A stretch of 64,000 bases of DNA, from NCBI GenBank assembly GCA_947630785.1, contig CANRIW010000001.1, forward strand, positions 1 through 64,000. The letters run 5' to 3'. The notes under the pieces were generated by a model. That model saw only the letters and a list, made by a program, of their open reading frames with translations. It made no database searches and was not told the origin of the DNA. This document shows positions 1 through 64,000 of this stretch, in pieces. The position numbers and the translations under genes were made by a program. The stretch comes from an uncultured Oscillospiraceae bacterium (lineage in GTDB: Bacteria; Bacillota; Clostridia; Oscillospirales; Oscillospiraceae). The first letter of the stretch is position 1. Each line of letters starts with the position of its first letter.

Positions 1-186
<186 letters not shown>

Positions 187-386
187 TCGTATCTATACAG
201 CCTTTCAGCTGCACAAATCATTTTATTGAAGTCAGTCTTACCTGATCTTCAAAATAGAATCAACGAGAACCTTCTACACTGTTCTACCAGTACAGAAGGA
301 ACTCTGCTTCCTTCTGGTGCTTTCTGTCTTCGTTGTTTAATTTACAAGGTGCAAACCCGCCCGCGGTTTTACCCGCGAACTCGATT

Positions 387-518
387 AGGATAACACATCC
401 CAGCGCTCTTGTCAACCCCTTTTTTGCCCCGGACAAAAAGTTTTTCTTCCTCCGGCGTCGAGAGCGGGTCTCCCTGAAGCGCTTTGCTAATATACCAGAT
501 TGTACGCCCTTTTGTCAA
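387..518 (-). promoter_or_regulatory. Tandem rrn promoters upstream of 16S
   Basis: Minus strand TTGACA(518-513)-18-TATATT(494-489) and TTGACA(415-410)-17-TATCCT(392-387). Confidence 0.75.
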
Positions 519-599
519 CGGTTTTTTCCCGAATTTTTCGTACTTTTTTTGCGCCGTTTTTCGACCACAAGATGTGCCGTCTTTCCCCAGAAACGACCA

Positions 600-1544
600 C
601 TATTTCTTCCTCCCCAGGGCAAGGGCCCCCGTCAAAATCACCAGCACAAGGCTGCCGGCGGGAAGGACCCAGGGAGGCGTCCGCCCCATCCATCCGGCGA
701 GGGCCAGCCCCAGCGCCGCCAGCACCGCCGCCGCGGGCCATCGGCGCTCCCCCCACGTCCGGGACAGCAGGCCGATCAGCGTCAGGTCGGGCAGCAGCCA
801 CAGGGCGGAGATGAGCCCCTCCAGCCGGGCGCTTTTCCCCAGCAGACCCACCGCCACGAAAAAGGGAAGGTCCAGCTTCGCCGCCACGGCGGGACTCAGC
901 ACCCCCGCCGTCAGCGCCGCCAGCGCCGCCGCCAGCACGCCCAGCCCCGCCAGCCAGCCGGTGCCCCGTCTCTCATCTCCGGGCGCGGGCGCCACCTTAT
1001 ATATATGCGGCAGGAGGAAGACAGCTACGGACAGCACCTCCGCCCCGGCCAGCAGGGACTCCCCCCAGCCCGCCGCCGGCGCGATGAGATACCGCCACTC
1101 CACCCGGAGGACCCCCATGGCCAGGACCGCCCCCGCGGTGATGGCCGCCGCCAGCCAGAAGATCTCCGCCGCCCGGAAAAAGGCCGCCGACTTCCCCCAG
1201 CCCATCCAGACCAGGGGGATGGCCAGCAGGATCATCAGCAGACCCACAGGCCACTGGCCCTCGGCCACGTTCTGGAGCCGCCCCGCCGCGCGTTCAAAGG
1301 CCCCCGCCATGAGCACCGCCGCCCACCCGCAGTAGAGGACCCGCAGGACCTTGCCCCGCGTCCCCGTGAACAGCGGGCGCGTGCCGATAAGGCGTAAAAC
1401 GCCCCAAAAGATCAACACGCCCAGGGGCGCGGCCAGCAGCATCCACCGCCAGTCCGCCCGTCCCGCCACAGCCGCCGCCGTGGACAGCCCCGCCGTCACG
1501 GCCGCCACCCACAGCTGCCGCCCGGACAGCTTTTCTACCTCCAT
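600..1544 (-). CDS. Spore germination permease (GerAB/GerKB-like, endospore germination permease family)
   Basis: ORF restarted at ATG 1544 (MEVEKLSGRQLWVAAVTAG...); multi-TM; overlaps the upstream ger gene. Confidence 0.8.
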   Translation of the reverse strand: MEVEKLSGRQLWVAAVTAGLSTAAAVAGRADWRWMLLAAPLGVLIFWGVLRLIGTRPLFTGTRGKVLRVLYCGWAAVLMAGAFERAAGRLQNVAEGQWPVGLLMILLAIPLVWMGWGKSAAFFRAAEIFWLAAAITAGAVLAMGVLRVEWRYLIAPAAGWGESLLAGAEVLSVAVFLLPHIYKVAPAPGDERRGTGWLAGLGVLAAALAALTAGVLSPAVAAKLDLPFFVAVGLLGKSARLEGLISALWLLPDLTLIGLLSRTWGERRWPAAAVLAALGLALAGWMGRTPPWVLPAGSLVLVILTGALALGRKK

Positions 1545-2101
1545 GATCCCACTCCCCGACACTCCATGCCGTTTTCCCCCACGTCCAGCACCGGCAGCTC
1601 CACCTGACCGTCGTGATATAAGGAGGCCAGCGCCCGGGCCGCCGTGGGGGCCTCCACCCCCTGCCGGTCCAGGAGGGCCAGCGCCGCCGCCGGATCCTCC
1701 GTCCCAGCCAGAAGGGCCGCCGCGCCATCGTCCGCCAGCCACACGGTGGACAGCCCCGCCAGCTCCTGATCCCGCAGCACCGCCAGGAGGACGGTCTCCA
1801 GATCCGCGTCCCGGCCTACGATCAGATATGAAACGCTGGTGAGGGCCAGCTCCGCTCCGCTCCGCTCATTTGCCCAGGGCAGAGCGTCCAGGGCAGAGAG
1901 GAAATCCGCCCCGACGCAGGTCCCCCGGCTGCCGTCCCCCTGGTCGTCGCCCCCGCACACGGCGGTGAGGGTGACAGGCCCCCGCCCGTCCCCCCGCCCG
2001 TCCACCCCCAGCACCCGCACCAGAGCCAGCTCGTCGGGCTCCCGTCCCCGGCAGCCCGTCAGCAGGAGGAGGGTCATCATCACAGCTATCAGCCGTCTCA
2101 C
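1535..2101 (-). CDS. Ger(x)C-like germination lipoprotein, short form
   Basis: GTG start at 2101; lipobox-like LLLLTGCRGREPDELALVRVLGVDG typical of GerAC N-termini; only ~188 aa. Confidence 0.75.
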   Translation of the reverse strand: MRRLIAVMMTLLLLTGCRGREPDELALVRVLGVDGRGDGRGPVTLTAVCGGDDQGDGSRGTCVGADFLSALDALPWANERSGAELALTSVSYLIVGRDADLETVLLAVLRDQELAGLSTVWLADDGAAALLAGTEDPAAALALLDRQGVEAPTAARALASLYHDGQVELPVLDVGENGMECRGVGSWR

Positions 2102-3618
2102 CCCTGATTCCTCCTGTTCCTCGTGTTCAGGTAGTCGGGCCGGGTCTTGACCTTGGGCAGCGGCTCCTGAATGACCGTGTGGCCCTCCCGCTGCTTGCCC
2201 GCATTGGAGGCGAAGGGGGTCAGATAGGCCACCCCGAAGGTCTCCATCTGGGCCAGCCGGTAGATGAGGACCGCCCCGCCCAGGGCCAGCCCCGCCAGGC
2301 CCAGTACCCCTCCTACGATGGACAAAATGAACCGCCAGATGCGCAGCGCCCCGGCGAAATCCTGGCTGGGGGCGGTGTACCCCGCGATGCCGGCGATGGC
2401 CACCACCACCAGCACCGCGGGGCTCACCAGTTTGGCCTCCACGGCGGCGGAGCCCACCACCAGTCCGCCCAAAATGGACACCGTCTGCCCGATGGAGGAG
2501 GGGAGGCGCAGCCCCGCCTCCTGCAAGACCTCGAAGGCCAGCAGCATCACCAGCACCTCGGTCAGCGTGGAGAAGGGCACGTCCGCCTTGGCCGCGATGA
2601 TGGACAGGGACAGCTTCACCGGGATCAGCTCCGGGTGGAACAGCACCGCCGCCGCGTACAGCCCCGGCAGGAACAGGGTGATCAGCACGCACAGATACCG
2701 CAGCACCGACAGGGCAGCCGCCACCGCCCAGCTGTCCGTCCGGTCCTGGCCGGTGCTGAAAAAGCTGTCCAGGGTGGCGGGGAAGAGCCACCCCATGGGG
2801 ATGCCGTCCACCAGCACTCCCACCCGGCCCTCCGCCAGCCCCACGGCGAACCGGTCGGGCCGCTCGGTGTAGACGGTGAGGGGGAAGGCCGTCCGGCTCT
2901 CCTCCGTGATATACTGCTCCAGGCTGCCGGTCATCAGCAGGGCATCGATGTCGATGTTCTCCAGCCGCGCCTTCACCTGGTTCGCCAGAGCCGGGTCGGC
3001 GATGCCCTCCACATACAGCACGTCCACGGGCGTCAGCGACTGCCGCCCCACGATCTGCTCCTCCACCTTCAGCTCCGGGGCCCGGAACCGCCGCCGCACC
3101 AGGGAGGTGTTGGTCCGCAGGCTCTCCACAAAGGAGTCCCGGGCCCCCTTCACGTCGGGCTCGTTCTCCGGGTCGGAGACGGAGCGCTTCTCCTCGGTGC
3201 CGGCGGACAGGGTCAGTACCCTGGTTTTTCCCGGGAAAAACAGAGCCACCGAGCCGTCGATCAGATCGAAGATGACCTGGTCCGCCGTGTCCCGGGTCTG
3301 GACGGACAGGGAATACAGCCCGCCCTTGGCCATCAGGTCGAAGGCGGCGTCCATGTCCGGGCAGGCGGACAGCGCCTCGTTCTGGGTCAGGGGCCGCAGC
3401 ACGTAGTCGCAGGCCCGCTCGTTGCGGACCTGCCCCGCGATATACATCATCTCCACCTGCCGGGAGGGATCGTTGTTCAGGTACAGCGTCCGCCGGTCAA
3501 AGTCGGCGCACCGGTCGAACACCCCGGCGACGGCCTCCGGCGTCACCGGCAGGTCGAACCGGGGCTCCTTACGGGGGTGGGGCGGCGGGATATCCTTTTT
3601 GGTTCCGAAAAAGCCCAT
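2098..3618 (-). CDS. Spore germination protein GerAA/SpoVAF-like
   Basis: MGFFGTKKDIPPPHP... with GerA-family signatures (VLYVEGIADP, DGSVALFFPGKT, RVGVLVDGIP, PSSIGQTVSILGGLVVG). Confidence 0.93.
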   Translation of the reverse strand: MGFFGTKKDIPPPHPRKEPRFDLPVTPEAVAGVFDRCADFDRRTLYLNNDPSRQVEMMYIAGQVRNERACDYVLRPLTQNEALSACPDMDAAFDLMAKGGLYSLSVQTRDTADQVIFDLIDGSVALFFPGKTRVLTLSAGTEEKRSVSDPENEPDVKGARDSFVESLRTNTSLVRRRFRAPELKVEEQIVGRQSLTPVDVLYVEGIADPALANQVKARLENIDIDALLMTGSLEQYITEESRTAFPLTVYTERPDRFAVGLAEGRVGVLVDGIPMGWLFPATLDSFFSTGQDRTDSWAVAAALSVLRYLCVLITLFLPGLYAAAVLFHPELIPVKLSLSIIAAKADVPFSTLTEVLVMLLAFEVLQEAGLRLPSSIGQTVSILGGLVVGSAAVEAKLVSPAVLVVVAIAGIAGYTAPSQDFAGALRIWRFILSIVGGVLGLAGLALGGAVLIYRLAQMETFGVAYLTPFASNAGKQREGHTVIQEPLPKVKTRPDYLNTRNRRNQG

Positions 3619-3752
3619 AGGTATCTCTCCTTTTGGGCAGTTTGCCGTCCTTTCGGCCAAACTATGCGCGCCGCGCCAATAAATAGATGACACCGGCCTG
3701 AAAACGGTGTATAATACCGGAAATAAGACTTTTCCCCCGAAAGGCTGATTCT

Positions 3753-4253
3753 ATGCTTTACGCCGTTTTCGCGGTGCTGCTGGTCATCGTCGACCAGGTC
3801 ACCAAATTCCTGGTTCGGGCCCATATCCCCCTGGGGGGCTCGGCGCCGTTCATCCCCGGCTTTTTGGACTTCACCTATGTCCAGAACACCGGCGCGGCCT
3901 TCTCCGTCCTCCGGGAGCACACCTGGCTGCTCACCCTGATCTCCGCCGCGGTGGTGCTGGTCATCTGCTGGCTGGTGGTCAAGGGCTTTTTCACCGGGAC
4001 CCTGGGCCGGATCTCTGCCATGCTGATCCTGGCCGGCGGGGTGGGCAATCTCATCGACCGGGCCATCTTCGGCTATGTTACCGATATGATCCGCACCCTG
4101 TTCATGGACTTCCCCGTGTTCAACGTGGCCGACTGCTGCATCACCATCGGGGTGCCCCTGCTGGCCATCTACCTGCTGCTCCACTGGAAGGACGACGAGA
4201 AAAAGGAGGAGGACCCCCATGACGGCCCCCAGCTTCCCCCTGACAGTCAGTGA
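3753..4253 (+). CDS. lspA: Lipoprotein signal peptidase II
   Basis: DQVTKFLV, YVQNTGAAFS, GGVGNLIDR, FPVFNVADCCI motifs. Confidence 0.96.
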   Translation: MLYAVFAVLLVIVDQVTKFLVRAHIPLGGSAPFIPGFLDFTYVQNTGAAFSVLREHTWLLTLISAAVVLVICWLVVKGFFTGTLGRISAMLILAGGVGNLIDRAIFGYVTDMIRTLFMDFPVFNVADCCITIGVPLLAIYLLLHWKDDEKKEEDPHDGPQLPPDSQ

Positions 4254-5136
4254 GCCGGGGCGGGCGGACGCGGTGCTCTCCGCCGCCCTGGACGGCCTCA
4301 CCCGCTCGGCGGCCCAGCGCTGGCTGGAGGAGGGCCGCGTCACCCGGAACGGCCTGCCCCTGAAAAAGAACGCCCGCCTGGAGCCGGGAGACCTGCTGCT
4401 CATCTCTCCGCCCCAGCCCCAGCCGGTGGACATCCTCCCCCAGGATATCCCCCTGGATGTGGTCTACGAGGACGATGACGTGATCGTCGTCAACAAGCCG
4501 GCGGGGATGGTGGTCCATCCCGCCCCCGGCCACCCGGACGGCACCCTGGTCAACGCGCTGTTATACCACTGCGGCAAATCACTCTCCGGCATCAACGGGG
4601 AGCTGCGCCCCGGCATCGTCCACCGCATCGACCGGGACACCAGCGGCCTCATCATCGCCGCCAAAAACGACCGGGCCCACCTGGCCCTCTCCGCCCAACT
4701 GGAGGACCACTCCCTGTTCCGGCTGTACCACGCCGTGGCGGTGGGCGCTTTCCGGGAGGACAGCGGCACCGTGGACGCCCCCATCGCCCGCCACCCCGTG
4801 GACCGCAAGCGGATGGCGGTCTGCCGTCCGGGGGAGGGGAGAGAGGCCGTCACCCACTGGAAGGTCCTCGCCTCCAACCGGGGCATGACCTACCTCACCT
4901 GCCGGCTGGAGACCGGCCGCACCCATCAGATCAGAGTGCATTTGGCCCATATCGGCCACCCGCTGCTGGGCGACACGGTGTACGGCGCGAAAAAGCCCGT
5001 GCCCGGGCTGCTGGGGCAGTGCCTCCATGCGGCGAAGCTCACCTTCACCCACCCCGCCACCGGGGAGGTGATGACGGTGGAGGCCCCCCTGCCCGACTGG
5101 TTTACGGCGGTGCTGGACAAATACGGTCTGCGGTAA
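4219..5136 (+). CDS. RluA/RluD-family 23S rRNA pseudouridine synthase
   Basis: S4 domain plus HRIDRDTSGLIIAAK and GRTHQIRVHLAHIGHPLLGD motifs. Confidence 0.95.
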   Translation: MTAPSFPLTVSEPGRADAVLSAALDGLTRSAAQRWLEEGRVTRNGLPLKKNARLEPGDLLLISPPQPQPVDILPQDIPLDVVYEDDDVIVVNKPAGMVVHPAPGHPDGTLVNALLYHCGKSLSGINGELRPGIVHRIDRDTSGLIIAAKNDRAHLALSAQLEDHSLFRLYHAVAVGAFREDSGTVDAPIARHPVDRKRMAVCRPGEGREAVTHWKVLASNRGMTYLTCRLETGRTHQIRVHLAHIGHPLLGDTVYGAKKPVPGLLGQCLHAAKLTFTHPATGEVMTVEAPLPDWFTAVLDKYGLR

Positions 5137-5191
5137 ATATTTCGCCCCCCTCCGGGCATCCTAAGGGAAAAACCGGAAGGGAGCGTTTTTC

Positions 5192-6139
5192 ATGCTCAAC
5201 CCCCGCAAGGCGGCCATCATCGGCTGCGGTTTCGTGGGCTCCGCCAGCGCCTTTGCCCTGATCCAGCGGGGCCTGTTCACCGAGCTGGTGCTCATCGACG
5301 CCAACCGGGCCAAGGCCGAGGGGGAGGCCATGGACTTAAGCCACGGCCTGCCCTATATCGTCTCCATGGACGTGTACGCCGGCAGCTATGACGACATCGC
5401 CGACTGTGCCCTCATCGTCATCGCCGCCGGGGCCAACCAGAAGGAGGGCCAGACCCGGCTGGACCTGATCCACCAGAACGTGGCGGTGTTCGACCAGGTG
5501 ATCCCCCAGATCACCGCCCGCCCCTTCGAGGGCACTCTGCTCATCGTCACAAACCCGGTGGACGTGCTCACCTACGCCGCCTTCCGCATCTCCGGCCTGC
5601 CCGCCCACCGTGTGATGGGCTCGGGCACCGTGCTGGACACCGCCCGGATGAAGTACCTGCTGGGGGAGCATTTGCAGGTGGACAGCCGCTCCATCGACGC
5701 GTTCATCATCGGCGAGCACGGGGACAGCGAACTTGCCGTGTGGAGCGGGGCCAACGTGTCCGGCATCCCCCTGAACGACTTCTGCGAGATGCGGGGCAGG
5801 TTCGACCACAAGGCCGCCATGGACAGGCTCTATGAGTCGGTGCGGGGGTCCGCCTACGAGATCATCCGCCGCAAGGGGGCCACCTACTACGGCATCGCCA
5901 TGGCGGTAGCCCGCATCGCCTCGGCCATCGTCCGGGACGAGCGGGCGGTGCTGCCCATCTCGGCGGTGCTGGGCGGCCAGTACGACCTGCGGGAGCTGGC
6001 CCTCAGCGTCCCCGCCATCGTAGGCCGCCGGGGGGTGGAGCAGATCCTGGAGATCCCCCTGTCCCCGGAGGAGGGGGAGGCCCTCCACTCCTCCGCCGGC
6101 CGGCTGCGGGAGGTCATCAAGCAGTTGGATCTGCCGTAA
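5192..6139 (+). CDS. ldh: L-lactate dehydrogenase
   Basis: Rossmann IIGCGFVGSASAFAL, VTNPVDVLTY, GSGTVLDTARMKYLL, GEHGDSE. Confidence 0.93.
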   Translation: MLNPRKAAIIGCGFVGSASAFALIQRGLFTELVLIDANRAKAEGEAMDLSHGLPYIVSMDVYAGSYDDIADCALIVIAAGANQKEGQTRLDLIHQNVAVFDQVIPQITARPFEGTLLIVTNPVDVLTYAAFRISGLPAHRVMGSGTVLDTARMKYLLGEHLQVDSRSIDAFIIGEHGDSELAVWSGANVSGIPLNDFCEMRGRFDHKAAMDRLYESVRGSAYEIIRRKGATYYGIAMAVARIASAIVRDERAVLPISAVLGGQYDLRELALSVPAIVGRRGVEQILEIPLSPEEGEALHSSAGRLREVIKQLDLP

Positions 6140-6202
6140 AGGTATGAAGCAGCCCCCGGGCCGTATGGCCCGGGGGCGTCGATCTGCAACTGTGGTCGAG
6201 CC

Positions 6203-7294
6203 TCAGTCCTCCTGGACCTGGCAGGTCACTAAGCCGGCATCAAAGGCGCCCTCGGCGTCATAGACGACGGCGAATTCCGCGCCCGTTTCACGGTCCACCC
6301 AAACGTCCCGTTCGGCGTCATAGTCCAGCATGGACGCCCCGTCCTCCGGGGCGCAAAGATAGATCGTCATGCCCGCCCGGGGCTCTGTCTGACTGCCCGC
6401 GTCCGCGGGCTCTGCGGGCGGCGCGCTGGCGAAAGCCACGGTGAGGCCCAGCACCATCACCAGGGCCAAGACCACTCCGGCAAACGTCACTTTTTTGAAT
6501 TTCATGATTGCTTTGATCCTTTCCTCGGCCCGTTTCTGGCCGAAACCGTGGCAGAAGGCATGGCCTTCCGCCTGTGTGGACAGCTTCACAAGGGTCCTGG
6601 CATATTCCGCCCGCCGGTCCTCCCCCAGCGCCCGCAGCGCCGCCCGGTCACAGGCCATCTCCACGTCCCGCCGCAGCAGGGCGGCCATCAGCCACACCGC
6701 CGGGTTGAACCAGTGAAGGGTGAGCGCCAGCGCCACGGCATAGTGCCACAGATTGTCCCGCCGGCGGGCATGGGCCCCCTCGTGGGCCAGCACATAGTCC
6801 AGCTCCGGGGTTTTCAGGCCGGGGGACAATACCACCGTGGGCCGAACGGCCCCAAAGGTCAGCGGCGCGCCCCGCATGGGCCCCTCCCGGAGAGCGGTCC
6901 CCCTGGGCAGGGCGGCATAGCGCCGGTCAGACTTTTCCAGGGGAATGGTCTCCCGCACCCGCCGCCGGGCGGACAGCCACGCCGTCAGGAACCACACGGC
7001 CAGTCCCGCCGCCGCGACCAGCCAGATGACCGTCAGCGGGGACAGTCCCGCCGGCTGGCTATGCGGGCCCACCGGCAGCGTCAGGGCGGACGCCGCCCCT
7101 GCCGTCCGCCCCAGCAGGGCGCACAGAGACAGGGGGCTCCGCCAGGGCAGGGGGGTGAGCAGCCGGGCCAGGCACACCGCCCACAGGGCCAGCCATCCGT
7201 TGGGATGGACCCGGTCCCGAAACAGGCACCGCAGCCCCGCCACGACCAGGATCATCGCCCCGCCCAGCAGGGTGTTTTCCAGCAGCTGTGTCAT
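6203..7294 (-). CDS. BlaR1/MecR1-like M56 peptidase
   Basis: HEGAHARRRDNLWHY metallopeptidase motif, N-terminal TM helices, RDVEMACDRAAL. Confidence 0.85.
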   Translation of the reverse strand: MTQLLENTLLGGAMILVVAGLRCLFRDRVHPNGWLALWAVCLARLLTPLPWRSPLSLCALLGRTAGAASALTLPVGPHSQPAGLSPLTVIWLVAAAGLAVWFLTAWLSARRRVRETIPLEKSDRRYAALPRGTALREGPMRGAPLTFGAVRPTVVLSPGLKTPELDYVLAHEGAHARRRDNLWHYAVALALTLHWFNPAVWLMAALLRRDVEMACDRAALRALGEDRRAEYARTLVKLSTQAEGHAFCHGFGQKRAEERIKAIMKFKKVTFAGVVLALVMVLGLTVAFASAPPAEPADAGSQTEPRAGMTIYLCAPEDGASMLDYDAERDVWVDRETGAEFAVVYDAEGAFDAGLVTCQVQED

Positions 7295-7304
7295 GGCCGC
7301 GCCC

Positions 7305-7658
7305 TCACTCCAGCTTGTCGATGAGAGCGCGCAGCTCCGCCGCCTCGTCGGGGGTCAGCCCCTCGCTGAGGAAGGAGGACAAAAACTGCGCCCTGGACCC
7401 GTTGAACATCCGGCTGATGAGCCCCTCGGTCTCCCGCTTCTGGGCCTCCTCTTTGGTGATCAGAGGGGTACACAGGAAACCGGGGTCGCTCCGGGCCACA
7501 GCCCCCTTGTCCACCAGCTTTTTGATGACGGTGTAGGTGGTGTTCCGGTTCCAGCCGCAGGACCGGGCCAGCGTTTTCGCCAGCGCCCCGGCGGTCTGGG
7601 GCCCGTCCGCCCACAGGGGCTCCATCACCTTCAGCTCAGAGTCGAAAAGGCGCTCCAT
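7305..7658 (-). CDS. BlaI/MecI/CopY-family transcriptional repressor
   Basis: MERLFDSELKVMEPLWADGPQTAGALAKTL...NTTYTVIKKLVDKGAV winged helix. Confidence 0.92.
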   Translation of the reverse strand: MERLFDSELKVMEPLWADGPQTAGALAKTLARSCGWNRNTTYTVIKKLVDKGAVARSDPGFLCTPLITKEEAQKRETEGLISRMFNGSRAQFLSSFLSEGLTPDEAAELRALIDKLE

Positions 7659-7676
7659 ACCAAGACCTCCTGTTTT

Positions 7677-7716
7677 GACTATTGCAATAGTACACTATTA
7701 GACTACTACAATAGTC
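7677..7716 (-). promoter_or_regulatory. Putative BlaI-type operator region
   Basis: Perfect palindrome CTATTGCAATAG (7679-7690) plus imperfect dyad GACTACTACAATAGTC (7701-7716), directly upstream of the repressor gene. Confidence 0.65.
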
Positions 7717-7740
7717 ACTCGTTGTCAAGCCTTTTTTAGC

Positions 7741-7773
7741 AAAAAAGCCCCAGGCCGAAAATGGCCTGGGGCT
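7741..7773 (-). terminator. Rho-independent terminator
   Basis: AGCCCCAGGCC-loop-GGCCTGGGGCT followed on the minus strand by TTTTTT. Confidence 0.85.
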
Positions 7774-7788
7774 TTCGAACGCTGTATG

Positions 7789-8307
7789 TTACCGCAGGAA
7801 ACCGAGCTTGCAGATGATATACGGCTCCTTGGCCTTGCCGGTGCAGACCTGGAAGAAGCAGATGATATTGATGACCTCTACCACCAACAGCGCGATGCCG
7901 CCGGCGATGGGCACGATGACCGTCCAGATCAGGAGCAGGGTGATGATGCCCAGCAGGGTGTTGACCACGGTGAGCTTCAGCCCCTGCCGCACATGGAACA
8001 TCGCATACCTGGACGACTGGCTGGCCAGCAGCGCGATGATGATCCCGATGATGCCCATCAGGTAGACCAGCATGGCAAACACCTTGTTGTCGGAGATATC
8101 CTGAGCGTCGAACTCCGCCGTGTGGTCATAGGGATCGTACGCGGGCTGGGTGTACTGCTGCTGATACTGGTTTTGCTGCTGATAATAATTCGGAGGGGTC
8201 GGCTGCTGGCCCTGGGCCTGCCTGGCGGCCTCCGCCTGCGCCTGGGGGCAGGAGCAGATCTCCCCCTCCTCCAGGGGTTTCCCGCAATAGGGACAGAATT
8301 TCGCCAT
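7789..8307 (-). CDS. Zinc-ribbon DUF4870-like membrane protein
   Basis: MAKFCPYCGKPLEEGEICSC zinc ribbon, Q/Y-rich linker, YLMGIIGIIIALL...FHVRQGLKL TM core. Confidence 0.75.
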   Translation of the reverse strand: MAKFCPYCGKPLEEGEICSCPQAQAEAARQAQGQQPTPPNYYQQQNQYQQQYTQPAYDPYDHTAEFDAQDISDNKVFAMLVYLMGIIGIIIALLASQSSRYAMFHVRQGLKLTVVNTLLGIITLLLIWTVIVPIAGGIALLVVEVINIICFFQVCTGKAKEPYIICKLGFLR

Positions 8308-8489
8308 ACTCTATCACACCTTTCTCTTTTTGGGGGAAAGCGGATCTCTTGCGTTTTCCCGCCAGGTAAGTATACCACCGATTTCCAGACTTGTAAATAT
8401 TATTGCCGGAAAAGCCGTCGAAAATCCTGTGTTTTCGGCCGCCGCAGGAAAAACGGGACGGGCCGAAGCCCGTCCCGTTTCGTATCCGA

Positions 8490-10640
8490 TCACTTCACGA
8501 TCTCGCCGTTGGCCTTTTTCTCCTCGATCTCCCTGAGGGCGTCCTTGTAGGACAGGTTGACCCGGCCCTTCTCGTCGATGTCGGTGACCTTGACCCAGAT
8601 CATGTCGCCGATGTTCACCACGTCCTCCACCTTGGCCACACGGTGATTGGCCAGCTTGGAGATGTGGACCATGCCGTCCTTGCCGGGGGCCAGCTCCACG
8701 AAGGCGCCGAACTGGAGGATGCGCACCACCTTGCCGTAGTACAGGGCGCCCACCTCGGGCACGAACACGATGGTGTCGATCATCTTCTTGGCCACGTCGC
8801 AGGCCTCGGCGTTGGGGGAGGCGATGTGGATGGTGCCGTCCTCGTCGATGTCCACCTGGGCGCCGGACTCGGCCACGATCTTCTGGATCACGCTGCCGCC
8901 CTTGCCGATGACCTCCCGGATCTTGTCCGGGTCGATCTTCATGGTGAGCATCTTGGGGGCCCACTTGCTGACCTCCGGCCGGGGGGCGGAGATGCAGGGC
9001 AGCATGATCTCGTCCAGGATGGCGTACCGGGCGTCCCTGGTGATCTCCAGGGCCTCCTTGATGATGGCGTGGGTCAAACCGTCGTTCTTCAGGTCCATCT
9101 GGATGGCGGTGATGCCCTTCTTGGTGCCGGCCACCTTGAAGTCCATCTCGCCGTGGAAGTCCTCCACGCCCTGGATGTCGATGAAGGTGGTGAAGGAGCC
9201 GTCGTCGTCCTGGATGAGGCCGCAGGAGATGCCTGCCACGGGGGCCTTGATGGGCACGCCGGCGTCCATGAGGGCCAGGGTGGAGCCGCAGATAGAGCCC
9301 TGGGAGGTGGAGCCGTTGGAGCTGAGGACTTCGCTCACCACGCGGATGGCGTAGGGGAACTCGTCCACAGAGGGCAGCACGGGCTCCAGGGCCCGCTCGG
9401 CCAGGGCGCCGTGGCCCTTCTCCCGCCGGTTGACGGAGCGGCTGGCACGGGCCTCGCCCACGGAGTAGCCGGGGAAGTTGTAGTGGTGCATATACCGCTT
9501 CTCGGTCTCCTCCCAGATGGTGTCCAGCTTCTGGGTGGCGGCCAGGGTGTTCAGGGTGCAGACGGACAGGACCTGGGTCTGGCCGCGGGTGAACAGGCCG
9601 GAGCCATGGACCCGGGGCAGGACGCCCACCTCGGCGGCCAGGGGACGGATCTCGTTCTTGGCGCGGCCGTCCACCCGGTGGCCCTCCAGCAGCCAGGCCT
9701 TGACGATCTTCTTCTGGAACTTGTAGGTGAACTCCTCCAGGTACTTGTCCATATCCGGATACTGCTCCAGATACTTCTCGTGCCAGTGGTCGATCATGGC
9801 GTTCCAGCGGGCCTCCCGGACGTTCTTGTCGTCGGTGTCCATGGCGGCCTGGGCCTCGTCCATGAAATTGGCCACGATGTCGTCGAACAGCTCCTGGTTG
9901 AAGTCGGCGTGCTCGTACTCGAACTTGGGCTTGCCGATCTCCGCCACGATGCCGTTGATGAACTCCACCTGCTTCTTGATCTCCTCGTGGGCCTCCACGA
10001 TGCCCTGGTACATGATGTCGTCGGGGATCTCCTTGGCGCCGGCCTCGATCATGACCACCTTGTTCATGGTGGCCACCACGGTCACGTCCATCTGGGAGCG
10101 GGCCCGCTGCTCCTGATCGGGGTTCATGACGATCTTCCCGTCCACATAGCCCACTTCCAGGGCGCCCACGGGGCCGTTCCAGGGGATATCGGAATAGGAC
10201 AGGCAGGCGGACACGCCGATGAGGGCGGTGATCTCGGGGGAGCAGTCGTAGTCCACGCTCATGACGGTGCAGGACACCACCACGTCGTTGCGGAGGTCGG
10301 AGGGGAACAGGGGCCGGATGGGCCGGTCGATGAGGCGGCTGGCCAGCACGGCGGGCAGGGAGGGCTGGCCCTCGCGGCGGAGGAAGGAGCCGGGGATGCG
10401 GCCCACGGCGTACAGCTTCTCCTCAAAGTCCACGCTCAGGGGGAAGAAGTCGATGCCGTCCCGGGGCCGGGGGGAGGCGGTGACCGCCACCAGCACGGTG
10501 GTCTCGCCGTACTTCACCAGCGCGGAGGCGTTGGCCAGCTCGGCCACCTTGCCCACCTCGATGGACAGGGGACGGCCCGCCACGGTGGTCTCATACTTGC
10601 GGTAATTGGGGAATTGCTTTGCCTTGATGACAGTTGACAT
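8490..10640 (-). CDS. pnp: Polyribonucleotide nucleotidyltransferase (PNPase)
   Basis: RNase PH repeats, KH domain (IREVIGKGGSVIQKI) and S1 domain; ATG at 10640. Confidence 0.97.
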   Translation of the reverse strand: MSTVIKAKQFPNYRKYETTVAGRPLSIEVGKVAELANASALVKYGETTVLVAVTASPRPRDGIDFFPLSVDFEEKLYAVGRIPGSFLRREGQPSLPAVLASRLIDRPIRPLFPSDLRNDVVVSCTVMSVDYDCSPEITALIGVSACLSYSDIPWNGPVGALEVGYVDGKIVMNPDQEQRARSQMDVTVVATMNKVVMIEAGAKEIPDDIMYQGIVEAHEEIKKQVEFINGIVAEIGKPKFEYEHADFNQELFDDIVANFMDEAQAAMDTDDKNVREARWNAMIDHWHEKYLEQYPDMDKYLEEFTYKFQKKIVKAWLLEGHRVDGRAKNEIRPLAAEVGVLPRVHGSGLFTRGQTQVLSVCTLNTLAATQKLDTIWEETEKRYMHHYNFPGYSVGEARASRSVNRREKGHGALAERALEPVLPSVDEFPYAIRVVSEVLSSNGSTSQGSICGSTLALMDAGVPIKAPVAGISCGLIQDDDGSFTTFIDIQGVEDFHGEMDFKVAGTKKGITAIQMDLKNDGLTHAIIKEALEITRDARYAILDEIMLPCISAPRPEVSKWAPKMLTMKIDPDKIREVIGKGGSVIQKIVAESGAQVDIDEDGTIHIASPNAEACDVAKKMIDTIVFVPEVGALYYGKVVRILQFGAFVELAPGKDGMVHISKLANHRVAKVEDVVNIGDMIWVKVTDIDEKGRVNLSYKDALREIEEKKANGEIVK

Positions 10641-10683
10641 GGGGTTCGCTCCTTTTCTTTTGGGATGGTTCGGAGCCTCGCCC

Positions 10684-10739
10684 TTTAGCACTTGAACACA
10701 GGCCCCGCCTCTTGGCAAGACCCATGTTCAACTGCTAAA
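10684..10739 (-). promoter_or_regulatory. Long stem-loop in pnp 5' leader / rpsO-pnp spacer
   Basis: TTTAGCAGTTGAACATGGGTCTTGCC-AAGA-GGCGGGGCCTGTGTTCAAGTGCTAAA pairs nearly end to end, allowing GU. Confidence 0.75.
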
Positions 10740-10783
10740 AAAGCGCCGCTCCGGCGTGTGGCGCGATTGCTGTGGAAACGGGG

Positions 10784-10811
10784 AAAGGGCGGCGCGGACG
10801 CGCCGCCCTTT
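10784..10811 (-). terminator. Hairpin downstream of rpsO
   Basis: AAAGGGCGGCGC-GGAC-GCGCCGCCCTTT perfect stem; a second GC hairpin with T-tract follows at 10741-10764. Confidence 0.6.
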
Positions 10812-10819
10812 ATTTGGAA

Positions 10820-11086
10820 TTATTTGCGGATGCCCAGCTTGGCGATGATGGCGCGGTAGCGCTCGATGTCCTTCTTGGCCAGGTAGTCCAGCAGCTTGCG
10901 GCGCTTGCCGATCATCTTGTACAGGCCGCGGCGGCTGTGGTTGTCGTGGATGTGCACCTTCAGATGCTCGGTGAGCTGGTTGATGCGGGTCGTGAGGATC
11001 GCGATCTGCACCTCGGGGGAGCCGGTGTCGGTCTCGTGGGTGCGGTTGGCCTCGATGACGGCCGTCTTTTCGTCCTTGCGGATCAT
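10820..11086 (-). CDS. rpsO: 30S ribosomal protein S15
   Basis: [69 protein letters not shown]. Confidence 0.97.
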
Positions 11087-11327
11087 GTTTTTTCCACCTT
11101 TCGTTTCTATTTCCCTGCCGCTGAGTATCGGGCGGGTGAAGCCCCGCGAGGCGGGCTTTTGTCCCGAAACTAAGCCGGTGGGCCAGCGCTTTGGCGCATT
11201 GAGGAGCATACCACAAATTTCTCCGTTTGTAAAGGCGATTTTGTGTTTTGTGCGGTTTTTCTTTCAAAACGCACGGAAGCGGACCGGTTTTCCCGGTCCG
11301 CTTCGTGATTTTGATAACGGTTTTCCC

Positions 11328-11693
11328 TTAAAACACCAGAATTCGCACCAAAAGCGCCGCGGCCACGGCCAAAATCGCCAAAGTGGACAGCAGCTCCCCG
11401 GTGATCAGTACGGTGTGCTCCCGCCGCGCCCGGCGGGCGGTCTCCTCGGACCGGGCAGGCCCCTCGTCCTGCCGGGGTTCGTCCGCGTGTCCGTCCTCCG
11501 CCTCGTCCCGATCAGTCTCTGCCTCTTTGGCAGCCCGCCAGGCGGCCAGGTCCACTACGTTGTCTCCCCGCTTTTCCGGGGCGGCCTTGGAGGGATGGAC
11601 CAGCATCACCCGGCGGGGGGCGCCCACAGCCTGCTCCAGCTCGCCCTCCACCTCGATACCTCTGGCGGTCAGCGTGTAATATACGGTCTCCAT
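11328..11693 (-). CDS. Hypothetical protein with C-terminal TM helix
   Basis: METVYYTLTARGIEVEGELEQ...; single C-terminal TM. Confidence 0.55.
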   Translation of the reverse strand: METVYYTLTARGIEVEGELEQAVGAPRRVMLVHPSKAAPEKRGDNVVDLAAWRAAKEAETDRDEAEDGHADEPRQDEGPARSEETARRARREHTVLITGELLSTLAILAVAAALLVRILVF

Positions 11694-11869
11694 GGCGTTG
11701 CGCCTCCTTGTTCCTTGATACGCTCAGTCTACTTCGGGTCATGTCCCATAAACTGGGCCTTATTGCCGCATATCATCGAACTTACGTTTGATTTGTTTTC
11801 ATCTTAATACATCTGTTCTAATTTGTCAAGGACTTTTTAGAAAATTTGTTCTATCGTTAAGTCAAAAAA

Positions 11870-11894
11870 GACCGCCCCCCGGCGGGAGGCGGTC
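11870..11894 (-). terminator. Rho-independent terminator
   Basis: GACCGCC...GGCGGTC stem followed on the minus strand by TTTTTTGAC. Confidence 0.8.
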
Positions 11895-11907
11895 TTCGAA
11901 GCTCTTT

Positions 11908-13419
11908 TCAACTCAGATATCCCAGGGGATTGACCTGCCGGCCGTTGATCCGGACCTCGAAATGGCAGTGGGGGCCGGTGGAGTTGCCGGTAGAGCCCGC
12001 CAAGGCGATGGCCTGGCCCTGATAGACCCGCTGGCCCACGCTCACAAGGATGGAGGAGTTGTGGGCGTAGGCGGTCTGGGTGCCGTTGTCGTGGGTGATG
12101 ACCACCAGCTTGCCGTAGCTGCCCTGCCAGCCGGCGTAGGTGACCTTCCCGCCGTCGGCGGCCTTAACGGTGGTGCCGTAGGGCACGCCGATGTCCAGGC
12201 CGAGGTGGGTGCTGCCCCAACGGGCGCCGAAATAGGAGGTGATCGTGCCCCGCACCGGCCAGATAAAGTACCCGTTGGACGCGGTGGTGGGCTTCGCCTT
12301 GGTCCCCTTGTAGATGTAGGTGGTGGTGGCCTCCTTGACGACCTCGCGGGACACCTCGGCGCGCTCCTGTTCCACCCCGTTGAGATAAGTGACTTCATAG
12401 GTGACCAGGGCCTGACCGTCCTCGCCCTGTTCCTTCACCTTGGTGGTGCCCACATAGAGATCGTCGGTCTTGATATACTCCACCGGGCTGTCGATGGCCT
12501 CCTCGCGCTGCTCGGAGGCGTGGGTGAGCACTGACAGGAAGGGTACCTCCTGTTTGACCAGCAGCTCGTCTCCCACCCAGATCCTATTGATATCCACATC
12601 TGGATTCAGGGCGGACAGGTCGGCCACGGTCAGGTCATAGGAGCGGGCGATGGCGCTGAACGTGTCGCCCTGCTTTACCTCATAGTATACGTTCTCCGCC
12701 TTGTGGGCGGTGATCTTCTCCCGGATGCCCTCCATGTCGAATTTCGTATTGGCGGGCACTGTCACCGGGTCGACGGATACGGCCTCCACGAACTCATAGT
12801 CCTCGGCGCCCTCGGCGAGATAGGGCTGAGCGGCGGCGGCCAACGCCTGCTCCAGCTCCTCTTTCGTGGCGGCGCAGCCGAGCTCCTGCCCGTCCACAGA
12901 GAGCGCCCACGCATCGGTATAGGCGTCGACCTCCACCTCGCTGAACAGGGCGGCCTCGATCTCCCGGGTATCGGTAAAGCCCCCGGCGGTCTCGGTGTAC
13001 ACGGGGGTGATGGTCACGTCGGCCTCGTAATCGTACTCCTCCCCCAGGATGCCGGACACCTGCTCCTCCAGGTCCCCGACGATGGCATCCCAGTCCTCCT
13101 CGTGCTCCAGCACGCCCCGCTCCACGCCGTCTATCTCCAGCACATAGGCCCGGGTGTAGACGCCGTTGAAGGCGGCATAGCCGATGAAGACGGCCAGCAG
13201 CGTCACATACAGCAGGGGGGAAACGGGGTGTCTGGCCAGGGCGGCGCGGAGCTTTCCGAAAAGCCTGCCGGCCTTGTCCCAGGCCCCGGCGGTGGCGGCG
13301 CTGGTCTTTTCCCAGCCCGCGTCGGCCCCGGCGGAGATCTTTTTGCCCAGCCCGCCGAAGAATTCCTTCAGCCGCCTGACGGCGGCGCCGCCGGTCCGGG
13401 GATCGCGTTGTTCATCCAT
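11908..13419 (-). CDS. LysM / G5-like / M23 peptidase (LytM) cell-wall protein
   Basis: LysM YYEVKQGDTFSAIARSYDLTVADLSALNP; M23 HLGLDIGVPYGTTVKAADGGKV...GPHCHFEVRINGRQVNPLGYL. Confidence 0.92.
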   Translation of the reverse strand: MDEQRDPRTGGAAVRRLKEFFGGLGKKISAGADAGWEKTSAATAGAWDKAGRLFGKLRAALARHPVSPLLYVTLLAVFIGYAAFNGVYTRAYVLEIDGVERGVLEHEEDWDAIVGDLEEQVSGILGEEYDYEADVTITPVYTETAGGFTDTREIEAALFSEVEVDAYTDAWALSVDGQELGCAATKEELEQALAAAAQPYLAEGAEDYEFVEAVSVDPVTVPANTKFDMEGIREKITAHKAENVYYEVKQGDTFSAIARSYDLTVADLSALNPDVDINRIWVGDELLVKQEVPFLSVLTHASEQREEAIDSPVEYIKTDDLYVGTTKVKEQGEDGQALVTYEVTYLNGVEQERAEVSREVVKEATTTYIYKGTKAKPTTASNGYFIWPVRGTITSYFGARWGSTHLGLDIGVPYGTTVKAADGGKVTYAGWQGSYGKLVVITHDNGTQTAYAHNSSILVSVGQRVYQGQAIALAGSTGNSTGPHCHFEVRINGRQVNPLGYLS

Positions 13420-13648
13420 GTATGGTTCCTCCTCGCGCCGACAGGCGGCGGATAAATCTTCAGAAATGTAACAAAACTGTCAAGGTGGTTACAATTTGGT
13501 TACAGCGTCATCCTACTCCATTTTTGTCCTGCCGTCAACCCCTTTTTTGATTTTCTCCATTCTGCCCAAGCCCTTGACAGGGCGCGCCTCCATCCAGTAC
13601 AATAGAAACCGTCGATTTCGGGCGCTCCGCGCGGAAGGGGGGCCGGCT

Positions 13649-14461
13649 ATGGCCAAGTTCGACGGCGTCCTGTTCGTCACCGACTACGACGACACCTTAT
13701 ACGACCTGACCTTCTCCGTGTCGGAGGAGAACCGGGCCGCCATCCGGTATTTCATCGCCAACGGCGGCCGCTTTTCAGTGGCCACCGGCCGGGCTCACAC
13801 CACCTTCACCCCCCAGATTGCGAAGGAGCGCCTGGAACTCAACGCGCCGGTGGTGCTGTCCAACGGCGCCGCGATCTACGATTACCAGGCGGATCGCTAC
13901 GTCGAGCGCACGCTGCTCCACGGGGACACTCCGGCCCGCCTTTCGGCGCTGTGCCGCCGCTTCCCCGCGCTGGCCTTTGAGGCATACCACGGCGAGGACA
14001 TCTATGTCCACAACCCCAATCTGGTGACCATGACCCACCTGAAGCGGGTGGGCGGCCCCTATACCGTCTGCCCCATCCCGGACATGCCCACCCCCTGGAA
14101 CAAGGTCATCATGGAGCAGGACGAGCCCCTGCTGAAAGAGGTCCAGGCCCACATCCTGTCCCGCTGGGGGGCGGATTACGAGGCCATCTTCTCCAACCGC
14201 TACCTGCTGGAGGTCACCTGCAAGGGCAGCAACAAAGGGGCCATGGTGGCGAAGGTGGCCGGGCTGCTGGGCATTGCCCGGGAAAACCTCTACTGTATGG
14301 GGGACAATCAGAACGACATCCCCATGCTGGCGCTGTCGGCCATCCCTTTCGCCCCGGCCAACTGCGCCCAAGAGGTAAAGGACTGGGGCGCCACGATCCT
14401 CAGCCACTGCGACGACCACGCGGTGGCCCGGGCCATCGAGATCCTGGACAAACGCTATTGA
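13649..14461 (+). CDS. Cof-type HAD-superfamily hydrolase
   Basis: VTDYDDTLYD, LSNGAAIYDY, KGSNKGAMVAKVAGLLGI, CMGDNQNDIPML. Confidence 0.9.
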   Translation: MAKFDGVLFVTDYDDTLYDLTFSVSEENRAAIRYFIANGGRFSVATGRAHTTFTPQIAKERLELNAPVVLSNGAAIYDYQADRYVERTLLHGDTPARLSALCRRFPALAFEAYHGEDIYVHNPNLVTMTHLKRVGGPYTVCPIPDMPTPWNKVIMEQDEPLLKEVQAHILSRWGADYEAIFSNRYLLEVTCKGSNKGAMVAKVAGLLGIARENLYCMGDNQNDIPMLALSAIPFAPANCAQEVKDWGATILSHCDDHAVARAIEILDKRY

Positions 14462-14474
14462 CCCGCGCACGCAG

Positions 14475-14506
14475 AAAGCCCGCCGTCCGATGGACGGCGG
14501 GCTTTT
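14475..14506. terminator. Bidirectional hairpin terminator between convergent genes
   Basis: AAAGCCCGCCGTCC-GAT-GGACGGCGGGCTTTTT. Confidence 0.85.
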
Positions 14507-14516
14507 TCTGTCGGAT

Positions 14517-15356
14517 TCAGGCGTTGGGGTCGTAGGTGACCACGGTGCGGCGGTTGGGTTCGGTGCCGATGGAGTGGGTGGACACCCCGGGGAAGTCCTG
14601 GAGGGCGGTGTGGATCACGTGCCGCTCGTAGGCGTTCATGGGCTCCAGGGTGATGTTCCGGCGGTACTTGACCACCTTGGCGGCGGTCTTGCGGGCCAGC
14701 CGGTTCAGGGACTCCTCCCGCCGGGCCCGGTAGCCCTCGGCGTCCACATGGATGCGGACCCGGTGGCTCCTGCCCCGGTTGACGGCGTAGCTGGTCAGCT
14801 GCTGGATGGCGTCCAGGGTCTCCCCCCGGTGACCGATGAGGGGGCCCAGGTCAGTTCCCTCCAGCACCACCTGATAGGCCTCGCCGTCCCTGGTGACGGC
14901 GGGAACGGCCTGCACCCCCAGCTGCTGGAACAAGCCTGTCTGGAACCTGACGATGGCGGCGGACACCTCGTCATCCACCGGCTCTCCGGCAGGGGAGGGG
15001 GCTGCGGCGGGAGCGGGGGCCTCGGTCTTGGGCCGGGGCGCGGGCTGGGGCTTCTTCTCCCTGGGCCCGCGGTCCTTTCTTTCCGGCCTGGGCTCGGGCT
15101 TTTTGGGGGCGGGCTTCTCCGCTCCGGGGGCGGGGGTCTCGGGTTCAGGCACGGGGGCGGGCGCCGGCTCGTCCGGGGCCTCGTAGGTGAGTTTCACCTT
15201 TGCCGGCACCGAGCCGATGCCCAGAAAGCCCGCCTTGCCCCGGTGGAGGACCTCCACCGACACGTCGTCCCGCTCCAGGCCCAGCTGGAGCAGGCCCTTG
15301 GCGATGGCCTCGTCCTCGGTCTTGCCGGTGACTTCGATATAGTTCAGCACAGTCAA
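14517..15356 (-). CDS. jag: SpoIIIJ-associated RNA-binding protein Jag/KhpB
   Basis: Jag-N MTVLNYIEVTGKTEDEAIAKGLLQLGL...GFLGIGS; KH IGHRGETLDAIQQLTSYAVNR; R3H region. Confidence 0.93.
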   Translation of the reverse strand: MTVLNYIEVTGKTEDEAIAKGLLQLGLERDDVSVEVLHRGKAGFLGIGSVPAKVKLTYEAPDEPAPAPVPEPETPAPGAEKPAPKKPEPRPERKDRGPREKKPQPAPRPKTEAPAPAAAPSPAGEPVDDEVSAAIVRFQTGLFQQLGVQAVPAVTRDGEAYQVVLEGTDLGPLIGHRGETLDAIQQLTSYAVNRGRSHRVRIHVDAEGYRARREESLNRLARKTAAKVVKYRRNITLEPMNAYERHVIHTALQDFPGVSTHSIGTEPNRRTVVTYDPNA

Positions 15357-15368
15357 GCACTCCTTATT

Positions 15369-16700
15369 TTAATGTTCCTCGTCCTCAGGGGCGCTGGCCT
15401 CCTCGGCCTCGGCGGCGGTGTCCTCCGCCTGCTCCTGAACGGTCTCGGCGGCCTCGGCGGCCTGCTGTTCCGCCTGCTCCACGGCGGCGGCCAGTTCGGG
15501 CCGGGACTCGGCCAGCAGGGCCTTCTCCTCGTCGGTGAGGGTCTGGTCCTCCTCCTTCGGCATGACGGGGCCGTTGGGGTCGTGGTACGGGGTGACGGGA
15601 TAGCGGGCGGGGTCATAGGCCCGGCCCCGGGCAAACCGGCGCAGGCCCTCCTGACTGGCGCCGTCCACGTCGGCGGCGGCCTTTTCCTTTTTGGGCTGCT
15701 TCTTGCTGCCGGCGGCCAGGGCGGCGGCCTTCTTCTCGGCGGACTTGCGGCGGCGCTCCTTCTCGGCCTCCTTGGAGCGGCGCTTCTGCTCCTCCATCTC
15801 CTTCTGGGCGGCCTCGTAGTCCTTTTTCAGCATCCTGCCGGCGATGATCTCCTGCACCATCCCGAGGGCGGAGTTGGCGATCCAGTAGATACACATACCG
15901 GCGGGCAGGCTGTAGCCGATCCACAGGGACATGACGGGTCCCATCAGGATCATCATCCAGTTGTTCTGCTGCTTGTTCTCCGGCTGGTTCTGGCTCATCT
16001 GGTTGGTCCGCATGGACACCTGATAGGACAGCAGGGACAGTCCGGCGGAGATCAGCGGCAGCAGGAACAGGCCCACGGCCCCCCAGATGTCCCCGCCGGT
16101 GAACAGATCGGACTTCCAGAACATCAGGCTGGGGACCCTGGACAGGTCGATGCCCAGGAAGTTGAAGTTGATGACGAACATCCCAAACACGCCGGCGGTG
16201 GAGGCGCCGGCGGCGGCCGCGGCAGTCTCCAGATTGCCGGCATTCAGCCGGGGGGCCAGCAGCAGCTCGTTGGTCCCCGCCGGGGTGAAGTCCGCCCAGC
16301 CCAGGGCCTTGGCCACGGCGATGGTGGCGTCCTCCTTCAGCATCATCATATACTTGAAGGGCCGGCGGATGATGGCGTACAGGGGCATCAGAATCAGCAG
16401 GGGCAGGAAGGACCAGCCGCAGCCGCCGAACATGCTGGTACCGCTCTCGGCGTAAAGCTTCTGGATCTCCTGGTTAGCCTTTTCCTTGTCGTTGCCGCAG
16501 CGCTTCTGGATCTCCTGCACCTGGCCGGAGAGGATGCTGGACTTGATCATGCTCCGTTTGCCCTTGATGGAGAGCGGGAACAGGATGACCTTGACGATCA
16601 GGGTAAAGAGGATCAGCGCTATGCCGTAGCTGTTGAATACCAGGCACAGAAACCTCAGCAACAGGCTGAAGGGCGTCATGAGTATTTGCCAAATATCCAT
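15369..16700 (-). CDS. yidC: Membrane protein insertase YidC/OxaA
   Basis: 60KD_IMP core (KRSMIKSSILSGQVQEIQKRCGNDKEKANQEIQKLY...); position between jag and yidD. Confidence 0.93.
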   Translation of the reverse strand: MDIWQILMTPFSLLLRFLCLVFNSYGIALILFTLIVKVILFPLSIKGKRSMIKSSILSGQVQEIQKRCGNDKEKANQEIQKLYAESGTSMFGGCGWSFLPLLILMPLYAIIRRPFKYMMMLKEDATIAVAKALGWADFTPAGTNELLLAPRLNAGNLETAAAAAGASTAGVFGMFVINFNFLGIDLSRVPSLMFWKSDLFTGGDIWGAVGLFLLPLISAGLSLLSYQVSMRTNQMSQNQPENKQQNNWMMILMGPVMSLWIGYSLPAGMCIYWIANSALGMVQEIIAGRMLKKDYEAAQKEMEEQKRRSKEAEKERRRKSAEKKAAALAAGSKKQPKKEKAAADVDGASQEGLRRFARGRAYDPARYPVTPYHDPNGPVMPKEEDQTLTDEEKALLAESRPELAAAVEQAEQQAAEAAETVQEQAEDTAAEAEEASAPEDEEH

Positions 16701-16710
16701 ATCTGGCCTC

Positions 16711-16959
16711 CTATTTATAACGGATTTTTTTCGGGGGCTTTGGGGGCACGGGATCGTAAATGATGGATTTCTGCTTATGGAAGGGGTGGCACCGCATCAC
16801 CCGCCACAGAGCCATGGCCCCGCCCTTCAGCGCGCCGTAGGTCTCCACAGCCTCCAGGCCATACGCGGAACAGGTGGGAGTGAAGCGGCAGCAGGGGGGC
16901 GTGGCCGGGGAGATGTTCCTCCGGTAGAACCGGATGAACCACAGCAGGACCGCCTTCAT
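16711..16959 (-). CDS. yidD: Membrane protein insertion efficiency factor YidD
   Basis: [40 protein letters not shown]. Confidence 0.96.
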
Positions 16960-17306
16960 CGGGCGGCCTCCGGCCTCCGCAGGCCCAGCTTGTCCGCCAG
17001 AGTCAGGAAGGAGCGCTCCAGCTGCTGATACCGGCTGTGGGCGGCCTTCACCCGGGCCACGATGACCACGTCCATCCCGCCGTTCAACTCCCCCTCGTGG
17101 AGGCGGTATATCTCTCTCAGACGGCGCCGGGTGCGGTTGCGGACCACGGCATGGCCCAGCTTGGTGGACACCGTCAGCCCCAGCCGGTTCCCCTGTCCGC
17201 CCCGTTGACGGACATAGAGGGCCAGCCGCCCGTCGGCGGCGGATCTTCCCTTTTGGTAGGCCCGGCGGAACAGATGATTCTCCTTCAGCGACACGGTTTT
17301 TTTCAT
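16956..17306 (-). CDS. rnpA: Ribonuclease P protein component
   Basis: [30 protein letters not shown] RNase P motif. Confidence 0.96.
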
Positions 17307-17402
17307 TTACGACCTCTTTTCCGGGAAACGGACACAGGGGCGAGGGATCTTCCTCCCGCGCCCCGGTCTTTGACGACTATTCCGTATCCCGTTTTTGCGG
17401 CA

Positions 17403-17537
17403 TCAGTGGGTCAGACGGATGCGGCCCTTGGCCCGGCGGCGGGCCAGCACCTTGCGGCCGTTGGCAGTGGCCATGCGCTTGCGGAAGCCATGCACCTTGG
17501 AGCGGTGACGCTTTTTGGGCTGATAGGTACGAAGCAT
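17403..17537 (-). CDS. rpmH: 50S ribosomal protein L34
   Basis: Manual translation [44 protein letters not shown]; shorter than the supplied ORF cutoff. Confidence 0.97.
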
Positions 17538-17659
17538 GCGGGATACACCTCCTGTTCAGATAGGGCGGCAGGGGCCGCTCTGTTCCACAACGCCCCGGCC
17601 GGGGCGCGGTCGATATGATAGGGCGCGATAGGCGCAAACGGAATTATACCGTACTTTCG

Positions 17660-17745
17660 GCGCCTTTGTCAATACATAAATTATAATTATTATATGACTG
17701 ACCGCGGAAAAAACCTTGCCTCCCGTCAAAAATTTTGGTATAATA
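17660..17745 (+). promoter_or_regulatory. rpmH-dnaA spacer: AT-rich island and dnaA promoter (candidate oriC/DUE)
   Basis: TACATAAATTATAATTATTATATGA island; TTGCCT(17716-17721)-17-TATAAT(17739-17744). Confidence 0.55.
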
Positions 17746-17783
17746 AATCAGTTGCGTTGACCATGAAAAAAGGAGGCCGCCCG

Positions 17784-19097
17784 ATGAACTCCGCTGCCGA
17801 TATCTGGGAAAAAGTGAAGAATCTGATGAAAAGCGATCTGACCGCCGTCTCCATCGACACCTGGTTTGGAGATGTGGAGGCCGTGGCGCTGGAGGATACC
17901 CGCCTGGTGCTGTGTGTCCCCTCCGAATACAAACGAAACATCATCCGCACCCGGTATCTCCCGGTGGTGCAGAAAGCGCTGAAGGAGCTGTTCTCCTTCG
18001 ATGTGGACGCGGCCCTGCTGCTTCCCGGGGAGCGGGACGCCTACACCGCCAGAGACGCCTCCCCCGCCGACCCGGAGGTGGAAAAGTATACCTTCGAGCG
18101 GTTCGTGGTGGGCTCTACCAACAAATTCGCCTTTACCGCCGCCCAGAAGGTGGCCGACGAGCCGGGCGGCTCTTATAACCCTCTGTTCATCTACGGCCAG
18201 TCCGGCCTGGGCAAGACCCATCTGCTCCACGCCATCGCCAACCGGGTGCGGCAGAACCACCCGGATTACCGCATCCTCTACATCCAGAGCGAGGCATTTG
18301 TCAACGAGCTGATCGACGATCTGCGCCACGGCCGGGACATGCAGAAATTCCGGGACAAATACCGCAATGTGGATGTATTTCTGATGGACGACGTTCAGTT
18401 CATCGCCGGCAAGGATTCCAGCGAGGAGGAGTTGTTCCACACCTTCAATACCCTCTACGAGCAGAAAAAGCAGATCGTCTTCACCTCCGACCGGCCGCCC
18501 CAGGAGATGATCCGGCTGGAACAGCGGCTCCGCACCCGGTTCGAGCAGGGCCTGCCGGCGGACATCCAGCCCCCGGACTACGAGACGAGGGTGGCCCTGC
18601 TGAAAAACAAGTCGCTGGAGCGGGGCATCTCCCTGCCCGACCCGGTGCTGTCCTATGTGGCGGAGAACATCACCTCCAACGTGCGGCAGATCGAGGGCGT
18701 GGTCAACAAGATCATGGCTTTTCAGGAGCTGATGGGGGTCCAGGTGGACGTGGAGACCACCATCCGCGCGGTGCGGGACATCCTCCGCTCCAAGGAGAAC
18801 TTCCTGCCCTCCGCCGACACTATCATCCAGGAGGTGGCCCGGTTCTACGAGCTGGACAGCGCCGCCCTCCGGGGCCAGAGCCAGAGCAAGGAAATCTCCA
18901 CCGCCCGGAACGTGGCCATGTATATCATCCGGGAGATGACCCAGCTGTCCCTGGCGGAGATCGGTCAGCAATTTGGCGGCCGGCACCACTCCACGGTGCT
19001 CAACTCCATCAACCGGGTGGAAAAGGTCATGAAGGACCAGCCCGAACTCACCGAGGTCATCCGGGACATCACCAACGCGGTCAATTCCGTGTACTGA
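17784..19097 (+). CDS. dnaA: Chromosomal replication initiator protein DnaA
   Basis: AAA+ GQSGLGKTHLLHAI, DDVQFIAGK, GGRHHSTVLNSI; AGGAGG SD upstream of ATG 17784. Confidence 0.98.
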   Translation: MNSAADIWEKVKNLMKSDLTAVSIDTWFGDVEAVALEDTRLVLCVPSEYKRNIIRTRYLPVVQKALKELFSFDVDAALLLPGERDAYTARDASPADPEVEKYTFERFVVGSTNKFAFTAAQKVADEPGGSYNPLFIYGQSGLGKTHLLHAIANRVRQNHPDYRILYIQSEAFVNELIDDLRHGRDMQKFRDKYRNVDVFLMDDVQFIAGKDSSEEELFHTFNTLYEQKKQIVFTSDRPPQEMIRLEQRLRTRFEQGLPADIQPPDYETRVALLKNKSLERGISLPDPVLSYVAENITSNVRQIEGVVNKIMAFQELMGVQVDVETTIRAVRDILRSKENFLPSADTIIQEVARFYELDSAALRGQSQSKEISTARNVAMYIIREMTQLSLAEIGQQFGGRHHSTVLNSINRVEKVMKDQPELTEVIRDITNAVNSVY

Positions 19098-19317
19098 TCT
19101 CCACAGTTCTGAGGACCGTGCTGTTCAACCCTGTGGAGGTTTCGTTCCACGGACCTCCCGTTTCAGTCTCTGCGGAACTTCTGAGGAAATCTCTTTGGTC
19201 CCCGGTCCCGCGGCGCATAAGGGTTTTCTCCCCACTTCCACACCTCAACAGTCCCTAACGACTATTACGAAAAATAAAACACTTCCTCTCTGAGAGAGAA
19301 AGAGAAAGGAATCCGCT

Positions 19318-20439
19318 ATGAAATTTTCCTGTGAAAAAGCGATCCTGCAAAGCGCAGTGACCACCGCCGGCCGGGTGGTAGCGGCCAAGAGCTCCATCCA
19401 GGCGCTGGAGGGGGTGCTCATCGAGGCGTCCGCCGCTGGGCTGAAGCTCAGCGGCTACAATCTGGAGACCGGAATCGTCACCCAGGTAGAGGCACGGGTG
19501 GAGCAGCCCGGGGCCATCGTTCTGTCCGCCCGGCTGTTCGGGGAGATCCTCCGCCGCATGCCGGACGACATAGTGGCGGTGACCACCCAGCCCAACTGCT
19601 CTGTCCACATCGCCTGCGGGGACACCTCCTTCGACATCATGGGCAGCAGCGACGCCGACTATCCCGAGCTCCCCTCCGTGGGGGACGGACAGTCCCTCAC
19701 CGTGGCCCAGGGCGATCTGCGCGCCATGATCGGACAGGTGATCTTCGCCGTCAGCGACAATGAGAGCCGCCCCATCCACACCGGCGCCCTGTTCGAGGCG
19801 GCGGGAGAGGAGTTGACCATGGTGGCGGTGGACGGCTTCCGCCTGGCCCTCCGCCGGGAGAATCTGGCCGCCCCGGTGGGCGGGGCCGCCTTCTCCTTTG
19901 TGGTGCCCGGCGCCGCGCTCAGCGAAGTGGAGAAGATCTGCGCCGACAGCGACGAGCCCGTCACCATCACCCAGGGCAGCCGCCACGTGACCTTCCAGAT
20001 CGGGGAGACCTGGCTGGTGGCCCGCCGGCTGGAGGGAGAGTTCCTCAACTACCGCCAGACCATCCCCCAGAACAATCCCATCTCGGTGGAGGCCGACGCC
20101 GCCGACCTTCAGCGCTCCATCGACCGGGCCTCCCTCATCATCAACGACAAGCTGAAGAGCCCTCTCCGCTGCAAGTTCGAAGACAGGACTCTTTCCATCA
20201 CATCAAAGACCGCCATCGGCTCCGCTTTTGACCGCTGCCCCATCTCCGGGGACGGCAGGGGACTGGAGATCGGTTTCAACAACCGCTTCTTCATGGACGC
20301 GGTGAAGGCCGCCCCGGCGGAGCGGGTGCGCCTGGAGCTGAATACCGCCACCTCTCCCTGTCTGGTGCTGCCGGTGGAGGGGGAGAAGGACAACTTCCTC
20401 TATATGGTGCTGCCGGTGCGGCTCCGGGCGGGGGAGTAA
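19318..20439 (+). CDS. dnaN: DNA polymerase III beta subunit (sliding clamp)
   Basis: [37 protein letters not shown]...; position after dnaA; C-terminal MVLPVRL. Confidence 0.97.
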
Positions 20440-20446
20440 GGGCCCT

Positions 20447-20659
20447 ATGAGCGAACAACGCGTCAAAATAGAGACCGAGTTCATCAAACTCCAGGACCTG
20501 CTGAAATTCGCCGGCGCCGTGGAGACCGGAGGGGAGGCCAAACTCCTCATCCAGGAGGGCGCGGTGAAGGTCAACGGAGAGGTCTGCGCCATGCGGGGCA
20601 AAAAGCTCCGCCCCGGCGACCGGGCCTCGCTGAACGGCGTCACGCTGGTGGTAGAATGA
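20447..20659 (+). CDS. yaaA: S4-domain RNA-binding protein YaaA/RlbA
   Basis: [46 protein letters not shown]; between dnaN and recF. Confidence 0.92.
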
Positions 20660-21759
20660 AGGTCAACGGCATCACCCTGGATTTCTTCCGCAACTACGTC
20701 CACTTTGAGGCCGCCTTTCACCCCGACGTCAACGTAATCGTGGGGGAGAACGCCCAGGGCAAGACCAATCTGCTGGAGGCGGCGGCCTACCTGTCCTCCG
20801 CCTCCTCCCACCGGGCCCGGTACGATCGGGAGCTCATCCAGCACGGGGTGGATTCCGCTTTTCTCCAGGGCCGGGTGGAGAGCCGGGACCGGGAGTTCCT
20901 GCTGGAGTGTGAGCTGTACCGGGGGGCCCGCCGGGTCCTCCGCTCCAACGGCGTCCGGCTGAAGACGGCGGCGGAGCTGTCCGGCATTTTGAACACGGTG
21001 CTGTTCTGCCCGGAGGACCTGTACCTCATCCGGGAGGGGGCCGAGGCCCGCCGGCGATTCCTGGACGACTGCATCTGTCAGCTGCGGCCCAAGTACGCCG
21101 CCGCCCTGGCGGAGTATAGGAAGCTCCACCAGCACAAGACCCGCATCCTGCGGGACTGGGAGGACAACCCCTCTCTGCTGGACACCCTTGACGACTTCTC
21201 CCTGCGCATGGCCCAGTGCGGCGCGGTGATCGTCCACTACCGGGCCCACTTCGTCAAGCGGCTGCTGGAGGCTGCCCCGCCCATCCACGCCGACTGTTCC
21301 GGCGGCCGGGAGGCGCTGTCCCTCCGATATGAGACGGTGTCCACTGTCACCGACCCGGAGGCCCCGCCCAAGGTCCTACTGCCCCAGTTGCTGGCCCATC
21401 AGGAGAGCCACCGCCGGGCGGAGATCGAGTCCCGCTCCTGCCTCTCCGGCCCCCACAAGGACGACGTGGCGGTGGAGATCGACGGCATGCCCGCCAAGGC
21501 TTACGCCTCCCAGGGCCAGACCCGCACCGCCGCCCTGGCACTCAAGCTGGCCGCGAGGGATATCTTCCGGCAGGAGACGGGGGAGTGGCCGGTGCTGCTG
21601 CTGGACGACGTGCTCTCCGAGCTGGACGCCCAGCGGCAGGAGTTCGTGCTGAACCGCATCGCCGCCGGCCAGGTGTTCATCACCTGCTGCGAGGAGGGGG
21701 CCCTGTCCCGGCTCAGGGACGGGAAGGTCTTCCACATCCGGAATGGGGCGCTGCTATGA
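20656..21759 (+). CDS. recF: DNA replication/repair protein RecF
   Basis: [14 protein letters not shown]...[57 protein letters not shown]. Confidence 0.97.
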
Positions 21760-22022
21760 AATATCTCCATCTCGGCCAGGCGGTCATGCTCCCGGAGGAG
21801 GCTGTGATCGGCATATTCGACCTGGACAACACCACCTGGTCCTTCCGCACCCGCCGTTTTCTGGACCGGGCGGAGAAGGAGGGGAGAGTGATCCCCGTGG
21901 GGGACGACCTGCCCCGCTCCTTTGTCCTCAGCCGGGAGGGGGACGGCCCCGCCCTCATCCACATCACCCAGTTCACCTCCGCCACCCTGCAGCGACGGGC
22001 GGAGGAGGACGGATTGGAATGA
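21756..22022 (+). CDS. remB: RemB/DUF370-like extracellular matrix regulatory protein
   Basis: [36 protein letters not shown]; between recF and gyrB. Confidence 0.85.
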   Translation: MKYLHLGQAVMLPEEAVIGIFDLDNTTWSFRTRRFLDRAEKEGRVIPVGDDLPRSFVLSREGDGPALIHITQFTSATLQRRAEEDGLE

Positions 22023-22050
22023 TATTTGACTTGAATAAGGAGGAATATAC

Positions 22051-22470
22051 ATGGCGGTACAGAAGATCGACTACCTGTGGCAGGACCGTAAGCGCCACTT
22101 TGGTCTGCCTCTCTCGTTTACCCGCTACCAGCTCAGCGAGGACCGGCTCTTTATGGAGCGGGGCCTGGTGAACCTGAAGGCCAGCGAGCTGCTGCTCTAC
22201 CGCGTCCGGGACCTGGAACTGACCATGAACCTGTGGCAGCGGATCTTCGGCGTGGGAACCATCTGCGTGAAGTCCACCGACCAGAGCACCCCAGACCTGG
22301 ACCTGGTGAACGTGAAAAACCCCAGGGAGGTCAAGGAGATGATCCACCAGCTGGTGGAGGACGCCAAGAACAAGCGCCGCATGAGCTCCATGGAGATCAT
22401 GGGCGGCGGTCCCGGCGGCCCCGGCCCCGACTTTGACGGCGACGGATTCCCCGACCACATGGATTTCTGA
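22051..22470 (+). CDS. PH-domain (DUF304-like) protein
   Basis: LPLSFTRYQLSEDRLFMERGLVNLKASELLLYRVRDLELTMNLWQRIFGVGTICVKSTD. Confidence 0.75.
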   Translation: MAVQKIDYLWQDRKRHFGLPLSFTRYQLSEDRLFMERGLVNLKASELLLYRVRDLELTMNLWQRIFGVGTICVKSTDQSTPDLDLVNVKNPREVKEMIHQLVEDAKNKRRMSSMEIMGGGPGGPGPDFDGDGFPDHMDF

Positions 22471-22501
22471 ATTTCCCTACCCGCGATTTTTGGAGGCAAT
22501 T

Positions 22502-24460
22502 ATGGCAGACGAACGCAGCAATCTGAGCTCCGCCGCCCCGGTGGAGCATGAGTACGGCGGCTCGGAGATCGAGGTGCTGGAGGGCCTGGACCCGGTGCGG
22601 AAGCGCCCGGGCATGTATATCGGCTCCACCTCCACTTCCGGCCTGCACCATCTGGTATATGAGATCGTGGACAACGCCATCGACGAGGCGCTGGCCGGCT
22701 ACTGCGACCACATCACCGTGGAGATCCTGGAGGGGGACTGCATCCGGGTCACCGACAACGGCCGGGGCATCCCCGTGGACATCCAGCCGCAGACGGGCCG
22801 GCCCGCCCTGGAGGTGGTGTATACCGTCCTCCACGCCGGCGGCAAGTTCGGCGGCGGCGGGTACAAGGTGTCCGGCGGCCTTCACGGCGTGGGCGCCTCC
22901 GTGGTCAACGCCCTGTCCGAGTGGCTGGAGGTCCGGGTCCACAAGAACGGCCAGATCTACGAGATGAAGTTCTCCCGGGGCAATATCACCCAGGAAATGA
23001 AGATCGTGGGCAAGACCGACCACACCGGCACCGAGGTGGTGTTCAAGCCCGACCCCGAGATGTTCGAGACCACCGAGTACGACTACGAGACCCTCCACCG
23101 CCGTATGCGGGAGCAGGCGTTTTTGAACGCCGGGGTCCGCATCGACATGGCGGACCGCCGCCCCGGCATGGAGCAGGAGGAGTCCATGCGGTACGACGGC
23201 GGCATCCGGGAGTTCGTCACCTTCATCAACCGCAACAAGACCCCGCTGCACGAGCAGGTCATCTACATGACCGGCGCCAAGGACGACTCGGTGGCGGAGA
23301 TCGCCATGCAGTACAGCGAGGACAGCTACAACGAGATCACGGTGTCCTTCGCCAACAACGTCCACACCCCCGAGGGCGGCATGCACGAGGAGGGCTTCAA
23401 GCGGGCCCTGACCAACGTGCTCAACGCCTACGGGAAAAAGATGAAGATCCTGAAGGACGAGGAGAAGGTCTCAGGCGACGACTGCCGGGAGGGCCTCACC
23501 TGCGTCATCTCGGTAAAGCTCACCGAGGCCCAGTTTGAGGGCCAGACCAAGGCCAAGCTGGGCAACAGCGAGATCAGGACCCTGGTGTCCAACGTGGTAT
23601 CCGACAAGCTGGAGCAGTTTTTGGAGGAGAACCCCGGCGTGGGCAAGGCCATCCTGGACAAGGCCCTGATGGCCTCCCGGGCCCGGGAGGCCGCCCGGAA
23701 GGCGAGAGAGTCGGTGCGCCGCAAGACCGGCCTGGAGGGCGGCCAGATGCCCGACAAGCTCCAGGACTGCAACGAGCGGGACCCCTCCCTCTGCGAGATT
23801 TATATCGTCGAGGGCGATTCCGCCGCGGGCTCCGCCATCCAGGGCCGGGACAGCCGGTTCCAGGCCATCCTGGCCATGTGGGGCAAGATGCTCAACGTGG
23901 AGAAGGCCCGGGCTGATAAGATCTACGGCAACGACAAGCTCTATCCCATGATCGTGGCCCTGGGGGCCGGCATCGGAGACGAGTTCAACATCGACAAGCT
24001 CCGCTATCACAAGATCATCATCATGGCGGATGCCGACGTGGACGGCGCCCACATCCGCACACTGCTGCTGACCTTCTTCTTCCGCTATATGCGCCCCCTC
24101 ATCGAGAAGGGCTATGTCTACTCCGCCGTGCCCCCCCTCTACAAGCTGACCCGGGGCAAGACGGTGCGGGTGGCCTACTCCGACCCGGAGCGGGACGCCA
24201 TCTCCGCCGAGATGCGCGCCGACAACCCCAACGCCAAGGTGGACATCAGCCGGTTCAAGGGCCTGGGCGAGATGGACCCCCACGAGCTGTGGGAGACCAC
24301 CATGGACCCGGAGCGCCGGTCCCTCCGCCGGATCACCCTGGAGGACGCGGTGGCCGCCGATCAGATCTTCACCGTTCTCATGGGGGAGCAGGTGGAGCCG
24401 AGGAAGGCGTGGATCGAGCAGAACGCCCGCAACGCTGACGCCGCCAATCTGGACTACTAA
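22502..24460 (+). CDS. gyrB: DNA gyrase subunit B
   Basis: ATG 22502; VRKRPGMYIGSTSTSGLHHLVYEIVDNAIDEA; EGDSAAGSA; Toprim DADVDGAHIRTLLLTFF. Confidence 0.98.
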   Translation: MADERSNLSSAAPVEHEYGGSEIEVLEGLDPVRKRPGMYIGSTSTSGLHHLVYEIVDNAIDEALAGYCDHITVEILEGDCIRVTDNGRGIPVDIQPQTGRPALEVVYTVLHAGGKFGGGGYKVSGGLHGVGASVVNALSEWLEVRVHKNGQIYEMKFSRGNITQEMKIVGKTDHTGTEVVFKPDPEMFETTEYDYETLHRRMREQAFLNAGVRIDMADRRPGMEQEESMRYDGGIREFVTFINRNKTPLHEQVIYMTGAKDDSVAEIAMQYSEDSYNEITVSFANNVHTPEGGMHEEGFKRALTNVLNAYGKKMKILKDEEKVSGDDCREGLTCVISVKLTEAQFEGQTKAKLGNSEIRTLVSNVVSDKLEQFLEENPGVGKAILDKALMASRAREAARKARESVRRKTGLEGGQMPDKLQDCNERDPSLCEIYIVEGDSAAGSAIQGRDSRFQAILAMWGKMLNVEKARADKIYGNDKLYPMIVALGAGIGDEFNIDKLRYHKIIIMADADVDGAHIRTLLLTFFFRYMRPLIEKGYVYSAVPPLYKLTRGKTVRVAYSDPERDAISAEMRADNPNAKVDISRFKGLGEMDPHELWETTMDPERRSLRRITLEDAVAADQIFTVLMGEQVEPRKAWIEQNARNADAANLDY

Positions 24461-24472
24461 AGAGGTACCCAA

Positions 24473-26992
<2,520 letters not shown>

Positions 26993-26997
26993 TGTCC

Positions 26998-27405
26998 ATG
27001 AAACGCCACATCAAATACCGCCCCAACAAGGCCGTCGGCGCCTTCAGCGTGGTCTGGGGCTGCGTCTTCATCCTGATCGGCCTGTTGGTGGCCATCCCGA
27101 TGACCGGCCCCTTCGGGGTCCTCTGGACCATTCTCGCCATCGCCATCACGGTGTTCAACGCTTACCAGGCGTTCGGGAAAAAGTATGTGGGCCCGGACAT
27201 CACCGTCGAGGACGAGGAGCCCCGCCCCGCCCGGCCCGATCCCTCTTTCGACGCCCAGGCCGCGGACCATGAGCACATCACCGCCGCCTCCTACGGCCAC
27301 ACCCCCCAGAAGCGCCTGGAGCAGCTGGAGACCCTGAAGGAGGCCGGCCTCATCGACGAGGAGGAGTACCGCGAGAAGCGGAAGGAGATCCTGCGTGACC
27401 TGTGA
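26998..27405 (+). CDS. Membrane protein with C-terminal SHOCT-like motif
   Basis: Two TM helices then KRLEQLETLKEAGLIDEEEYREKRKEILRDL; SD GAGGAG favours ATG 26998 (alternatives 26989, 26992). Confidence 0.75.
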   Translation: MKRHIKYRPNKAVGAFSVVWGCVFILIGLLVAIPMTGPFGVLWTILAIAITVFNAYQAFGKKYVGPDITVEDEEPRPARPDPSFDAQAADHEHITAASYGHTPQKRLEQLETLKEAGLIDEEEYREKRKEILRDL

Positions 27406-27428
27406 TTCCGTCGGGCGTCAAGAAACAT

Positions 27429-27457
27429 TTGACATTTTCCCCATTTTTATGTATCCT
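27429..27457 (+). promoter_or_regulatory. rnhA promoter
   Basis: TTGACA(27429-27434)-17-TATCCT(27452-27457). Confidence 0.6.
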
Positions 27458-27480
27458 AATAGCAGGAAAAGGTAACGCCA

Positions 27481-27927
27481 ATGAAGACAGTTACGCTCTA
27501 CACCGACGGCGCCTGCTCCGGCAACCCCGGTCCCGGCGGCTGGGGGGCCATCCTGATGTACGGCCGCCACAAAAAGGAGCTCTCCGGCGGGGAGGCGTCC
27601 ACTACCAACAACCGCATGGAGCTCACCGCCGTCATCCGGGGGCTGGAGGCCCTCACCGAGCCCTGCGTGGTGGACCTGTGGTCCGACTCCAGGTACGTCA
27701 TCGACGCGCTGGACAAGGGCTGGGCCAGGGGTTGGAAGGCCCGCGGCTGGGTGAAGGCGGACAAAAAGCCCGCCCTGAACCCGGACCTGTGGGACCGGCT
27801 GCTGGCGCTGTGCGACAGGCACACCGTCCGCCTCCACTGGGTCAAGGGCCACGCTGAAAACCCATATAACAACCGATGCGACGAGATGGCCGTGGCCAAG
27901 TGGCAAAAGCTCAAAAATGGGACCTGA
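27481..27927 (+). CDS. rnhA: Ribonuclease HI
   Basis: [72 protein letters not shown]. Confidence 0.97.
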
Positions 27928-27988
27928 TACCTTGTTTCCAAACCGCCTGGGGCGGATAAACAGATTATAAAGAAAGAAGGCAACCATC

Positions 27989-28366
27989 ATGGGCAAGTTC
28001 GAGATCAAAAAGGCCAGCAACGGCGAGTATACGTTCAATCTGAAGGCCGGCAACGGCGAGGTCATCCTCTCCGGCGGTGAGACCTATTCCTCTGTGGATG
28101 CCGCCAAGGGCGGCTGCGCCTCCGTGGCGAAGAACGCCAACGTCCACGTGGAGGACCAGACCAAGGAGGGTTATGAGACCCTGACCAACCCCAAGTATGA
28201 GCTGTATCAGGACAAGGCCGGCGAGTATCGCTTCCGCCTGAAGGCCGGCAACGGCGAGAATATCGGCCGCAGCGAGGGCTACAAGGCCAAGGCCAGCGCC
28301 CTGAACGGCATCGAGTCCGTGGGCAAAAACGCCCCCGACGCCCCCATCGTGGTGGTGGAGGAGTAA
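27989..28366 (+). CDS. YegP-like protein, tandem DUF1508 domains
   Basis: Two repeats: GKFEIKKASNGEYTFNLKAGNGEVILSGGETY and PKYELYQDKAGEYRFRLKAGNGENIGRSEGY. Confidence 0.9.
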   Translation: MGKFEIKKASNGEYTFNLKAGNGEVILSGGETYSSVDAAKGGCASVAKNANVHVEDQTKEGYETLTNPKYELYQDKAGEYRFRLKAGNGENIGRSEGYKAKASALNGIESVGKNAPDAPIVVVEE

Positions 28367-28383
28367 CCCGGATACATCCGCGC

Positions 28384-28418
28384 AAGAAGGGCGCCGGCGA
28401 GAGCCGGCGCCCTTCTTT
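28384..28418. terminator. Bidirectional terminator hairpin
   Basis: AAGAAGGGCGCCGGC-GAGA-GCCGGCGCCCTTCTT. Confidence 0.85.
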
Positions 28419-28419
28419 A

Positions 28420-30201
28420 CTATTCCTCGTCCTCGGTTTTGGTCACCGCGATGTTCAGCTCGTCCAGCTGGGCCTGGGTGACGGTGCCGGGTGCGCCCAT
28501 CATCACGTCCTGGGCGTTCTTGTTCATGGGGAAGGGGATGACCTCCCGGATGGTCTCCGCGCCGCACAGCAGCATGACCATGCGGTCCACGCCCGGGGCG
28601 ATACCCGCGTGGGGGGGCGCGCCGTAGCAGAAGGCGTTGTACATGGCGGGGAACTTGGCCTTCACGTCGTCCTCCCCCAGCCGCACCAGCTGGAAGGCCT
28701 CGATCATGATCTCCGGGTCGTGGTTCCGCACCGCGCCGGAGGACAGCTCCACCCCGTTGCACACCAGGTCGTACTGGTAGGCGGTGATGGTCAGCGGGTC
28801 GATCTCCCCGGCGGCCGCCTTTTTCAGCACCTCCAGCCCGCCGTTGGGCATGGAGAAGGGGTTGTGGCAGAACTCCAGCTCGCCGGACTCCTCGCCGATC
28901 TCGTACATGGGGAAGTCCACGATCCAGCAGAACTCGTACCGCTCTTTGTCCATGTGGGCGGGGCAGAAGGCGCCCAGCTTATTGCGGAGGACGCCGGCGG
29001 TCTTTTGGGCGGTGAGCAGGTTCCCGGCGGTGAGGCCCACGAAGCAGCCGGGGGTCAGGTCCAGGGCTTCCACCACCTGCTCCTTGAGGGGCTGTACGAA
29101 CTTGGCGATGCCGCCCACGATCTCGCCGCTGTCGTCGTACCGGAACCAGTAGGCCTTCTGGCCCGCCTGGACCTCCACGTCGGCGCACAGCTTGTCGATC
29201 TGCTTCCGGGTGCCCTCGAAGTCGGACACCACGACGGCCTTGACCCTGTTTTCCTCGAAGGGCGGGAACCCGCAGCCGGACAGCAGCTCGGTGGCGTCGG
29301 TCAGCTCCAGGTCGATGCGCAGGTCGGGCTTGTCGGTGCCGTACCTGTCCATGGCCTCCAGATAGGGGATGCGCTTGAAGGGTGCCTCAGAGGCGATGCT
29401 ATAGGTCCCGTACTTGGCGAAGATGGGGGGCAGCACCCGCTCCAGCACGGCGAACACGTCCTCCTGGCCGGCGAAGGCCATCTCCATGTCCAGCTGATAG
29501 AACTCGCCGGGGGAGCGGTCGCCCCGGGCGTCCTCGTCCCGGAAGCAGGGGGCGATCTGGAAATAGCGGTCGAAGCCGGAGGTCATCAACAGCTGCTTGA
29601 ACTGCTGAGGGGCCTGGGGCAGGGCGTAGAACTTGCCAGGGTGCTTCCGGGAGGGCACCAGGTAGTCCCGGGCCCCCTCCGGGGAGGAGGCGGTGAGGAT
29701 GGGGGTGGTGATCTCCAGGAACCCCTCGTCGATCATGGCGGAGCGGAGGGCGGCCACCACCTGGCACCGCAGGACGATGTTCTTCTTGACCTCCGGGTTG
29801 CGCAGGTCCAGATAGCGGTACTTCAGCCGGATGGCCTCGTCGGCCTCGGTGGAGCGGTTGATCTGGAAGGGCAGCTCGTTATAGCGGCAGCGGCCCAGCA
29901 CCTCGATCTTTTCCGGGGAAATTTCAATGTCGCCGGTGGGCAGCTTGGGATTCTTGCTGTCCCGCTCCCGGACCACGCCCTCCACCGAGATGGTGCTCTC
30001 CTTGTTGATGCCCTTGACCTGGGCCATGAGGGCCTCGTTTTCGATGACCACCTGGGTGGTGCCATAGAAGTCCCGGAGGATGACGAAGGCGAAGTTCTGC
30101 CCCACCTCCCGGACGTTTTCCATCCAACCCACCAGCTTGACCCGCTGGCCCACGTGCTCCATGCGGAGCTCGCCGCAGGTGTGGGTGCGCATCTGAACCA
30201 T
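28420..30201 (-). CDS. aspS: Aspartyl-tRNA synthetase
   Basis: Class II aaRS motifs (FLEITTPILTASSPEGARDYLVPSR, FRDEDARGDRSPGEFYQLDMEMAF, GIAPGVDRMVMLL). Confidence 0.97.
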   Translation of the reverse strand: MVQMRTHTCGELRMEHVGQRVKLVGWMENVREVGQNFAFVILRDFYGTTQVVIENEALMAQVKGINKESTISVEGVVRERDSKNPKLPTGDIEISPEKIEVLGRCRYNELPFQINRSTEADEAIRLKYRYLDLRNPEVKKNIVLRCQVVAALRSAMIDEGFLEITTPILTASSPEGARDYLVPSRKHPGKFYALPQAPQQFKQLLMTSGFDRYFQIAPCFRDEDARGDRSPGEFYQLDMEMAFAGQEDVFAVLERVLPPIFAKYGTYSIASEAPFKRIPYLEAMDRYGTDKPDLRIDLELTDATELLSGCGFPPFEENRVKAVVVSDFEGTRKQIDKLCADVEVQAGQKAYWFRYDDSGEIVGGIAKFVQPLKEQVVEALDLTPGCFVGLTAGNLLTAQKTAGVLRNKLGAFCPAHMDKERYEFCWIVDFPMYEIGEESGELEFCHNPFSMPNGGLEVLKKAAAGEIDPLTITAYQYDLVCNGVELSSGAVRNHDPEIMIEAFQLVRLGEDDVKAKFPAMYNAFCYGAPPHAGIAPGVDRMVMLLCGAETIREVIPFPMNKNAQDVMMGAPGTVTQAQLDELNIAVTKTEDEE

Positions 30202-30287
30202 GTAAATCAACTCCAATTTGTATATTTAAAAGGATATATTACAAATAGTGCTAAAGCGAACTGCCAAGATAACCGACGATAGTGGAT

Positions 30288-31187
30288 TTACTCGTTATCT
30301 TCATTAAAAAAATCGGTATCGAGCGTCTTGATTTGATAAGTCGTAACAGTGGAGACCCCCAGGTCATACTCGATCATCAGTTTAGTCAAACGGGCTCCGT
30401 CTACCAAGACGATATGCTGTTTATCAGCGGAGGCGCGGGCGCCGTCAGAGAATTTGGCGGTGGTAATAAACAGACCCTTGGTTGCCCCTTCGTCCCGCAG
30501 TGCGCCGGAAAATTTCTGGATTTCGGGTCGGCCAACAGTGGAATCAGGGTCCCAGCGTTTGGCCTGGATGTAGATTTGGTCGAAGCCCAGCTTGTCCTCC
30601 CGGATGATGCCGTCGATGCCGCCGTCATTGCTTTTTTGGGTAGTAAAGCCGGAATCAGACACAGAACCGCCATAACCCATTTTCAACAGGAGTTTGACTA
30701 CCAGCGACTCAAAAAAGGATGGGTCCCGTGCCATGATCTCACTCATCAGGTCATCGGCCAGTTTTTTGTTGAGGTCTACCAGCGCGCGATCAATTAAATC
30801 ATTAGGAGTTTCATCTGCGGCCTGCGAATCTGCTGGCGTTTGGGTCTGGCGGCCCCTAAATTCTTGAAAGGAAGGATACTGTGAAAGGAAATGATTATCT
30901 AAAACCGCAGGAGGAGAAGAAAAAACTTTCCGGCCCTCTGCGGACAGACACAACTGTCCGCGACTTGGGCTGTTCAAAAGTCCTGCTTTCTTCAGATACG
31001 TGCAAGCCCAGTGGACACGGTTAGAAAAAACAGGTGTTCCGCTGGACAGGACTTCTGTTTGCCTCTCTTTGGTATCAATATTCATATCTTTTGCGACAAA
31101 GTCAGCAATTTCACGCGTTGTATGGGTTTGGCGGTCAGATAAAGCCTTCATTACAGAATTATATAATTCATTATATTTTGGAATCAC
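30288..31187 (-). CDS. mrr: Mrr-family restriction endonuclease (type IV-like)
   Basis: N-terminal Mrr_N-like winged helix; FFESLVVKLLLKMGYG...TTQKSNDGGIDGIIREDKLGFDQIYIQAKRW catalytic core. Confidence 0.92.
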   Translation of the reverse strand: MIPKYNELYNSVMKALSDRQTHTTREIADFVAKDMNIDTKERQTEVLSSGTPVFSNRVHWACTYLKKAGLLNSPSRGQLCLSAEGRKVFSSPPAVLDNHFLSQYPSFQEFRGRQTQTPADSQAADETPNDLIDRALVDLNKKLADDLMSEIMARDPSFFESLVVKLLLKMGYGGSVSDSGFTTQKSNDGGIDGIIREDKLGFDQIYIQAKRWDPDSTVGRPEIQKFSGALRDEGATKGLFITTAKFSDGARASADKQHIVLVDGARLTKLMIEYDLGVSTVTTYQIKTLDTDFFNEDNE

Positions 31188-31227
31188 GCTGCAACCCTCC
31201 GCAATAGAAATAGAACGATTAGGCAGA

Positions 31228-32595
31228 CTAAACTTTCGGCTCCTTGATTGGCGCGATCCCCGCCATTCCGGCCAGCCCCGCCTTCACCATCCCGATGGCC
31301 TCGTCTACGGACACCGTCCGCTGCTGCCCGGTGGCCATGTCCTTCACGGACACCGCGCTTTGGGCGATCTCGTCCTCTCCCAGGAAGGCAACATAGGGGA
31401 TTTTCAGCTTGTCCGCGTAGGACATCTTCTGCTTGAACTTCCGCTGCTCGGTGTAGAGTTGGGCCCGCACACCGGCGTTTCGCAGGGCGGTGGCGAAGGA
31501 GATGGCGGGTGCCAGGTCGGCGGTCATGGGGATGACCAGCACGTCCGCCGGGGCGGTGCTCAGCTGGTCGTTCAGGTAGCCCTGCTCCTCCAGCACGTAG
31601 AACAGCCGGGTGAGCCCGATGGAGATGCCCACTCCAGGGAGTTGTTTATCGGTATAATATTCCGCCAGGCTATCATATCTGCCCCCGGAGCAGACCGAGC
31701 CGATCTCCGGATGGTCCAGCATGGCGGTCTCATAGACGGTGCCGGTGTAGTAGTCCAGCCCCCGGGCGATGGTCAGGTCCACCGTGAAGTGGTCCTCGGG
31801 CACCCCAAAGGCGGACAGGTATTTCACCACGGTGGTCAGCTCGTCCAGGCCGGCGTCGAAGGTCTCGTTCCGGCCCCGGTAGCCCTCCAGGCTGGCAAGG
31901 ACCTCCCCTTGGCTGCCTTTGATGCCGATGAACTTCAGGATCTCCCCGGCCTGTTCGGCGGTGAGGCCGATCTCCTCGTCGGTGAGCAGCTCCGCCACCT
32001 TGTCCGGCCCGATCTTGTCCAGCTTGTCCACGGTGCGCATGATGTCCCCGGATTTCTCCGATAGCCCCAGCATGGCGTAGAACCCGTTCAAGATCTTCCG
32101 GTTGTTCACCCGGATCTGGAAGCGTTTCAGCCCCAGAGCGGTAAAGGTGTTGTAGATGACGGCGGGGATCTCCGCCTCGTTGACGATGTCCAGCTTCCCG
32201 TCGCCGATCACGTCGATGTCCGCCTGATAGAACTCCCGGAACCGGCCCCGCTGGGCCCGCTCCCCCCGGTACACCTTGCCGATCTGGAACCGGCGGAAGG
32301 GGAAGGTCAGTTCCCCGTAGTGGAGGGCCACATACTTGGCCAGGGGCACCGTCAGATCGAACCGGAGGGACAGGTCGCTGTCACCCTTGGTGAAGCGGTA
32401 GATCTGCTTCTCCGTCTCGCCGCCGGCCTTGGCCAGAAGGACCTCGCTGGCCTCGATGATGGGGGTGTCCAGGGGGGTGAAGCCGTACAGGGCGTAGGAC
32501 CGCCGCAGCAACTCCGCCATCTTCTCAAATTGTACCTGTTTCTCCGGCAGCAGCTCCATGAAGCCGGAGAGGGTCCTGGGTTTTTGTTTCGCCAT
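31228..32595 (-). CDS. hisS: Histidyl-tRNA synthetase
   Basis: FDLTVPLAKYVA, RRFQIGKVYRGERAQRGRFREFYQADIDVIG, LTIARGLDYYTGTVYE, CSGGRYD. Confidence 0.97.
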   Translation of the reverse strand: MAKQKPRTLSGFMELLPEKQVQFEKMAELLRRSYALYGFTPLDTPIIEASEVLLAKAGGETEKQIYRFTKGDSDLSLRFDLTVPLAKYVALHYGELTFPFRRFQIGKVYRGERAQRGRFREFYQADIDVIGDGKLDIVNEAEIPAVIYNTFTALGLKRFQIRVNNRKILNGFYAMLGLSEKSGDIMRTVDKLDKIGPDKVAELLTDEEIGLTAEQAGEILKFIGIKGSQGEVLASLEGYRGRNETFDAGLDELTTVVKYLSAFGVPEDHFTVDLTIARGLDYYTGTVYETAMLDHPEIGSVCSGGRYDSLAEYYTDKQLPGVGISIGLTRLFYVLEEQGYLNDQLSTAPADVLVIPMTADLAPAISFATALRNAGVRAQLYTEQRKFKQKMSYADKLKIPYVAFLGEDEIAQSAVSVKDMATGQQRTVSVDEAIGMVKAGLAGMAGIAPIKEPKV

Positions 32596-32609
32596 AGCGA
32601 TCCTCCTTG

Positions 32610-32682
32610 GGGCGGCCGCCGGACAAAATAGATGCTCCCATCCCACAGCCATGGGACGAGAGCATTGCTGTGTCGCGGCGGC
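32610..32682 (-). promoter_or_regulatory. Structured hisS leader
   Basis: Minus-strand ATGCTCTCGTCCCA-loop-TGGGATGGGAGCAT nested in a GC-rich outer stem GGACGCCGCCGCGACA / TGTCCGGCGGCCGCC, just upstream of AAGGAGG. Confidence 0.6.
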
Positions 32683-32728
32683 GTCCTGATAACTAACAGT
32701 ATATAGAGCGGAAGTCAAAACAAATAGT

Positions 32729-33142
32729 TTATACGCGCAGAGGGGTGGTGGGCTTGATCAGCTCCCGCCAGTCCAGGTCGCCCCGGGCCAGACCGTGCAT
32801 GAGCATCTCGGCGGTGGCGGCGTTGGTGGCGATAGGCACGTTGTGCTGGTCGCACAGGCGGGTGATGTAGGCCAGGTCCTGGTCCAGCTCGTCGGAGGTG
32901 GGGTCGTTGAAGAACAGCACCATGTCGATCTCGTCATAGGCGATGCGGGCGCCGATCTGCTGGCAGCCGCCGTGGGCGTGGGCAAGGAAGAGCTGGACGG
33001 GCAGGCCGGTGGCGTCGGCCACCAAACGGCCGGTGCGGCTGGTGGCGCACACCGTGTGCTTGGACATGATGCCGCAGTAGGCGATGCAGAACTGCACCAT
33101 CAGTTCCTTCTTGTTGTCATGGCTCATCAGCGCGATGTTCAT
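32729..33142 (-). CDS. mgsA: Methylglyoxal synthase
   Basis: MNIALMSHDNKKELMVQFCIAYCGIMSKHTVCATSRTGRLV; GGCQQIGARIAYDEIDMVLFFNDP. Confidence 0.95.
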   Translation of the reverse strand: MNIALMSHDNKKELMVQFCIAYCGIMSKHTVCATSRTGRLVADATGLPVQLFLAHAHGGCQQIGARIAYDEIDMVLFFNDPTSDELDQDLAYITRLCDQHNVPIATNAATAEMLMHGLARGDLDWRELIKPTTPLRV

Positions 33143-33167
33143 GAGATCGTCCCTTTCTATGAGGATG

Positions 33168-33902
33168 TCAGCGGATGCGCAGCAGGGGCGTCCGCTGGCC
33201 GAGCAAACGTCTGGCGATGTTCAGATAGGCGGGGGAGGCCCCCTTATAAGAGGCCAGCACCATGGGCTCTCCCGCGGCGGCGGCCACGGTCACATGGGCG
33301 TCTTCGGGGACCACCCCCAGCAGAGGCAGTCCGGCGGTGTCCATGGCGTTGTCCAGGGAGGTCCGCAGCTTGCGGATCAGGCAGGGACGCACCCGGTTCA
33401 TCACCAGGTGGATGTCTCCCACCTGTCCCATCAGTTCGGCGACGGTGCGCTGGGCGTCCCGCAGGGCTGCGGGGTCCACGGCGGATACCACGATGGCCTG
33501 GTCAGCGGCCGTCAGAGCCAGCTGGAAGCCGGTGCCCAGTCCGGCGGGGGAGTCCATCAGCACAAAATCGAAGCAGTCCTTTGCCTCGCCGATCACCGCG
33601 CGGAAGGTGTCGGCATCCAGCCCCCGGTCGGACAGGGGCGCGGTGAGGAGATACAGCCCTTTTACGCCGGGATGTTCCACCGCCGCGTTCAGCAGGGAGC
33701 AGCGGCGGGCCATCACGTCGGAGAAGTCCATGGCCGCCCGGTCAGACAGACCCAGCACGATATCCAGGTTTCGGAGGCCGATGTCCACGTCCACGCACAG
33801 CACCCGGCGGCCCAGGGCCGCGAGACAGCCGGCCACCCCGGCGGTAACCGAGGTCTTACCGGTGCCGCCCTTGCCGGACGTGACCATGATGGCGGTGCCC
33901 AT
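33168..33902 (-). CDS. MinD-like ParA-family ATPase
   Basis: MVTSGKGGTGKTSVTAGVAG deviant Walker A; VDVDIGLRNLDIVLGL MinD signature; ATG 33902. Confidence 0.85.
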   Translation of the reverse strand: MGTAIMVTSGKGGTGKTSVTAGVAGCLAALGRRVLCVDVDIGLRNLDIVLGLSDRAAMDFSDVMARRCSLLNAAVEHPGVKGLYLLTAPLSDRGLDADTFRAVIGEAKDCFDFVLMDSPAGLGTGFQLALTAADQAIVVSAVDPAALRDAQRTVAELMGQVGDIHLVMNRVRPCLIRKLRTSLDNAMDTAGLPLLGVVPEDAHVTVAAAAGEPMVLASYKGASPAYLNIARRLLGQRTPLLRIR

Positions 33903-34023
33903 AGATACCTTCCTCTCCCGATGATAGCATGATTTTTCGCCGATGGCAACCGGAAATTCAAAAATGCCGGGTAAAACAGACACAAATTTTCGTAAAAGCG
34001 CCAAAAAGTGAGGAAATTTGTGT

Positions 34024-34746
34024 TTATAAAGGATGATTTTGGATTTTTGCCCACCGCCGGGGATATCGTTCCGGGGTGGGGGCGGTTTTTTCCACGATCA
34101 CCAGACGCCGCTGCTCGCTGCGGCCGGGGATGGAATAGGGATATACCCCCGCCGGCAGCCCGCCCAGCAGGGCGATGGCCTCCCGGGCCTCCTCCAGTTC
34201 AGCGTCGGCCTCGGGTCCTTTCATGGCCAGGAACTTTCCACCCACCTTCACAAAGGGCAGGCACAGCTCGCACAGCACCGGCAGTCCGGCCACCGCCCTG
34301 GCCGCGGCGAAATCGAAGGCCTCCCGGAGGGCGAGGCCGCGCCCCGCATCCTCCGCCCGGGCATGGAGGGTGGTCACCCGGTCCAGGCCCAGGGCCTCCG
34401 CCGTCTCCGCCAGCCAGTCCAGCCGTTTGTTCAGGCCGTCCAGCAGGGTGACTGACAGGGAGGGGACCAGGATCTTCAGGGCCAGGCCGGGGAAACCCGC
34501 CCCGGTGCCCACGTCGATCAGTGTCTTTCCGTCCAGGTCGGCAAAGTTCAGCAGGGCGGCGCAGTCCAGCATGTGGAGGGCGGCCACCTCCTCCGGCGCG
34601 GTGATGGCGGTCAGGTTCATCACCCGGTTCTTCTCCAGGAGCCGCCGGCCGTACTCCGCCAGCAGGGCGGGGGCGTCAGGGGCGGCCTTGGAGGACAGCC
34701 CCATCTCCTCCAGCCCCGCCCGGATGAGCTGTTCCATGGCGCTCAT
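34024..34746 (-). CDS. rsmG: 16S rRNA m7G527 methyltransferase RsmG
   Basis: LIDVGTGAGFPGLALKIL; ARAEDAGRG; FDFAAARAVAGLPVLCEL. Confidence 0.95.
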   Translation of the reverse strand: MSAMEQLIRAGLEEMGLSSKAAPDAPALLAEYGRRLLEKNRVMNLTAITAPEEVAALHMLDCAALLNFADLDGKTLIDVGTGAGFPGLALKILVPSLSVTLLDGLNKRLDWLAETAEALGLDRVTTLHARAEDAGRGLALREAFDFAAARAVAGLPVLCELCLPFVKVGGKFLAMKGPEADAELEEAREAIALLGGLPAGVYPYSIPGRSEQRRLVIVEKTAPTPERYPRRWAKIQNHPL

Positions 34747-35114
34747 CGGGTGAAGGCGGCGATGAGCGCCGGAACGCCCAGGAGCAGCCCGAAGGCGATG
34801 CCGGCGGCGCAGACGGCTGCCGCCACCACGCCCCCGGCGATGCCGCCGTAAGCGGTGCCCAGCCTCAGCCGGCGGATGACCACCACCAGCAGCGCCGTAC
34901 ACACCGGGACCAGGAACAGGGGGAATACCCCTGGCAGGTCCCGGCCCGGGAAGAACAGGGCGAACCACATGATGCCCAGGATCATGAGCACATAGGCCAC
35001 ACCCATCCAGGCCGCCGCCCGCTTTTCAAAGGAGGCCGGCTGGTAGGAGGGCTTTTCGTCCTCTATGGAGTTGTCGTCCCCGTTTTCCAGGGGCTCGCGG
35101 TCAAACTCTGCCAT
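34743..35114 (-). CDS. Hypothetical membrane protein
   Basis: MAEFDREPLENGDDNS...; TM helices; overlaps rsmG start. Confidence 0.65.
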   Translation of the reverse strand: MAEFDREPLENGDDNSIEDEKPSYQPASFEKRAAAWMGVAYVLMILGIMWFALFFPGRDLPGVFPLFLVPVCTALLVVVIRRLRLGTAYGGIAGGVVAAAVCAAGIAFGLLLGVPALIAAFTR

Positions 35115-35147
35115 GTGGGGCCTCCATTTGGAAATAAATGGTCAGTC

Positions 35148-35576
35148 TTACTTCTGCTCCTTCAGCAGGTCCCGGATCTCGGTGAGCAACTTTTCCTCAG
35201 CGGATGGCTCGGGGGGCGCGGCGGGGGCTTCCTCCTCCTTCTTCTTGGCGGCGTCCATGACCTTGTTGACGGCCTTGACGATGACGAACACCACCAGCGC
35301 CAGGATCAGGAAGTTGATGATGGCGGAGATGAAGTTGCCGTAGTTCAGCACATTGGGCTCAGCGTCCGCAGCCACCGGGAAGATGGAGGGCAGGGGGACG
35401 CTCATAGAGGAGAAATCCACGCCGCCCAGGAAGATGGACACGATGGGCATGATCACGTCGTTGGTGAGGGAGGTGGTGATGGTGGAGAACGCGCCGCCGA
35501 TGATCACGCCGACAGCCAGGCCGAGGACGTTGCCCTTGTTAATAAATTCCTTGAATTCCTCAATGAATTTTTTCAT
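35148..35576 (-). CDS. mscL: Large-conductance mechanosensitive channel
   Basis: MKKFIEEFKEFINKGNVLGLAVGVIIGGAFSTITTSLTNDVIMPIVS; FISAIINFLILALVVFVIVKAVN. Confidence 0.96.
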   Translation of the reverse strand: MKKFIEEFKEFINKGNVLGLAVGVIIGGAFSTITTSLTNDVIMPIVSIFLGGVDFSSMSVPLPSIFPVAADAEPNVLNYGNFISAIINFLILALVVFVIVKAVNKVMDAAKKKEEEAPAAPPEPSAEEKLLTEIRDLLKEQK

Positions 35577-35617
35577 GATGTACATTCCTTCTCTCTGTTC
35601 ATTTGTACGCCGGGGAA

Positions 35618-35633
35618 TGTTTCACGTGAAACA
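35618..35633. promoter_or_regulatory. parS centromere site
   Basis: TGTTTCACGTGAAACA, perfect 16-bp parS palindrome. Confidence 0.92.
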
Positions 35634-35654
35634 TCCGAAGCCGCCGTTCATCAC

Positions 35655-36014
35655 TTACGCGGGGTTGATCTCGGGGGCGGCGGGGGCCTCGGCGGGCTCT
35701 TTGGGGGCGGCGGGCGTGGGGATGATGTCGGCCAGCTCCACGCTGTCGTCAAACATCGCGGCCTCCTCCGCATCGGGGGTGATGTCCACGTCGATGTCGA
35801 TGCCGCCGGCCGGCTCCTCCGGGGTCAGGCCGGGCAGGAAAGCGACGTCTACCCTGGTGCCGCCGTCCTCCGGATTGGGGGCCTTGACGGCGGTCCACGC
35901 CAGCGCCTTCACGGTGGTGACCTCGGTCTCATCGTCCTTCTCCACCTTGTAGGGGATCACGGCGGCAGCGGCGGCCAGGCCCAGAACGGTGGCCAGAGCT
36001 TTCCAAATCTTCAT
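35655..36014 (-). CDS. Hypothetical protein with N-terminal signal/TM segment
   Basis: MKIWKALATVLGLAAAAAVIPYKVEKDDETEVTTVKALAWTAVKA...; acidic A/P-rich tail. Confidence 0.6.
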   Translation of the reverse strand: MKIWKALATVLGLAAAAAVIPYKVEKDDETEVTTVKALAWTAVKAPNPEDGGTRVDVAFLPGLTPEEPAGGIDIDVDITPDAEEAAMFDDSVELADIIPTPAAPKEPAEAPAAPEINPA

Positions 36015-36064
36015 AGTGAGTTCCTCCTCTCATGGTTGATGTATATTAAAATTTGGGGTTGCGC

Positions 36065-37366
36065 TCAGTGTTTGGGGGTCAGCACCTTGGTGCCGCCCAT
36101 ATAGGGCCACAGGACCTCGGGCACCTTCACGCTGCCGTCGGCCTGGAGGTTGTTCTCCAGCAGGGCGATGAGCATCCGGGGGGGCGCCACCACGGTGTTG
36201 TTCAGGGTGTGGGGCAGATAGGTGCCCCGTTCGCCCTTCACCCGCATCTTCAGGCGGCGAGCCTGGGCGTCGCCCAGATTGGAGCAGGAGCACACCTCGA
36301 AGTACTTCTTCTGCCGGGGGCTCCACGCCTCGATGTCGCAGGACTTGACCTTCAGATCGGCCAGGTCGCCGGAGCAGCACTCCAGCTGCCGCACGGGGAT
36401 GTCCATGGAGCGGAACAGCTCCACCGAGAACCGCCACATTTTCTCATACCAGTCCATGGAGTCCTCGGGCCGGCAGACCACGATCATCTCCTGCTTCTCG
36501 AACTGGTGGATGCGGTACACACCCCGCTCCTCGATGCCGTGGGAGCCCTTTTCCTTGCGGAAGCAGGGGGAGTAGGAGGTCAGCGTCTGGGGCAGGGAGT
36601 CCTCCGGGATGATCTGGTCGATGAATTTGCCGATCATGGAGTGCTCGGAGGTGCCGATGAGGTACAGGTCCTCGCCCTCGATTTTGTACATCATGGCCTC
36701 CATGTCGGTCTGAGACATGACGCCCTCCACCACGTTGCCGTGGATCATGAAGGGGGGCACGCAGAAGGTGAAGCCCTTGTTGATCATGAAGTCACGGGCG
36801 TAGGCCAGCACCGCCTCATGGAGCCGGGCGATGTCGCCCATCAGGTAGTAGAAGCCGGCGCCGGAGACACTGCCGGCGGCGTCCATGTCCACCCCGTCGA
36901 AGGACTCCATGATCTGGGTGTGGTAGGGGATCTCATAGTCGGGGACCACCGGCTCGCCAAACCGCTGGACCTCCACGTTGTGGGTGTCGTCGGGGCCGAT
37001 GGGCACGGAGGGGTCGATGATGTTGGGGATCACCAGCATGATCTTGCGGATATCCGCCGCCAGCTGGACTTCCAAGGCCTCCAGCTCTGCCAGGCGGTCG
37101 GCGTTGGCCTTTACCTGGGCCTTGGCCTCCTCGGCCTCGGCCAGCTTGGAGGGGTCCTTTTTGGCCTGGCCCATGAGCATCCCCACCTTTTTGGACAGGG
37201 AGTTGCGGGCGGCCCGCAATTCATTTGCCTCGGTCATGGCGGCCCGGTTTTTGGCGTCCAGCTCGATGACCTGGTCCACCAGGGGCAGCTTTTCGTCCTG
37301 GAACTTCTTTTTGATGTTTTCCTTGACGATCTCCGGGTTCTCCCGGACGAACTTGATGTCTAACAT
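36065..37366 (-). CDS. serS: Seryl-tRNA synthetase
   Basis: MLDIKFVRENPEIVKENIKKK...; TSEHSMIGKF; FRKEKGSHGIEERGVYRIHQFEKQEM. Confidence 0.96.
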   Translation of the reverse strand: MLDIKFVRENPEIVKENIKKKFQDEKLPLVDQVIELDAKNRAAMTEANELRAARNSLSKKVGMLMGQAKKDPSKLAEAEEAKAQVKANADRLAELEALEVQLAADIRKIMLVIPNIIDPSVPIGPDDTHNVEVQRFGEPVVPDYEIPYHTQIMESFDGVDMDAAGSVSGAGFYYLMGDIARLHEAVLAYARDFMINKGFTFCVPPFMIHGNVVEGVMSQTDMEAMMYKIEGEDLYLIGTSEHSMIGKFIDQIIPEDSLPQTLTSYSPCFRKEKGSHGIEERGVYRIHQFEKQEMIVVCRPEDSMDWYEKMWRFSVELFRSMDIPVRQLECCSGDLADLKVKSCDIEAWSPRQKKYFEVCSCSNLGDAQARRLKMRVKGERGTYLPHTLNNTVVAPPRMLIALLENNLQADGSVKVPEVLWPYMGGTKVLTPKH

Positions 37367-37391
37367 ACGGTATCACCTTTATCGTGAGATT

Positions 37392-38279
37392 TTACTTCTT
37401 TTTGCGGGGCAGCTCCTCCAGCAGGTCCAGCAGATCGTTCAGGTCGTCGGTGCCATAGAACTCCAGGGAGAGCCTCCCCTTCTTCCCCCGGCCGGAGACG
37501 GTCACCTTCCGCCCGAACCGGCCGGACAGCTCCTTTTCCACCTGGCGGATGTAGATCCTGTTGGGGTCATCCCTGGGGACCCGGTCGTCCGGGTGGAGGT
37601 CCCCCTCGTAGACGAATTTCCGTGCGGTGGCCTCCGCCTGCCGGACGCTCAGGCCGTTCTTGATGACGTGCTGCGCGAAGGCGGTCCGGGCGGCGTCACT
37701 GCCCTCCACCGCCAGCACCGCCCGGGCGTGGCCGGCGGACAGCTGGCCCTCCGCCACCATTCCACGCACCGGGTCGGGCAGAGTCATGAGCCGCAGGGCG
37801 TTGGTCACGGCGGGGCGGGACTTGCCCATCCGCCGGGCCACCTCCTCCTGGGTCATGCCGTACTTGGAGACGAGGGTATCGTAGCCCTCGGCCTCCTCCA
37901 TGGGGTTCAGGTCCTCCCGCTGGAGGTTCTCGATGAGGCCCAGCTCCATCACCCGGCGGTCGTCCGCCTCGATGATGACCACGGGCACCTCCCGGAGGCC
38001 AGCCTGCTTGGCCGCCCGCCAGCGGCGCTCGCCGGCGATGATCTGATAGTAGCCGGTGGACAGCCGCCGCACCGTGATGGGCTGGAGGATGCCGTGCTCC
38101 CGGATGGAGTCGGCCAGATCGTCCAGGGCAGACTCGTCGAACCGTTTCCGGGGCTGGTTCAGGCCGGGCTCCACCTGGGAGATGGGCAGGGAGACTGAGC
38201 CCGCCTCCGGGGCGCTGAGGCCCGCGTCCCCGATGAGGGCCCCCAGGCCCTTGCCCAGGCCGCCTTTCGGCTTTGGCAT
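37392..38279 (-). CDS. parB: ParB/Spo0J chromosome-partitioning protein
   Basis: MPKPKGGLGKGLGALIGD; PGLNQPRKRFDE; ITVRRLSTGYYQIIAGERRWRAAKQAGL; LIENLQREDLNPMEEAEGYDTL. Confidence 0.96.
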   Translation of the reverse strand: MPKPKGGLGKGLGALIGDAGLSAPEAGSVSLPISQVEPGLNQPRKRFDESALDDLADSIREHGILQPITVRRLSTGYYQIIAGERRWRAAKQAGLREVPVVIIEADDRRVMELGLIENLQREDLNPMEEAEGYDTLVSKYGMTQEEVARRMGKSRPAVTNALRLMTLPDPVRGMVAEGQLSAGHARAVLAVEGSDAARTAFAQHVIKNGLSVRQAEATARKFVYEGDLHPDDRVPRDDPNRIYIRQVEKELSGRFGRKVTVSGRGKKGRLSLEFYGTDDLNDLLDLLEELPRKKK

Positions 38280-38305
38280 TGTTACCACCCTTTCTGTCTC
38301 TGTGG

Positions 38306-39097
38306 TCAAAAGGTTTTCAACGTTTCACGTGAAACATTCAGCGTCTTGTTCCGCTCCATAAATTCCTTCGCCAGACCGCTGTATGCCTCGGCGCCACGGG
38401 AGAGGGGGTCGTAGGCGGCCACGGGGAGGCCGTGGCTGGGGGCCTCGGACAGGCGCACGTTCCGGGGGATGACGGCGGCGAACACCTTGCCGGGGAAGTG
38501 GCGCTTGACCTCCTCCGCCACCTGCATGGACAGGTTGGTCCGCCCGTCGTACATGGTGAGCACCACCCCCTCCAGCTCCAGGGAGGGGTTCAGGCTCCGC
38601 TTGGCCAGCCGGACGGTGTACAGCAGGTCGGACAGGCCCTCCAGGGCGTAATACTCGCACTGCACCGGCACCAGAAGGGTGTCCGCCGCGCAGAGGGCGT
38701 CCAGGGTCAGCAGTTCCAGTGAGGGCGGGCAGTCGATGAAGATGTAGTCATAGCGGTCTTTGACCGTGTCCAGCGCGTCCCGCAGGCGGAACTCCCGCCG
38801 CTCCAGGGCGATGAGCTCCACCGTGGCCCCCGACAGGGCCTTGTTCGCGGGGACCACGTTCGCCCACTTGGTGGGGCAGATGGCCTTCTCCAGGTCCGCG
38901 TTGCCCAAAATCACGTCGTAGATGTTGGGGGAGCGGGTCTTGTCCAGGCCAAAGCCGGAGGTGGCGTTGCCCTGGGGGTCGAAGTCGCACACCAGCACTT
39001 TGGCCCCCTGGGCGGTGAGGGCGGCGGCCAGATTGACGCAGGTGGTGGTCTTGCCCACGCCGCCCTTCTGGTTCACGATGGCAACCGTCTTGCCCAT
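38306..39097 (-). CDS. parA: ParA/Soj chromosome-partitioning ATPase
   Basis: MGKTVAIVNQKGGVGKTTTCVNLAAALTAQG; VCDFDPQGNATSGFG; YDYIFIDCPPSLELLTLDAL. Confidence 0.97.
   Translation of the reverse strand: MGKTVAIVNQKGGVGKTTTCVNLAAALTAQGAKVLVCDFDPQGNATSGFGLDKTRSPNIYDVILGNADLEKAICPTKWANVVPANKALSGATVELIALERREFRLRDALDTVKDRYDYIFIDCPPSLELLTLDALCAADTLLVPVQCEYYALEGLSDLLYTVRLAKRSLNPSLELEGVVLTMYDGRTNLSMQVAEEVKRHFPGKVFAAVIPRNVRLSEAPSHGLPVAAYDPLSRGAEAYSGLAKEFMERNKTLNVSRETLKTF
38321..38336. promoter_or_regulatory. parS-like site inside the parA 3' coding end
   Basis: CGTTTCACGTGAAACA, 15/16 match to TGTTTCACGTGAAACA. Confidence 0.85.
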
Positions 39098-39194
39098 AAG
39101 CGTACCCGCCCTTTCCCGGAGATAAACCGCATAATACACAGTGTACCTATTATATAGGAGGCGGGCGGGAATTTCAACTGTTTTATCAAAAGAA

Positions 39195-39228
39195 GAGGGG
39201 GAATGTTTCACGTGAAACATTCCCCCTC
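39195..39228. promoter_or_regulatory. parS site within a 34-bp perfect palindrome (possible terminator)
   Basis: GAGGGGGAATGTTTCACGTGAAACATTCCCCCTC; parS core 39204-39219. Confidence 0.92.
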
Positions 39229-39231
39229 ACG

Positions 39232-39450
39232 TCACCGCCTGGAATAGGGCTTCGGGTCTTCGGTGAGGCCCACCAGATAGTCCACGCTGGTGCAGTAATA
39301 CTGCGCCAGTTTGACGGCAAAATCCAGCGGCAGCGGGCGTTCGCCGCGCTCGAACTTGGAGTACAGCGACTGGTCACAGTGGAGGTATTCGGCGATCTGA
39401 CGTTGCTTCAGGTCTTTGTCCTCCCGGAGGTCGCGGATGCGTAGTCTCAT
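39232..39450 (-). CDS. XRE-family HTH regulator
   Basis: MRLRIRDLREDKDLKQRQIAEYLHCDQSLYSKFERGERPLPLDFAVKLAQYYCTSVDYLVGLTEDPKPYSRR. Confidence 0.92.
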   Translation of the reverse strand: MRLRIRDLREDKDLKQRQIAEYLHCDQSLYSKFERGERPLPLDFAVKLAQYYCTSVDYLVGLTEDPKPYSRR

Positions 39451-39477
39451 TTTTATCACCGAGATAACTATAGCGCG

Positions 39478-39521
39478 GGACATATTGTCCTATTGACAAA
39501 ATGGACGATATGTCCTAAACT
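39478..39521 (+). promoter_or_regulatory. Paired operators and promoter of XRE / small-ORF divergent unit
   Basis: GGACATATTGTCC (39478-39490) and GGACGATATGTCC (39503-39515); TTGACA(39493-39498)-17-TAAACT(39516-39521). Confidence 0.75.
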
Positions 39522-39540
39522 ATACAAGAGGTGACAGAAA

Positions 39541-39714
39541 ATGCCAGACTACAAAGAGATGTATTTGAAAATGATGCGGGCCTCGGAAAGGGCCCTCCGG
39601 CAGATGGAGGCGGCCTCGGCGGGGCTCATCGCCGCCCAGCGGGAGTGCGAGGAGCTGTATCTGTCGGCGGCGGAGCCGGAGCTAAAGGTAGTGGAGATGC
39701 CGGAAAAGGAATAG
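39541..39714 (+). CDS. Small hypothetical protein (57 aa) divergent from XRE
   Basis: Manual translation MPDYKEMYLKMMRASERALRQMEAASAGLIAAQRECEELYLSAAEPELKVVEMPEKE*; AGAGGTG SD; below ORF-track cutoff. Confidence 0.75.
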   Translation: MPDYKEMYLKMMRASERALRQMEAASAGLIAAQRECEELYLSAAEPELKVVEMPEKE

Positions 39715-40241
39715 GCTTTTTGAGGGTTCCGCCCCCGGGCGGGTCACTTTTCCCCCGGGGGAAAAGTAACCAAAAGGCCGCTCAAGGGGCCGGCGGCCGG
39801 GTTGGAGCGTACCGCTCCACAGGCCGCCTTGCCCCCTGAGGACCCCCGTTTACAGGGGCGCCCGATTCGGCAGCCTGGCAGTCGCGTCCGGCACGAGGTC
39901 GTCGCCCCGCTTCCGCTTGATTTCGCGCTATGCGCTTCGTGTCTGTGCGCTGACACACTCTGCGTCTGCCCGCCCGTGCCTGCATGGGCACTCACGCACC
40001 GCCAGCGGCGTGGCCCTCACCGGTAGGGCGGCAGACTGCCGAAAGGCGGGCCGGGCCCGCCGGGCCACCCATCCAGGCGCCCGCAGGAGACGCTTTGCAG
40101 AACCGGACACCCGCGCACCAGCGGCAGCGGAAAGAGCCGCTGATCAAATTCGAAACACTCGCGCCGGAAATAGAAGTTGGCAGGCTGACAACGGCCCCCG
40201 TAAAAAACGGGGGTCCTTAGGGGGCGGAACCCTCAAAAAGC
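39715..40241. repeat. Non-coding element bounded by 22-bp perfect inverted repeats, hairpin-dense
   Basis: GCTTTTTGAGGGTTCCGCCCCC (39715-39736) and its exact reverse complement (40220-40241); internal 22-bp palindrome ACTTTTCCCCCGGGGGAAAAGT and inner IR AGGACCCCCGTTT/AAACGGGGGTCCT. Confidence 0.8.
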
Positions 40242-40314
40242 GCGGCTTGCCTGCTTGCGCAGGCCGTCGTCGGCTTCGCCGCCGCCGGAGGGCTCACGCC
40301 CTCCAAAGCCGCGC
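40240..40314. other. Cloverleaf-like multi-hairpin fold 3' of noc-like gene
   Basis: GCGCGGCTT ... AAGCCGCGC closing stem enclosing CCTGC-TTGC-GCAGG, CGGC-TTC-GCCG and GGAGGGC-TCAC-GCCCTCC hairpins. Confidence 0.65.
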
Positions 40315-40332
40315 CGCAGGTGGGGTCTGCCT

Positions 40333-41124
40333 CTACTTCGGGATATGTATCGTCAGCGTGATCTCACTGTCGGTCTCCTCCCGGCCGCACTTGGCGGCAA
40401 CCCCGGCGGACTGCATCACCGCCAGGCCCCGCTTGACGGTGTTCAAAAACAGCCGCACGTCCTTGATGCGGTAGATGGGGGAGGCGGAGCGGGGTTTTTC
40501 CGCCTGCCGGCACAGCCGGTCGATGTACTCCTCGGTCCTGGCCACGTTCAGCCTGGCCTTGAGGATGTGGTCCAGGGCGGCCCGCTGGCGGTCCGGGTCC
40601 TCCAGCCGGAGGAGCGCACGGGCGTGGCGCTCGGTGAGGCGGTTGGCGCGGAGGGAGGCGCTCACGTCGGGAGGCAGCTTCAGCAGGCGGAGCTTGTTGG
40701 CCACGGCGGACTGGCTCTTGCCCACCCGGCGGGCGGCCTCCTCCTGGGACAGGTGGAACCGCTCGATGAGCTTGCGGAGGGCCTCCGCCTCCTCCCACAC
40801 GTCCAGGTCCCGCCGCTGGAGGTTCTCGATGAGGGCCAGCAGGGAGGAGGTTTGTTCGTCCGCCTCCACCGGCAGACAGGGCACGGTGGTCAGCCCCGCC
40901 AGCTGGGCCGCCCGGAGGCGGCGCTCCCCGGCCACCAGCTCCCAGCCGCTCACGGTGCGCCGCACCGACAGGGGCTGGAGGACCCCCACCGAGGCGATGG
41001 AGCGGGACAGCTCCTCCAGGCCCTCCCGGTCGAAGGTCCGGCGGGGCTGGTGGGGGTTGGGCCGCAGCTCTTTTACGGGGATGTCGATGACCTGGCGTTT
41101 GTTCGCTTTTCGGAAAAGGGGCAT
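40333..41124 (-). CDS. noc: ParB-family nucleoid occlusion-like protein (Noc)
   Basis: MPLFRKANKRQVIDIPVKELRPNPHQPRRTFDREGLEELSRSI; GERRLRAAQLAG; LIENLQRRDLDVWEEAEAL; second ParB homologue next to parAB. Confidence 0.85.
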   Translation of the reverse strand: MPLFRKANKRQVIDIPVKELRPNPHQPRRTFDREGLEELSRSIASVGVLQPLSVRRTVSGWELVAGERRLRAAQLAGLTTVPCLPVEADEQTSSLLALIENLQRRDLDVWEEAEALRKLIERFHLSQEEAARRVGKSQSAVANKLRLLKLPPDVSASLRANRLTERHARALLRLEDPDRQRAALDHILKARLNVARTEEYIDRLCRQAEKPRSASPIYRIKDVRLFLNTVKRGLAVMQSAGVAAKCGREETDSEITLTIHIPK

Positions 41125-41209
41125 AAGACCGCCTCCTAAATGCCGTTTGGACAAGCATAGCCCCCTTCCGATGGGAAAATCCATCGAAAGGGGGCGTGTT
41201 TCCGTTTTT

Positions 41210-42064
41210 TCAGCTGACGCGGAGGAAGCCCTTGCCGAAAATCTCGCTGGAATTGAGGATGAGCATGAAGGCTTCGGGCTCGGTGGAGCGGAGGTACCGG
41301 CGAAGGGCCACCGCCTGGTGCCGGGACAGGGCGGTGAGCACCACCCAGCGCCCCTCATGGGAATAGGCGCCCTCCGCCCGCCAGAGGGTGGCCGAGCGGT
41401 GCAGGGTGTTCAGGATATAGGCCCGGACCTCCTCCGGGTGGGAGGTGACGGCGATGAAGCTCTTTTTGCGGTTCAGGGACTCGATCACGTTATCCACCAG
41501 CACCGTTTTCAGCAGCAGTCCCAGGACGGACAGCAGACCGGTCTTTAAATCGAGGAACAGGAAGGTGGACAGCACGATGAGCACGTCCACGCACAGCAGG
41601 GCCGCGCCGATGTCCAGGCTGGTGTACTTTTTCAGGATCATGGCCAGGATATCGGTGCCGCCGGTGGAGCCGTCCAGGTTGAACAGGACGGCGGAGCCCA
41701 GGGCGGGGAAGATCACCGCGAAGAACAGCTCCATCAGCACCTCGTCGGTGAGGGGGGCGGACAGGGGGCACAGCCACTCCAGGCCGGACAGCAGAGCGGA
41801 GAACAGCACCGAGCAGTACACGGTGCGCAGGCCAAAGCCCTTGTTCAGGAACAGGAAGCCCAGGGCCAGGAAGGCCAGGTTGATGACCGAGGCGAAGGTG
41901 GAAGAGCTCACCGCCGGGAAGGCGGCGGACAGCACCACCGCCAGGCCAGTGACCCCGCCGGTGGAGATGTGGTTAGGGAACTTGAAGAAGTACACGCCCA
42001 CCGCCACCAGGGCGGTGCCCAGGGTGAGCAGGATAAACTCGCGGAGCCCGCGCTTCCAGTCCAT
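41210..42064 (-). CDS. YitT-family (DUF161/DUF2179) membrane protein
   Basis: FFKFPNHISTGGVTGLAVVL; GSTGGTDILAMILKKYT; C-terminal DUF2179-like region. Confidence 0.92.
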   Translation of the reverse strand: MDWKRGLREFILLTLGTALVAVGVYFFKFPNHISTGGVTGLAVVLSAAFPAVSSSTFASVINLAFLALGFLFLNKGFGLRTVYCSVLFSALLSGLEWLCPLSAPLTDEVLMELFFAVIFPALGSAVLFNLDGSTGGTDILAMILKKYTSLDIGAALLCVDVLIVLSTFLFLDLKTGLLSVLGLLLKTVLVDNVIESLNRKKSFIAVTSHPEEVRAYILNTLHRSATLWRAEGAYSHEGRWVVLTALSRHQAVALRRYLRSTEPEAFMLILNSSEIFGKGFLRVS

Positions 42065-42242
42065 GAGAGGTCCTTCCTTTCGCCGCCGGGAGACGGCTTT
42101 GTCTGCGTACCGCGGACATTGTAGCAGAAAGCGGGCGGATATGCAAGACATTTCCATAAAAGGTGAACCGGGGCCCTCGCCCATGTTCACAGAGCAGTGT
42201 TCCCCCCGCCCGTGGGCGGGGAGATATGTCCCGACAAAAGGC

Positions 42243-42266
42243 GAACCGGGGCTTTCGCCCCGGTTC
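42243..42266 (-). terminator. Terminator hairpin
   Basis: GAACCGGGGC-TTTC-GCCCCGGTTC perfect stem; minus strand continues CGCCTTTTG. Confidence 0.65.
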
Positions 42267-42365
42267 AGAAATGGAGGATAGAATGAAAAAGAAAGGATAT
42301 CTCTTGCAAGTGTTAAGATAAAGGGGAATCGTTACGAAAGTTCAGAAACATTTATTACAAAAGTA

Positions 42366-42827
42366 TTAAATCTCGCCGGACCCTCTCAATCCGCCGAAAA
42401 ACCGCTCCAGCAGCGCCCGACACTCCGCCTCCAGCAGGCCGCCGTACAGCCGGGGGCGGTGGTTGAACCGCTCCTCGAACAGGTTCAGCACCGAGCCGCA
42501 GCAGCCGGATTTCTCCTCCCGGGCGCCGTAGCGCACCTCGGCCACGCGGGAATTGATGATGGCCCCGGCGCACATGGGGCAGGGCTCCAGGGTCACGTAC
42601 AGGGTGCACCCCTCCAGCCGCCAGCTCCCCAGCCTCCGGCAGGCGTCCGTGATGGCCTCCACCTCCGCGTGGGCGGTGGCGGAGCGGTCCGCCTCCCGGC
42701 GGTTGCGGCCCTCGCCGATGATCTCCCCGGACGGGGACACGATCACGCAGCCCACCGGCACGTCCCCGGAGGAGAAACACTCCTCCGCCAGGGCGATGGC
42801 GCGGCGCATATAGTCCTCGTGGGTCAT
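42366..42827 (-). CDS. tadA: tRNA-specific adenosine deaminase
   Basis: TAHAEVEAITDACRRLGSWRL; LYVTLEPCPMCAGAIINSRV. Confidence 0.95.
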   Translation of the reverse strand: MTHEDYMRRAIALAEECFSSGDVPVGCVIVSPSGEIIGEGRNRREADRSATAHAEVEAITDACRRLGSWRLEGCTLYVTLEPCPMCAGAIINSRVAEVRYGAREEKSGCCGSVLNLFEERFNHRPRLYGGLLEAECRALLERFFGGLRGSGEI

Positions 42828-42896
42828 GGGCGGGGCCTCCTTCCGGGCGGGTTTTCTCCATTATAGCACAGCGGATGTGGTTTTCTCAAGTTTCTC

Positions 42897-42946
42897 TTGA
42901 CATATATCGAACATTGATATATTCTTGGAGTATCAATATTCGATAT
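42897..42946 (+). promoter_or_regulatory. PadR promoter/operator
   Basis: TTGACA(42897-42902)-17-TATTCT; ATATCGAACATTGATA (42904-42919) and TATCAATATTCGATAT (42931-42946), inverted, 15/16 match. Confidence 0.8.
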
Positions 42947-42961
42947 AAGGGGGGCGGGGAC

Positions 42962-43429
42962 ATGGCCAGAGAGAAGCTGGAGACCCTGACCGAGCAGATG
43001 TACTATCTCCTGCTGGCGCTGTACGAGCCGGGGCACGGCTACGCGGTGATGGAGCGGGTGGAGAGGCTGTCCCGCGGGCGGCTGCGGCTGGGGCCGGGGA
43101 CCCTCTACACCCTGCTGGGCCGGTTCGAGCGGGAAAGACTCATCCGGCTGGAGCGGACGGAGGACAAGCGGAAGATCTACCGGCTGACGGCGGAGGGCGA
43201 GGCGGTCCTCCGGGAGGAGCATGAGCGGCTGCGGCGGCAGCTGGCCGACGGCGAGGCGATCCTTGGAAAGGAGGGCGGCCATGAGGGACAGGAAATATGT
43301 GCTGTTTCGGTTCTCCCCGTATCTGTACAAGGGGATGGAGGAGTATCTGAACGAGCAGGCGGAGAACGGCTGGGAGCTGGAGTCGACGGGTCCGCTGGTG
43401 GGCAGGTTCCACCGGACCTGGCGGACTGA
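42962..43429 (+). CDS. PadR-family transcriptional regulator (ORF overlaps next gene)
   Basis: YYLLLALYEPGHGYAVMERVERLSRGRLRLGPGTLYTLLGRFERERLIRLERTEDKRKIYRLTAEG. Confidence 0.88.
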   Translation: MAREKLETLTEQMYYLLLALYEPGHGYAVMERVERLSRGRLRLGPGTLYTLLGRFERERLIRLERTEDKRKIYRLTAEGEAVLREEHERLRRQLADGEAILGKEGGHEGQEICAVSVLPVSVQGDGGVSERAGGERLGAGVDGSAGGQVPPDLAD

Positions 43430-44177
43430 CCTGCGGTACAGCGTGGACCTGATCCCCCGGGACGAGGGGTACCGCCGGGAGTACTTCGATCTGTGCCGGG
43501 ACGCGGGCTGGGAGCTCATCGAGACCCTGCCGGCGGTGGCGGTGTTCGCCTCCCTGCCGGGGGCCGACCCGCCCCCGGTCCAGAGCGACCCTGCGGTGGA
43601 GCGGGAGAACTTTTCGCGGGCCATGGCGCGGTATCTGATCTGGACCGGGCTGCTGTTCGCGGCGGGGATCGCCAGCATCCTCTGGCTGCGGGGGGAGATC
43701 GCCCGGACTTACGGCATCCTGGCCACGCCGGTGTATGTGTGGATCTACCGGCTGTGGCTCACGTTCACCGCCGACGCGCTGCTGGCCATGCTGCTGCTGG
43801 AGACGATGAGCCTGTTGGCGGTGTGGCTGTCCGCCCTGACCCAGCGGGGGGCGCCCGTCCCGCCCCGGTGGGCCCTGTGGATCGACGGCGCCGGCGGCAT
43901 ACTCATGTGGACGGCCATCGCCTCGGCCGGGCTGATGATAGCGGCCCACCGGTGCTTCACCTATGGACTGGATCTCAGGGTGTTGCTGCTGACGGCGGCG
44001 CTGGCGGGGGCGGCCTGCCTATTTTTCGCCCTGGCGGGGCAGCGGTCCGGTCGGACGCTGAACCGCGCCCGGAGCCTGCTGGCGCTGACGGGAGTGCTGG
44101 CGATCGTTGCCGCCGTGGGGGTGTATCTGTTCCTGCGGCACATGAATTTTATGGGATGGGGGCTCTGGTATGTCTGA
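43281..44177 (+). CDS. DUF2812-domain membrane protein
   Basis: MRDRKYVLFRFSPYLYKGMEEYLNEQAENGWELEST; common partner of PadR regulators. Confidence 0.85.
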   Translation: MRDRKYVLFRFSPYLYKGMEEYLNEQAENGWELESTGPLVGRFHRTWRTDLRYSVDLIPRDEGYRREYFDLCRDAGWELIETLPAVAVFASLPGADPPPVQSDPAVERENFSRAMARYLIWTGLLFAAGIASILWLRGEIARTYGILATPVYVWIYRLWLTFTADALLAMLLLETMSLLAVWLSALTQRGAPVPPRWALWIDGAGGILMWTAIASAGLMIAAHRCFTYGLDLRVLLLTAALAGAACLFFALAGQRSGRTLNRARSLLALTGVLAIVAAVGVYLFLRHMNFMGWGLWYV

Positions 44178-44724
44178 TTTTATTCTGACTGCGGCGGAAT
44201 ACCTGGCGGAGCGGATCCTGCCCATTTTGATCGGAACGGCGGCCTTCTGGCTGGTCCGCCGGCTGCTGATTCGGCGGGGGACCCTGACCGAGGGGGGAAG
44301 GGCCCACGAGATCGGGGTGCTGGTGTTCGCCCTGTACGTGTCGGCGGTGCTGTCCCTGACCTATCTGCCCCTGCGGCCCATGTCTGAGGGCGGATTTTCG
44401 TTCAACTCCACTATATGGGGCCTCCTGACGGGGACCTATACCGCCGGGAGCTGGGTCTTTACCATGATGGCCGCCAACGTGGTGATGTTCCTCCCCTTGG
44501 GGTTTCTGGCGAGCCTGCTGTGGCGGCAGCGGGCCTGGCAGACGCTGGCCCTCTGTCTGGCGGCCACCCTGTGTATCGAGCTGCTCCAGCCGCTGGCGGG
44601 GCGGAGCTTCGACATCGACGACATCCTGCTGAACTTTTTGGGTGGGGCGCTGGGGCTGCTGGCGGCGATGGGATTCAAAAAGCTCTGGCCCCAGACGGCG
44701 GAGGGGCTGAAGAGCAAGGCGTAA
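44170..44724 (+). CDS. VanZ-family membrane protein
   Basis: NVVMFLPLGFLASLLWRQ; IELLQPLAGRSFDIDDILLNFLGGALG. Confidence 0.88.
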   Translation: MSDFILTAAEYLAERILPILIGTAAFWLVRRLLIRRGTLTEGGRAHEIGVLVFALYVSAVLSLTYLPLRPMSEGGFSFNSTIWGLLTGTYTAGSWVFTMMAANVVMFLPLGFLASLLWRQRAWQTLALCLAATLCIELLQPLAGRSFDIDDILLNFLGGALGLLAAMGFKKLWPQTAEGLKSKA

Positions 44725-44727
44725 AGA

Positions 44728-44755
44728 AGCGCCCGGACTTGAAGTCCGGGCGCTT
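44728..44755. terminator. Bidirectional terminator hairpin
   Basis: AGCGCCCGGACTT-G-AAGTCCGGGCGCTTT. Confidence 0.8.
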
Positions 44756-44785
44756 TCCTGTGTATTTCCGGGAAAATCTCCCGCC

Positions 44786-45442
44786 TCAGCACATGGGCTT
44801 CAGATCGGGGGAGATGATCAGGGTGGCCTCGGTGGCGGCCTGCACCTGTTCCACGGTGAACTCGGGGTTGATCTCCACCAGCTCCAGACCCTTGTCAGTG
44901 ACGTTCATCACGCCCATCTCGGTGATGATCTTGGTGATGCAGTGGACCGCGGTGTAGGGCAGACGGCACTTCTTCAGGATCTTGGGGTTGCCCTTGGCGG
45001 TGTGCTCCATGGCCACGATGACCGCTTTGGCGCCCACCAGCAGATCCATGGCGCCGCCCATGCCGGGCATCTTCTTGCCGGGGATGATCCAGTTGGCCAG
45101 AGAGCCCTCCTCGTCGACCTCCAGGCCGCCCAGAATGGTGGCGTTCACATGGCCGCCGCGGATGAAGCCGAAGGAGGTGGCGGAGTCCACAAAGCAGCCG
45201 CCCCGGACCGCGCAGGCGTTGCCGCCGCCGGCGTCGATGTTGTAAAGGGGCTCCTCATACCCCTCGATGGGGATGCCGGCGCCGATGATGCCGTTCTCAG
45301 CCTGGAGGATGACGTGGACGTTCTCAGGCAGATAGTTGGGGACCAGGGTGGGCAGGCCGATGCCCAAGTTGACCACGTCGCCGTCCTTCAGTTCGGCAGC
45401 CACACGCTTGGCGATAAAGCCTTTGATCTCAGACTTGTCCAT
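44786..45442 (-). CDS. CoA-transferase subunit B (AtoA/ScoB-like)
   Basis: IAKRVAAELKDGDVVNLGIGLPTLVPNYLPENVHVILQAENGIIGAG. Confidence 0.92.
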   Translation of the reverse strand: MDKSEIKGFIAKRVAAELKDGDVVNLGIGLPTLVPNYLPENVHVILQAENGIIGAGIPIEGYEEPLYNIDAGGGNACAVRGGCFVDSATSFGFIRGGHVNATILGGLEVDEEGSLANWIIPGKKMPGMGGAMDLLVGAKAVIVAMEHTAKGNPKILKKCRLPYTAVHCITKIITEMGVMNVTDKGLELVEINPEFTVEQVQAATEATLIISPDLKPMC

Positions 45443-46131
45443 CAATACTTCCCTCCATCCACGATGTAGTTGACGCAGGCGCCGGTGACATGCACGTTCT
45501 CGGGCTCGATGTCGCCCAGCTCCACCACGTTGTCGGCCTCCACGATGACCAGATCGGCGGCGGTGGCCATCATGGGGTTGAAGTTGCGGGTCATGCCCTT
45601 GAACCACATGTTGCCCATCCTGTCCACCATGTGGGCGTTCAGGATGGCCACGTCGGCGTGCAGGGGCTTCATGAGCAGATACTCCTTGCCCTCGATGGTC
45701 TGCTTGCCCAGGCAGTAGGGGGAGTCCTCCACGATGGTGCCCACGCCGGTGGGGGTGAGCACACCGCCCAGACCCGCACCGCCGGCCCGGATCATCTCGG
45801 CCAGGGAGCCCTGGGGGATCAGGTCCACGGTGAGGGTCTTTTCCACCATGTTCTGCTGGGCCACGTCAGGGGTCATGCCCACATGGGAGTTGATGACGTG
45901 CTTCACCTGATGGTTGTGGATCAGCTTGGCCATGCCCCACAGGTCGCCGTTGGGACCCTGGGCCATGCCGCAGTCGTTGCCGATGATGGTGAAATCCTTT
46001 TTGCCGCTTTTGGAGAGGGCGTCGATGATATGATGGGCGCTGCCGCGGCCCAGGAAACCGCCATACATGATGGTGGCACCGTCGGGAATCATGGCGACCG
46101 CCTCTTCCAGCGTGATGATCTTGTTAGTCAA
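45442..46131 (-). CDS. CoA-transferase subunit A (AtoD/ScoA-like)
   Basis: MTNKIITLEEAVAMIPDGATIMYGGFLGRGSAHHIIDAL; TGVGTIVEDSPYCLGKQTIEGKEYLL. Confidence 0.92.
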   Translation of the reverse strand: MTNKIITLEEAVAMIPDGATIMYGGFLGRGSAHHIIDALSKSGKKDFTIIGNDCGMAQGPNGDLWGMAKLIHNHQVKHVINSHVGMTPDVAQQNMVEKTLTVDLIPQGSLAEMIRAGGAGLGGVLTPTGVGTIVEDSPYCLGKQTIEGKEYLLMKPLHADVAILNAHMVDRMGNMWFKGMTRNFNPMMATAADLVIVEADNVVELGDIEPENVHVTGACVNYIVDGGKY

Positions 46132-46198
46132 TGTGATTCCTCCTTATGTATTACTCTATGGATACCAAAGGAAATATTCCCCCTGGGAGATCCCTTCC

Positions 46199-47458
46199 TC
46201 AGCACTTCTCGAACACGGTGGCGACACCCATGCCGCCGCCGATGCACAGGGTGGCCAGACCCTTCTTGGCCTCGGGCCGCTTCTGCATCTCGTGGAGCAG
46301 GGTGACGATGATCCGGGCGCCGGAGGCCCCCACGGGGTGGCCGATGGAGATGGCGCCGCCGTTGACGTTGACCTTGCTCATGTCGAAGTGGAGCTCACGG
46401 GCCACGGCGATGGACTGGGCGGCGAATGCCTCGTTGGCCTCGATCAGGTCGATGTCGTCGATGGTCAGGCCGGCCTTGGCCATGGCGTTGCGGGAGGCGG
46501 GCACGGGGCCCACGCCCATGATCTTGGGATCCACGCCGCCCTGGCCCCAGCCGATGAGTCTGGCCATGGGCTTGAGGCCGTACTTCTCCACCGCATCGCC
46601 GGAGGCCAGCAGGATGGCGGCCGCGCCGTCGTTGATGCCGGAGGCGTTGGCGGCGGTGACCCGCTGCACATGCTTGCGGGTGTCGGCCTCATGGACTTGA
46701 GTGGGCTCAAAGGTGTGGACGATCTCGTCCTCCACGCCCTCAGGGCCCACGGGGAAGGCGCCCTTCAGCTTAGCGATGCCCTCGGCGGTGGTGCCGGCGC
46801 GGGGGAACTCGTCCCGCTTGAACTCCACCATCTGCTTCTTGACCTTCACCATCACGGGGACGATCTCGTCGTCGAACCGGCCGGAGTTCTGGGCGGCCTC
46901 GGTCTTCTGCTGGGAGGAGGCGGCGAACTCGTCCAGCTCCTGGCGGGTGATGCCCCACACATCGCAGATGTTCTCGGCGGTGGTGCCCATGTGGTAGTTG
47001 TTGTAGGCGTCCCACAGGCCGTCGCGGATCATGGTGTCGACCACTTTCTTGTCGCCCATGCGGGCGCCCCAGCGCTCGTCAGGCAGGGCGAAGGGGGCGG
47101 CGGACATATTCTCGGTGCCGCCGCAGACGATCACGTCGGCGTCGCCGGCCAGGATGGCGCGGGCGCCCTCGATGACAGACTTCATGCCGGAGCCGCACAC
47201 CATGCCCACCGTGTAGGCGGGGACGGAGTAGGGCAGGCCGGCCTTGATCCCTACCTGACGGGCCACGTTCTGGCCCTGGGCGGCGGTGAGGATGGAGCCG
47301 AACATGAGCTCATCCACCTGCTCGGGCTTGACGCCGGCGCGGTTCAGGACCTCTTTGACCACGATGGCGCCCAGCTCAGAGGAAGGGGTGTCCTTCAGGG
47401 AGCCTCCGAAAGAGCCCACTGCGGTGCGGCAGCAGTTGACGACATAGATTTCTTTCAT
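46199..47458 (-). CDS. thl: Acetyl-CoA C-acetyltransferase (thiolase)
   Basis: NCCRTAVGSFGGSLKD; MVCGSGMKSV; NEAFAAQSIAVARE; NVNGGAISIGHPVGASGARI; GLATLCIGGGMG. Confidence 0.95.
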   Translation of the reverse strand: MKEIYVVNCCRTAVGSFGGSLKDTPSSELGAIVVKEVLNRAGVKPEQVDELMFGSILTAAQGQNVARQVGIKAGLPYSVPAYTVGMVCGSGMKSVIEGARAILAGDADVIVCGGTENMSAAPFALPDERWGARMGDKKVVDTMIRDGLWDAYNNYHMGTTAENICDVWGITRQELDEFAASSQQKTEAAQNSGRFDDEIVPVMVKVKKQMVEFKRDEFPRAGTTAEGIAKLKGAFPVGPEGVEDEIVHTFEPTQVHEADTRKHVQRVTAANASGINDGAAAILLASGDAVEKYGLKPMARLIGWGQGGVDPKIMGVGPVPASRNAMAKAGLTIDDIDLIEANEAFAAQSIAVARELHFDMSKVNVNGGAISIGHPVGASGARIIVTLLHEMQKRPEAKKGLATLCIGGGMGVATVFEKC

Positions 47459-47645
47459 GCGCGTGACCTCCAATATTGTGAAATAAGGGACAGGCAGAAT
47501 CGGTGCTACAATTATATAACGGGGGTTTCAAAAAAGCAACAGGGGAAATGTACTTTTCTTTGAGAAAACTCGCGGTTAAACGGGATATCCGGATACATTG
47601 CCGAAGGATAAAAAACGCCCCCGAACGAGCGGGGGGCGGCGGTGT

Positions 47646-50270
47646 TTATTTCCGGGCGGCGCGGCGGAGGGCCTTTTCGATCTCGCAGAGGACCACCGGG
47701 GCCAGGGAGAGCCCCAGCACGCACAGCCACTGGTTGGCGGTGAGGGCGGTGACCCGGAAGACCGCCATCAGCGGAGGGAAGAGCAGGACGGCCAGCTGGA
47801 GGGCGGCCCCGGCCAGGAAAGCCTTGTTCATGGCGGGGTTGGTGAGTATCCCGAGGGAGAACAGGGAGCGGTCCTCGCTGCGGACGTCAAAGGCGTGGAA
47901 CAGCTGGCAGAAGGTGAGGGTGGCGAAGGCCATGGTGTTGGCGGCGCCGTCGGCGGCGGAGGGGTCGCTGAGGACATATTCGCCCAGCCAGTAGGCGCAC
48001 AGTGTCAGCAGGCCCACCATCACCCCCTGCCAGGCCAGGCGCAGAGAGAACGCCCGGTCAAACAGGGAGGCCCCCGCCGGACGGGGCTTTTCCGCCATCA
48101 CCGAGGGCTCCACCGGCTCCATGCCCAGGGCCAGAGCGGGGAGGGAGTCGGTGACCAGATTGAGCCACAGCAGCTGCACCGCCGCCAGGGGCGGCTGGCG
48201 GAAGTTCAGCAGGGTGGCCAGGAACAGGGTCAAAATCTCCCCGATGTTGCAGGAGAGTAAGTAATGGATGGCCTTTTTGATGTTGGACCAGATGCCCCGG
48301 CCCTGCTCCACCGCCTTGACGATGGTGGCGAAGTTGTCGTCGGTGAGGATCATGTCGGCGGCCCCCTTGGCCACGTCGGTGCCGCTGATTCCCATGGCGC
48401 AGCCGATGTCGGCGGCCTTGAGGGCGGGGGCGTCGTTGACCCCGTCCCCGGTCATGGCAACCACCACGCCCCGCTTCTGCCACGCTTTGACGATGCGCAT
48501 TTTGTGCTCCGGGGTCACCCGGGCGTAGACGGAGAACCGGTGGATGTCCTGCTCCAGCAGCTCCTGGGGCATGAAGTCCAGGTCCGCCCCGGTGACGGCC
48601 AGGTCCCCCGGGCGGCAGATGTCCAGCTCCCGGGCGATGGCCACGGCGGTGAGCTTGTGGTCCCCGGTGATCATCACCGGGCGGATGCCGGCGGCGTAGC
48701 ACCGGGCCACCGCGTCCTTCACCTCCTGCCGGGGCGGGTCGATCATCCCCACCAGCCCCACGAAGGTCAGGCCAGCCTCCAGGGACCGGGAGGTGAGCTC
48801 CCGGGGGAGGGCGTCTATGTCTTTGTAGGCGCAGCCCAGGACGCGGAGGGCGTTTTCCGCCATGGAGGAATTGGCGGCGTCCACGTCCCGGGCCAGAGCG
48901 GCGGTGAGGGGGACCGCCGTCCCCGCCAGGACGTGGGTGCAGCGGGACAGCAGCACGTCGGGGGCGCCCTTCACCATCACCCGGTATTTGCCCCCCACCG
49001 GGTGGACGGTGGACATGAGCTTGCGGTCCGAGTCGAAGGGGAGCTCGGCCACACGGGGGAACTCCCGCTCCAGGGCGTTCTTATCCAGGCCGTCCGCCAG
49101 GGCGGCGTCCACAAAGGCGGCCTCGGTGGGGTCGCCGGCGGCTCTGGGGCTGCCGTTTTCGTCAGTCGTCAGCACGGCGTCCCCACACAGGGCGCCGATG
49201 GCGAGGGCGTCTTTCCGGTGTTTGTCTCCCGCCGTCCACACACGCTTGACGGTCATGCGGTTCATGGTGAGGGTGCCCGTCTTGTCGGAGCAGATGACCC
49301 CGGCGCAGCCCAAAGTCTCCACGGCGGGGAGCTTTTTCACGATGGCGTTGTGCTTCACCATCCGCTGGACCCCCAGGGCCAGCACGATGGTGACGATGGC
49401 GGGCAGCCCCTCCGGGATGGCGGCCACCGCCAGGGAGACGGCGGACAGGAACATCTCCAGGATGGGGCGGCGGTAGAGCACCCCTACCCCGAACATCACC
49501 GCGCAGACGGCCAGACAGACGAAGGACAGGGTCTTCGATATTTCGGCCATCTTCCGCTGGAGGGGGGTGGCGGTCTCCTCCTGGCCGGTGAGCAGCCTGG
49601 CGATGCGGCCAACCTCCGTGTCCATGCCGGTGGCGGTGACCACACACACCGCCCGCCCGTTGGTGATGACGGTGGAGGACACCGCCATGTTCACCCGGTC
49701 GGCCAGAGGGGTGCCCTCGGGAAGGGTGTCCAGGGCGGACTTCTCCACGGGGACCGACTCCCCGGTCATGGCGGACTCGTCGGCCTTCAGGTTGGCGCAC
49801 TCCAAAATGCGGGCGTCGGCGGGGACCAGGTCGCCGGCCTCCAGCAGGATGATGTCCCCGGGGACCAGCTTGTCGGTCTCCACCCGGACCTGCTTTCCCT
49901 CCCGGATCACCTTGGCCAGGGGGGCGGACATCTTCTGAAGGGCCTCCAGGGCCCGTTGGGCGCTGTCCTCCTGGGAGATGGAAATGGCCGCGTTCACCGC
50001 CACGATGAGCAGGATGATCAGGGCCTCGATCCAGTCCTCCCCGCCGGTGGAGAGGAGGGACAGGGCCGCCGCGGCCAGCAGGACGATGATCATGGGGTCT
50101 TTCAGCTGGTCCAAAAATCGAAGGATCAGCGGCTCCTTTTTCGCTGCGTCCAGTTTGTTGGGGCCGTATGTACCGAGGCGTTTGGCGGCCTCCGCCTCCG
50201 ACAGGCCGGAGGAGGGGCTTACGTCCAGCCGGGACAGGACCATGGAGGGGGGCAGGGAATACCATTGCAT
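47646..50270 (-). CDS. P2-type cation (Ca2+)-transporting ATPase
   Basis: ICSDKTGTLTMN; TGDGVNDAPALKAADIG; SERCA-like N-terminus; ATG 50270. Confidence 0.95.
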   Translation of the reverse strand: MQWYSLPPSMVLSRLDVSPSSGLSEAEAAKRLGTYGPNKLDAAKKEPLILRFLDQLKDPMIIVLLAAAALSLLSTGGEDWIEALIILLIVAVNAAISISQEDSAQRALEALQKMSAPLAKVIREGKQVRVETDKLVPGDIILLEAGDLVPADARILECANLKADESAMTGESVPVEKSALDTLPEGTPLADRVNMAVSSTVITNGRAVCVVTATGMDTEVGRIARLLTGQEETATPLQRKMAEISKTLSFVCLAVCAVMFGVGVLYRRPILEMFLSAVSLAVAAIPEGLPAIVTIVLALGVQRMVKHNAIVKKLPAVETLGCAGVICSDKTGTLTMNRMTVKRVWTAGDKHRKDALAIGALCGDAVLTTDENGSPRAAGDPTEAAFVDAALADGLDKNALEREFPRVAELPFDSDRKLMSTVHPVGGKYRVMVKGAPDVLLSRCTHVLAGTAVPLTAALARDVDAANSSMAENALRVLGCAYKDIDALPRELTSRSLEAGLTFVGLVGMIDPPRQEVKDAVARCYAAGIRPVMITGDHKLTAVAIARELDICRPGDLAVTGADLDFMPQELLEQDIHRFSVYARVTPEHKMRIVKAWQKRGVVVAMTGDGVNDAPALKAADIGCAMGISGTDVAKGAADMILTDDNFATIVKAVEQGRGIWSNIKKAIHYLLSCNIGEILTLFLATLLNFRQPPLAAVQLLWLNLVTDSLPALALGMEPVEPSVMAEKPRPAGASLFDRAFSLRLAWQGVMVGLLTLCAYWLGEYVLSDPSAADGAANTMAFATLTFCQLFHAFDVRSEDRSLFSLGILTNPAMNKAFLAGAALQLAVLLFPPLMAVFRVTALTANQWLCVLGLSLAPVVLCEIEKALRRAARK

Positions 50271-50349
50271 AGGCAGCACTCCTTTTGTCCCCCCATTATA
50301 GCCGGGGGCGGAGGTCGAATGGACGGGAAGGGACAGGCAGGACAAAAAA

Positions 50350-50383
50350 GACTTATCCGCGGCGATACCGTCACGGATAAGTC
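50350..50383 (-). terminator. Rho-independent terminator
   Basis: GACTTATCCG...CGGATAAGTC followed on the minus strand by TTTTTTGTC. Confidence 0.8.
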
Positions 50384-50407
50384 TCTTTTGTTTATGCGGA
50401 GCGGGCC

Positions 50408-51547
50408 TCAGCCCTCGGGGGCGGGGGAGGCGCTTTCGGGGGCGAGCTGCTCCATCAGGGCCTGCTGATAGGCGGTGTAGCGGGTGTAGAAGTCCAGGGG
50501 ATCCAATTCGGCCAGGGCGTCGGACCGGACGCATTCGGACTGGTCGACCCAGCCGTCCACCTGCCTGCCGAACAGATAGGTCTTACAGTCGTCGGAATAG
50601 GAGGACAGGTCCTCCACTTCCCCCCGGAGGATGATGTGGTAGCCGTAGTCGGACTTCACCAGGCCGGAGATCTCGCCGGGCCGCAGGGCAAGGGCGGCCT
50701 GCTCGAACTCGGGCACCATCTGGCCCAGCGTGGTGGTATAGCCGTCGGGGGCGGCCAGATTGCCGTCGTCATCCCGGCCGTCCTCGCTGTACTCGTTCAT
50801 CAGCCGGTCGAAGAGGGCCAGCTGCTCCTCCCCCTCAACGGCCTGGAGTTGGGCCAGGAGATCCTCCGCCAGGGCCTTCTTTTCGGCCGCGGTCTCGTCG
50901 TCCAGCGGCTCCCGGGTGGTCAGGTCGATGGTGGCGATGAGGATATGCTTGGCCTGGTAGGCATAGTTGTTCAGGTCGTCCTCGGTGGGCGCGGGCTGGG
51001 CGGAGAGCAGATTATCGTAATAGTAGTCGATGGTGGCGATGTACGCCATGGAGGCGTCGGACAGGCCGTAGAGGGACTTGAGCTGGTCATAGGTGAGTTG
51101 GGCGCCTTCCAGCTTCATGGACTCCTCCGCCTCGGCCTGCTGCTCATCGGTGAGGGGACAGCCCAGTTCCGCCGCCTTTTGCCGCAGCAGGGTGTAGTGG
51201 GCGGCGGTGCTGACGGTGCTCTCCAACAGCTGGGCGGCGTTTTTCGCCGTCAGGGGGATACCGTAGTAGGCGGTATAGGTGGACTCAAAGTAGCTGCAGT
51301 TGGCAAACAGCCAGTAGAGGAACAGGTCGGCGGGCACAGCTTCGCCGTTGACGGTGACCATCACGTCCTCCGGGGAGAGGCCGGCGGAGAACTCCACGAT
51401 GCTCCTGGACAGGTCGGCCACGATGGCGGGGGAGGCGGAGGGGTCGGCGCTGGGTGCGGCGCTGTCCTGGGGCTGGGCGGGGCCGCAGGCGGTCAGCGCC
51501 AGGGCCAGGGTCAAAGCCAGCAGCAGGGCGGGCATGCGTTTTTTCAT
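50408..51547 (-). CDS. PrsA/SurA-like peptidylprolyl isomerase lipoprotein
   Basis: Lipobox LALALTACGPAQ; VMVTVNGEAVPADLFLYW; rotamase region ...PEFEQAALALRPGEISGLVKSDYGYHIILRGE. Confidence 0.88.
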   Translation of the reverse strand: MKKRMPALLLALTLALALTACGPAQPQDSAAPSADPSASPAIVADLSRSIVEFSAGLSPEDVMVTVNGEAVPADLFLYWLFANCSYFESTYTAYYGIPLTAKNAAQLLESTVSTAAHYTLLRQKAAELGCPLTDEQQAEAEESMKLEGAQLTYDQLKSLYGLSDASMAYIATIDYYYDNLLSAQPAPTEDDLNNYAYQAKHILIATIDLTTREPLDDETAAEKKALAEDLLAQLQAVEGEEQLALFDRLMNEYSEDGRDDDGNLAAPDGYTTTLGQMVPEFEQAALALRPGEISGLVKSDYGYHIILRGEVEDLSSYSDDCKTYLFGRQVDGWVDQSECVRSDALAELDPLDFYTRYTAYQQALMEQLAPESASPAPEG

Positions 51548-51636
51548 TCTGAATCACTCCAATTTCAAATCAAACGCGGCAAATTTGGGTCATTGTATCA
51601 CTCCGGAGGAGGAAAGGCAAGGGCCGGGAGGGATGT

Positions 51637-54600
51637 TCACGATTCTTTTACGTTTTGGTCCAGCAGGGCCCGGTAGCGGTCCATGAGACCGGCGGCCAGC
51701 CGGAGGGGGTCCTCCCCCTTGCGGAGGCGGACGGAGAAGGCGGGGGTTTCGCCGGGGGAGAACAGCAGGCGGCCGGGATAGCTCCCCGCCAGCTCGGAGA
51801 TGGTTTTTAAGTCGAATGCGGCCAAGGTAAAGGTGATGACCCCCGCCTTCTGGCTCACGTCGCTGACGCCGCAGGACATCCCCTGGCCCCGGAGCAGGGC
51901 GATGGAGATCAGGTTGTTCACCTGCCGGGGCGGGTCGCCGAAGCGGTCGATGAGCTCGTCGGTCATGTCGTCCGCGTCCTCGGATGTGCGGATGCGGGCG
52001 ATGCGGCGGTAGAGGTCCATCCGCTGCTCCGGCATGGGCACGTATCTGTCCGGGATGGAGGCGGCCACGCTCAAATCGGCGGTGCACTCGGGCTGCCGGA
52101 CGGGAACCTCCCCCTTTTCCTCCAGCACGGCCTCCTCCAGCAGTTTCAGGTACAGGTCGTACCCCACGCTCATCATAAAGCCGGACTGCTCCGGGCCAAG
52201 CAGGTTGCCGGCGCCGCGGATCTCCAGGTCCCGCATGGCGATCTTGAAGCCGGAGCCGAACTCGGCGTACTCCCGGATGGCGGACAGCCGCTTGGCGGCC
52301 ACCTCGGTGAGCACCTTGCCCGCCCGGTAGGTCATGTAGGCGTAGGCCCGCCGGGGGGAGCGGCCCACCCGGCCCCTGATCTGGTGGAGCTGGGCCAGGC
52401 CCATTTTGTCCGCGTCCTCGATGATGAGGGTGTTCACGTTGGCGATATCGATGCCCGTCTCGATGATGGTGGTGCATACCAGCACGTCCACCTCCCCGTC
52501 GGACACACGGGTCATCACGTCGTTCAGCTCCTCCTGGGCCATCTTGCCGTGGCCCACCGCCACCGTCACATCCTCCCCCAGCATGTCCCGGATGCGCCCG
52601 GCGGTGCGCTCGATGGTGTCCACCCGGTTGTGGAGGTAGTACACCTGGCCCCCCCGCTCCAGCTCTCGGCGCATGGCGTCGGCAAGCACCGACCAGTCGT
52701 GCTCCAGCACATAGGTCTGCACCGGCTGCCGGGCGGCGGGGGGCTCCTCGATGGCGGACATGTCCCGGATGCCGGAGAGGGCCATGTTCAGCGTCCTGGG
52801 GATGGGGGTGGCGGACAGGGTGAGCACGTCCACCTGTTTGGACAGCTCCTTCAGCCGCTCCTTGTGGGTGACGCCGAAGCGCTGCTCCTCGTCCACCACC
52901 AGAAGCCCTAAGTCCTTGAACTTCACGTCCTTTTGCAGCAACCGGTGGGTGCCGATGAGTACGTCGATGTCCCCCCGCTCCAGGGCGGCCAGGGTCTTTT
53001 TGATCTGAGGGGCGGTGCGGAAGCGGGACACCACGTCCACCTCCACCGGGTAGTTGGCGAAGCGGCCCTTGGCGGTCAGGTAGTGCTGCCGGGCCAGGAC
53101 GGTGGTGGGCACCAGAATGGCGGCCTGCTTGCCGTCCAGCACGCACTTCATCACCGCCCGGAGGGCCACCTCCGTCTTGCCGTAGCCCACGTCGCCGCAG
53201 AGCAGACGGTCCATGGGCCGGGCCTGCTCCATGTCCCGCTTGATCTCCCGGGCGGAGCGGAGCTGATCCTCGGTCTCCTCGTAGGGGAACTCGTCCTCGA
53301 ACTCCTTCTGCCAGGGGGAGTCGGGGGAAAAGGCGTACCCCGGCTGGCGCTGCCGCTGGGCGTAGAGCTGGATGAGCCCCTTGGCCAGGTCTTTGACGGC
53401 GGCCCGGGTGCGGCTCTTGGCCCGCTCCCAGTCGGTGCCGCCCAGCCTGGAGAGCTTTTTGGTCTCGGGGTCGTCCCCGCCGCCGATATATTTGGAGATG
53501 GCGTCCAGTTGGGTGGCGGGGAGATAGAGGGTGTCGGTGCCGGCGTAGGCCAGCTTCACATAGTCCTTCTCCACGCCGTCCACCTGCATCTTCACCATGC
53601 CCACGAACCGGCCCACGCCGTGGTGCTCGTGGACCACCAGGTCCCCGGGCGACAGGTCGGTGAAGGAGTCCACCTTCCGGCGGTCGGCGGCGTGCTTCAG
53701 CCGCTTGCCCCTTTTCCGGGGCTCATTCCCACCCTCGGTGAGGACGGCGTAGGGGCAGCCGATGTAGTCGAACCCGGCGGAGAGCCCCCCCACCGCGATG
53801 GTGATGTTCCCCGGCTGGGGCAGGCTGTGGAGCTGGAAGTCCACGGCGGAGCGGATCTGATTGTCCCGGAGCAGGGACTGAAGGTTCAGAGCCCGCTGTT
53901 CGCTGCCCACCAGCACCACCGTCCCCGCGCCGGACCGCTGGAACTGGGACAGGTCGGCCACAGCGGTGTCCAGGCTGGCGCCGAAGGAGGAGAGCTGCCG
54001 GCCCTGGGCGGTGAGCGTCACCCTGGGGGGCAGGGGGGCCGCCGATGTGGCGAAGGAGTCCAGAAAACACAGGGCGTGGTCGGACAGGCGGGCCATGAGC
54101 TGGCCCATATCAGCGGCAAAGACGGCGTGTTTGCCGTCTACCACTCCGTTTTCCATGAGGGTCTTCACGTCTTCGTTCAGCTGCCACAGCCAGTTCTTGG
54201 CCCGCTCGGCCACCCGGCCCGACTCGGAGAGGATGACCACCGCCTCCGGGGGCAGATGGTCGGCGGCGGTGGCGAGGGTCTGATACCGGGCGGGGAGGAG
54301 CCGGTCCGGGGTGCGGACCCACCGGCCGTCCTCCCGGACGGGGAGTGCCTCCCCCACGGGCAGGAACACGGCCCTGTCCAGCCTGCCGGTCCGCCGCTGG
54401 GAGGACACGTCGAACAGGCCCATGGAGTCCACGTCCTCGTCCCAGAACTCCACCCGGACGGGCTCCTCCTGGGCGGGGGAGAACACGTCCAGGATGCCGC
54501 CCCGCAGGGCGAACTGGCCCACGCCCTCCACCTGCTGGCACCGGGTATAGCCCATGGCGGACAGCCGGTCGGCCAGGTCGCTTAAGTCGTACCGGCCGGT

Positions 54601-55029
54601 GATCTCCAGAGAAATGGTGTGCTCCGCCAGCTCCTCTGGGGGAAGGGTGCGCTGGAGCAGTCCCTCCACGGTGGCCACGACGAGCGGGGCCTTCCCCTGG
54701 GCCATCTGCCAGAAGGCGGACAGCCGCCGGTGTTCCCACTGGCGAGAGGCCACGGTCCCCTCGTGGAACAGGAATTCCCGGGCGGCGATGAGGGTGGCGG
54801 GGACGCCGGTGAGGGCGGTCACGTCCCGCCCCAGGCGGACGGCCTCGGCCTCATCAGCGCACACCAGCACCACCGGGCAGTCCAGCGCCGTCATGAGCCC
54901 GGCGGCGAAGTGGGCCCGGTGGACCGGGGACAGGCCGGACACCTCCGCCGGGGAGCGGCCGCTCTCCAGGGCGGCCGTCAGCCGGGAGAACTCCGGGACC
55001 TGATCTAAGATGTGGAGGAGCTGCTTCAT
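51637..55029 (-). CDS. mfd: Transcription-repair coupling factor
   Basis: DRLLCGDVGYGKTEVALRAVMKCV; DLVVHEHHGVGRFVGM; LTLSATPIPRTLNMALSGIRDMSAIEEPP. Confidence 0.97.
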   Translation of the reverse strand: MKQLLHILDQVPEFSRLTAALESGRSPAEVSGLSPVHRAHFAAGLMTALDCPVVLVCADEAEAVRLGRDVTALTGVPATLIAAREFLFHEGTVASRQWEHRRLSAFWQMAQGKAPLVVATVEGLLQRTLPPEELAEHTISLEITGRYDLSDLADRLSAMGYTRCQQVEGVGQFALRGGILDVFSPAQEEPVRVEFWDEDVDSMGLFDVSSQRRTGRLDRAVFLPVGEALPVREDGRWVRTPDRLLPARYQTLATAADHLPPEAVVILSESGRVAERAKNWLWQLNEDVKTLMENGVVDGKHAVFAADMGQLMARLSDHALCFLDSFATSAAPLPPRVTLTAQGRQLSSFGASLDTAVADLSQFQRSGAGTVVLVGSEQRALNLQSLLRDNQIRSAVDFQLHSLPQPGNITIAVGGLSAGFDYIGCPYAVLTEGGNEPRKRGKRLKHAADRRKVDSFTDLSPGDLVVHEHHGVGRFVGMVKMQVDGVEKDYVKLAYAGTDTLYLPATQLDAISKYIGGGDDPETKKLSRLGGTDWERAKSRTRAAVKDLAKGLIQLYAQRQRQPGYAFSPDSPWQKEFEDEFPYEETEDQLRSAREIKRDMEQARPMDRLLCGDVGYGKTEVALRAVMKCVLDGKQAAILVPTTVLARQHYLTAKGRFANYPVEVDVVSRFRTAPQIKKTLAALERGDIDVLIGTHRLLQKDVKFKDLGLLVVDEEQRFGVTHKERLKELSKQVDVLTLSATPIPRTLNMALSGIRDMSAIEEPPAARQPVQTYVLEHDWSVLADAMRRELERGGQVYYLHNRVDTIERTAGRIRDMLGEDVTVAVGHGKMAQEELNDVMTRVSDGEVDVLVCTTIIETGIDIANVNTLIIEDADKMGLAQLHQIRGRVGRSPRRAYAYMTYRAGKVLTEVAAKRLSAIREYAEFGSGFKIAMRDLEIRGAGNLLGPEQSGFMMSVGYDLYLKLLEEAVLEEKGEVPVRQPECTADLSVAASIPDRYVPMPEQRMDLYRRIARIRTSEDADDMTDELIDRFGDPPRQVNNLISIALLRGQGMSCGVSDVSQKAGVITFTLAAFDLKTISELAGSYPGRLLFSPGETPAFSVRLRKGEDPLRLAAGLMDRYRALLDQNVKES

Positions 55030-55100
55030 GGGGATACCTCGAAAATACTAAAATTTGGAAGTCAAGGGTGCAAAAGGGCACAATGCACCCTTGATTTTGG

Positions 55101-55688
55101 TCAGTTATACTTGTTCATGGCCTTATCGATGCCCTCTTTCAGCAGGCACTCCACCGCGTCGGCGGCCCGCTTGACGGCCTCGTCCATCGCCTTTTTGTCC
55201 TCCCCGGTCAGCTTGGACAGCACCCAGTCGGCCATGTCGTAGTCGGGGTGGGGCTTGCCGCCCACCCCCACCCGGAGCCGGGGGAACTGGTCGGAGCCCA
55301 GGTGCTGGATGACGCTCTTCAGGCCGTTGTGGCCGCCGGCGGAGCCCCCCTTGCGGATGCGGAGCTTGCCCAGGGGGAGGTCCACGTCGTCGGAGATGAC
55401 CAGCACATGGTCGGGGGGCAGCTTGTAGAACCGGGCGGCCTCCCCCACCGCCTCGCCGGACAGGTTCATGTAGGTCACCGGCTTCATCACCAGCACGCCC
55501 TGGCCGCCGATGGCGGCGGTGTTGGTGAGGGCGTGGTATTTCAACCGCTGGATGGGGAAGCTCCCCCGGTCCCCCAGCTCATCCGCCACCAGAAAGCCCA
55601 CGTTGTGGCGGGTGTTCTCGTACTGGTCGCCGGGGTTGCCCAGGCCCACGATGAGCCAGGACACGGGCAGCTTATTCCGGAACAGCAC
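55101..55688 (-). CDS. pth: Peptidyl-tRNA hydrolase
   Basis: LIVGLGNPGDQYENTRHNVGFLVADEL; KPVTYMNLSGEAV; GGSAGGHNGLKSVIQHLG. Confidence 0.96.
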   Translation of the reverse strand: MLFRNKLPVSWLIVGLGNPGDQYENTRHNVGFLVADELGDRGSFPIQRLKYHALTNTAAIGGQGVLVMKPVTYMNLSGEAVGEAARFYKLPPDHVLVISDDVDLPLGKLRIRKGGSAGGHNGLKSVIQHLGSDQFPRLRVGVGGKPHPDYDMADWVLSKLTGEDKKAMDEAVKRAADAVECLLKEGIDKAMNKYN

Positions 55689-55788
55689 AGGGGACGCCTC
55701 CTTTCGACAGGGGTTCGGACATCAAACCGGGTCCGCCGCGGCGCGGCGGACCCGGCGTTCAGGTCAAAGTTGAGGGGGGAACGGGCTC

Positions 55789-56754
55789 TCAAAGCCACAT
55801 CTTGGACATGGAGCGCTCCTCGTAGATGCGCTCGATGGCCTCGGCGAACATGTGGGCCACGGACAGGTACTTCACCTTGGGGGAGAGCTTCTCCACGTCG
55901 GGCCGGGGCTGGATGGTGTCCAGGAACACCACCTCTTCCAGGGCGGAGTCGTTGATGCGCTCATAGGCGGCGCCGGAGAGGACGCCGTGGCTGGCGCAGG
56001 CAATGACCGACTTGGCGTGGCCGGTCTCCATGAGGGCGTTGGCGGCGTGGCACAGGGAGCCGCCGGTGTCCACCATGTCGTCCAGCAGGATGACGTGCTT
56101 GTCCGTCACGTCGCCGATGATGTTCATGACCTCGGAGGAGTTGGCCTTCTGCCGGCGCTTGTCCACGATGGCCATGGGCATATCCAGCTTCTGGGCGAAG
56201 GCCCGGGCCCGGGCCACCGAGCCCACGTCGGGGGAGACCACCATGGTATCGTTATGGACGGCGGCGAAGCGGCGGAAGAAGTAGTCCACAAAGATGGGGG
56301 AGCCCAGCATGTTGTCCACGGGGATGTCGAAGAAGCCCTGGATCTGATTGGCGTGGAGATCCATGGTCAGCACCCGGTCGGCGCCGGCCCGGGTGATCAG
56401 GTTGGCCACCAGCTTGGCGGAGATGGGGTCCCGGGGCTTGGTCTTGCGGTCCTGCCGGGCATAGCCGAAATAGGGGATCACGGCGGTGACCCGGCCGGCG
56501 GAGGCGCGCTTCAGCGCGTCGATCATGATCAGCAGCTCCATCAGGTTGTCGTTGACGGGGGCGCTGGTGGATTGGATGACGAACACATCGGACCCGCGGA
56601 CCGTCTCGTAGATGGAGACGTAATTCTCGCCGTCGGAGAACTTGCCGGTCTCCGCGTTGCCGAGGGGGATGCTGAGCTCTTTGCAGATGTTCTGGGCAAG
56701 AGCCTTGCTGGAGCTGCCGGAGAAGATCTTCAGGTCCTTACCGTGTGAAATCAT
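55789..56754 (-). CDS. prs: Ribose-phosphate pyrophosphokinase
   Basis: YFGYARQDRKTKPRDPISAKLVANLI; VLTMDLHANQIQGFFDIPVDNM; DDMVDTGGSLCHAANAL. Confidence 0.96.
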   Translation of the reverse strand: MISHGKDLKIFSGSSSKALAQNICKELSIPLGNAETGKFSDGENYVSIYETVRGSDVFVIQSTSAPVNDNLMELLIMIDALKRASAGRVTAVIPYFGYARQDRKTKPRDPISAKLVANLITRAGADRVLTMDLHANQIQGFFDIPVDNMLGSPIFVDYFFRRFAAVHNDTMVVSPDVGSVARARAFAQKLDMPMAIVDKRRQKANSSEVMNIIGDVTDKHVILLDDMVDTGGSLCHAANALMETGHAKSVIACASHGVLSGAAYERINDSALEEVVFLDTIQPRPDVEKLSPKVKYLSVAHMFAEAIERIYEERSMSKMWL

Positions 56755-56963
56755 ATGCCAGGTTCCTTCCTCTCTTATGTATCAGAACTCGTGTGGGGAT
56801 GAACGGTATCGCAGACAAAACCATTATACACACAAACCGGCGCATTTTGGAAGGGTTTTTTTCGATATTTTGAAAAATATTTTGTTCCGACAGAAAAAAG
56901 AAGAAAATTTCCCCTGAAAATAGTAAAAGCGGCGAGAAAACACCGTTTTCTCGCCGCTTTGCT

Positions 56964-57503
56964 TCACACTGGCACAGCGGAGGGCAGCAGCCGGCGGATG
57001 ATCCCCACCCGGCAGAAGCTGAGGATCTCGATAGAGGCGCACACCTTGTCGGCCAGGGTCACCGCCACCGCCACCGGGTTGCGGGGCATATGCAGGGCCA
57101 GGGGCCACATGTGGGTGGCGATGGCGTTCTGCTCCTCGTCCGTCAGGTCGGGGCAGAGGGTCCGGGCGTTCATCAGGGCGAACAGGGGATGGTCCAGGCA
57201 CTGATTGCCGGGGTGGCAGCTCTGGTCATAGGGCTGGTAGAGGTACAGGTCGTGGAGCAGGCCGGCCCGTGCGGCGGAGGCGGCGTCCCACCCCATGCGT
57301 TTGGCGATGCGGAAGGCGGTAAAGGACACGAACACCGAGTGCTGATAGCAGGAGATGGCGAAGTGGTGGTCGTACTGGCCCATGGACATCACCTCCGGGG
57401 TGATGAGCAGGCGGCCCACATGCCCCAGCCATTCGGCGGCCAGCTCCGCCCCCTTCTTTTTGGACAGGGGACGGGCAAAAATACTCAGGTTCAGACGATT
57501 CAT
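56964..57503 (-). CDS. HD-domain phosphohydrolase-like protein
   Basis: DHHFAISCYQHSVFVSFTAFRIAKRMG...AGLLHDLYLYQP; ATHMWPLALHMPRNPVAVAVTLADKVCA. Confidence 0.82.
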   Translation of the reverse strand: MNRLNLSIFARPLSKKKGAELAAEWLGHVGRLLITPEVMSMGQYDHHFAISCYQHSVFVSFTAFRIAKRMGWDAASAARAGLLHDLYLYQPYDQSCHPGNQCLDHPLFALMNARTLCPDLTDEEQNAIATHMWPLALHMPRNPVAVAVTLADKVCASIEILSFCRVGIIRRLLPSAVPV

Positions 57504-57643
57504 CGGAATAAGATCGCTCCTCCCGGGAGAGTTTTACGGTCCGAACTTACTTTATCATATCTTCGGACTGAGATAAAGACAAATTGTAAACAATACTGAA
57601 ACGAAAATAAAATCTTCTTGACACCAGCGGGAAAGTATGATAA

Positions 57644-57666
57644 CTGTATTAGTACAGATAGTACAG
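57644..57666 (+). promoter_or_regulatory. Putative GntR operator
   Basis: CTGTA-TTAG-TACAG (57644-57657) followed by a second TAGTACAG, upstream of the GntR start. Confidence 0.5.
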
Positions 57667-57706
57667 TATGGGCGAAAACGCCCAATATCGGGAAGGAGAT
57701 GGGTAA

Positions 57707-58078
57707 ATGCTCCAGTTGAACTACCGGGACAGCCGCCCCATCTATGAGCAGGTGCGGGACGGGCTGAGGAAGCTCATCATCACCGGGGGCATCCCCGCGG
57801 GGGACAAGCTGCCCTCGGTGCGGCAGTTGGCCGCATCGCTGGCCATCAACCCCAACACCATCCAGCGGGCCTACGAGGCCCTGGAGCAGGAGGGGTACGC
57901 CTACTCGGTGCCGGGGAAGGGCAGCTTCGCGGCCCTGCCCCTGGACGTGAACGCGGGCAGGCGGGAGGAGCTGCTGGGAAAGCTGGACGTGATCGTCCAG
58001 GAGCTGAAATACCTGGGAATCAGCGACGAGGAACTGACCGCCCGGGTGACCGGCAAAAAGGAGGGTGACGAAACATGA
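57707..58078 (+). CDS. GntR (YtrA-subfamily) transcriptional regulator
   Basis: RPIYEQVRDGLRKLIITGGIPAGDKLPSVRQLAASLAINPNTIQRAYEALEQEGYAYSVPGKGSF. Confidence 0.94.
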   Translation: MLQLNYRDSRPIYEQVRDGLRKLIITGGIPAGDKLPSVRQLAASLAINPNTIQRAYEALEQEGYAYSVPGKGSFAALPLDVNAGRREELLGKLDVIVQELKYLGISDEELTARVTGKKEGDET

Positions 58079-58977
58079 TCGAAGTGAAGAACGTGGTCAA
58101 GACCTTTGACGGGTTCCACGCCCTGGACGGGCTGACTATGACGGTGCCCAAAGGGGCCATCTACGGGCTGGTGGGCCCCAACGGGGCGGGCAAATCCACC
58201 ATCCTGCGCCACCTGTCCGGGGCCTACCGGCAGGATTCGGGCACCATCGCCCTGGAGGGGGCCCCCATCTATGAGAACCCGGCGGCCAAGCGGCGCATCG
58301 CCGTCATCCCCGACGAGGTGTACTGGTTCGGCTCCGCCTCCACCCGGGACATGATGCGCTTTTACAAGGGGCTGTACCCGACATTCGACACGGAGCGGTA
58401 CGAAAAGCTCCGGGAGGCCTTCCCCGAGGTGGACGAGAAAAGACCGATCCGCCGCCTGTCCAAGGGGATGCAGAAGCAGTCGGCCTTCTGGCTGGCCCTC
58501 AGCTGCAAGGCGGACTATCTGCTGCTGGACGAGCCGGTGGACGGCCTGGACCCGGTGATGCGGCGGCAGGTGTGGTCCCTGCTCATGGACGACGTGGCCG
58601 GGCGGGGGACCACGGTGCTGGTGTCCTCCCACAACCTGCGGGAGCTGGAGGACGTGTGCGACCACGTGGGGCTGCTGTCCCACGGCAAGGTGGCGCTGGA
58701 GCGGTCTCTCAGCGAATTGCAGGGGGGCATCGTCAAGCTCCAGATCGCCTTTAAGACCAGCGAGCCCCCGGAGCTTCCGGCGGGGCTGCGGATCCTGCAC
58801 ACCTCCAATCTGGGCCGCATCTACACCTATATCGTCCGGGGCACCCCGGAGGTGGTGCAGGAGCGGTTCCAGGAGCTGGACCCCCTGTTCCAAGAGGCCC
58901 TGCCCCTGACGCTGGAGGAGATCTTCATTTACGAGATGGGAGGGGAGGACTATGCGGTCCGGGACATCGTTCTTTAA
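58075..58977 (+). CDS. ABC transporter ATP-binding protein
   Basis: GLVGPNGAGKSTILRHLSG; LSKGMQKQSAFWLALSCKADYLLLDEPVDGLDPV. Confidence 0.95.
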   Translation: MIEVKNVVKTFDGFHALDGLTMTVPKGAIYGLVGPNGAGKSTILRHLSGAYRQDSGTIALEGAPIYENPAAKRRIAVIPDEVYWFGSASTRDMMRFYKGLYPTFDTERYEKLREAFPEVDEKRPIRRLSKGMQKQSAFWLALSCKADYLLLDEPVDGLDPVMRRQVWSLLMDDVAGRGTTVLVSSHNLRELEDVCDHVGLLSHGKVALERSLSELQGGIVKLQIAFKTSEPPELPAGLRILHTSNLGRIYTYIVRGTPEVVQERFQELDPLFQEALPLTLEEIFIYEMGGEDYAVRDIVL

Positions 58978-60835
58978 CGGCACGGTATTCAAAAAGACCG
59001 CCGCCCGGTACTGGCCGGTGTGGGCGGCCTATCTGGTGGTCTGGCTGGTGACGCTGCCCCTGAACCTGCTGATGCAGCTCCAACAGATGGACCCCGATTT
59101 CGGCGGTTACGCCGGCAGGGTCGAGGAGGTGCTGGCATCCTCCTGCCAGGGCCTGCTGGTGGCGGCGGTGATCTTCGCCCCCCTGGCGGCCATGGCGGTG
59201 TTCAGCCACCTGTATAACAACCGCTCCGCCAACTTCTTCGGTATGCTGCCCGTCCGGCGGGAGGGACTGTTCCTCACCCACTACCTGGCGGGGCTGGCCT
59301 TCCTGCTGGTGCCCGATCTGATCGTGGGGGTCCTGACCCTGCTGGTGGGGGCGGCCTTCGGGGCCAACGGCCTGATGGCGGCGCTGTACTGGTTCGTGGT
59401 CGCCGCCGGCGAGGGATTCTTCTTCTACTCCTTCGCGGTGTTCTGCGGCATGTTCGCCGGGCACATTCTGGCGCTGCCGGCGTTCTACGCCATCTTCAAC
59501 GCCCTGGCCGCCGCCCTCATCATGATGTTCGCGTTCATCTGCTCCCGGTTCTATTACGGGTACTATTGGATGGAGGGCACCCTGCCCCGGGTGGCGGAGT
59601 GGCTCACCCCCGTGTTCAAGCTGTCCAGCGAAGTGTGGATCAAGATCACCATTCCCCCTGATGCCATCCCGGAGGTCGCCCTCCAGGGTGGCGGGACGCT
59701 GGCCATCTACGCCGGGGCGGCCCTGGTGCTGACCGTCGCCGCCTTCCTGCTGTACCGCAAACGCCGGCTGGAGACCGCCGGGGACGTGGTGGCCGTGGCC
59801 CCCATGAAGCCGGTGTTCAAGTACAGCGTGTCCTTCTGCGCGGGGCTGTTCTTCGGCTGGGTCACCGCCCTGGTGCTGGGGGAGAGCACCGAGATCTGGA
59901 TCGCCGCCTCGGTGGTCTGGGCGGTGGCGGGCTGTTTCGTCGCCCAGATGATCCTGGACAAGAGCTTCAAGGTGTTCAAAAAGTGGAAGGGTCCGGTGGT
60001 GATGGGCCTGGTGTTCTGCGCCCTGTTCGCCGTGGTGTGCTTCGATCTCACCGGCTTTGAGACCCGCGTCCCCGACGCCGCCGACGTGGAGAGCGTCTCC
60101 GTGTCCGATCTGAGCAGCAGCTGGGACAGCAGATGGGCTTCTGAGTTTGAGACGAGCGACCCGGCCCGGATCGGGGATCTGATCATCCTCCACCGGGCGG
60201 CGGTGGATCAGCGGGACGGGTGGGAGCCCACCGGATCCGAAGACATCGGAGATGTGGATCTGGAACTCAGCTACCACCTGAAGTCCGGCGGCACGCTGAC
60301 GAGGCGCTATGGCTTCTATTTGGACCCGGGACGGGTAGACGAGCAGGGCTCCCCCGCCTGGGCGCTGGAGCGCATCTACGGCGACCCGGCGCTGATGGCG
60401 GCCGATCTCGGCTTCGACCGGGCGGCGGAAACGCTGCACCATGTGATCTATACGGACCGGGACTGGTTCGACAGCGATAAATATGCGGAAGGTACGCCGG
60501 AGGACATTGCGGCGGGGGTGCAGGAGCTGACCCCCGAGTACGAGTACGGACGCACCTACGGCCAGATGACCTTTACCGGCATGGACGCCCGCGCCCTGCT
60601 GGACGCGGCCAAGGCCGACTTTGCCGCCGGCCGGCTGGGCCAGTTCCACGTGGGGCAGTACCAGGAGACCCGCCGCACCCTCGACTTCACCTATCAGAAC
60701 GAAGAGGGCAGCCTCAGCAGCGCGCGGGTGACGGTGCCTGACACGGCCACCGAGACCCTGGCCGCCCTGGAGCGGATCATCCCCGCCTTCCTGGAGCACG
60801 AGGGGTTCACGGGGACGGAGCAGGCGCTGGGATGA
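58952..60835 (+). CDS. ABC-2-type permease with long C-terminal extracytoplasmic region
   Basis: Six or more TM segments, FSHLYNNRSANFFGMLPVRREGLFLTHYLAGL; ~250-aa soluble tail. Confidence 0.85.
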   Translation: MRSGTSFFNGTVFKKTAARYWPVWAAYLVVWLVTLPLNLLMQLQQMDPDFGGYAGRVEEVLASSCQGLLVAAVIFAPLAAMAVFSHLYNNRSANFFGMLPVRREGLFLTHYLAGLAFLLVPDLIVGVLTLLVGAAFGANGLMAALYWFVVAAGEGFFFYSFAVFCGMFAGHILALPAFYAIFNALAAALIMMFAFICSRFYYGYYWMEGTLPRVAEWLTPVFKLSSEVWIKITIPPDAIPEVALQGGGTLAIYAGAALVLTVAAFLLYRKRRLETAGDVVAVAPMKPVFKYSVSFCAGLFFGWVTALVLGESTEIWIAASVVWAVAGCFVAQMILDKSFKVFKKWKGPVVMGLVFCALFAVVCFDLTGFETRVPDAADVESVSVSDLSSSWDSRWASEFETSDPARIGDLIILHRAAVDQRDGWEPTGSEDIGDVDLELSYHLKSGGTLTRRYGFYLDPGRVDEQGSPAWALERIYGDPALMAADLGFDRAAETLHHVIYTDRDWFDSDKYAEGTPEDIAAGVQELTPEYEYGRTYGQMTFTGMDARALLDAAKADFAAGRLGQFHVGQYQETRRTLDFTYQNEEGSLSSARVTVPDTATETLAALERIIPAFLEHEGFTGTEQALG

Positions 60836-60856
60836 GAAAAGGAGTGACCTGACCAC

Positions 60857-61567
60857 ATGAGCGAGAGACGGACGCAGCGGCGCGGCCGCCGGAGCGCGGC
60901 TCCCCTCTGGATCATAGCGCTGGCCGTGGCGCTGGCGGGGCTGGCGCTGGCGGCGCTGCTGACCGGAGGAGGCCAGCCCCGGCCCCCGGCGGCCTCCATG
61001 GACCACGGCTGGGAGCTGGTGCTGGTGAACCGGGACCACTCCCTGCCCGCGGGGTGGGACCCGGAGCTGGTCACGCTGTCCAACGGGACCCAGGTGGACC
61101 AGCGCATCTATCCCGCCCTGCAGGAGATGTTCGACGATATGCGGGATCAGGGCGTATATCCGGTGGTGCGGGACGGCTGGCGGTCCGAGGCGGTCCAGCA
61201 GGAGCTGATGGACGAGCGGGTGGCCCAGTACCGGGGCCAGGGGTACTCCTGGAGCGAGTCCAGAGAGCTGGCCGAACAGTGGGTGGCCCTTCCCTGCACC
61301 AGCGAGCACCAGCTGGGGCTGGCGGTGGACATCAACCCAGACAGCAGCCTGTCCACCGGGGACCAGGTGTACGGGTGGCTGGCGGAACACGCCTGCGAGT
61401 ACGGCTTTGTGCGCCGCTATCCCCCGGACAAGACGGAGATCACCGGCATCTCCAACGAACCGTGGCACTACCGCTACGTGGGAACGGAGGCGGCGGAGGA
61501 GATGGAGCGGCTGGGGCTCTGCCTGGAGGAGTATGTGGCCTGGCTGGACGAAAACCGGGCGGCGTGA
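60857..61567 (+). CDS. D-alanyl-D-alanine carboxypeptidase, VanY/M15B family
   Basis: VVRDGWRSEAVQQELM; TSEHQLGLAVDINPDSS; TEITGISNEPWHYRYVG. Confidence 0.93.
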   Translation: MSERRTQRRGRRSAAPLWIIALAVALAGLALAALLTGGGQPRPPAASMDHGWELVLVNRDHSLPAGWDPELVTLSNGTQVDQRIYPALQEMFDDMRDQGVYPVVRDGWRSEAVQQELMDERVAQYRGQGYSWSESRELAEQWVALPCTSEHQLGLAVDINPDSSLSTGDQVYGWLAEHACEYGFVRRYPPDKTEITGISNEPWHYRYVGTEAAEEMERLGLCLEEYVAWLDENRAA

Positions 61568-61648
61568 ATACACCGGGGAATATCGTAGAGAAAAAACACA
61601 GAACGGAATCGCTTTTGCCCGGTTGGGCGGCGAAAGCGGGAGGGACCT

Positions 61649-63052
61649 ATGCATGACTTTATCCACACGATCTTCTATCTGCTGAAAAACGTGGCGGGGA
61701 TAGCGGTCCTGGTCGCCGTTTTAGGCGGGGCGGCGGCTGTCCTGTGCTTCAAGCTCAGAAAGCGGCCCATTTCCCGGGGAAAGGCGGCCGCCTTCGCCCT
61801 GCTGTGCGGGTGGCTGACCGCCATGCTGGGCCTCACCCTGCGGCGCATGGGCATCGGGGGGATCGGCGCCGGGGGCTATAATTTCCACCTGTTCCGGGCC
61901 TTCCGGGAGGCGTGGAACCGGTTTTCCCTGCAGATCTGGCTCAATCCCCTGCTGAACACCGCCATGTTCATGCCCCTGGGCGTCTTGCTGCCGCTGCTGT
62001 GGAGGCCCTTCCGCCGGTGGTACGCCGCCCTGGCGGCGGGCCTGGGCCTGTCGCTGGCGGTGGAGGTGGTCCAGTACGTGGGGGCCCTGGGCATGGCCGA
62101 CGTGGACGACCTGTTCTGCAACGCCCTTGGGACTATGGTGGGCTGGTGCCTGTGCATGGTCGTGCTCTATCTCATGGACAAAAAGCCCGCCCCGGCCGTG
62201 GCCTGCGCGGCGCTGCCGGTGCTGGCGGCGGCGGTCCTGGGCGGGACCTTCGCGGCCTACTGCCTCCAGCCCTACGGCAATCTGGCCGACGCCCCCGTCT
62301 ATGACGCGGACCTCTCCGGCGCGGCCTGGACCCTGGACTGTGAGCTGCCCTCTGTGGGGGAGACCGCCGGGGTGTACCATCTTGGGGCCTATGACCGGGC
62401 CGCCTGCGACGCCTTTGCCTATGAGTTCGCCCGGCGGCTGGGGGTGGACACCGAGAACGATCCTCCCAGATATTACTTTGACACGGACTATTACGACGGG
62501 ACCTCCATTTACTCCAACCACTCGGATTTCTACCTGTCGGTGGAGCTGGCCGACCGGTCCTTCCGGTACGACCGGTACCGCCACGACGAGCATTATGGCG
62601 AGCTGTCCGAGGCGGAGCTGCGGGAGAAATTGGCCCCCTTCGGGGTGGAGGCGCCGGACCGTGTGACCTTCGGGTACGAGGGGGACGGCTGGCATAAATT
62701 CGAGGCGGCGGGCGATGTGAAGGGGGACGCCCTCACCGCCGGGACCCTCCGCTGCCGGGTGACCGACGCGGGGGAGATCACGGAGATCGAGAACAGCCTG
62801 GCGGTGTGCGAGCTGGCAAAACAAGAGGCCGTCCTCTCCCCGGAGGAGGCGTATCGGCGGCTCCGGCAGGGCCGCTGCTCCGACAACGAGTACCTGGAAC
62901 ACTGGGCGAGGGAGTACGCCCATGACCACATCCGGGTGACCTCCTGCGCCCTGGAGTACCGGGCGGACACCAAGGGGTTCTATCAGCCGGTGTACGCCTT
63001 CTCCATGGAGGACCTGGGGTTCGACTCGGTGTATGTGCCGGCGCTGAAATAA
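61649..63052 (+). CDS. VanZ-domain membrane protein with C-terminal extension
   Basis: NPLLNTAMFMPLGVLLPLLWRPF; LAVEVVQYVGALGMADVDDLFCNALGTMVG; ~270-aa C-terminal extension. Confidence 0.82.
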   Translation: MHDFIHTIFYLLKNVAGIAVLVAVLGGAAAVLCFKLRKRPISRGKAAAFALLCGWLTAMLGLTLRRMGIGGIGAGGYNFHLFRAFREAWNRFSLQIWLNPLLNTAMFMPLGVLLPLLWRPFRRWYAALAAGLGLSLAVEVVQYVGALGMADVDDLFCNALGTMVGWCLCMVVLYLMDKKPAPAVACAALPVLAAAVLGGTFAAYCLQPYGNLADAPVYDADLSGAAWTLDCELPSVGETAGVYHLGAYDRAACDAFAYEFARRLGVDTENDPPRYYFDTDYYDGTSIYSNHSDFYLSVELADRSFRYDRYRHDEHYGELSEAELREKLAPFGVEAPDRVTFGYEGDGWHKFEAAGDVKGDALTAGTLRCRVTDAGEITEIENSLAVCELAKQEAVLSPEEAYRRLRQGRCSDNEYLEHWAREYAHDHIRVTSCALEYRADTKGFYQPVYAFSMEDLGFDSVYVPALK

Positions 63053-63168
63053 CGCAAAAATGCATGGGCCGGACGGGAGACCGTCCGGCCCGTTCGCGCC
63101 CTTGCAAAACCGCGCCCGATGGGGTACAATACAGGCGAAACCATTCCTGAGGAAATGAGGTGCCCTCT

Positions 63169-63732
63169 ATGTGGGAGCTGCTGCGGAAGATCAAGCGGTT
63201 TTTCTTCCCCGACCCGGTGGCGAAGTTCTGGAAGAACCGGGAGAAGATCGTCCGGCCCAGCGGCCGGGTACAGAGGTTCCTTGCGCCTCTGTATACCCAC
63301 TCCAACCAGAAGATCCTGGACAGGCACAACGCCTGCATCCCCTGCTTGGAGCGGATCGCCCCCTTCGCCACCCCCCACGGGCTGGCGGGCATCTTTATCT
63401 CCTACGGGGCCACGGTGGGGGAGGGCTGCACCATCTTCCAGCAGGTGACCATCGGCTCCAACAACCTGCCGGACAGCCGGGGGCGGGGGGCCCCCACCAT
63501 CGGCAAAAACGTGTATATCGGCGCGGGGGCCAAGATCATCGGCAATGTGGCCATCGGGGACAACGCCCGCATCGGCGCCAACTGCGCGGTCACCTTCGAC
63601 GTGCCCGCCAACGCCACCGTGGTGCTGCCCGCCCCCCGGGTCATCCTCCACGACAAGCCCCGGGACAACACCTTCGTCACCTGGGCGGAGGCCGCCAAGG
63701 CCAAAAATGAGCAGGGAAAGGGGACATTGTGA
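63169..63732 (+). CDS. Serine O-acetyltransferase-like hexapeptide transferase
   Basis: Left-handed beta-helix repeats GATVGEGCTIFQQVTIGSNN...APTIGKNVYIGAGAKIIGNVAIGDNARIGANCAV. Confidence 0.82.
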   Translation: MWELLRKIKRFFFPDPVAKFWKNREKIVRPSGRVQRFLAPLYTHSNQKILDRHNACIPCLERIAPFATPHGLAGIFISYGATVGEGCTIFQQVTIGSNNLPDSRGRGAPTIGKNVYIGAGAKIIGNVAIGDNARIGANCAVTFDVPANATVVLPAPRVILHDKPRDNTFVTWAEAAKAKNEQGKGTL

Positions 63733-64000
63733 TGCCGGGACGTGATGAATTCATCGAAATATACAACCAGTATATCCACCGGGAGGGCGCGAAGGAGCTG
63801 CTGGACTACCTGACCGACCGCAGCGACTTCTTCACCGCCCCCGCCTCCGCCAAGTACCACGGGGCCTATGTGGGCGGCCTGTGCGACCACAGCGTCAACG
63901 TGTTCCGGTGCCTGGAGGCATATCTGGAGCGGCAGCGGGTGAAGGAGGTCTACGGTCTGGACTACGACATGGAGTCGGTGGCCATCGTGGCCCTGCTCCA
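63732..64000 (+). CDS. HD-domain protein (partial, runs off window end)
   Basis: Manual translation MPGRDEFIEIYNQYIHREGAKELLDYLTDRSDFFTAPASAKYHGAYVGGLCDHSVNVFRCLEAYL... Confidence 0.7.
   Translation, partial: MPGRDEFIEIYNQYIHREGAKELLDYLTDRSDFFTAPASAKYHGAYVGGLCDHSVNVFRCLEAYLERQRVKEVYGLDYDMESVAIVALL

Follow-up and report, generated by a model that had tools for sequence, protein, structure and literature searches.

REP, BIME and REPIN sequences are inverted pairs of hairpins that lie between genes and are associated with RAYT transposases, and the ends of IS200/IS605 elements carry subterminal hairpins that are read as single-stranded DNA by means of base-paired guide sequences. Bacterial MITEs, as reviewed in PMC10969869, are short, non-coding, intergenic sequences with terminal inverted repeats that occur in multiple copies and encode no transposase. 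The TwoAYGGAY RNA is known from human gut, gamma-Proteobacteria and Clostridiales (PMC2864571).

The locus considered here lies in a window of 64,000 nt (positions 1 to 64,000 of contig CANRIW010000001.1, from an uncultured Oscillospiraceae bacterium) and shares all of these features with MITEs; it differs in having ~250-bp multi-hairpin ends with covarying pseudoknots, in the lack of a parent IS among the copies we fetched, and in that some copies hold XRE and small-ORF genes. With REP/BIME/REPIN sequences it has in common intergenic, inverted hairpin pairs for which recognition as a single strand is plausible, but it is much larger, its hairpin loop forms a pseudoknot with downstream sequence, and its richest carriers are without Y1/RAYT. 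Unlike those of IS200/IS605, its ends are inverted; in addition, it pairs a hairpin loop with a triplet further downstream and has no linked Y1 enzyme. The open-access literature yielded nothing relevant on the motif, on DUF6809 or on similar elements, and journals without open access may contain a description. From sequence comparison and predicted folding, we consider it reasonably probable that we are dealing with a rearranged copy of a MITE-like mobile repeat of intergenic regions that lacks a transposase and whose ends would be recognised as folded single strands by an enzyme acting in trans. The relevant features of the window are these:

39232..39483, minus strand: XRE (HTH_3) regulator gene, outside the element
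39541..39714, plus strand: small ORF of 57 aa, no family match; G030 has the ORF without the element
39715..40241, minus strand: whole element copy, canonically oriented on the minus strand, where the stronger 5' end module leads
39715..39736, plus strand: left arm of the 22-nt perfect inverted repeat, overlapping the family's outer hairpin sequence GGTTCCGCCCCCGGGCGG (39725-39742)
39742..39771, plus strand: terminal palindromic hairpin, arms 39742-39754 and 39759-39771, tetraloop CCGG at 39755-39758
39772..39780, plus strand: A-rich linker AAAAGG (39772-39777) and triplet CCG (39778-39780), predicted H-type pseudoknot
39782..39839, plus strand: variable hairpin closed by CTCAAGGGG/CCCCCTGAG, inner stem GGAGCG-TAC-CGCTCC
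39832..39898, plus strand: inner section of the 3' end module (positions 1-69 matched by nhmmer), including an ACCCCCG..CGGGG-type hairpin
40074..40224, minus strand: inner section of the 5' end module (1-152 matched by nhmmer)
40220..40241, plus strand: right arm of the 22-nt perfect inverted repeat, from the repeat search and the copy alignment
40240..40315, plus strand: separate inverted-repeat family abutting the element, GGAGGGCTCACGCCCTCCAAAGCCGCG...

The copy in the window has the 57-aa ORF on one side and noc on the other, and the XRE gene lies upstream of the 57-aa ORF and divergent to it. A repeat search of the window recovered the inverted pair at 39715-39736/40220-40241 (22 nt, 100% identity), a nested inverted pair at 39831-39851/40205-40225 (21 nt, 95%) and a palindrome at 39742-39771 with 15-nt arms (93%) and a perfect 22-nt core. 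The preliminary description of this stretch was therefore right about its 22-bp perfect inverted repeats, its 22-bp perfect palindrome and a start 1 nt past the stop of the 57-aa ORF (the stop is at 39714), and its nested pair exists but is longer than the 13 nt it gave. The limits it drew at 39715-40241 are those of the repeats; the core homologous with other copies, according to an alignment of the four copies in this genome, is narrower (39725-40228). The outer 10 nt of each arm (GCTTTTTGAG) are peculiar to the window copy, as is the pairing of the two arms with each other in that alignment, and the ends of the family are not 22-bp repeats, as had been proposed, but hairpin-rich inverted repeats of ~250 bp.

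An intact copy measures ~600-700 bp and consists of two inverted end modules of ~250 bp, each built of nested hairpins, that are separated hardly or not at all, or else by an insert of 0.55-0.95 kb. Each module begins with an outer GC hairpin, followed by a palindrome of the type GTTACTTTTCCC-ACGT-GGGAAAAGTAAC, an A-rich linker and a variable hairpin closed by CTTAGGGGG/CCCCCTAAG, and its inner portion comprises a CCCCC..GGGGG hairpin and the conserved blocks TTCCGGCGCG, GCTGCCGC and GCGCCTG. The window copy has CCCCC..CGGGGG and the TTTCCGGCGCG, GCTGCCGC and GCGCCTGG blocks in the inner section of its 5' end module, and its noc side is without the outer hairpin and palindrome seen in the copies on contig C2. 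At the position of the right arm the other copies run on through GGGGGCGGAGACGC into a ~120-nt hairpin and the terminal palindrome, whereas the window copy departs from the family consensus at GGGGGCGGA and from there on is an inverted copy of its other end.

As judged from this alignment, the 22-bp repeats are a secondary rearrangement of the window copy and not canonical family ends. They probably arose by template switching at the 9-nt microhomology GGGGGCGGA: an inverted copy of the other end would have replaced the pseudoknot end on the noc side at that point and so created the 22-bp repeat, which would be perfect because the switch copied the other end. This rearrangement probably left the window copy immobile.

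Other repeats occur beside or inside copies. The family at 40240-40315 also flanks copies in G000, G004 and G007, on one outer side or, sometimes, on both in inverted orientation. Two sister copies (L043 2410-2590 and L042 1305-1485) have a central insertion of ~140 nt (CCTCCGTCAGCCGCTGCGCGGCTGCCACCTCC...), apparently another dispersed repeat.

The same genome carries four copies including that in the window; the other three lie on contig C2 near addA and addB (helicase-nuclease genes) and glmM, names that were read from ORFs, and over the main stretches they are 86-93% identical to the window copy. Related elements were found in 13 of 60 genomes searched, all belonging to one uncultured Oscillospiraceae genus, and 23 genomes from the order's other families gave no element match. 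Of 42 genomes of the genus, 12 contain the exact end motif, which the controls did not match at all, and across a collection of 85,462 species it occurs in only 24 stretches, all from assemblies of uncultured Oscillospiraceae, Clostridiales or Bacillota type. These counts bear out the multicopy occurrence that would go with the mobile element first suggested. Copies have sharp boundaries and are dispersed: in G017, which has 15 matches to the element in total, seven aligned copies are 78-97% identical while their flanks are 32-48% identical, i.e. unrelated. Near-identical copies between unrelated flanks indicate that the element has moved, a conclusion reached with a comparative set that holds one genome per species and many metagenome assemblies. 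Chance palindromes are ruled out by copy number and by the covariation described below, and a phage or plasmid origin by the phage and plasmid collections, which contained nothing similar to the element.

Sites with and without the element could be compared in two places. The noc-parA gap is empty in G024, holds the XRE/small-ORF pair only in G030, the element only in G004 and both in G000, and contains half-elements in G036 and G027; the site downstream of glmM is occupied in G028 and empty in several congeners, which have just a terminator-like hairpin there. Empty sites, proposed together with target-site duplications as marks of mobility, thus exist at both noc-parA and glmM, but no duplication is readable, the empty sites found being too diverged among congeners for reading at base level. 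The chief rival to a mobile repeat is a structured RNA or bidirectional terminator that the host retains in the 3' parts of transcripts from flanking or inserted genes, with dispersal being old or incidental. It agrees with the position of the element at glmM, in the place of the terminator-like hairpin of the empty sites, and with the flanking genes of 22 cases, 15 of them tandem, 6 convergent and 1 divergent by rough heuristic gene calls. Solo ends, which exist and have no distant partner within several kb in the stretches fetched, suit such a host-retained structure equally well. However, presence and absence vary among congeners at one and the same site, and the near-identical G017 copies at unrelated sites would need recent duplication, and we regard this explanation as unlikely.

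Predicted folding is strong. A 722-nt stretch of G017 is predicted to fold as a rod of about -450 kcal/mol. Whichever strand is taken, the z-scores for folding of the end modules average roughly -6 to -7.5, well outside what chance would give, and this agrees with the first impression of a hairpin-dense element with strong nucleic-acid structure. By raw folding energies the outward strand is the more stable at both ends, a point in favour of the RNA or terminator. After dinucleotide shuffles, however, this difference is gone or weaker; the strand preference is thus weak and strand polarity was not accepted on the basis of folding energy. A gathering-score search of Rfam 15 matched the element itself to no family, and its identification as a catalogued Rfam family was accordingly dropped.

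The most telling regularity concerns the terminal hairpin. In the window, the triplet CCG at 39778-39780 is complementary to the loop triplet CGG at 39756-39758, and throughout the family a triplet 6-7 nt past the hairpin matches the final three bases of the loop in reverse complement in 65 of 66 parsed ends and in 40 of 41 distinct end sequences. Six complementary types occur (CGT/ACG, CGC/GCG, CGG/CCG, TGT/ACA, CAT/ATG and TGC/GCA), and 122 of 123 bases are paired, whereas 100,000 permutations averaged 85 and never exceeded 102, in a test that ignores the relatedness of the sequences. A single genome can have different types, and so can the two ends of a single element, which indicates that the changes were repeated, and the type at each end is independent of that of its partner. 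Stem positions show compensatory pair types as well, and the covariation that had been put forward as a check on the element is therefore seen in both loop/triplet and stem pairs. The loop/downstream complementarity implies that single-stranded nucleic acid would form an H-type pseudoknot, and the covariation indicates that a single strand folds; it does not by itself mean that the folding serves transposition. In the few types that exist, the sequence of the purine linker is a mirror of the stem arm (AAAAG with CTTTT, AAAGA with CTTTC), which would suit a linker that perhaps lies along the stem as a third strand.

Inverted ends, multiple copies, intergenic location and the absence of coding capacity would equally be expected of an ordinary MITE, that is, an internally deleted DDE transposon with incidental hairpins whose terminal duplex is bound by a transposase encoded elsewhere. 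In duplex DNA, however, the loop-triplet covariation would be meaningless, and the end sequences vary widely yet keep their pairing; moreover, no target-site duplication was seen at the diverged sites and the recovered copies are without a transposase. An ordinary MITE is accordingly unlikely in our estimation.

No transposase is encoded by any recovered copy, in line with what had been observed for the window copy, and no other mobiliser came to light. The original suggestion of a MITE-like element mobilised in trans is upheld by the multicopy state, the sharp boundaries, the unrelated flanks, the existence of empty sites and the fact that no transposase is encoded, and falls short in that the 22-bp repeats are not canonical ends. 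In the mobile repeat that we favour, the loop of the end hairpin would pair with the triplet 6-7 nt downstream to give an H-type pseudoknot, which can form only on single-stranded DNA or RNA; an enzyme acting in trans would recognise the folded end, and the single strands would become accessible at replication or through an RNA intermediate. Both the enzyme and the role of the fold as a recognition signal are what we infer. If folded pseudoknot ends are indeed the signal, they constitute an end type outside the duplex-TIR and the IS200/IS605 hairpin schemes, and mobility should be kept by compensatory loop/triplet changes and abolished by single changes.

Recognition as a single strand would account for the covariation also in a REP/REPIN-type element moved by a RAYT or another Y1 HUH transposase, and paired inverted hairpins in intergenic regions are what such an element would show. 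Yet Y1_Tnp (PF01797) is absent from G017, G036, G028, G027, G029 and G032, the richest carriers being among these, and is present in several genomes with no element match. A Y1/RAYT mobiliser is disfavoured by this absence from the main carriers, and we hold a REP/REPIN-type origin to be very improbable.

Copies that bear cargo regularly have an XRE gene in their insert. At ~11 element or half-element loci genes lie beside or between the inner ends, XRE in nearly all of them, and the XRE gene is often accompanied by a small ORF, in some cases of family DUF6809. An end was matched nearby (E<=1) at 11 of 30 loci with a DUF6809-type ORF, which indicates that the association is real but not obligatory; the remaining loci are without ends, many of them at conserved genomic sites. 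An obligatory XRE/DUF6809 cassette is ruled out, since the unit is found without ends at the same sites. Such persistence of the unit would suit a host-retained RNA or terminator equally, and that rival also draws support from cargo copies with a divergent gene pair, in which both genes read outward into the ends.

The XRE/57-aa pair (39232-39714) is polymorphic at noc-parA, being present in G030 and G000 and not in G024 or G004. At 39203-39222, with parA on one side and the XRE gene on the other, there is a parS-like palindrome, TGTTTCACGTGAAACA, which congeners also have in their noc-parA gap. In L154 and L155 a different large hairpin (GGGGGTCGAACG ... GAGAGGCC), similar in both genomes, is located just 3' of the DUF6809-type ORF.

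Outside the genus, a loose version of the hairpin pattern is multicopy in several distant Bacillota genomes. Among 21 hairpins from outside the family, a small, hand-listed set that includes three proteobacterial hairpins located from a seed sequence, 76 loop/downstream bases match as opposed to 50 after shuffling (0 of 20,000 shuffles). The pseudoknot rule holds in other Bacillota genera and in two of the three Proteobacteria; hairpins with CTTTTCTTTG arms are mostly without loop/downstream complementarity. Directly behind the pseudoknot hairpin, TwoAYGGAY (RF01731) is matched in Pseudoalteromonas with 51.3 bits and in Aeromonas with 41.5 bits, just under the cut-off of 43, and the two motifs thus adjoin there. 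Further loci of this kind in other Bacillota contain AYGGAY-loop hairpins (~0.01 expected), mostly on the outward strand, which again speaks for an RNA or terminator. RF01731 (>43 bits) had no match in the window or in 42 genomes of its genus, where the absence is provisional, since the search matched no control genome either, and the elements examined from that genus had no AYGGAY hairpin.

More tentatively, the window copy may be a member of an undescribed, cross-phylum class of mobile repeats that have loop-downstream pseudoknot ends, perhaps with a third-strand purine linker, that contain the orphan TwoAYGGAY RNA as an internal part, and that are moved as folded single strands by an unknown enzyme. 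If folded pseudoknot ends are the recognition signal, such an end type is present in several Bacillota genera and in Proteobacteria, and TwoAYGGAY, a structured-RNA candidate of unknown function, would gain a concrete hypothesis. At L176 1400-1511 the outer margin of one such hairpin is overlapped by the Rfam sRNA candidate Bp1_684 (Burkholderia), which may be defined by this type of repeat.
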